Shown here piece after piece: positions 1-27,977 of a stretch of DNA of 27,977 nucleotides; position 1 is the first letter of the stretch, and every line of letters begins with the position of its first letter. Source of the DNA: a virus; the IMG/VR virus record IMGVR_UViG_3300013131_005621, positions 1 through 27,977 of that record; one strand, written 5' to 3'. The translations under genes were made by a program, and so were the position numbers. The notes under the pieces are model-generated. The model was not told the origin of the DNA and searched no databases. It was given only the letters and a program-made list of their open reading frames with translations.

Positions 1-186
1 ATCCACTTCATTTTTTCATTTGACAAAGCTGCCCCTCTTGACCTACCCCTTGATCATCGAAGAATTGCGCCCGGAGGATATCCTCGCGGGCGCTTGTCAT
101 TTCCCCCATCGCGGACCCGATCCTGACGCAGCCCTCCCGGGCGTGTGCATCGTCATGTCCGCCCTGCCCCAGACGAGACCCACCCC
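1..186. other. Left edge without a convincing gene
   Basis: This is 186 bp of left-flank sequence. A frame opening with TTG at 20 stays open to 358 but runs through the methyltransferase gene in another frame and has no clear ribosome binding site. TTGACA at 20-25 resembles a -35 box, but I see no good -10 box 16-18 bp downstream. The stretch may hold the 3' end of an upstream gene or the methyltransferase promoter. I cannot decide. Confidence 0.3.
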
Positions 187-1449
187 ATGGACCTGGTGTT
201 CACACCGAGCCAGATCGAGACCTGGCCTCTCGACCGGCTGCGCCCCTATGCCCGCAACGCCAAGATCCACGGCACCGACCAGGTCGCCAAGATCGCCGCC
301 AGTATGGCCAAGTTCGGCTGGACCGTGCCCTGCATGGTCGCCGACGATGGCGAACTGATCGCCGGGCATGGCCGGGTGCTGGCTGCTACCATGCTCGGGC
401 TGAAGGATGTGCCGGTGATCCGGCTCGGTCATCTCGACGAGGCCGAACGTCGAGCCTACCGGATTGCTGACAACAAGCTGACCGAGTTGGGCGACTGGGA
501 TGAGGCCATGCTGCGCGACGAGATCGCGGGGCTGCTGGCCGAGGATTTCGACCTGTCGCTGCTGGGCATCACCGACGAGGATCTGGAGGCCTTGTTGCGC
601 GACCCGGAGGCGCTTGGCGGGGATGGGCCGGTCGAGGGCGAGGACGAGGTGCCCGAACCGCCGGTCACGCCAGTGTCGGTCGCGGGTGACCTTTGGCAGC
701 TTGGGTCGCACCGGCTGATCTGCGGCGACAGCACTTCGGCCGATGTGGTCGGGCGGTTGCTGGGCGATGTGCGCCCGCTGCTGATGGTCACCGACCCGCC
801 CTATGGCGTCGAGTACGACCCATCCTGGCGCAACCAGGCGGGCGCGGCCAAGACCAAGCGCACTGGCAAGGTGCTGAACGACGACCGGGCGGATTGGCGC
901 GAAGCTTGGTCCCTGTTCCCCGGCGATGTCGCCTATATCTGGCACGGCGCGTTGCACTCCTCGACCGTGGCGGAAAGCCTTGTGGCCGCGGGGTTCGCCG
1001 TCCGGTCGCAGATCATCTGGGCCAAGGATCGGCTGGTGCTCAGCCGCGGCGACTATCACTGGCAGCACGAACCCTGCTGGTATGCCGTCCGCAAGACCGG
1101 CAAGGGCCATTGGGCGGGGGACCGCAAGCAGACCACCCTGTGGCAGATCGCCAACAAGGATCAGGATGCCGCCACCGTGCACGGCACGCAGAAGCCGGTC
1201 GAATGCATGCGGCGGCCGATCCTGAACAACTCCAGCCCCGGGCAGGCGGTCTATGAACCCTTCATGGGATCCGGCACCACGCTGATCGCGGCCGAGACCA
1301 CCGGCCGCGTCTGTTTCGGGATCGAACTGAACCCCACCTATGTCGATGTCGCCATTGAGCGCTGGCAGGCGTTCACCGGAGCCACGGCCACATTGGCCGA
1401 GACCGGCGAGAGATTCGCCGATCTGAAGGCGAAACGGCTGGGGGCATGA
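187..1449 (+). CDS. ParB-domain DNA methyltransferase (orphan, beta-class N6-adenine/N4-cytosine)
   Basis: A 420-residue protein with an N-terminal ParB/Srx-like nuclease domain fused to a DNA methylase domain. The ParB-like part (about residues 1-130) carries the GHGR motif at 60-63. The methylase carries the catalytic DPPY motif at 203-206 and the S-adenosylmethionine-binding FMGSGT motif at 359-364. The DPPY-before-FxGxG order is that of beta-class N6-adenine or N4-cytosine amino-methyltransferases. ATG at 187 is chosen because the recognisable domain starts there; an in-frame ATG at 145 would add 14 residues of low-quality sequence. No restriction endonuclease gene lies beside it, so it is an orphan enzyme. 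Likely roles are protecting phage DNA from host restriction or changing expression. Target sequence cannot be read from the gene. It converges with the DUF3489 gene 12 bp downstream. Confidence 0.88.
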   Translation: MDLVFTPSQIETWPLDRLRPYARNAKIHGTDQVAKIAASMAKFGWTVPCMVADDGELIAGHGRVLAATMLGLKDVPVIRLGHLDEAERRAYRIADNKLTELGDWDEAMLRDEIAGLLAEDFDLSLLGITDEDLEALLRDPEALGGDGPVEGEDEVPEPPVTPVSVAGDLWQLGSHRLICGDSTSADVVGRLLGDVRPLLMVTDPPYGVEYDPSWRNQAGAAKTKRTGKVLNDDRADWREAWSLFPGDVAYIWHGALHSSTVAESLVAAGFAVRSQIIWAKDRLVLSRGDYHWQHEPCWYAVRKTGKGHWAGDRKQTTLWQIANKDQDAATVHGTQKPVECMRRPILNNSSPGQAVYEPFMGSGTTLIAAETTGRVCFGIELNPTYVDVAIERWQAFTGATATLAETGERFADLKAKRLGA

Positions 1450-1461
1450 TAAGGGATGCGG

Positions 1462-2010
1462 TCAGGCGTTCGGGTCCAAGCGGTAAACTCGGCCGCGATC
1501 ACCTTCCTTGGCGGAGGTGACGACCAGCCCGAGCTTCTTGCCCAAGGCGCCGGACATCGCGCCCCGCGCGGTATGCGGCAACCAGCCGGTCGCGGTGGTA
1601 ATCTCCTCCATCGTGGCCCCATCCGGCGCCTGAAGCATCGCGATCAGCAAGGCCTGTTTGGTTCCGGCGCGCAGTGTCGGTGCCTTGGTTTCCGCCTCGG
1701 GCTCCGCCTTGGCGCGCTCCCGAAGGGCCGCCATGGTCTGGACCACCACCGGTTCTATCCCGACGGCAAGCAAACCTTCGTCGGTGACGATCAGCGTCGT
1801 GCCGTGACCATCGCCGGTCTCACGCCAGAGCGGCTCGCCGCGACGCAGGTTGGCGTCGACCTCCTGCAGCCAGCCCCGGTCGATCATCTTGCCGACCGCC
1901 ATCTTTGCGGCCGCACCGACCAGCCCCTTGGGCAGCGGCAGGGCGAGGTTGTCCGGGCGCTGGGCCCCGGCGGTCAGGATCAGGCTCTGGGTTTCCGACA
2001 GCTTCGCCAT
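1462..2010 (-). CDS. DUF3489 domain-containing protein
   Basis: A 182-residue protein. The C-terminal part (about residues 115-182) matches the small winged-helix-like DUF3489 domain common in alphaproteobacterial phages and plasmids: a lead-in TKQALLIAML, then TMEEITTATGW, then a GLVV(T)S-GRVYRL end. The N-terminal part (about 1-85) also looks like a degenerate winged helix, with MIDRGWL followed by VTDEGL. This suggests a DNA-binding or regulatory role, but no function is established. ATG at 2010 is preferred over an upstream in-frame ATG at 2025 because GGGAGG sits 7-8 nt before it. It also starts two bases after the stop of the upstream 74-residue gene, implying translational coupling. 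It is the last gene of the leftward cluster. Confidence 0.75.
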   Translation of the reverse strand: MAKLSETQSLILTAGAQRPDNLALPLPKGLVGAAAKMAVGKMIDRGWLQEVDANLRRGEPLWRETGDGHGTTLIVTDEGLLAVGIEPVVVQTMAALRERAKAEPEAETKAPTLRAGTKQALLIAMLQAPDGATMEEITTATGWLPHTARGAMSGALGKKLGLVVTSAKEGDRGRVYRLDPNA

Positions 2011-2012
2011 GC

Positions 2013-2237
2013 TCAGGCCTCCCATTTGGCGAACTCGTCGGCCATTCCCATGCTGTCGGCGATGCGGCTCAGGATGCCCGGCGACTGGCGTTCCAGATCC
2101 GCTGCGAGCCGCGCCTCCTCGGCGAAGGTTTCGCGCGGCAGATGGTTCAGGGTGCCGTAATGTAACCGCATCGAGGCTTCGACTCCCGCAGGGTTCAAGT
2201 CGGGTGCGAGTTTCTTGAGCAGGGTCTGATAGTACAT
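2013..2237 (-). CDS. Small conserved-looking hypothetical protein (74 aa)
   Basis: I do not recognise this family. It is a 74-residue, mostly helical, acidic protein starting MYYQTLLKKL and ending in EFAKWEA, with no membrane segment or signal peptide. It starts with ATG preceded by GGAACAC, the same putative ribosome binding motif found ahead of other genes in this leftward cluster (3039 and 3303). It ends two bases before the DUF3489 start, so the pair is probably translated together. Codon use looks coding and the reading frame fits the operon, which supports reality despite the small size. A strong pair of competing hairpins lies in the gap ahead of it (2283-2311). Confidence 0.65.
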   Translation of the reverse strand: MYYQTLLKKLAPDLNPAGVEASMRLHYGTLNHLPRETFAEEARLAADLERQSPGILSRIADSMGMADEFAKWEA

Positions 2238-2282
2238 AAGGTGTTCCGTTTATCCGGGCGGCGCGGGTTGCGCCCCCCTTCT

Positions 2283-2311
2283 ACGGGGCCAAGCCCCGTC
2301 CTCACGGGGCT
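2283..2311. promoter_or_regulatory. Mutually exclusive hairpins in the leftward operon
   Basis: Three arms lie in a row: ACGGGGC (2283-2289), GCCCCGT (2293-2299) and ACGGGGCT (2304-2311). The middle arm can pair with the left one (7 bp, 3-nt loop) or with the right one (8 bp, 4-nt loop CCTC, extendable by four pairs around a bulged A). They cannot form together. The site sits in the 94-bp gap between two leftward genes, so the transcript could switch between two folds. No U-tract follows in either direction, so neither fold is a classical terminator. It could be an attenuation-like switch, an RNA processing site or a protein-binding hairpin. Confidence 0.45.
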
Positions 2312-2331
2312 GGTCCGGAGCTGCCGCGCCG

Positions 2332-2589
2332 TCAGGCGGCGTGTTCGCCTTCCTTGAAGGCAGTGTCGGTTATCTGGCGCAGCAGGCTGGCGTAGTGGGT
2401 CAGGGTGCCGACGTGGCCCCAGTTCACCTCGTCGGGATGGGCCTCGAAATGATCAGCGCTGAGGGCCTGCAGCCGTGCCAGCATGGTGTCGATCTCGGCC
2501 TTGGCGGTCATGAAGGCGTTCAGAGCTTTGTCGTTCGTGGCGGCGGCGCGGCGGTTGGGCATGGCGGGGAGTCCTTGAGTGAGTTGCAT
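2332..2589 (-). CDS. Small hypothetical protein behind duplicated leader A
   Basis: Not a family I recognise. The core is a 76-residue helical protein beginning MPNRRAAATNDKALN and ending FKEGEHAA, with a central AKAEIDTMLARLQAL helix. Two in-frame starts are plausible. One is ATG at 2589 (MQLTQGLPA extension), which lies in the conserved leader segment and follows GGAAACG. The other is ATG at 2562, which follows AAGGA with a 9-nt spacer. I give the longer form because the same ATG sits at the same distance (nine codons) ahead of the inner start of the DUF6900 gene. The gene probably begins its own transcription unit, since the leader lies between it and the preceding gene. Confidence 0.6.
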   Translation of the reverse strand: MQLTQGLPAMPNRRAAATNDKALNAFMTAKAEIDTMLARLQALSADHFEAHPDEVNWGHVGTLTHYASLLRQITDTAFKEGEHAA

Positions 2590-2657
2590 CGTTTCCGTGT
2601 AATAACAATCGCTCTGACGGCGCTCCAAGTGTAGGCAATTCCGAGCAATATCAGTGC
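2579..2657 (-). promoter_or_regulatory. Duplicated promoter/leader segment, copy A
   Basis: This segment shares blocks with 3293-3371 in the same order: GAGTTGCATCG, TCGCTCTG-CG, AAGTGTA and AGCAATATCA-TGC (plus-strand spelling). The outer blocks are exactly 714 bp apart in both copies, while the AAGTGTA block is shifted by 5 bp. Read leftward, the segment carries GATATTGCT as a candidate operator or upstream box, TACACTT as a candidate -10, CAGAGCGA in the untranslated leader, and ATGCAACTC at the start codon. No good -35 box is evident, so an activator or alternative factor may be needed. It drives the small gene at 2332-2589. Confidence 0.5.
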
Positions 2658-2664
2658 TTTCTGA

Positions 2665-2973
2665 TTAGACTTCCGGTGCTGCCCGATCCACATCCGCTCG
2701 CGGCACCACATGCACCCATTGGCAGCCGATCCACATGTAGAGGTGGGCAAACTCCCGCGCCGGGCGGGACAGGATGCGTGGCTTTCCCGGCGGGTCGAAG
2801 CAGTCCAGCGCCTCCGGGGTGACCTGACGGATTTCACGGGCGGCGATGATGTCTTCGGGCTTCCAGCGTTCCAGCGCGGGCAGCATGTGGGCGGGATAGC
2901 CGTCGTAGTGGACATAGACATGGGCCCATTCGTCGGGGCCGATTTGGATCGCGATCTGGGCGCGGGTGCTCAT
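2665..2973 (-). CDS. Small hypothetical protein with MSTRA...DGYP motif
   Basis: A 102-residue protein of unknown function. It starts MSTRAQIAIQI and carries HYDGYPAHMLP at about residues 22-32. This resembles a group of phage and plasmid proteins that open with MSTRxxI and carry a (H/S)xDGYP motif; I know of no assigned activity. The C-terminal part is rich in aromatic residues (YMWIGCQWVHVVP). The sequence looks soluble with no signal peptide. ATG at 2973 follows the stop of an 18-codon ORF by 9 nt, and the intervening GGCAGGCAG gives only a modest ribosome binding site, so translation may depend on coupling to that ORF. Confidence 0.6.
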   Translation of the reverse strand: MSTRAQIAIQIGPDEWAHVYVHYDGYPAHMLPALERWKPEDIIAAREIRQVTPEALDCFDPPGKPRILSRPAREFAHLYMWIGCQWVHVVPRADVDRAAPEV

Positions 2974-2982
2974 CTGCCTGCC

Positions 2983-3039
2983 TCACGCCTGAACGCCGGG
3001 TAGCAGCGCGACATGGCTGCTAGTGGTGGTGTTCGTCAT
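2983..3039 (-). CDS. 18-residue small ORF (leader-peptide-like)
   Basis: A very short frame encoding MTNTTTSSHVALLPGVQA, preceded by GAAAGGAACACGCC-ATG, which is a stronger ribosome binding site than that of the next gene. It stops 9 nt before the 102-residue gene and starts 12 nt after the DUF6900 stop, so it fills the gap between two leftward genes exactly. It is Thr/Ser-rich (three consecutive Thr codons ACC ACC ACT). It may act as a coupling or leader peptide for the downstream gene. The evidence is only the start site and spacing; protein existence is unproven. Confidence 0.4.
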   Translation of the reverse strand: MTNTTTSSHVALLPGVQA

Positions 3040-3051
3040 GGCGTGTTCCTT

Positions 3052-3303
3052 TCAGCGGCAGGCAGTGGCGGCGGCCAGCGTGGCCTTGGCACCGGCGACG
3101 CGCCCGGCTTCGTAGGCGGCCTCGAGGGCTGCCCGCATCGCCCAGACGGCGACGTCGTGGAAATCGAGGCGGTCGCTGTTCCGCGTCTCCAGCGTTTCGA
3201 TGAAGAAATGCTTCGCGGCGATCTCGAGGATCAGGGCTTCGGGGGCAGTGGGCGTGGGTTTGGTCGCTTGGGTCATGGCTCGGTCTCTCCGGGTGAGTTG
3301 CAT
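3052..3303 (-). CDS. DUF6900 domain-containing protein
   Basis: An 83-residue protein. The run EIAAKHFFIETLETRNSD followed by LDFHDVAVWAM and ALEAAYEAGR is the signature of DUF6900, a small family of unknown function in plasmids and phages. Two starts are possible: ATG at 3303 (MQLTRRDRA extension), preceded by GGAACACG and inside the duplicated leader, or ATG at 3276 (MTQATKP), preceded by GGAG with a 10-nt spacer. The longer form is given because its ATG is conserved in both leader copies. This is the first gene of the leftward cluster and is divergent from the small terminase gene, so the 90-bp gap probably holds control signals for both directions. Confidence 0.75.
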   Translation of the reverse strand: MQLTRRDRAMTQATKPTPTAPEALILEIAAKHFFIETLETRNSDRLDFHDVAVWAMRAALEAAYEAGRVAGAKATLAAATACR

Positions 3304-3371
3304 CGTGTTCCTGTCCCCAGACTCGCTCTGCCGCGAAGTGTAATCAACTGAATATCAAGCAATATCATTGC
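3293..3371 (-). promoter_or_regulatory. Duplicated promoter/leader segment, copy B
   Basis: This is the second copy of the segment at 2579-2657, with GAGTTGCATCG at 3295-3305, TCGCTCTGCCG from 3323, AAGTGTA at 3336-3342 and AGCAATATCA at 3358-3367 (plus-strand spelling). Leftward, it reads GATATTGCTTGATATTC, in which GATATT is repeated 10 bp apart, then TACACTT as a candidate -10 and CAGAGCGA before the start codon. It serves the DUF6900 gene. It also lies directly upstream of the rightward small terminase gene, so whatever binds here could affect both early leftward and late rightward transcription. Confidence 0.5.
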
Positions 3372-3393
3372 GTTGATCGGATTGGACGGAAAC

Positions 3394-3930
3394 ATGGAGG
3401 GGATGAGCGAGCGGGACTATTCCGCCCATTCCGGGCTTTCGCGCGGGGCGATCCAGAAAGCCCGCAAGACCGGGCGGCTGGTGGTTCACCAAGATGGTTC
3501 GATCAACGCCGCCGCCTCGGATGCGCGGCGAACGGAGATGACAGATCCGGACCAGCAGCGCCGCAGCACCGGCGGTGATAGCGGGTTTTCGGGCCCGGCC
3601 GACAGCTCGTCCTATCTGAAGGCCCGCACCGCGCTGACCGTCTATCAGGCGCAGGAACGCCAGTTGGCGATCCAGAAGAAGAAGGGCGCGCTGGTCGACC
3701 GGGCGCGGGCGGAGGCGCTGGTGTTCCGTCTTGCGCGGCAGGAACGCGATGTCTGGGTGACCTGGCCCGCCCGGGTGGCGGCCCTGATGGCGGCCGATGT
3801 GGCCGCGGAGGTGGAAAGACAGTCCGGGCGACCGGTGATCATCGAGGCCGCGATCCTGCAGAGGGTGCTGGAAACCCATGTCAGAGCGCAACTCGACGCC
3901 CTCGCCGATCTCCGGGTCAGCCTCGGCTGA
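3394..3930 (+). CDS. Phage terminase small subunit (Nu1-like)
   Basis: A 178-residue protein directly ahead of the gpA-type large terminase. The N-terminus (about residues 4-40, MSERDYSAHSGLSRGAI) is a MerR/Nu1-like winged helix-turn-helix that would recognise the packaging site on phage DNA. The C-terminal half is helical and carries YLKARTALTVYQAQERQLAI and a long region that would multimerise and contact TerL, as in Nu1-type proteins. Start choice: ATG 3394 follows GGAAAC, and ATG 3403 has a purine-rich run too close to it. It overlaps the large subunit by 53 bp. Packaging would be cos-type, by analogy with lambda Nu1/gpA. I did not locate a cos site. Confidence 0.78.
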   Translation: MEGMSERDYSAHSGLSRGAIQKARKTGRLVVHQDGSINAAASDARRTEMTDPDQQRRSTGGDSGFSGPADSSSYLKARTALTVYQAQERQLAIQKKKGALVDRARAEALVFRLARQERDVWVTWPARVAALMAADVAAEVERQSGRPVIIEAAILQRVLETHVRAQLDALADLRVSLG

Positions 3931-5941
3931 AGACGAGGACCATAACGATCTGACCGAAGGCCTCGACCTCGATTTCGACGGGGCCGAGGATCTGTTGCGG
4001 GTCTGGCGCAACGGCATGCGCCCCGACCCGGACCTGACGGTGTCGGAATGGGCGGATCAACATCGCTGGCTGTCGTCGCGTGCGGCGGCCGAGCCGGGGC
4101 GGTATCGTACCGCCCGCGCGCCCTACCTGCGCGAGATCATGGATGCGCTGTCGCCCCGCCACCCGGCGCAGCGGATCAGCTTCATGAAGGCCGCGCAGGT
4201 TGGCGCCACCGAGGCGGGCAACAACTGGATCGGCTTTGTCATCCACCACGCACCGGGGCCGATGCTGGCCGTGCTGCCGACGGTGGAGATGGCCAAACGG
4301 ACCTCGCGGGGCCGTCTTGATCCGCTGATCGCGGAAAGCCCGGTGCTGCGCGAACGGGTCAATCCGGCCCGGTCGCGTGACGCGGGCAATTCGATGCTGT
4401 CGAAGGAATTTCCAGGCGGCATCCTGGTCTTGACCGGGGCCAACTCCCCGACCGGCCTGCGCTCGATGCCTGCCCGCTACATCTTCCTCGACGAGGTCGA
4501 TGCCTATCCGGCTTCGGCCGATGAGGAGGGCGACCCGGTCACCCTGGCCGAGGCGCGGACGACGACCTTCTCGCATCGGCGCAAGGTGTTCATGGTGTCG
4601 ACCCCGACGATCCGGGGATTGTCGCGCATTGAACGGGAGTTTGAGGCGAGCGACCAGCGGCGGTATTTCGTACCCTGCCCGCATTGCGGCCACATGCAAT
4701 GGCTGCAGTTCGAACGGCTGCGCTGGGACAAGGGGCGGCCTGACGCCGCCGCCTATCACTGCGAGGGCTGTGAAAAGCCCATCGCCGAGCATCACAAGAG
4801 CCAAATGCTGGAACGCGGGGAGTGGCGGGCGACCGCCATTTCCGCCGATCCGCATGCCATCGGCTTCCACCTCTCGGCGCTCTATTCGCCGCTGGGCTGG
4901 AAAAGCTGGGTCCAGATCGCGCGGGACTGGCTGTCAGCGCAGGGCTCGGAGGAGATGCTGCGCGCCGCGCGCAACACGCTTCTGGGCGAGACATGGGTTG
5001 AGTCGGGCGACGCACCCGAATGGCAGCGGCTGGCCGAACGGCGCGAAGCCTATGGCGGGGTACAAATCCCGATGGGCGGATTGTTCCTGACGGCTGGTGT
5101 CGATGTGCAAAAGGACCGGATCGAGGTCGACGTCTGGGCCTGGGGCCGGGGCTTGGAGTCCTGGCTGGTCGATCATATCGTCATTGCCGGTGGTCCAGAT
5201 GATCCGGCCTGCTGGGACAAGCTGACGGCTTTGCTCGGCCGCACCTGGTCTTGCACCAATGGGGCGGTGATGGTGATCGGCAAGTTGGCCATCGACACCG
5301 GCTATGAAGCTCCGGCAGTTTACGCTTGGGCGCGCAAGCAGGGCTTCGACCAGGTCGCGCCGATCAAGGGCCTCGAAGGCTTCAATCGCGCCACGCCGGT
5401 GTCGGGCCCGACCTTCGTCGACGCGACCATCGGCGGCAAGCGGTTGCGCCGCGGCGCTCGGCTCTGGTCGGTGGCCACCGCCACCTTCAAGACCGAGACC
5501 TACCGCTTCCTGCGGCTGGAGCGCCCCTCCGATGAAGACCGTGCCGTCGGCCTGCTCGACGCGCCGGGCACGATCCACCTGCCCGACTGGATCGACACCG
5601 AATGGCTGAAGCAGCTGGTGGCCGAACAGCTGGTCACCGTGCGCAACAAGCGCGGCTATTCCCACCCCGAATGGCAGAAGATGCGCGAGCGCAACGAGGC
5701 GCTGGACACCCGCGTCTATGCGCGGGCGGCGGCCTGGATCATGGGCGCGGATCGCTGGGACGAGGCAACTTGGCGGCGACTGGAAGAGCAGGCCGGGGTG
5801 GAAACGCGTCCGACAGTCGCCCCGGCTTCTGTCGAAACTGTGGCCTCAGAACCGGCCATCCCTGCCCCGCCCAAGGCCGGAACACCGACGACGCCACGGC
5901 GAAAACGCCGGGCCTACACACCGAACTTCATGAGGGACTGA
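3878..5941 (+). CDS. Phage terminase large subunit (gpA family)
   Basis: A 687-residue motor-nuclease that drives DNA into procapsids and cuts concatemers. The N-terminal ATPase has a deviant Walker A motif KAAQVGATEAG (104-114) and Walker B YIFLDEVD (201-208). A zinc-finger-like pair CPHC (267-270) and CEGC (295-298) follows, as is usual in the gpA family. The nuclease domain begins near GVDVQKDRIEVDV, with D409 and D413 as likely metal ligands. The C-terminus is a basic, Pro/Thr-rich tail (PRRKRRAYTPNF) that probably docks on the portal. Length is close to that of lambda gpA (641). ATG 3878 is preceded by GGAAACCC and overlaps the small subunit gene, favouring coupled translation. Its stop is separated by one base from gpW. 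Confidence 0.95.
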   Translation: MSERNSTPSPISGSASAEDEDHNDLTEGLDLDFDGAEDLLRVWRNGMRPDPDLTVSEWADQHRWLSSRAAAEPGRYRTARAPYLREIMDALSPRHPAQRISFMKAAQVGATEAGNNWIGFVIHHAPGPMLAVLPTVEMAKRTSRGRLDPLIAESPVLRERVNPARSRDAGNSMLSKEFPGGILVLTGANSPTGLRSMPARYIFLDEVDAYPASADEEGDPVTLAEARTTTFSHRRKVFMVSTPTIRGLSRIEREFEASDQRRYFVPCPHCGHMQWLQFERLRWDKGRPDAAAYHCEGCEKPIAEHHKSQMLERGEWRATAISADPHAIGFHLSALYSPLGWKSWVQIARDWLSAQGSEEMLRAARNTLLGETWVESGDAPEWQRLAERREAYGGVQIPMGGLFLTAGVDVQKDRIEVDVWAWGRGLESWLVDHIVIAGGPDDPACWDKLTALLGRTWSCTNGAVMVIGKLAIDTGYEAPAVYAWARKQGFDQVAPIKGLEGFNRATPVSGPTFVDATIGGKRLRRGARLWSVATATFKTETYRFLRLERPSDEDRAVGLLDAPGTIHLPDWIDTEWLKQLVAEQLVTVRNKRGYSHPEWQKMRERNEALDTRVYARAAAWIMGADRWDEATWRRLEEQAGVETRPTVAPASVETVASEPAIPAPPKAGTPTTPRRKRRAYTPNFMRD

Positions 5942-5942
5942 G

Positions 5943-6158
5943 ATGGATCTGGAACGGATGCGCGCCCTGTTGGCCACGCTGCAGGAGGCGCGCTTCGCGG
6001 GCGTCCGCTCGGTCAGCTATGACGGAAAATCGATCAACTATGGCTCTGACGCGGAACTGGCGAGTGCCATCAGCGATCTGGAAACCCGGATAGCCACAGC
6101 CACCACCGGCGCGCCCCGTCGTCGGCGCTGGGGCACCGTGGCCGCAAAGGGGCTTTGA
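5943..6158 (+). CDS. Head-tail joining protein gpW-like
   Basis: A 71-residue protein at the position of lambda W, between TerL and portal. It has the W pattern of a first helix (MDLERMRALLATLQEARFAG), a short hairpin (VRSVSYDGKSINY) and a second helix (AELASAISDLETRIA). The basic tail is PRRRRW. In lambda, gpW plugs the portal after packaging and builds the platform for tail attachment. It begins one base after the TerL stop and ends three bases before the portal start, so it is part of a tightly coupled operon. Confidence 0.85.
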   Translation: MDLERMRALLATLQEARFAGVRSVSYDGKSINYGSDAELASAISDLETRIATATTGAPRRRRWGTVAAKGL

Positions 6159-6161
6159 TCC

Positions 6162-7667
6162 ATGGGGTTTGACGCCTTCCGCCAGCGGCTCGGCTCGATC
6201 ATCGGCGGGTTTGATGCGGCCCAAGCCCATCGTCGCCTGCGCGGGTTCCGGGCCAGCCGCGCCCATGTGAACACGCTGATCGCCGCCTCGGGCGACACGA
6301 TCACCGCCCGTGCTCGCTGGCTGGTCCGAAACAATGGCTATGCGGCCAATGCGGTGGAAAGTTTCGCCAGCAATGTCGTGGGAGATGGCATCAAACCCTC
6401 CTCGACCATCGCCGATGCAGCCAGGAAGGAAGAGCTGCAGGCACTGTGGCTGGCCTGGACGGACGATGCCGATGCGGAAGGCCTGACCGATTTCTACGGG
6501 CTTCAGCGCCGGGCGGCGCGCGAGGTGTTCCTGTCGGGCGAGGTGTTCCTGCGCATCCGGCCGCGCCGGGCCGAAGATGGTCTGACGGTCCCGCTGCAAC
6601 TTCAGATGCTGCCTGCCGAGATGCTGCCGCTCGATCTGAACCGCTGCCTGCCCGGCGCCGGGCTGATCCGGCAGGGCATCCAATTTGACGGCATCGGCCG
6701 TCGCACCGCCTATCACTTCCTGCGCCGTCACCCCGGCGACATGACCGACCCCGGTCTTTCCGGGGAAACCGTGCGGGTTCCGGCCACGGAGGTGATCCAT
6801 GTCCTCGACCCGGTCGAGGCCGGGCAGCTGCGCGGCGTGTCGCGTTTCGCTCCGGCGATCGTGAAACTCTTCACCCTCGACCTCTATGACGACGCCGAGC
6901 TGGAGCGGAAGAAGATCGCGGCGATGTTCGCGATGTTCATCACCTCGCCTGCCCCGGAAACCCCGCTGGAACCGGCCGAGGAGGATCTCGAAGTCGAACC
7001 CGGCCAGGTCGTGCGCCTCGATCCCGGCGAGGATGTCACCACCCCCGCCACCCCGGATTCCGGCGGAACCTATGAGCCCTTCCAGTACCGCACGCTGCTG
7101 CAGATCGGCGCGGCGCTGGGCGTGCCCTATGGTTACATGACCGGCGATACCGCCAAGGGCAACTTCTCCAACACCCGAATTGCGCTGGTGGATTTCCGGC
7201 GCAGGATATCGGCTTTCCAGCATTCGGTCATGGTCTTCCAGCTCTGCCGCGCAGTCTGGGCGCGCTGGATGGATGTGGCCGTGTTGTCGGGTGCCATCGA
7301 CCTGCCGGGCTATGACAGCCAGCGGCGGTACTATCAGGCCTGCGCCTGGCTGCCGACCAAATGGGACTGGGTCGATCCGATGAAGGATGCCTCGGCCGAG
7401 ATCCTGCAGATCGAGGCGGGCCTGAAATCCCGCACGCAAGCCATTTCCGAGCGCGGCTACGACGCCGAACAGGTCGACCGCGAAATCGCGGCCGAGCGCA
7501 AACGCGAAAGGGCCCTCGGCCTCGACTTCCGCCGCCCGGGATCCCCGGCGCAGGCGCCGGGCGCGGCCGCAGGCAGCGGCGATGGCGCTGCCCGGCCGGA
7601 CGGCACTTCAGGTGGCGATGCGCCGGAAGGGGCTGACGAAAAACCCGACGCGAAGGAGGACGCATGA
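6162..7667 (+). CDS. Phage portal protein (lambda gpB family)
   Basis: A 501-residue portal, the dodecameric ring at the capsid vertex through which DNA enters and leaves. Family features include an N-terminal RGFRASRAHVNTLIA region, ARWLVRNNGYAANAVESFASNVVGDGI (the lambda-type portal signature), a long central region with EVIHVLDPVEAGQLRGVSRFAP, and the TRIALVDFRRRI segment near 340-355. Length is close to that of lambda gpB (533). The C-terminal 50 residues are Gly/Ala/Pro/Asp-rich and probably disordered, as is common where portals are proteolytically trimmed during maturation. ATG 6162 follows AAAGGGG. The stop overlaps the ATG of the protease gene (ATGA). Confidence 0.95.
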   Translation: MGFDAFRQRLGSIIGGFDAAQAHRRLRGFRASRAHVNTLIAASGDTITARARWLVRNNGYAANAVESFASNVVGDGIKPSSTIADAARKEELQALWLAWTDDADAEGLTDFYGLQRRAAREVFLSGEVFLRIRPRRAEDGLTVPLQLQMLPAEMLPLDLNRCLPGAGLIRQGIQFDGIGRRTAYHFLRRHPGDMTDPGLSGETVRVPATEVIHVLDPVEAGQLRGVSRFAPAIVKLFTLDLYDDAELERKKIAAMFAMFITSPAPETPLEPAEEDLEVEPGQVVRLDPGEDVTTPATPDSGGTYEPFQYRTLLQIGAALGVPYGYMTGDTAKGNFSNTRIALVDFRRRISAFQHSVMVFQLCRAVWARWMDVAVLSGAIDLPGYDSQRRYYQACAWLPTKWDWVDPMKDASAEILQIEAGLKSRTQAISERGYDAEQVDREIAAERKRERALGLDFRRPGSPAQAPGAAAGSGDGAARPDGTSGGDAPEGADEKPDAKEDA

Positions 7668-9058
7668 TGCACTACGCCCAGATCGCCCAGCGCGCCTTCA
7701 ACACCCCGCTGATGGTCGATCCTGCCAAGGCGCTGGCCTTCCTCACCGGACTGGGGCCGCGCATCACCGGACGGGAGATCACCTTCCACGGGATCGAGGT
7801 GGAGGCGGCAGATCAGAGCGCTGCCTCCCTGCCCGCCCGTGCCTCGCTCTTCGGCAATGACCTCGCCCAACGCCATCAGCGCAATGGCACCCAGCCCTTT
7901 GCGATGGTGGACGGCATCGCGGTGATCGAGATCGCTGGAACGCTGGTGCATCGCGGGGCCTGGATCGGACAGTCCTCTGGCCTCACCTCCTATGAAGGGA
8001 TCGCCGCCCAGATCGACGCGGCAATCGCGGATCCGGCCGTGCGTGGCATTGCGCTTGATATCGACAGCTTCGGAGGCGAGGTCGCCGGGGCTTTCGATCT
8101 GGCCGACCGCATCCGCGCCGCCCGGGCACAGAAGCCCATCCACGCCTTCGTCGCCGAACATGCGCTGTCCGCTGGCTATGTCCTGGCATCCCAGGCCGAC
8201 CGGATCATCCTGCCGCGCACCGGCGCTGTCGGCAGCATCGGCGTGGTCGCGCTGCACACCGACATGAGCGGTGCGCTCGATCAAAAGGGCATCGCCGTCA
8301 CCCTGATCCATGCCGGGGCGCACAAGATCGACGCCAATCCGTACCAGCCGCTTCCGCAAGCGGTGGGCGACCAGATGCAGCGCGAGCTGGAAGTGGTCCG
8401 CTTCCTCTTCGCGGAAACTGTCGCTTCCGGGCGCGGGGATCGGCTGACCCAGGCGGCGGCACTGGCCACCGAAGCCGCTGTGTTCCGCGGTGCCGATGCC
8501 ATCGCCGCGGGCCTCGCCGACGAGATCGCCGATCCTGTCACCGCCTTCCGCGCCTTCGCCGCCGCCCCGCGCGGTACAACATCCCCCAGCAGAAAGGGTC
8601 CGAAGATGACCACCCTCCCCACCGAAACTGCGGTTCCGGCCGCCGCCGTTGCGACCGCAACGGTCTCGACCGGACAGCCCCCTTCCGATCAGCCTGCGGC
8701 GCCCGCCAATCCTGATGCCGCACCCGCGCCGGTTGCGGCATCCTCGGCGCCCATTCCACCAGCCCCCCTGCTCCCGGCACCTGAAGCTCAGGCACCCTCC
8801 GCCGACGCGATCCGCGCCGAGGCGGCCGAGGTGGCACAGATCTGTGCCCAGGCCGCGCGACTGGGTGTGACCATCGATGCCGCCGATGCCGTCACGCGGG
8901 GCCTCAAGCCGGGCGCCTTACGCGCCCGGGTGCTGGCCGATCTTGCCGCCCGCAGCGATGCGGCTGGGATCATCGCCACCGCCCCGGCGGCCGCTGCCGC
9001 GAAGGACAGCCCGCTCGTCGCCGCCGCCCGGAAGGTCGCGGCCGAGGCCGCACGCTGA
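7664..9058 (+). CDS. S49/ClpP-like prohead protease with C-terminal scaffold domain (gpC-like)
   Basis: A 464-residue protein equivalent to lambda gpC. Residues 1-300 form an S49 (SppA-like) serine protease. The nucleophile is Ser169 in SAGYVLAS and the general base is Lys221 in GAHKIDANPYQPL; DIDSFGGEV near 130 forms the oxyanion region. Residues from about 315 are a Pro/Ala-rich linker followed by a helical segment typical of scaffold proteins. The protease trims scaffold and portal during head maturation. An excellent AAGGAGG lies ahead of the tandem ATGATG start and overlaps the portal stop. A second ribosome binding site inside the gene would yield the scaffold on its own (see 8606-9058). 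Confidence 0.92.
   Translation: MMHYAQIAQRAFNTPLMVDPAKALAFLTGLGPRITGREITFHGIEVEAADQSAASLPARASLFGNDLAQRHQRNGTQPFAMVDGIAVIEIAGTLVHRGAWIGQSSGLTSYEGIAAQIDAAIADPAVRGIALDIDSFGGEVAGAFDLADRIRAARAQKPIHAFVAEHALSAGYVLASQADRIILPRTGAVGSIGVVALHTDMSGALDQKGIAVTLIHAGAHKIDANPYQPLPQAVGDQMQRELEVVRFLFAETVASGRGDRLTQAAALATEAAVFRGADAIAAGLADEIADPVTAFRAFAAAPRGTTSPSRKGPKMTTLPTETAVPAAAVATATVSTGQPPSDQPAAPANPDAAPAPVAASSAPIPPAPLLPAPEAQAPSADAIRAEAAEVAQICAQAARLGVTIDAADAVTRGLKPGALRARVLADLAARSDAAGIIATAPAAAAAKDSPLVAAARKVAAEAAR
8606..9058 (+). CDS. Nested in-frame scaffold protein (Nu3-like internal start)
   Basis: ATG at 8606, in the same frame as the protease gene (its codon 315), is preceded by AGAAAGG with an 8-nt spacer, a much better ribosome binding site than chance internal ATGs usually have. 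It falls exactly between the protease domain and the scaffold part. The 150-residue product (MTTLPTETAVPAAA...) is a Pro/Ala linker then helices ending AARKVAAEAAR. This copies the lambda C/Nu3 arrangement, in which scaffold is made in excess from an internal start. The role is inferred; the start signal is seen directly. Confidence 0.65.
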   Translation: MTTLPTETAVPAAAVATATVSTGQPPSDQPAAPANPDAAPAPVAASSAPIPPAPLLPAPEAQAPSADAIRAEAAEVAQICAQAARLGVTIDAADAVTRGLKPGALRARVLADLAARSDAAGIIATAPAAAAAKDSPLVAAARKVAAEAAR

Positions 9059-9093
9059 TCACCTTTTCCCCAACCCAGTCTGGAGACTGACCC

Positions 9094-9474
9094 ATGCCCG
9101 TCCTGAACCAACCGCCCAGCCCGGGCGATGTCCTCAAATACGAGGTCAACCCGAACTACACCCGCGAGACCGTCACCCTCCTGATGGGGATGCCCTATCC
9201 GGTGGGTGCGGTCCTCGGGAAGATCACCGCGTCGGCCAAGTACAAGCTGGCGACCAGCGGCGGCACCGACGGCGCCCAGACGGCCACAGCCGTGTTGCTT
9301 CATGCCGTTGACGCCACGCTGGCGGATGTCGTGGGCATCGTCGTCGCCCGTGGCCCGTCCATCGTCTCGCGGGCGGAGCTCGCCTACGACGCCACCGTCG
9401 ACGATGGCGCCAAGATCACCACCAAGCTCGGCCAGCTCGCCGCCGTCGGCATCATCGCCCGCGACGGCGTCTGA
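9094..9474 (+). CDS. Head decoration protein (gpD family)
   Basis: A 126-residue protein at the lambda D position, between scaffold and major capsid. It resembles the head decoration family: an extended N-terminal arm (LKYEVNPNYTRETVTL), a beta-rich core starting GAVLGKITASAKYKL, AVLLHAVDAT in the middle and IVARGPSIVSRAELAYD near the end. Such trimers clamp the expanded capsid at three-fold positions and stabilise it against DNA pressure. ATG 9094 follows GGAGACTGACCC. A 64-bp gap to the capsid gene has a good ribosome binding site but no obvious terminator. Confidence 0.88.
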   Translation: MPVLNQPPSPGDVLKYEVNPNYTRETVTLLMGMPYPVGAVLGKITASAKYKLATSGGTDGAQTATAVLLHAVDATLADVVGIVVARGPSIVSRAELAYDATVDDGAKITTKLGQLAAVGIIARDGV

Positions 9475-9538
9475 CGCGCCAGACGCCGCATCTACGCGTC
9501 CTCACCATCCCGTTTCCCCAAATTGCCGGAGCCCCGCC

Positions 9539-10564
9539 ATGAACGCCATCATCCGCAACCCCTTCGACGCTGGCGGCTATTCGCTGGCCGAGATGACGCA
9601 GGCCATCAACATCCTGCCCAACCTCTACACCCGGCTCGGCCAGATCGGCCTCTTCCGCTTCGAGGGGGTGACGCAGCGCAGCATCGTCATCGAACAGTTC
9701 CAGGGCGTGCTGAGCCTCCTGCCCTCGGTGCCGCTGGGTGCCCCGGCCACGGTCGGCACCCGAGAGGGGCGCTCGATGCGGTCCTTCGCCCTGCCCTGGA
9801 TCCCGCATGACGATGTCATCCTGCCGGGCGACATTCAGGGCCAACCCGCGCTGGGCGTTTCCGATGCCGCCGATCCGCTGGTCGAGGTGATGAATCGCAA
9901 GCTGCAGCTGATGCGGCGCAAGCATGCCCAGACCCGCGAATACATGGAGATGAACGCGCTGCGCGGCATCGTGAAGGACGGCGCGGGCACGACCCTTTAC
10001 AACTACTTCAGCGAGTTCGGCCTCACCCAGATCTCGGTCGACTTTGTCCTCGGCACAGCAGGCACCAACGTGCAGGGCAAGGTCCGCGAGGTGCTGCGCG
10101 CCATCGAAGACAACCTTCTGGGCGAGAGCATGGTCCGGGCGCACGCGCTGGTCAGTCCCGAGTTCTTCGACAAGCTGATCAGCCACCCCAAGACCGAAGA
10201 TGCCTACAAGTTCTATTCCGCCACCGGCGGCCAGCCGCTGCGTGAGGATGTCCGCCGCGCCTTTCCCTTCGCAGGCGTGCTCTTCGAGGAATATACTGGC
10301 AGCGCCACGCTCTCGACCGGCACCGCCGAGCGCTTCCTGCCCGCGGGCGAAGGCGTCGCCTTCCCGGTCGGCACCTTCGACACCTTCACCACCTATGGAG
10401 GACCGGCGAACCTGCTGGAGGCCGCCAACACGATGGGTCTGCCCCTCTATGCCCGCCAGCATCTCGACGAGAAGGGCCGCTGGATCGATCTGATGACCGA
10501 GTCCTCGATCCTGCCGGTGAACAAGCGGCCGCGCCTTGCGATCCGCCTGCATACGTCGAACTGA
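9539..10564 (+). CDS. Major capsid protein (gpE family)
   Basis: A 341-residue HK97-fold capsid protein of the lambda E family, equal in length to lambda gpE (341). It opens MNAIIRNPFDAGGYSLAEM, then NILPNLYTRLGQIGLF and the family stretch TQRSIVIEQFQGVLSLLP near 50-70. It ends TESSILPVNKRPRLAIRLHTS, where the PVNKRP motif is typical of the family. The start is placed at ATG 9539, preceded by GGAG with a 7-nt spacer. The frame stays open upstream, but that part lies over the decoration gene and is not coding in this frame. No N-terminal delta domain is visible, consistent with the separate scaffold made from the nested start. Confidence 0.95.
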   Translation: MNAIIRNPFDAGGYSLAEMTQAINILPNLYTRLGQIGLFRFEGVTQRSIVIEQFQGVLSLLPSVPLGAPATVGTREGRSMRSFALPWIPHDDVILPGDIQGQPALGVSDAADPLVEVMNRKLQLMRRKHAQTREYMEMNALRGIVKDGAGTTLYNYFSEFGLTQISVDFVLGTAGTNVQGKVREVLRAIEDNLLGESMVRAHALVSPEFFDKLISHPKTEDAYKFYSATGGQPLREDVRRAFPFAGVLFEEYTGSATLSTGTAERFLPAGEGVAFPVGTFDTFTTYGGPANLLEAANTMGLPLYARQHLDEKGRWIDLMTESSILPVNKRPRLAIRLHTSN

Positions 10565-10575
10565 CGGCGGTCAGA

Positions 10576-10890
10576 GTGTCGGTGTTCGAGGCGGCGCTGG
10601 GCCGCATCTTCGGCAATCCCTCGATGGCGGTGGCGGCGGTCTGGATCTCCGCCGCCACCTCGGAGGAACGCCCGATCCGGGTGATCCTCCGCGCCCCGGA
10701 TCGCAACACCGAGTTCGGGGCCGCGCGTTTCGTCAGCGATACGATGATGGTGGACGTCCGGGTCTCCGACTTGCCCGATCCCCGACCGGGCGACCTGCTG
10801 GTGATCGGCGCGGACAGCTTCATCCTCCAGGGCGAGCCGATCCGTGACCGGGAACGATTGATCTGGACATTGGACTTGCGACCATCATGA
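10576..10890 (+). CDS. Head-tail joining protein (gpFII-like)
   Basis: A 104-residue protein just after the capsid gene, where lambda has FII. It is beta-rich with the pattern VWISAATSEERPIRVILRAPD in the middle and GDLLVIGADSFILQGEPIRDRERLIW near the end, matching the phage attachment (FII) family shape. In lambda, FII forms the knob on the head to which the tail binds. The start is GTG at 10576, with a purine-rich GGCGGTCAGA ahead; a later GTG at 10582 is possible. The stop overlaps the next ATG (ATGA), indicating coupled translation. Confidence 0.7.
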   Translation: MSVFEAALGRIFGNPSMAVAAVWISAATSEERPIRVILRAPDRNTEFGAARFVSDTMMVDVRVSDLPDPRPGDLLVIGADSFILQGEPIRDRERLIWTLDLRPS

Positions 10891-11516
10891 AGTTGAAGCT
10901 CGAAATCAGCCCCGACCTCGTCGCCCTGATGCGGGCCGAGATCGCCGCCGGGGAAAAGGCGGTCTCGGCGGCGATGCGCGCGGCGGGCGCTGATCTCAAA
11001 TCCGCCTGGCGCACGCAGATCACCGGCGCCGGGCTGGGGACAAGGCTTGGCAATTCGATCCGGCTCGCGACGTATCCGAAGGCCAGTGACAGCCTGAACG
11101 CGGCGACGCTGGTCTGGTCCAACGCCCCGGTGATCATCGGCGCGCACGACACGGGGCCGCTGATCCGGTCGAAAGACGGCTTCTGGCTGGCCATCCCCAC
11201 CCCGGCCGCCGGGAAATCCACCCGCGGCGGACGCATCACCCCCGGCGAATGGGAACGCCGCACCGGCCTGCGGCTGCGGTTCATCTATCGTCGCCGAGGG
11301 CCAAGCCTGCTGGTGGCGGAAGGGCGGCTGAACACGAAAGGTCGCGCGGTGGCGTCGAAGTCGAAGTCCGGGCGCGGTTTGGCGACCGTACCGATCTTCC
11401 TGCTGGTGCCGCAGGTCAGGTTGCGCAAACGACTGGATCTGGCGCGGGATGCAGAGCGGGCGGCGGAAGGCGTGCCGGGGCGGATCGTGGCGAAATGGGT
11501 CGAGGGGAAGGTGTGA
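10887..11516 (+). CDS. DUF6441 family protein (putative tail completion/joining)
   Basis: A 209-residue protein that opens MKLKLEISPDLVALMRAEIAAGEKAV, the start seen in DUF6441 proteins of rhodobacterial prophages. It continues with WRTQITGAGLGTRLGNSIR and a basic region RLRFIYRRRGPSLLVAEGRL. Its place between the FII-like and tail terminator genes is that of lambda Z (gpZ), and the shape (helical start, basic middle, helical end) fits a neck or tail completion protein. The function is inferred from position. The stop at 11516 is followed by an abrupt change to inserted genes. Confidence 0.7.
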   Translation: MKLKLEISPDLVALMRAEIAAGEKAVSAAMRAAGADLKSAWRTQITGAGLGTRLGNSIRLATYPKASDSLNAATLVWSNAPVIIGAHDTGPLIRSKDGFWLAIPTPAAGKSTRGGRITPGEWERRTGLRLRFIYRRRGPSLLVAEGRLNTKGRAVASKSKSGRGLATVPIFLLVPQVRLRKRLDLARDAERAAEGVPGRIVAKWVEGKV

Positions 11517-11581
11517 CGATCAGCGGCTTGAACAACCTGAACGAGATCAATAGCCTGCCTGCAAAGCGGAGTTTATTTGAT

Positions 11582-12865
11582 ATGCACATCTTGCAGAAAA
11601 CCCTACCCGTTGCTTTCGCCGTTTGTCTTTCCACCATGGCCTTCGCGCAAACCAACGACGCGATGTCCTCTGAACTCGCATCGATCGAGCAGCAGATCAC
11701 CGAGGTTCGGTCGAAGATCGCCCTATACGATGGCGGGCTTATCAAGGGGCTGGCAGAGGCCAGGCTTGAGGCTTTGCTGCTGTCGAAGACCCTGATCGAA
11801 AACCGCCTTGCTGCTGCGGACGGCGGCGCAACGGTCGAGGTCGTGGTTGCCGCAGTGGAGCCTGACGAAGTTCGGGCCCAGCAACTCCTGGGCGAAATGG
11901 CCTCGGCACAACACCGCATCGAAGAAGCCGAAAAGGAAGCGGCTCAGGGTGGCGGCCTTGTGCAGGCCTTGGCACTCAGCCGCGCTGAAACCGAAAAGCT
12001 CACTCTGGCCCAACTGCAAATGGGTTACCTGCAAGCAAAATACGGCATTGCTTTCCCAGCGGTGGCAGCCCCTGCGGCGGCGGCGGCGGCACCGGTCGCA
12101 GACCCTGCTGCGACTACGGAAGGCGGTGCCCCGGCGGCAAATACCGTCGCTTGGGCAGATCCGATGCATCCGGAAATCGACTACAACAGCCCCGCATTCG
12201 AACAAGCCCACAAGGAGGGTGATCGGATGGCCGGCTGGTGGGCGATCAAGACCGAGCGCGCCGCAGTCGATGACAGCCTGCAGATCACGGCCGTGAACTA
12301 TTCCGCCTATGACCCGTCAAACTACATGGGAATGACTGGTCTGATTGCGCGCTGCGTCGAGGGAGAAACCGCCCTGATCTTCGTACAGGATGATTTCCTG
12401 ATGGCGGACTATCGGCGAAACACCTTCGACATCACGTTGCGGGTGGATGAAGCGCCCGCACAGGAAACGCGCTGGAACGGGCTGACCAGCAACAAGGGTG
12501 CCGGGCTGTTTGGCACTGAGGCAGAGAGTTTCATCCGCACCATCTATGATGCAAAGCGTCTGTTCATTCGGCTTACCGAAAACAACGGTCAGGATCATGA
12601 CGCGACGTTCCAGCTCGCAGGGGGTGATGCGGCCTTCGAAGAGGTGGCGGGCGCCTGTGGCTGGACGACGCTGTCCCTGACCAAGGACGACTACCGTGCA
12701 ATCCAGACCCTGCTGAATGCGGGTGGTTTTGACACCGGCACGCCGGATGGCCAGTGGGGCGCGGGATCCAAAGAGGCGATGAAAGCCTTCCAGACCTCTG
12801 TCGGCATCCCTGCGACCGGCGCGCCTGACCGGGCAACTTTGCAGAAACTTGGCTTCGGTGGCTGA
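11582..12865 (+). CDS. Secreted coiled-coil/VasI-TagO-like/peptidoglycan-binding protein (moron)
   Basis: A 427-residue exported protein not belonging to the structural set. Residues 1-22 are a signal peptide ending in the AxA site A20-F21-A22. Residues 25-155 are helical coiled coil with an internal duplication (GGLI at 51 and GGLV at 124). An Ala/Pro linker follows. Residues about 225-361 resemble the VasI/TagO family of type VI secretion accessory proteins: one Cys (258) ahead of a beta region, then TLRVDEAPAQETRW, RLFIRLTENNG, ATFQLAG and a terminal GACGW with Cys359. Residues about 365-427 are a PG_binding_1 domain (YRAIQTLLNAGGFDTG, DGQWG, AFQTSVGI). It would act in the periplasm on peptidoglycan. 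ATG 11582 follows CGGAG with a rather long 10-nt spacer. Local codon use looks less GC-biased than in neighbours, suggesting transfer. It may alter host fitness or block superinfection; neither is shown. Confidence 0.75.
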   Translation: MHILQKTLPVAFAVCLSTMAFAQTNDAMSSELASIEQQITEVRSKIALYDGGLIKGLAEARLEALLLSKTLIENRLAAADGGATVEVVVAAVEPDEVRAQQLLGEMASAQHRIEEAEKEAAQGGGLVQALALSRAETEKLTLAQLQMGYLQAKYGIAFPAVAAPAAAAAAPVADPAATTEGGAPAANTVAWADPMHPEIDYNSPAFEQAHKEGDRMAGWWAIKTERAAVDDSLQITAVNYSAYDPSNYMGMTGLIARCVEGETALIFVQDDFLMADYRRNTFDITLRVDEAPAQETRWNGLTSNKGAGLFGTEAESFIRTIYDAKRLFIRLTENNGQDHDATFQLAGGDAAFEEVAGACGWTTLSLTKDDYRAIQTLLNAGGFDTGTPDGQWGAGSKEAMKAFQTSVGIPATGAPDRATLQKLGFGG

Positions 12866-12880
12866 AGGGCGATCTGAGCC

Positions 12881-13171
12881 TCAGTACCCGGCTTCACGCT
12901 GATGGCGAACGGCCAAAACCACCGCCGTTTCACCGTCGAAATGGTAGAGCGATACATAACCACTGTCGCCGAAGGTGATGAACCACTCGCGAAACTCCGG
13001 TTCCAAGTCTTCAACCGGTCGGCCCGCGCCCGGATGATCACGCAGAATGTTCATCCCCTCGCGGATGGACTTCGCCGCTCGGCGGGCAGCCTCAGGGTTC
13101 TTGTCAGCAAGAAAACGATAAAGCCGTTCGCCATCCCGCAGGGCGGCGGGCGACCAGATCAGTTGTGGCAT
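12881..13171 (-). CDS. ParE/RelE-type toxin
   Basis: A 96-residue toxin of the ParE/RelE superfamily. It begins MPQLIWSPAALRDGERLYRFL, the usual first strand and two helices, with AARRAAKSIREGMNIL, GAGRPVEDLEPEFREWFI and a closing VVLAVRHQREAGY (typical ParE end). ParE enzymes poison gyrase and RelE cleaves mRNA; the sequence looks nearer ParE, but the target is unproven. It overlaps the antitoxin gene by 13 bp and lies antisense to the late operon, 15 bp beyond the end of the exported protein gene. Confidence 0.88.
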   Translation of the reverse strand: MPQLIWSPAALRDGERLYRFLADKNPEAARRAAKSIREGMNILRDHPGAGRPVEDLEPEFREWFITFGDSGYVSLYHFDGETAVVLAVRHQREAGY

Positions 13172-13443
13172 TCAGGAGCTGCCGCCTCTTCGCCTGCTTC
13201 CAGCTTCGCAAGCCAGGCATCGGCTTCGTCATGTGTGACGTGCTTGCCGGTCGCCTGAAACTCTTCCCAGGCCTGAAGCCCGGCCTGGCGAAACGCCTCG
13301 CGCTTCTCTTCGCGCTCGACGAATTGCGCCACCGCTTCGCGCAGCATCCAGTGGGTTGAGCGATCCTTGGCATCCGCCAGCCGCTTCAGCCGGTCGCGGG
13401 TATCCTGATCGAGCTTCACGGCAATCGGGCGGACAGCGTTCAT
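13159..13443 (-). CDS. Ribbon-helix-helix antitoxin (ParD/CopG-like)
   Basis: A 94-residue antitoxin. The N-terminus RPIAVKLDQDTRDRLKRLADAKDRSTHWMLREAVAQFV is a clear ribbon-helix-helix DNA-binding fold (beta strand about residues 5-11, then two helices). The acidic, helical remainder (EFQATGKHVTHDEADAWLAKLEAGEE) would wrap the toxin. The protein should neutralise the ParE-type toxin encoded just downstream and repress its own promoter. ATG 13443 follows GGAG with a 7-nt spacer. A pair of GTATT repeats 10 bp apart lies 18-32 bp upstream and is a candidate operator. Confidence 0.87.
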   Translation of the reverse strand: MNAVRPIAVKLDQDTRDRLKRLADAKDRSTHWMLREAVAQFVEREEKREAFRQAGLQAWEEFQATGKHVTHDEADAWLAKLEAGEEAAAPECHN

Positions 13444-13460
13444 GGGGCGACTCCGAACGA

Positions 13461-13475
13461 GTATTCACGGGTATT
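13461..13475 (-). promoter_or_regulatory. Candidate parDE operator (GTATT direct repeats)
   Basis: GTATT at 13461-13465 and again at 13471-13475 (AATAC on the transcribed strand), exactly one helical turn apart and just upstream of the antitoxin start. Ribbon-helix-helix antitoxins often bind pairs of short direct or inverted repeats on one DNA face. TATGCT further upstream could be a -10 box, but its -35 partner TTGTGA is 19 bp away, so the promoter is weak or uncertain. Confidence 0.35.
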
Positions 13476-13531
13476 ACCTTTAGCATATCGACTGACGTCG
13501 CAGAAGTCACAATTGAGCCAAAGGCCTTGAA

Positions 13532-13954
13532 ATGCCGACAACTCGCGAAACCGTCCTCTCCGCGCTCCTCGCGCGGCTGCAGCCGCTTGCCGCCCTCACC
13601 CTGCGCGACGAGGTCCTGCCCGAGCGAGTTCCGGCGGCGGGGCTGATCATCCTGCGCGACGGCCAGCCCGGCGATCCAGAAGTCACGCTGTCGCCACTGC
13701 GATACCACTACCAGCACCGGGCCGAGCTGGAGGTCGTCATCCAGGCGGGCAACGGACGGGCCAACGCCTTTGACAATCTGATCGCCGCCATCGGTGCGAC
13801 GTTGGAGGCCGACCACACGCTCGGCGGGCTCTGCGACTGGGTCGAACCCGAAGCTCCGGCCTCGGTCGATCTGCCCATCGAAGGCGCGGCTGCTCTGAAG
13901 GCGGCGCTGATCACCATCGTGCTGCATTACACCACCACCGGGCCGCTGGCCTGA
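13532..13954 (+). CDS. Putative tail terminator (gpU-like)
   Basis: A 140-residue protein at the lambda U position, between DUF6441 and the tail tube gene. It starts MPTTRETVLSALLARLQPL, a helix typical of minor tail protein U-type and tail terminator proteins. A beta-rich middle follows (GLIILRDGQPGDPEVTLSP, YHYQHRAELEVVI), then NAFDNLIAAIGATLEAD and a final strand ALKAALITIVLHYTTT. Such proteins form a ring that caps the growing tail tube. It has a good AAAGG ribosome binding site and resumes the late operon after the inserted cassette. The assignment rests on position and secondary-structure pattern. Confidence 0.7.
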   Translation: MPTTRETVLSALLARLQPLAALTLRDEVLPERVPAAGLIILRDGQPGDPEVTLSPLRYHYQHRAELEVVIQAGNGRANAFDNLIAAIGATLEADHTLGGLCDWVEPEAPASVDLPIEGAAALKAALITIVLHYTTTGPLA

Positions 13955-13981
13955 ATTCCCCAACTATCCAAGGAGACTTCC

Positions 13982-14920
13982 ATGGCACGTGCGCAAGGCG
14001 CGCGGGCGCAGATGGCGCTTGCGTATGAGACGGTTTACGGCACCGCGCCGATCAGCGGGTTCACCAGGATGCCCTTCGCCAGCACCTCGCTGGGATCGGA
14101 ACAGCCGCTCCTGAACAGCGAGTTGCTCGGCTATGGCCGCGATCCCCTCGCCCCGATCAAGGACGCGGTGACGGCCGACGGCGATGTCATGGTGCCGATC
14201 GACGCCGAGGCCTTCGGCTTCTGGCTGAAGGCGGCCTTCGGCGACCCGATCACCTCCGGCGCCGGGCCCTACACCCATGAGTTCCGCTCGGGTAGCTGGA
14301 CCCTGCCCTCGATGGCCATCGAGACCGGCATGCCCGAAGTGCCGCGCTTTGGGATGTATTCGGGCTGCGTGCTGGACCAACTGTCCTGGCAGGTGCAGCG
14401 CTCGGGCCTGCTGACTGCCACCGCCCGGCTGGTGGCGCAGGGCGAGACCATCGCCGCCGCGACCGGCGCGGGCACACCGGCCGAGTTGGGCCTGAAGCGG
14501 TTCGGCCACTTCAACGGCGCGATCAGCCGGAACGGCGCGGCGCTGGGCAACGTGGTGTCAGCGGAAATCACCTATGCCAACAACCTCGACCGGATCGAGG
14601 CCATCCGCAGCGACGGCAAGATCGACGGGGCCGACCCGTCCATCGCCGCCCTGACCGGCCGAATCGAGGTCCGCTTCGCCGACAGCACGCTGGTGACGCA
14701 GGCGATCAACGGCGACCCCTGCGAGATCAGCTTCGCCTATGTCCTGCCCTCGGGCGAAAGCTTCACCTTCACCGCACATGCTGTCTACCTGCCGCGCCCC
14801 CGGATCGAGATTTCCGGGCCTCAGGGCGTGCAGGCGACCTTCGACTGGCAAGCCGGCAAGGCCGCCAGCCCGGCGCGCATGTGCACCGCCACCCTCGTCA
14901 ACAGCATCGCAGGATATTGA
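13982..14920 (+). CDS. Phage tail tube protein (major tail protein)
   Basis: A 312-residue protein opening MARAQGARAQMALAYETVYGTAP, the start of the tail tube family found in rhodobacterial prophages. It continues with GFTRMPFASTSLGSEQPLL, then GDVMVPIDAEAFGFWLKAAFG and later AEITYANNLDRIEAIRSDG and PCEISFAYVLPSGESFTFTAH, which are alternating beta strands. Hexameric rings of this protein stack to make the non-contractile tube. It has an AAGGAG ribosome binding site at 13970-13975, is followed by the tail assembly chaperone gene after two bases, and its position between terminator and chaperone is that of lambda V. Confidence 0.85.
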   Translation: MARAQGARAQMALAYETVYGTAPISGFTRMPFASTSLGSEQPLLNSELLGYGRDPLAPIKDAVTADGDVMVPIDAEAFGFWLKAAFGDPITSGAGPYTHEFRSGSWTLPSMAIETGMPEVPRFGMYSGCVLDQLSWQVQRSGLLTATARLVAQGETIAAATGAGTPAELGLKRFGHFNGAISRNGAALGNVVSAEITYANNLDRIEAIRSDGKIDGADPSIAALTGRIEVRFADSTLVTQAINGDPCEISFAYVLPSGESFTFTAHAVYLPRPRIEISGPQGVQATFDWQAGKAASPARMCTATLVNSIAGY

Positions 14921-14922
14921 TT

Positions 14923-15360
14923 ATGATCCGACTGAACCTGACCGCCACGCCGGAATGGCTGGAACTCGCCCCCGGCCTGCGCCTGCTGGTCGGCCCCCTG
15001 ACCACTGCCCTGATGGTTTCAGCGCGCGCCGACCCAGCCATTGAAGCCCTGCCGGAGGGTGCCAGCCAAGAGGCGCTGGCCCTCACGATGGCCAAAGCCG
15101 TAGCCCGGCGTGCTGTTCTGGATTGGGAAGGTGTGGGTGATACCCTGGGCCAACCCCTGCCCGTCGCTCCCGAGGGCATCGACGCCCTTTTGGAAATCTG
15201 GCCGGTCTTCGAGGCGTTTCAGACCCAGTACGTCGCCAAGGGACTCATCCTGGACGCGGAAAAAAACGTCTCCGCGCCCTCGCCGACTGGTCCTTCGGCG
15301 GGGGCGACCGCTATTGCGCCGCCTGCGCTGGCCCCTGCCCCGACTGCCCCGCAAGACTGA
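14923..15360 (+). CDS. Tail assembly chaperone, zero-frame product (gpG-like)
   Basis: A 145-residue protein just after the tail tube gene, at the lambda G position. Up to about residue 113 it looks like a genuine domain (MIRLNLTATPEWLELAPGLR, GLTTALM-like strand, DALLEIWPVFEAF helix). From residue 116 it turns into low-complexity Ser/Pro/Ala sequence (VSAPSPTGPSAGATAIAPPA...), while the -1 frame becomes clearly coding. In siphoviruses, the G product and its frameshifted G-T form coat the tape measure protein before the tube polymerises. ATG 14923 starts two bases after the tail tube stop. Confidence 0.85.
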   Translation: MIRLNLTATPEWLELAPGLRLLVGPLTTALMVSARADPAIEALPEGASQEALALTMAKAVARRAVLDWEGVGDTLGQPLPVAPEGIDALLEIWPVFEAFQTQYVAKGLILDAEKNVSAPSPTGPSAGATAIAPPALAPAPTAPQD

Positions 15361-15602
15361 ACCGGCCACAGACCCCAGAGGGCTGGCAGGTCTGGGATCT
15401 GGTCGGCCGCCTTGGTGGTCAGCTGCGGGTTATTCCCGGCGCAGTCCTCGGCTGGGACATGGGTGCTGCGCTGGCCATGGCCCGTGCCCTCGGCATCGAC
15501 ACCCTGATCGCCGCCGAACTGCTGCCCGAGATCGAGGCGGTGATGGTGCGCAAGCTGAACGAGCAGATGCCGGACGGCAGCGCGGCGGGCGTCAGCCCTT
15601 GA
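14923..15602 (+). CDS. Tail assembly chaperone G-T, -1 frameshift fusion
   Basis: Slippage back one base at A AAA AAC (15261-15267) joins codon 114-115 (Lys-Lys) to the -1 frame, which is open from 15267 to the TGA at 15600-15602. The fusion has 226 residues: 115 from the G frame, then 111 that start RLRALADWSFGGGDRY, then CAACAGPCPDC, then PQTPEGWQVWDLVGRLGG and a helical end. The downstream frame has no start codon far enough upstream to make more than 47 residues on its own, so it needs the frameshift. The T part would recruit the tape measure. Its last 11 bp overlap the 3' end of the antisense VapC gene. Confidence 0.8.
15261..15306 (+). promoter_or_regulatory. Programmed -1 frameshift signal (slippery site and stem-loop)
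   Basis: The zero-frame heptamer is A AAA AAC (15261-15267), a classical X XXY YYZ slippery sequence. After a 7-nt spacer comes a stem: CGCCCTCGCCGA (15275-15286) pairs with TCGGCGGGGGCG (15295-15306) over 12 bp with one G-U pair and an 8-nt loop. Site, spacer and stem length are all in the range of known bacterial and phage frameshift signals. Its placement in the chaperone gene ahead of the tape measure is the conserved location in lambda-like tails. Confidence 0.8.
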
Positions 15603-15972
15603 TCTTCTCGATCACGGTGACGCCCGGCAGGCCCTCGAAATGCCTGTCGCAGGTCAGCAGAGTCGCAGCCCGGGCCCGCGCGGTGGCGAACATGATCGCA
15701 TCCGCCGTTGCCATCTTGTGGTCGCGGCAGGCCTCGGCCGCGGCGAGGGCAATCTCGGTATCGAGCGCCACGACCTGACAGACCTGCGTGAAGGCGATCA
15801 CCTGATCCGCCTTGTCCTCGCCCACTTCGCGGGTGAGCCATTTCGCCAGTTCCAGTTGCACCATGGTCGGCACCAGCCACTCCGCCTGATCGGGCAGATG
15901 TTCGGCGACTTTCTCCCCGGTGAGTGATCCGATCAGCCATTCGATCCACGCAGACGTATCGACAAGGACCAT
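15592..15972 (-). CDS. PIN-domain toxin (VapC family)
   Basis: A 126-residue PIN ribonuclease. The catalytic acids are all visible: Asp5 in MVLVDTSAWI, Glu41 in VQLELAKW, Asp91 in ATADAIMFATA and Asp109 in LLTCDRHF. VapC enzymes cleave tRNA or rRNA when freed from antitoxin. The ATG shares one base with the antitoxin stop (TGATG), so the two are translated together. The gene lies antisense to the late genes, and its 3' end overlaps the end of the G-T reading frame by 11 bp. Confidence 0.9.
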   Translation of the reverse strand: MVLVDTSAWIEWLIGSLTGEKVAEHLPDQAEWLVPTMVQLELAKWLTREVGEDKADQVIAFTQVCQVVALDTEIALAAAEACRDHKMATADAIMFATARARAATLLTCDRHFEGLPGVTVIEKIKG

Positions 15973-16184
15973 CAGAACCGGTCCCTGCGGTCACGGAAAT
16001 CCGTGGTGGATGCGCCACGCGCGAGGCCCTGCAACGCCGCGCGCTTCGGGACCGGTACCAGCAGGACACCCGTGCCCTTGGGGATAAAGGCGAAAGTCAG
16101 CCCGGCCTCCCAATGCTGTGCACTCCGGATCGCCTTGGGGATCGATATCTGGAACTTCGAAGACAGGATTGCGGTCTCGGACAT
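15972..16184 (-). CDS. SpoVT/AbrB-family antitoxin (VapB-like)
   Basis: A 70-residue antitoxin. Its N-terminal SETAILSSKFQISIPKAIRSAQHWEAGLTFAFIPKGTGVLLVP is a swapped-hairpin AbrB/MazE DNA-binding fold (the SSKFQISIPKAIR strand-turn is the signature). The C-terminal tail (LARGASTTDFRDRRDRF) would bind the toxin active site. ATG 16184 is chosen over ATG 16190 because GGAGG lies 9 nt before it, while it is only 3 nt before the other. It would repress its own promoter. CGTAA repeats 10 bp apart lie in the gap just upstream. Confidence 0.85.
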   Translation of the reverse strand: MSETAILSSKFQISIPKAIRSAQHWEAGLTFAFIPKGTGVLLVPVPKRAALQGLARGASTTDFRDRRDRF

Positions 16185-16215
16185 GATCATACGCCTCCAC
16201 GATCGATACGCGCAA

Positions 16216-16230
16216 CGTAAGACGCCGTAA
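16216..16230 (-). promoter_or_regulatory. Candidate vapBC operator (CGTAA direct repeats)
   Basis: CGTAA occurs at 16216-16220 and 16226-16230, one helical turn apart. On the transcribed strand the region reads TTGATT, a 17-bp spacer, then TACGTT, a plausible sigma-70-like promoter for the antitoxin gene that overlaps the repeats. The match to -10 consensus is weak. The same gap also holds the AAGGAA ribosome binding site of the tape measure gene on the other strand. Confidence 0.3.
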
Positions 16231-16254
16231 CGACAAAATCAAGGAAACTCAGAA

Positions 16255-18681
16255 ATGGCTGAAAAGCGTGTGTCCGTCCGCCTCGTGGCCGAAGGCGGCC
16301 GCCAGGTGCGCGCGGAACTGGAAGGCATCGGCGATGCTGGCGCGCGCGGCTTTGGTCGCCTGTCCACCGAGATGGAGCAGGCCAACACGCGGCTGGCCGG
16401 TTTTGCCCGCAAGGCCGGGATTGCGCTGGCGGCCGTGACGGTTGCAGCGGCGGCGGCTGGTGTGGCGATGGTTCGTTCAGGCCTCGAGACCATCGGCGCG
16501 CAGGCGGACATGGCCGCGTCCCTAAAAACCACGGTCGAAAGTCTGCAGGTGCTGACATGGGCTGGCGAGTTGGCAGGCGTGTCGATGGGCGAAATCGAAC
16601 AGGCCACGAAGAAGCTGACCACCCGGCTGTCGGAAGCGGCCGCCGGATCGGGATCGGCCGTTGGTGCCTTGCAGCGGCTGAACCTGACGGCTGCTGAGCT
16701 TCAGTCGCTCCCACTCGACCAGCGCATCGTCGCCATTCAGGAGGCGCTGAACCGGTTTGTGCCAGAAGCGGAGCGCGCCGCCGTCGCGTCTGATCTCTTC
16801 GGCGACAAGGCGGCGCTGGCGTTTTTGCGGATCGATCCAGCCACGTTGCGCGAAGCGGCTCAGGATGTGCGCGACTTCGGTGTGGCGGTCAGCGCGGCTG
16901 ATGCTGCCCAGATCGAACGCACTGGCGACGCCATCGCCAAGCTGAGCCTGATCTGGCTCGGCCTGACCAACCGGCTGACGGCGGCCGTTGCCCCAGCGCT
17001 GGAAACCATCGCCAACACGCTGGCCGACATGGCACGCAGCACCGGGCCGATTGGCATCGCGATCAACGCCCTCTTCGACAATATCGGCCGCCTGACCACC
17101 TACGCTGCCACCTTTGCCACCCTGATGGCCGGGCGCTGGGTGGCGGGGCTGGCCGCTGCGGCCCTGTCAGTGCGCGGCCTTGCCACCGGCCTCGTCGTCC
17201 TGCGCGGGGCCCTGATCCGCACCGGCATCGGCGCGCTGATCGTTGGCGCGGGCGAGTTGGTGTTCCAGTTCACCCGGCTCGTCGCAGGCGCGGGTGGTTT
17301 CGGCGCAGCCATTGGCCTGCTGAAGGATCTGGCGCTGGAGGTCTGGGACCGCATCGGTTTGGGCGCGACCTCGGCCTGGTCGAAGATTGAGGCCAGCTGG
17401 GCCGGGCTGCAGGCCACGATCTATGGCGCAATGCACTCCTCGGTTGAGGCGGTGACCAGCTTTGGCAATTCGGCTGCTGGCATCTTCAAGGGGGCCTATG
17501 ACGCAGTGAAGGCGATCTGGGGCCAGCTGCCCGGCGCGATTGGCGATTTTGCCTTCCAGGCCGCCAACGGCCTGATCGGGGGCGTCGAGGCGATGCTGAA
17601 CGGCGTCGTCACCCGGATCAACAACTTCATCAACGGGTTGAATGCGGCACTGGACCTCTTGCCCGATTGGGCGGTCGGCGAAGGTGGGGTGCGGATCGGC
17701 ACGCTGGATCCGGTGGCGCTGGGCCGGATCGACAATCCCTTTGCCGGATCTGCCGCTGCGGCCGGAACTGCCGCCGCCGAAGCCTTCTCGGCCGCGATGG
17801 CGCAGACCTATGTCACCACGCCCGACCTCGGCCTCAACGGAATGGCGGAAGAAGCTACCTCCCGGGCCGAGGCCTGGCGCGAGGCTTCCGGCATGCTCGC
17901 CGATGCCGCCGCGCGTCCGATGCAAAGCTGGCAGGCGCTGAAGGACGCGGTTGCCGGTGCGGGAACTGAAGGTGAGGCGGCACTGGACGGGGCCGCAGAG
18001 GCTGCCGACAGGCTGGACGAGTCGATGACCGAGGCTGGCCGCGCCGCCGGTGGCGCAGGAACGGCTGCCGCGGCTGGGGCCGAAGTGGCCAAGACCGGAT
18101 GGGAAGCCACCGTGGCCACGCTCGCTGACTATGCCGCGAAAGCCCGCGATATCGGCGGCGACATCGGAAGCACGCTGGTCTCTGCCTTCACCTCGGCCGA
18201 GAATGCCGTTGGCGAGTTCGTGAAAACCGGCAAACTCGACTTCCGCGATCTGGTCACCTCGATGATCGCCGATCTGGCCAAACTCGCGGCGCGTCGGTTC
18301 ATCCTCGGCCCCATCGCCAATGCCTTGTCGGGCGCGCTGGGCGGCGCCGGTGGCATCTTCGCCAACATCCTGCACGCGGGCGGCATAGTTGGATCGCTGG
18401 GCCCGGGTCGCATGGTCCCGGCCCTGACTTTCGCCGGTGCCCCGCGCATGCACGCGGGCGGTTGGGCCGGGATCAAGCCTGACGAAGTGCCCGCGATCCT
18501 GCAGCGCGGCGAGCGGGTTTTGTCTCGCCGGGAAGCTGCTGGTTACGGCCAGGGACCGTCCTCAACACCCGCCATCAACGTCACGATCAATGCCCGCGAC
18601 GCCGAAAGCTTCCGGCAATCGCGCACGCAGGTTGCCGCTGACATTGCGCGCGCGGTGTCGCTGGGCCGGAGGGGCATGTGA
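16255..18681 (+). CDS. Phage tail tape measure protein
   Basis: An 808-residue tape measure protein of the lambda/GTA type. Residues 1-50 are a helical start (VSVRLVAEGGRQVRAELEGIG), then the hydrophobic span AGIALAAVTVAAAAAGVAM at 54-72, which is usual for these proteins. The region LQVLTWAGELAGVSMGEIEQATKKL and VFGDKA-like SDLFGDKAALAFL are conserved in tape measure proteins of this group. Long Ala/Gly-rich helices follow, with further hydrophobic stretches around residues 285-345. The C-terminal third has VSAFTSAENAVGEFVKTGKLDF and Gly-rich ALGGAGGIFANILHAGG. Length should set a tail of about 120 nm. It has an AAGGAA ribosome binding site 9 nt from ATG. Confidence 0.92.
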   Translation: MAEKRVSVRLVAEGGRQVRAELEGIGDAGARGFGRLSTEMEQANTRLAGFARKAGIALAAVTVAAAAAGVAMVRSGLETIGAQADMAASLKTTVESLQVLTWAGELAGVSMGEIEQATKKLTTRLSEAAAGSGSAVGALQRLNLTAAELQSLPLDQRIVAIQEALNRFVPEAERAAVASDLFGDKAALAFLRIDPATLREAAQDVRDFGVAVSAADAAQIERTGDAIAKLSLIWLGLTNRLTAAVAPALETIANTLADMARSTGPIGIAINALFDNIGRLTTYAATFATLMAGRWVAGLAAAALSVRGLATGLVVLRGALIRTGIGALIVGAGELVFQFTRLVAGAGGFGAAIGLLKDLALEVWDRIGLGATSAWSKIEASWAGLQATIYGAMHSSVEAVTSFGNSAAGIFKGAYDAVKAIWGQLPGAIGDFAFQAANGLIGGVEAMLNGVVTRINNFINGLNAALDLLPDWAVGEGGVRIGTLDPVALGRIDNPFAGSAAAAGTAAAEAFSAAMAQTYVTTPDLGLNGMAEEATSRAEAWREASGMLADAAARPMQSWQALKDAVAGAGTEGEAALDGAAEAADRLDESMTEAGRAAGGAGTAAAAGAEVAKTGWEATVATLADYAAKARDIGGDIGSTLVSAFTSAENAVGEFVKTGKLDFRDLVTSMIADLAKLAARRFILGPIANALSGALGGAGGIFANILHAGGIVGSLGPGRMVPALTFAGAPRMHAGGWAGIKPDEVPAILQRGERVLSRREAAGYGQGPSSTPAINVTINARDAESFRQSRTQVAADIARAVSLGRRGM

Positions 18682-18686
18682 GTGCG

Positions 18687-18713
18687 CCCCGCAAGTGGGC
18701 ACCGGTTGCGGGG
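18687..18713 (+). promoter_or_regulatory. Intercistronic hairpin after the tape measure gene
   Basis: CCCCGCAA (18687-18694) and TTGCGGGG (18706-18713) form a perfect 8-bp stem with an 11-nt loop GTGGGCACCGG, starting 6 bp after the tape measure stop. It is followed by AAAAA, not a U-run, so it is not an intrinsic terminator for the + strand. It may protect the 3' end of the upstream message or set differential expression. The AAGTGGGCACCGGTT core resembles palindromic elements dispersed in alphaproteobacterial genomes, from memory only. Confidence 0.45.
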
Positions 18714-18740
18714 AAAAAGCACGAACAAGGGAGAGAATAG

Positions 18741-19367
18741 ATGGCGTTTCACGAGGTGCGCTTCCCCGACAACATCAGCCGCGGGGCGCGCGGCGGGCCG
18801 GAACGGCGCACGCAAGTGGTGGAATTGGCCAGCGGCGATGAAGAGCGCAACGCCAGCTGGGCAAACTCGCGCCGCCGCTATGATGTCGCCTACGGCATCC
18901 GCCGCGCCGACGATCTGGCAGCGGTGGTGGCCTTCTTCGAGGCGCGCAATGGCCGCCTGCACGGGTTCCGCTTCAAAGACTGGGCCGACTACAAATCCTG
19001 CTTGCCATCGCAGGCGGTCGCACCCACCGACCAGCCGATCGGCACCGGCAATGGTGCCGTCACCAGTTTCGCACTGCTGAAGCGCTACGCCTCCGGCGCG
19101 CAAGGCTGGACCCGCGCCATCGCCAAACCTGTGGCTGGTACTGTCCGCCTCGCCCTGAACGGGGTCGAGCAGATGACGGGCTGGAGTGTCGATCTCGCCA
19201 CCGGCAGCATCACCTTCGTCGCCGCCCCCGGCGCGGGCGTCGCCATCACTGCAGGCTTCGAATTCGACGTCCCTGTCCGCTTCGACACCGACGCCCTCGA
19301 CGTCACCCTCGACCTCGAACGGCTCGGGTCGATCACGTCCATCCCGCTTCTGGAGATCCGCAGATGA
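18741..19367 (+). CDS. DUF2460 tail protein (GTA orfg12-like distal tail)
   Basis: A 208-residue DUF2460 protein: MAFHEVRFPDNISRGARGGPERRTQVVELASGDEERN at the start, ANSRRRYDVAYGIR, and FFEARNGRLHGFRFKDWADYKSC, which are the family's conserved stretches. The family corresponds to orfg12 of the Rhodobacter GTA, which forms the distal tail ring joining tube and tip and is equivalent in place to lambda M. Beta-rich C-terminus (GFEFDVPVRFDTDALDVTLDLERLGSI) is typical. It follows the tape measure gene after a 59-bp gap with a GGGAGAG ribosome binding site. Its stop overlaps the ATG of the holin-like gene. Confidence 0.93.
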   Translation: MAFHEVRFPDNISRGARGGPERRTQVVELASGDEERNASWANSRRRYDVAYGIRRADDLAAVVAFFEARNGRLHGFRFKDWADYKSCLPSQAVAPTDQPIGTGNGAVTSFALLKRYASGAQGWTRAIAKPVAGTVRLALNGVEQMTGWSVDLATGSITFVAAPGAGVAITAGFEFDVPVRFDTDALDVTLDLERLGSITSIPLLEIRR

Positions 19368-19714
19368 ATGATGAATCCGGCTTCTTCGCCACGGTGCTGC
19401 GCGATCTGGCAAGCTCCACCGCCGTGATCCTCGCCACATGGGGTGCGCTGGGCGGCGCGACCAATGCGCTGACCACGCGGATGCGGCTCCGCGACGCCCT
19501 GCGCCATATCCTCATCGGCGGCCTGATCGCGGCGGGGATGGGCAGCCTCTCGATGGCGCTTGTCACCCGCTGGCTCGGCCTGCCGCCCGAGGCCATTCCC
19601 GCCGGGGGCGCGGCCGGATCGGCGGCCTATCTGGTCGGGGTCTTCGGCCCCGCCTTCATCGAGCTGATCCTCGCGCGGCTGCGCGGCGCAAAGGACGGTG
19701 CCGGTGATGAGTGA
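19364..19714 (+). CDS. Putative holin (three transmembrane segments, superfamily III-like)
   Basis: A 116-residue membrane protein with three hydrophobic stretches: about 18-36 (STAVILATWGALGGATNAL), 49-67 (ILIGGLIAAGMGSLSMALV) and 82-106 (AAGSAAYLVGVFGPAFIELIL), with a charged C-terminus. GALGG-type and GVFGPAFIE segments recall phage holin superfamily III (LydA type). It directly precedes a GH24 lysozyme without a signal peptide, so a pore-former is needed. ATG 19364 overlaps the DUF2460 stop (ATGA). Other membrane functions cannot be excluded. Confidence 0.65.
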   Translation: MNDESGFFATVLRDLASSTAVILATWGALGGATNALTTRMRLRDALRHILIGGLIAAGMGSLSMALVTRWLGLPPEAIPAGGAAGSAAYLVGVFGPAFIELILARLRGAKDGAGDE

Positions 19715-19838
19715 CCTCCTGCGTCTCGCGCGTTCCCTCCGCTGCGATGCGACCGATCCACGTCTGACCTACAGCCACCGACTGCGCGTCGGCCTCGCGG
19801 TTGCCGCCTTGATCTTCCTTTTCTCAGCCATCGGGTGA
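19707..19838 (+). CDS. 43-residue single-pass membrane protein in lysis cassette
   Basis: ATG at 19707 opens a 43-residue frame: MSDLLRLARSLRCDATDPRL, then SHRLRVGLAVAALIFLFSAIG. The C-terminal 15 or so residues are a transmembrane segment preceded by Arg residues, so the N-terminus should be cytoplasmic. It overlaps the holin-like gene by 8 bp and ends 4 bp before the lysozyme gene, fitting a coupled set. AAGGACG lies 10 nt before the start. It could be an antiholin, spanin-like partner or second pore component; I do not recognise the family. Confidence 0.55.
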   Translation: MSDLLRLARSLRCDATDPRLTYSHRLRVGLAVAALIFLFSAIG

Positions 19839-19842
19839 TCCA

Positions 19843-20538
19843 ATGCACATGACTGACAGGGGCCTGCTGGCCCTGATCCGGCACGAAGGTATCGTGCCCG
19901 GACCCTACCTCGACGTGAACGACGTCTGGACCTTTGGCATCGGCCATACCGCCGAAGCCGGGGCCCCCGACCCAGCCCACATGCCGCGCGGCATGCCCGG
20001 CGATCTTGATGCCGGGATCCGCGAAGCATTCCGGCTTTTCCGCATCGACATCTCTGCATACGAGACGGCGGTGCTGCGCGCGGTGAAGGTGCCTCTGGAA
20101 CCGCACGAGTTCGATGCGCTGGTCTCGTTTCATTACAACACCGGCGGCATCGCCAAGGCCGCGCTGACGAAGGCCCTCAACGCGGGCAATCGCACGGCTG
20201 CCTCCGATGGCTTCATGGGCTGGCTCAGGCCCGCTGCCATCCGCCCACGGCGCGACGCCGAACGCGCCCTCTTCGCGACGGGACGCTATCCAACCGGGGA
20301 CATTCCCGTCTGGGCCGTGGAGCGCGATGGTCGGGTGAGTTTCGCGCGACCGATCCGGCGGCTGACCGAGGCCGAGGCGCTGGCGCTGCTGCGCCCGGCG
20401 ATCAGCCCATCAGCCATCCCCATGCCTTCCATCCCATCCCCGACCACGCCCGCGGCGCCAGCGCCAGAAGCTGCGGCAATCGGGGCAACGCTGGCCGCAC
20501 GCCTCCTCGCTTACCTCAAAACCCTGATCGGAGTCTGA
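19843..20538 (+). CDS. GH24 lysozyme (endolysin) with extended C-terminus
   Basis: A 231-residue muramidase. The catalytic triad spacing equals that of T4 lysozyme: Glu15 (RHEG), Asp24 (YLDVND) and Thr30 (WTFGIGHT), i.e. 9 and 6 residues apart. HEFDALVSFHYNTGG near 90-105 is the conserved second motif. There is no signal peptide, so it depends on a holin. GH24 endolysins are usually about 150-180 residues; this one continues with a Pro/Ala linker (about 190-210) and a hydrophobic amphipathic end (AARLLAYLKTLIGV) that could bind membranes. The start may be M1 or M3; the ribosome binding site is weak. Confidence 0.92.
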   Translation: MHMTDRGLLALIRHEGIVPGPYLDVNDVWTFGIGHTAEAGAPDPAHMPRGMPGDLDAGIREAFRLFRIDISAYETAVLRAVKVPLEPHEFDALVSFHYNTGGIAKAALTKALNAGNRTAASDGFMGWLRPAAIRPRRDAERALFATGRYPTGDIPVWAVERDGRVSFARPIRRLTEAEALALLRPAISPSAIPMPSIPSPTTPAAPAPEAAAIGATLAARLLAYLKTLIGV

Positions 20539-20540
20539 AC

Positions 20541-20750
20541 ATGAACTGGAACTTTGCCCGCGGCCTCGTCTATCTGGCCTGCCTTGGCGCTTCCGGCCTC
20601 GCCATGGCGGGGCTCGCTGAGTTCGACCTTGCAACCGGCACGCTCGATATCCGCCCTTTCAACCTCTACGCTCTGACCGGCGCCGCGGGCGGGGTCGTCT
20701 CCTCGGCGCTGGCTTCACTGGCCCTGCTGCGCGGCTGGGGGCGGAAGTGA
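20541..20750 (+). CDS. Small two-TM membrane protein (second holin-like gene)
   Basis: A 69-residue protein with two likely transmembrane segments (about 7-25, GLVYLACLGASGLAMAGLA, and 43-63, YALTGAAGGVVSSALASLALL) and a basic end (RGWGRK). It starts 2 bp after the lysozyme stop and its stop overlaps the GTG start of the DUF2163 gene (GTGA). The size, topology and position suit a second holin or antiholin. There is no direct family match that I recognise. Confidence 0.6.
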   Translation: MNWNFARGLVYLACLGASGLAMAGLAEFDLATGTLDIRPFNLYALTGAAGGVVSSALASLALLRGWGRK

Positions 20751-21631
20751 AATCCCTCTCCCCGAATTTGCAAGCCCATCTCGACGAAGGCACCACCACC
20801 CTCGCCTGGTGCTGGCGGATCACCCGGGCGGATGGCGTGGCGCTGGGCTTCACCGATCATGATCGCGCGCTGGCCTTCGATGGCACCGCGTTTGAGCCGG
20901 AGAGCGGGTTTGCCGCCTCGGAAATCCGCGCTGGCTCCGACTTGGCGGTCGATGCGCAAGACGCCACCGGCGTGCTGACCTCGGATCGCATCACCGAAAC
21001 CGACATCCTCGACGGGCGCTGGGACAATGCGGCGGTCGAGCTGTGGCGGGTGAACTGGGCCGATACCAGCCAGCGTTTGCTTCTGCGCCGGGGTGCGGTC
21101 GGGCAGATTCGGCGCGGCCGCATGGCCTTCGTCGCCGAGGTGCGGAGCCTCGCGCACGTGTTGGGGCAGACGGTCGGGCGGACGTTTCAGGCGGGCTGTG
21201 ATGCCCGCTTGGGCAATGCGCGCTGCGGGATCGATCTGGAAAACGCCGTCTACAAGGGCACGGGTGTCGTGACAGATCTGTTGCGCGACAGGGCCTTCAT
21301 GGCATCCGGACTGTCCGGTTTTGATGCAGGCTGGTTCACTTCGGGCACGCTCACCTGGACCAGCGGCGCAAATGCCGGGCGCATCACCGAGGTGCTGGCG
21401 CACGGATTGATCGATGCCATCGCGACCCTGACCCTCCTCGAAGCGCCGGTGCGGCCCGTCGCCGAGGGCGACAGCTTCATCGCGCGGGCGGGCTGCGACA
21501 AGCGTATCGCCACCTGCAGCGCAAAGTTCGCGAATGTCGCCAACTTCCGGGGCTTTCCCAACATCCCAGGCCAAGATGCGGTCCTGCGCTATGCCAGCCA
21601 GGACGGCAGCCATGAAGGAAACGTGCTGTGA
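20747..21631 (+). CDS. DUF2163 tail hub protein (GTA orfg13/lambda L-like)
   Basis: A 294-residue DUF2163/phage_BR0599 protein equivalent to GTA orfg13, the tail hub, and in position to lambda L. N-terminal TTTLAWCWRITRADG, then GFTDHDRAL and FEPESGFAASEI are conserved. Four cysteines lie at 151, 160, 250 and 257 in GCDARLGNARCG and GCDKRIATCSAKF; lambda gpL binds an iron-sulfur cluster through cysteines, and the GTA hub has been reported to do so, so a cluster is likely here. The end NFRGFPNIPGQD is a family signature. The GTG start overlaps the stop of the preceding small gene and the TGA overlaps the next ATG. Confidence 0.93.
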   Translation: MKSLSPNLQAHLDEGTTTLAWCWRITRADGVALGFTDHDRALAFDGTAFEPESGFAASEIRAGSDLAVDAQDATGVLTSDRITETDILDGRWDNAAVELWRVNWADTSQRLLLRRGAVGQIRRGRMAFVAEVRSLAHVLGQTVGRTFQAGCDARLGNARCGIDLENAVYKGTGVVTDLLRDRAFMASGLSGFDAGWFTSGTLTWTSGANAGRITEVLAHGLIDAIATLTLLEAPVRPVAEGDSFIARAGCDKRIATCSAKFANVANFRGFPNIPGQDAVLRYASQDGSHEGNVL

Positions 21632-22062
21632 TGACCGCTGATCCCGCCTTCGTCATTGCCGCCGCCCGCGCATGGCTCGGCACGCCCTATCACGATCAGG
21701 CCAGCTTAAATGGGGTCGGCTGCGATTGCCTCGGGCTGGCGCGCGGTGTCTGGCGCGACGTGGTGGGAGACGAGCCTTTCCCGATCCCGCCCTACAGCCG
21801 GGATTGGGGCGAGACCGGCCCGCGAGAGGTTCTTGCCGAAGGAGCACGGGCAATGATGCCTGAGGTCGCCATCACCGAGGCCGGTCCCGGTGCGCTGGTG
21901 CTGTTCCGCATGGCCCCGCGCGCCATCGCCAAGCATGTCGGGATCCTGACCGCCCCCGACCGCTTCATTCATGCGTATGAACGGCTGGGCGTGATCGAGG
22001 AACCGCTCACCCCGACATGGGCGCGCAAGATCACCTTTGCTTTCCTGTTTCCAAGAGATTGA
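21631..22062 (+). CDS. NlpC/P60 tail peptidase (GTA orfg14-like)
   Basis: A 143-residue NlpC/P60 cysteine peptidase, at lambda K/GTA orfg14 position. The nucleophile is Cys33 in GVGCDCLGLA (second Cys) and the base His102 in AKHVGIL, with FIHAYE supplying the likely third polar residue. In GTA particles and phages this enzyme sits at the tail tip and cuts peptide cross-links so DNA can pass the cell wall. AAGGA lies 10 nt before ATG 21631; a GTG one codon earlier is also possible. The stop is 10 bp before the megatron start. Confidence 0.92.
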   Translation: MTADPAFVIAAARAWLGTPYHDQASLNGVGCDCLGLARGVWRDVVGDEPFPIPPYSRDWGETGPREVLAEGARAMMPEVAITEAGPGALVLFRMAPRAIAKHVGILTAPDRFIHAYERLGVIEEPLTPTWARKITFAFLFPRD

Positions 22063-22072
22063 GACCCCACAC

Positions 22073-25000
22073 ATGGCGACTTTGGTGCTCGGGGCCGTCG
22101 GCTCCGCGATTGGTGCTGGCTTCGGCGGCGCCATCCTCGGCTTTTCCGGTGCGGCCATCGGTGGCTTCATCGGCTCGACCATCGGTTCGGTGGTCGACAA
22201 CTGGATCGTCTCGTCCCTCGCCCCCGCCCAGCGCATCGAGGGCGCGCGGCTCGACAGCTTGCGCATCACCTCATCCACTGAAGGGGCCGTGATCCCGCGC
22301 CTGTTCGGCCGGATGCGGATCGGTGGCAATATCATCTGGGCCACGGATTTCCGCGAGGAGGTCAACACGACCAGTCAGGGCGGCGGCAAGGGCAGCGGGC
22401 CGAAGGTCACGACCACCGAATATTTGTACTATGCCAGCTTCGCGGTGGCGCTGTGTGAAGGCGAGATCACCGGCATTGGTCGGGTCTGGGCCGACGGCAA
22501 GGCCATGGACATGACGGGTGTGACGTGGCGCTGGTATCCCGGCGACGAGGCGCAGGGCCCCGATCCGTTCATTTCCACCAGGATGGGTGCTGGCAACACC
22601 CCCGCCTATCGCGGCACGGCCTATGTCGTCTTCGAGGAACTGGACCTCAGCGCCTTCGGCAACCGTCTGCCGCAGATCAGCTTCGAAGTGTTCCGGCCGC
22701 TGGCCGATGCCGACACGGCAGAGGGGCTGGTCAAGGCCCTGACGCTGACCCCGGCCTCGGGCGAGTTCAGCTATGCCACCCAGCCGGTCAAGAAGTCCAC
22801 CGGCTCCGGCGGCGCGACCCTCGCGGAGAACCTGAACGCGATCACCGACACCGCTGACATCGTGGTGGCGCTCGACCGGTTGAAGGCCATGGCCCCGGCG
22901 GTGGAAAGCGTCAGCCTGGTGGTGGCCTGGTTCGGCGATGACCTGCGGGCCGGATCATGCAAGGTGCGGCCAGGGGTCGAGGTGGCGGTCAAGACCACCA
23001 CGCCCGCGGCGTGGCTCGTGAACGGGGTTGCCCGCGCCGAGGCGATGCAGGTCAGCCGAGACGCCGAGGACCGCCCGGTCTTTGGTGGCACGCCTGCGGA
23101 TTTCGCGGTGGTGCAGGCGATCCGGGAGATGAAAGCGCGCGGGCTGCGGGTGACCTTCTATCCTTTCCTGCTGCTAGACGTCCCACTCGGCAACACAAAG
23201 CCGAACCCCTACAGCGCCAATGCCGCCACCTCTGGCCAGCCGACCTTCCCCTGGCGTGGCCGGATCACTTGTTCGCCCGCTGCGGGTTTTCCAGGATCGG
23301 TCGACAAGACTGCGACGGCGGCAACGCAAGTTGCAGCTCTGTTCGGCACGGCCACGCCCGCGAACTTCAGCGTGTCGGGTACAACTGTCGGCTGGACCGG
23401 CCCTGTTGGAGAATGGTCACTGCGCCGGATGATCCTGCACTATGCGCATCTCTGCAAAGCCGCCGGGGGCGTCGATGCCTTTCTGATCGGCTCGGAAATG
23501 CCCGGCCTGACCACGATCCGCTCAGGGGCCAGCAGCTATCCTGCCGTCACTGCCTACAAGACCCTCGCCGCCGATGTGCGGGCGATCCTCGGCGCGGGAC
23601 CCAAGATCGGCTATGCCGCCGATTGGTCGGAATACTTCGGTCACCACCCTTCCGACGATAGCGGCGATGTGTATTTCCACCTCGACCCGCTCTGGTCGGA
23701 TGCCAACATCAACTTCATCGGCGTCGATAACTACATGCCGCTGTCGGATTGGCGCGACGGGTTCGATCATGCCGATGCCGCGCTGGCCCCGGCGATCCAT
23801 GACCGCGCCTATCTGCAATCCAACATCACCGGGGGCGAGGGCTTCGACTGGTTCTATGCCAGCCCCTCCGACCGAGCAGCACAGGTCAGGACGCCGATCA
23901 CCGATGGCGGCGCGGCCAAACCGTGGGTGTTCCGCTTCAAGGATCTGCGCGCCTGGTGGCAAAACCCGCACTTCAACCGCCCGGGCGGGGTGGAAAGCGG
24001 CACGCCGACGGCATGGGTTCCGCAGTCCAAACCGATCTGGTTCACCGAACTGGGCTGCCCGGCGATTGATCGCGGCACCAACCAGCCCAACGTGTTCTTC
24101 GACCCGAAATCGTCGGAAAGCTTCACGCCCTGGTTTTCGCGCGGCTGGCGGGACGATGCGATCCAGCGTGCGTATCTCGAAGCGACCTATCTGTTCTGGA
24201 GTTCTGCGGCGAACAACCCGACATCGTCTGTGTATGGCGCCCGCATGGTGCATGTCCCAGAATGCGCCGCCTGGACCTGGGATGCCCGGCCCTATCCGTT
24301 CTTCCCCGAACTGACCGATGTCTGGACAGACGGGCCGAACTGGCGGCTGGGGCACTGGCTGACCGGGCGGCTGGGGGCTGTGTCGCTGGCGGCGCTGGTG
24401 CGGCACCTCTGCCTGCGCGCTGGCATGCCCGAAGACCTGATCGACGTCTCCGGCCTCTGGGGTGCAGTCGAGGGCTATGTCATCTCGGCGCTGGAAGCCC
24501 CGCGTGCCTCGATTTCCACGCTGGCGCGGCATTTCGGCTTCGATGCGGTGGAAAGCGAGGGTCGCATCAAGTTCCTGATGCGCGGCCGCATTGCCGGTCT
24601 GACCATCACGCCTGATAGCATGGTCGCGCCCGCCTCGGCCCAAGGCGACGTGATGGAACTGACCCGCGCGCAGGAAACCGAACTGCCGCAGGCCCTGAAA
24701 TGGCAGGTCGCGCGGGCCGACGAGGATTATGACGCGGCGCAGGTCGAGGCGCGGCGCATCACCGTCGACACCACCCGCATTGCATCGGAAGCCTTCCCAA
24801 TGGCAATCCCGCCTGAGGAGGCGGAACGCCGCTGCCGTCGCGCGCTGATGGAGGCTTGGGTGGGTCGCGAAAGCGCGGTGTTTCGCCTGCCGCCCTCGCG
24901 ACTCGCGCTGGATCCCTGCGATGTGATCCTGCTCGACCACGATGGCCGCCTGACGGAATTGCGGCTGGTGTCCATCGCCGACTCGGACCTGCGCAGCATT

Positions 25001-26044
25001 GACGCCGTGCGACAGGACCGTGCGGTCTATGACCTACCACCTGGCGAACCCCGCCCTGCGTCCCTGTCGACGCCGACGGTCTTCGGCGCGCCGGATGTGC
25101 TGCTGCTGGACCTGCCACAACTGCGCGAAGATCAGCCTGCGCACCGTCCGTTTGTCGCGGCGCATGCCAAGCCGTGGCCCGGCGAAATGGCGGCCTACCG
25201 CAGCGCAGCAACGGATGGTTTTGCTCTGTTGACCAGCTTCAGCTCGCGGGCGCGCATGGGTGTGCTGGCGGCAGATTATTACGCGGGGCCAGTGTCGCGC
25301 TTCGATCTCGGCAATGCGCTGGTGGTCGATCTCTATACCGGCACGCTTGAGAGCGTCACGGACATCACACTGCTGGGTGGGGCCAACGCATTGGCGGTGG
25401 AAACCGGCATTGGGCAATGGGAAATCGTCCAGGCTGGCGGGGCGGAGTTGATCGCGCTGGGGCGATACCGGCTAACCCGGTTGCTGCGGGGCCAGCGCGG
25501 TACAGAAGGGGCGATGGTCAGCATGGTGCCGACTGGCGCGCGGGTGGTGGTGCTGGATGCAACCTTTGCCAGCCTGCCGATTTCCGAAGCCGAACTCGGC
25601 TTGCCATGGAACTGGCGCATCGGCCCTGCGTCGCGCCCGGTCAGTGACGAGACCTTTGTCGCCACCACCTTCACGCCAGAGGGCGCTGGGCTGCGGCCGT
25701 TCTCGGTGGCCCATGTCGAACAGCCTTGGCGCATCGCGCGCAGCCCGGGCGATCTGACGATCCGCTGGACGCGCCGCTCGCGCTCCCTCGCCGCCGATAG
25801 CTGGGGCGCGGGCGATGTGCCCTTGGCCGAGGACAGCGAAGCCTATGCGCTCGACATTCTGGATGGGTCAGTTGTCAAGCGATCCTTGACGACTGCCACA
25901 ACCAGCGCCCTCTACACCGCCGCCCAGCAGACCGCCGATTGGGGCGCACCGCTCGGGCCCGGCCAATCCCTATCGATCTGCATCCTTCAGCTCTCGGCTC
26001 TGATCGGCCGGGGCGCTGGGCGATCTGTCACACTCAGCTTCTGA
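22073..26044 (+). CDS. GTA TIM-barrel-like baseplate 'megatron' (orfg15/lambda J-like)
   Basis: A 1323-residue tail tip protein. The first 50 residues form a Gly-zipper hydrophobic region (LVLGAVGSAIGAGFGGAILG). Then comes the N-terminal hub part (VIPRLFGRMRIGGNIIWATDF). About residues 280-720 hold the GTA TIM-barrel-like domain, with FIGVDNYMPLSDWRDGFDH and IWFTELGCPAIDRG (Glu659, at the place of a glycosidase acid). A Phage-tail_3 type domain follows (DAVESEGRIKFLMRGR and ELTRAQETELPQALKWQV), then a C-terminal part with RLTRLLRGQRGTEGAM. In the GTA it makes the tip that contacts the cell. ATG 22073 is chosen because the Gly-zipper begins there. Whether the TIM barrel is catalytic is unknown. 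Confidence 0.93.
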   Translation: MATLVLGAVGSAIGAGFGGAILGFSGAAIGGFIGSTIGSVVDNWIVSSLAPAQRIEGARLDSLRITSSTEGAVIPRLFGRMRIGGNIIWATDFREEVNTTSQGGGKGSGPKVTTTEYLYYASFAVALCEGEITGIGRVWADGKAMDMTGVTWRWYPGDEAQGPDPFISTRMGAGNTPAYRGTAYVVFEELDLSAFGNRLPQISFEVFRPLADADTAEGLVKALTLTPASGEFSYATQPVKKSTGSGGATLAENLNAITDTADIVVALDRLKAMAPAVESVSLVVAWFGDDLRAGSCKVRPGVEVAVKTTTPAAWLVNGVARAEAMQVSRDAEDRPVFGGTPADFAVVQAIREMKARGLRVTFYPFLLLDVPLGNTKPNPYSANAATSGQPTFPWRGRITCSPAAGFPGSVDKTATAATQVAALFGTATPANFSVSGTTVGWTGPVGEWSLRRMILHYAHLCKAAGGVDAFLIGSEMPGLTTIRSGASSYPAVTAYKTLAADVRAILGAGPKIGYAADWSEYFGHHPSDDSGDVYFHLDPLWSDANINFIGVDNYMPLSDWRDGFDHADAALAPAIHDRAYLQSNITGGEGFDWFYASPSDRAAQVRTPITDGGAAKPWVFRFKDLRAWWQNPHFNRPGGVESGTPTAWVPQSKPIWFTELGCPAIDRGTNQPNVFFDPKSSESFTPWFSRGWRDDAIQRAYLEATYLFWSSAANNPTSSVYGARMVHVPECAAWTWDARPYPFFPELTDVWTDGPNWRLGHWLTGRLGAVSLAALVRHLCLRAGMPEDLIDVSGLWGAVEGYVISALEAPRASISTLARHFGFDAVESEGRIKFLMRGRIAGLTITPDSMVAPASAQGDVMELTRAQETELPQALKWQVARADEDYDAAQVEARRITVDTTRIASEAFPMAIPPEEAERRCRRALMEAWVGRESAVFRLPPSRLALDPCDVILLDHDGRLTELRLVSIADSDLRSIDAVRQDRAVYDLPPGEPRPASLSTPTVFGAPDVLLLDLPQLREDQPAHRPFVAAHAKPWPGEMAAYRSAATDGFALLTSFSSRARMGVLAADYYAGPVSRFDLGNALVVDLYTGTLESVTDITLLGGANALAVETGIGQWEIVQAGGAELIALGRYRLTRLLRGQRGTEGAMVSMVPTGARVVVLDATFASLPISEAELGLPWNWRIGPASRPVSDETFVATTFTPEGAGLRPFSVAHVEQPWRIARSPGDLTIRWTRRSRSLAADSWGAGDVPLAEDSEAYALDILDGSVVKRSLTTATTSALYTAAQQTADWGAPLGPGQSLSICILQLSALIGRGAGRSVTLSF

Positions 26045-26054
26045 AAGCACATCC

Positions 26055-27977
26055 ATGTCCGACATCACCACCCACTTGCTGCTGCCCTATATCCTGGCAT
26101 CGCAGGCACAGAAGCATGTTACCCACAACGAGGCGCTGCGGCTGCTGGATGCTATGGTTCAGCTGTCAGTGCTGGACCGCACGCGTACCGCCCCACCTGT
26201 CAGCCCGACCGATGGCGACCGACATATCGTGGCATCGGGCGCGACAGGCCTCTGGGCAGGGTGGGATTTGAACGTGGCCTTCTGGGTCGACGGGGTCTGG
26301 ATGCGGCTGGTCCCGCGCCCAGGCTGGCTGGCGTGGATCGCAGACGAGGCGGTCTTCGTCGTGTGGAATGGGTCGACTTGGGATCCCGTCGGCGAGCCGG
26401 TGGACGTTTCCGATGCCGTCTTCAGCCTGGTGAACGACGCCGATCCGACGAAGAAGGCGCTGTTCTCGCTGTCGGGCATCAGCACGGGCACGACCCGCAC
26501 GTTCACGCTGCCGAACAGCTCGTCGGAACTCGCGATCCTGGCGGGCACGCAGACCTTCACCGGCAACAAGACCTTTTCCGGCACGCTGACCGCCTCGGGA
26601 ACCGTCACTGTATCTGCGGCCTCGGCCAGCATCGGTACGGCAACCGGAACCGCGACCTATGGCATGGGCACCGGGGCGACGACCACGGGCGTCACCAAGA
26701 CCCTGAATCTCGGCACCGGCGGGGCTTCCGGATCCACGACAGTCGTCAACATCGGGTCCGCCACCGCCGGAGCGGGAGGGACGACCGTGGTGAACACGCC
26801 GACGGTCACCTTCGCCAATGCGGTGACGCAGGTCGGCATGCCGCAGGCGAACCTGACTGCCCAGCTTCTCGGCCTCGGCGGGGCAACAGCGGACAGCACC
26901 AACCGGCTGTCGATGAATACCCCTGCCGTGCTGCTGAACAACGCCGGAGCCGGGATCGAGGCAACCGTCAACACGGCGGCCACCGGGAACGATGCGGCCT
27001 TTGCCTTCAAGACCGGCTTCTCGGCACGGGCGCTGATCGGGCTGCTGGGCAATGACGATTTCAGCTTCAAGGTCAGCCCCGATGGCTCGGCCTTCTTCGA
27101 TGCCCTGAAAATCGACCGCACCAGCGGCCAGGTGGAACTGCCCCAGCCCACCATCCTGCCCGGTCTCAGCGCCGCGCCAAACCCGCCGCCTGCCGGGAAA
27201 GCCTCGATCTATGCCCGCGCGCGCGCGGGCGCGCCATGGATCGACGTCATGCGGCCCTCAGGCCGGGACTTCCCGCTGCAGCCGCATTTCGGGGTGAACC
27301 GGATTGCCAACTGGTCGCCCTCGACCGGCACGACCGTCACCACCGAAGGCCTGCCGATCACCTCGGTCGGCACCGTCTCGACTCCGACTCTCGCGGCGAC
27401 GAACCTGGCCGCCTCCATGCGCCGCTGGCGCCTGACCTCGGCTGCAACCGTGGATGCCGCCGCCGAGCAACGATCCGCGGGCTGGGCCTGCTGGCGCGGC
27501 AATGCGGCCGGGCTTGGCGGCTGGACCTTCGTGACACGGCTATCGCTCACGACCTTGCAGGCGACCGGGATGGGCTTTTTCGGTCTCTACGGCTCGACCG
27601 CCGCATTGGCCACAACGCTGACCTTGGCCACCGTCTTGAACTGCATCGGGATCGGCTTCCAGCGCAGCACGCATGCCAACTGGCAACTGGTCCGGAACGA
27701 TGGCACCGGCGCGCCGACCCTGACCGACATGGGCGCCAGCTTCGCCATCGCCACCGGCGGCGCGCTGACCCTGTTCATCGCCGCCCCGCCAAATGGCACA
27801 TCCGTCTGGACGCGGCTGGTGGACGAGGTGTCGGGTGCCGTCGTCGAACAGGAAATCGCCACCGATCTGCCCGCCAACACGCAGTTCCTGTCGCCCCGGC
27901 TTTACATGAACAATGGCGCGACTGCCGCGGCCATCGCCTATGACTGCGCCGGGGTCTATGTTGAAACGGATTTCTAG
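26055..27977 (+). CDS. DUF2793 tail fibre / receptor-binding protein
   Basis: A 640-residue protein right after the megatron gene. Residues 1-115 are the DUF2793 domain (LLLPYILASQAQKHVTHNEALR, AGWDLNVAFWVDGVWMRL, GWLAWIADEAVFVVWNG), which anchors many alphaproteobacterial phage fibres. Residues about 150-270 are repetitive Thr/Ser/Gly/Ala sequence (TLTASGTVTVSAASASIG, TTTGVTKTLNLGTGGASG) that would fold as a beta fibre. Then GRDFPLQPHFGVNRI, a segment shared by many phage fibres, leads to a beta-rich C-terminal head (WACWRGNAAGLGGWTFVTRL) likely to bind receptor. The window ends on its TAG stop. Confidence 0.85.
   Translation: MSDITTHLLLPYILASQAQKHVTHNEALRLLDAMVQLSVLDRTRTAPPVSPTDGDRHIVASGATGLWAGWDLNVAFWVDGVWMRLVPRPGWLAWIADEAVFVVWNGSTWDPVGEPVDVSDAVFSLVNDADPTKKALFSLSGISTGTTRTFTLPNSSSELAILAGTQTFTGNKTFSGTLTASGTVTVSAASASIGTATGTATYGMGTGATTTGVTKTLNLGTGGASGSTTVVNIGSATAGAGGTTVVNTPTVTFANAVTQVGMPQANLTAQLLGLGGATADSTNRLSMNTPAVLLNNAGAGIEATVNTAATGNDAAFAFKTGFSARALIGLLGNDDFSFKVSPDGSAFFDALKIDRTSGQVELPQPTILPGLSAAPNPPPAGKASIYARARAGAPWIDVMRPSGRDFPLQPHFGVNRIANWSPSTGTTVTTEGLPITSVGTVSTPTLAATNLAASMRRWRLTSAATVDAAAEQRSAGWACWRGNAAGLGGWTFVTRLSLTTLQATGMGFFGLYGSTAALATTLTLATVLNCIGIGFQRSTHANWQLVRNDGTGAPTLTDMGASFAIATGGALTLFIAAPPNGTSVWTRLVDEVSGAVVEQEIATDLPANTQFLSPRLYMNNGATAAAIAYDCAGVYVETDF
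27213..27230. repeat. 18-bp perfect palindrome inside the fibre gene
   Basis: GCCCGCGCGCGCGCGGGC is self-complementary over 18 bp and lies in the codons for ARARAG ahead of the conserved fibre segment. Alternating CG can form Z-DNA or a strong hairpin. It may be a by-product of Ala/Arg codons in a GC-rich gene. Confidence 0.5.

Follow-up and report, generated by a model that had tools for sequence, protein, structure and literature searches.

The window, that is the whole 27,977-base virus record that was analysed, carries a siphovirus tail module in its middle. The module runs from a tail terminator to the distal tail genes (Table 1). Family and profile matches give the order tail tube, G, T, tape measure, which is the position of the tail assembly chaperones. 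Gene G extends from its ATG to a stop codon at 15358-15360, as read directly from the sequence. T overlaps G in the -1 frame and ends with a stop codon at 15600-15602. The longest open reading frame with a start codon in this -1 frame has 47 aa and begins with an ATG. As in lambda-type pairs, the two frames sit between the genes of the major tail protein and of the tape measure protein, and T is without a start of its own.

Table 1 Features of the tail module and of the G/T locus in the window
Feature	Position	Strand	Remarks
Tail terminator	13532-13954		Member of the tail module
Tail tube protein	13982-14920	+	5' neighbour of G; PF18906 Phage_tube_2, E 1.7e-56
Gene G, short tail assembly chaperone	14923-15360	+	145-aa zero-frame product
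GTG-started open frame	15110-15778	+	222 aa, third frame; crosses G, T and the PIN gene
Slippery heptamer A AAA AAC	15261-15267	+	Zero-frame codons GAA AAA AAC
T part, -1 frame	15267-15602	+	111 codons and a stop follow the slip; contains the Cys4 motif and DUF7697
Spacer	15268-15274	+	7 nt; from sequence and RNAfold
Putative stimulatory hairpin	15275-15306	+	12-bp stem 15275-15286 / 15295-15306, 8-nt loop 15287-15294
PIN-domain gene and AbrB-like 72-aa gene	15592-16190	-	PIN domain PF01850, E 1.7e-17; between T and tape measure
Tail length tape measure protein	16255-18681	+	3' neighbour; phrog_8462, E 3.8e-222; PF09718
Distal tail genes			3' part of the tail module

The PIN-domain and AbrB-like genes form a VapBC-like pair. 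This cassette is found in 18 of the 189 loci compared below, the window counted in. About 653 bases separate the T stop from the tape measure start in the cassette loci that were inspected (the window, L027, L029 and L031), and T and the tape measure gene overlap by 8 bases in most relatives. The GTG-started frame is probably a chance product of the GC-rich sequence.

RNAfold returns exactly the helix seen in the sequence, with one U-G among its 12 bp and an energy of -28.9 kcal/mol (60 nt). The predicted G-T fusion has 226 aa; ALADWSFGGGDR is an example of a predicted T peptide located N-terminal to the first internal ATG. AAAAAAC is not rare by itself, being found once in the window for 0.68 occurrences expected. 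The stability of the stem corresponds to a z of -1.55 against dinucleotide shuffles of the sequence (66% GC) and of -2.45 against shuffles with synonymous T-frame codons. The hairpin alone is therefore only moderately unusual for such a GC-rich sequence. The single-sequence case being moderate, the site stands above chance because of its conservation across the 189 loci. Among the Lys codons of this phage's genes, AAG outnumbers AAA (87 vs 29); the slip codon is nonetheless AAA. Reading of the sequence also shows a Shine-Dalgarno-like AAGGG about 18 nt 5' of the heptamer, a distance that exceeds the spacing of dnaX-type stimulators.

For comparison, we collected 189 distinct loci, window included, from IMG/VR, from one genome per species and from phage records. 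They span close relatives to lineages about 35% identical in T. T lies in the -1 frame of G in all 189 loci and a perfect X XXY YYZ heptamer is found at the same position in 187 of them (A AAA AAC in 181, G GGA AAC in 5 and A AAA AAA in 1). The two broken sites belong to L030, with A GAA AAC, and to L211, where an assembly N adjoins the site. In L030 the altered heptamer is located at 2501-2507, though G, T and the stem are otherwise intact. It may reflect a sequencing error, a decayed prophage or a weak site; with A GAA AAC, re-pairing in the P site should not occur. In three relatives (L249, L250 and L252), G stops one codon past the heptamer while T continues.

Codon constraint was analysed in 153 dereplicated, ungapped relatives. 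Synonymous codon diversity in the zero frame is about 0.3-0.5 along G and drops to 0.00-0.02 from the GAA of the slip site onward, the heptamer itself showing no synonymous variation. Entropies at the three zero-frame codon positions are 0.37/0.22/1.05 in upstream G and 0.24/0.71/0.33 downstream of the site. Hence, variation is concentrated at zero-frame position 3 upstream and at position 2 downstream, where the -1 frame has its wobble base. Thus, the -1 frame is under selection from the heptamer on.

The stem was examined in the same collection. Among 121 distinct stems, all 12 pairs are kept in 83 and at least 11 pairs in 103. In 25 chosen sequences, 94.7% of the cells are paired, vs 40-57% in slid controls, and three pairs have changes on both sides. 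Few of 500 shuffles match these pairing values, a count that is inflated by related sequences and does not represent a probability. Against shuffles keeping T-frame codons synonymous in 46 loci, the natural stem region has a mean stability advantage of 1.9 sd; its energy is lower than the shuffle mean in 43 of these loci. In the most divergent lineages, the hairpin is weak or adopts another register. RNAalifold gave no useful common helix for 20 divergent sequences, because the stem changes register in the ARAKW lineages. Downstream RNA structure is thus conserved beyond its coding, non-uniformly in the most divergent lineages.

These data bear on a sequence-only reading of the window, which had described a complete -1 signal joining G to T. 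Its coordinates are exact, and the homologue alignment that it suggested as a check shows the heptamer kept and the -1 frame under coding constraint. Sequence and wobble pattern agree with its view of a -1 frame coding to 15602 with no start-codon frame above 47 aa, and its fusion length of 226 residues is correct.

G matches phrog_313 "Tail assembly chaperone" (E 1.2e-21). Together with the gene order, this match bears out the tail chaperone function that had been proposed for the locus. Chaperones of tail assembly or of the tape measure recur among the BFVD structure matches of G (best E 8.3e-4). Rows from phage records were left out of the alignments used for structure models. The AlphaFold model of G is confident for residues 10-110 or so and structured to about residue 116; afterwards pLDDT is 40-56, and the zero-frame C-terminus is modeled as a disordered Pro/Ala tail, in line with the low-complexity Pro/Ala stretch already noticed after the site. 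Because the model is disordered after residue 116 or so, this tail looks like a by-product region. VIA-align listed two PDB entries for the G model, both weak: 5ir0 (Z 4.4) and 2ob9, the HK97 chaperone (Z 4.1; 6% identity and an rmsd of 5.3 over 87 residues). The latter Z does not suffice to establish a common fold. Search of the PDB using Foldseek revealed nothing significant for G or T, and at the sequence level the G profile had no match in the PDB. The T profile retrieved weak matches only, including RING-box zinc proteins at E of about 0.6; they were not trusted.

T is composed of two parts. PF24752 (DUF7697) matches residues 57-105 (E 7.5e-28; 96.7 bits for a curated cut-off of 27) and is found at E 0.01 or better in 40 of 43 homologues. 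The N-terminal part contains four Cys (C19, C22, C26 and C29) that are invariant in the 43 homologues and are encoded only past the slip. The AlphaFold model of T has a mean pLDDT of 89.5. In the models, the structured part of G ends and the first helix of T begins at the slip site, so that this helix would continue the last helix of G. We tentatively propose that the T parts constitute a separate family, whose Cys4 element could bind zinc and help to hold a tail tube subunit; we regard this as possible but somewhat doubtful.

Altogether, sequence comparison makes it almost certain that the locus, which lies in the tail module of a Rhodobacterales siphovirus or prophage, uses -1 programmed ribosomal frameshifting. 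G, of 145 aa, would be the product of most ribosomes. In a minority of them, tRNA-Lys on AAA and tRNA-Asn on AAC would shift back by one base on A AAA AAC as the 12-bp hairpin holds the ribosome. Reading on in the -1 frame would then yield the 226-aa fusion, with the predicted junction DAEKN-RLRALADW. KKRLR had been expected earlier as the junction peptide. Tandem slippage predicts EKNRLR instead, which is probable because Asn would be incorporated at AAC before slippage. On the model of lambda gpG/gpGT, G may bind the tape measure protein while the T part would recruit tail tube subunits. We infer the occurrence of slippage, its efficiency, the junction residue and these assembly roles; the fusion would likewise be made and required for tail assembly. 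According to the review by Atkins et al. (PMC5009743), slippage in E. coli is far less efficient on A AAA AAC than on A AAA AAG; a low fusion ratio may therefore be expected. In GeneTack tests, two HK97-like chaperone genes gave 6-7% (PMC3711429).

The fusion could also be read without any ribosomal slip if RNA polymerase added an A within the A7 run. The run has the form G A7 C and one extra A would open the same -1 frame, with EKKR in the product. Such transcriptional slippage is very unlikely because the five G GGA AAC loci, which have only three A in a row, keep the frame relation, and because the run has exactly 7 A in 179 of the 189 loci, and not more. A conserved hairpin at ribosomal spacing also suits a ribosomal signal. 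A mutation or a sequencing error might instead have split one former gene, homopolymer runs being a common place for errors. Conservation refutes this possibility, since isolates, metagenomes and genomes share the -1 relation across all 189 distinct loci.

Finally, T might be a separate protein made from the internal start ATG 15459, as pipelines annotate it (DUF7697). The records of Synechococcus phage Sc-Yong805-1 and Nostoc phage Nsp-JY21 indeed give the end of T its own ORF, and DUF7697 and phrog_11212 begin near this ATG. However, constraint on the T frame starts at the heptamer, 66 codons 5' of ATG 15459, and an internal start leaves the constraint on residues 1-66 unexplained. This codon also lies 3' of the first helix and of all four invariant Cys, and no conserved start codon precedes these elements: in 187 of 189 loci, no ATG for T is observed from -60 to the first Cys codon. 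No homologue was found in which a conserved start codon replaces the heptamer, a situation that the sequence-only reading had named as one that would speak against it. Initiation at ATG 15459 as the source of T is thus highly improbable.

With a programmed ribosomal frameshift, the site is an ordinary case of the lambda G/GT kind, that is the already known short/long chaperone trick usual in long-tailed phages. In the lambda-type pair, the fusion is made in low ratio to G and both proteins are absent from the virion; G binds the tape measure protein and T binds the tail tube protein. The comparison with lambda concerns gene order, reading frame, slip site and the domains of T. In both cases, the genes are located between tail tube and tape measure genes, T is in the -1 frame with no start codon and the slip occurs near the end of G. 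In contrast, lambda uses G GGA AAG where A AAA AAC is found here, and the present T differs by its Cys4 motif and DUF7697 domain. Rhodobacter capsulatus phages RcOceanus, RcKemmy and relatives have homologous proteins (37-41% identity for G, 53-54% for T). The frame relation and the site are the same, and the two pieces are annotated as a joined CDS, tail assembly chaperone. Unlike in the window, the heptamer is G GGA AAC and T overlaps the tape measure gene directly, with no inserted cassette. The paper describing Rhodobacter capsulatus phages implies this frameshift for most of its phages (PMC8601537). For viruses with archaeal hosts, a passage of the review cited above (PMC5009743) gives g-t sites with A AAA AAC in HCTV-2 and G GGA AAC in HCTV-1; the likeness to these haloarchaeal viruses is one of heptamers.

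Annotation of the locus varies. In Sc-Yong805-1 (OP858991.1, 225-1163 and 1163-1860), the G and T parts are annotated as two unjoined hypothetical proteins. The gene at the tail tube position is annotated there as "site-specific tyrosine recombinase". The annotation at this locus is likely wrong. The earlier statement that standard annotation misses T entirely does not hold, since RcOceanus and RcKemmy carry T in their joined CDS. Moreover, DUF7697 and phrog_11212 start at T residue 55-57 and cover about its last 50 residues. Both families leave out residues 1-56 (15267-15428), the Cys4 half. Apparently, the two families are truncated because internal start codons had been used to call the ORFs behind them.

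The present locus adds a broad, well-supported example of G/GT frameshifting in phages and prophages of Rhodobacterales. DUF7697 and phrog_11212 represent the C-terminal end of a frameshift product, and its N-terminal half, with the invariant Cys4, is absent from both models. The annotation of T can be corrected accordingly.
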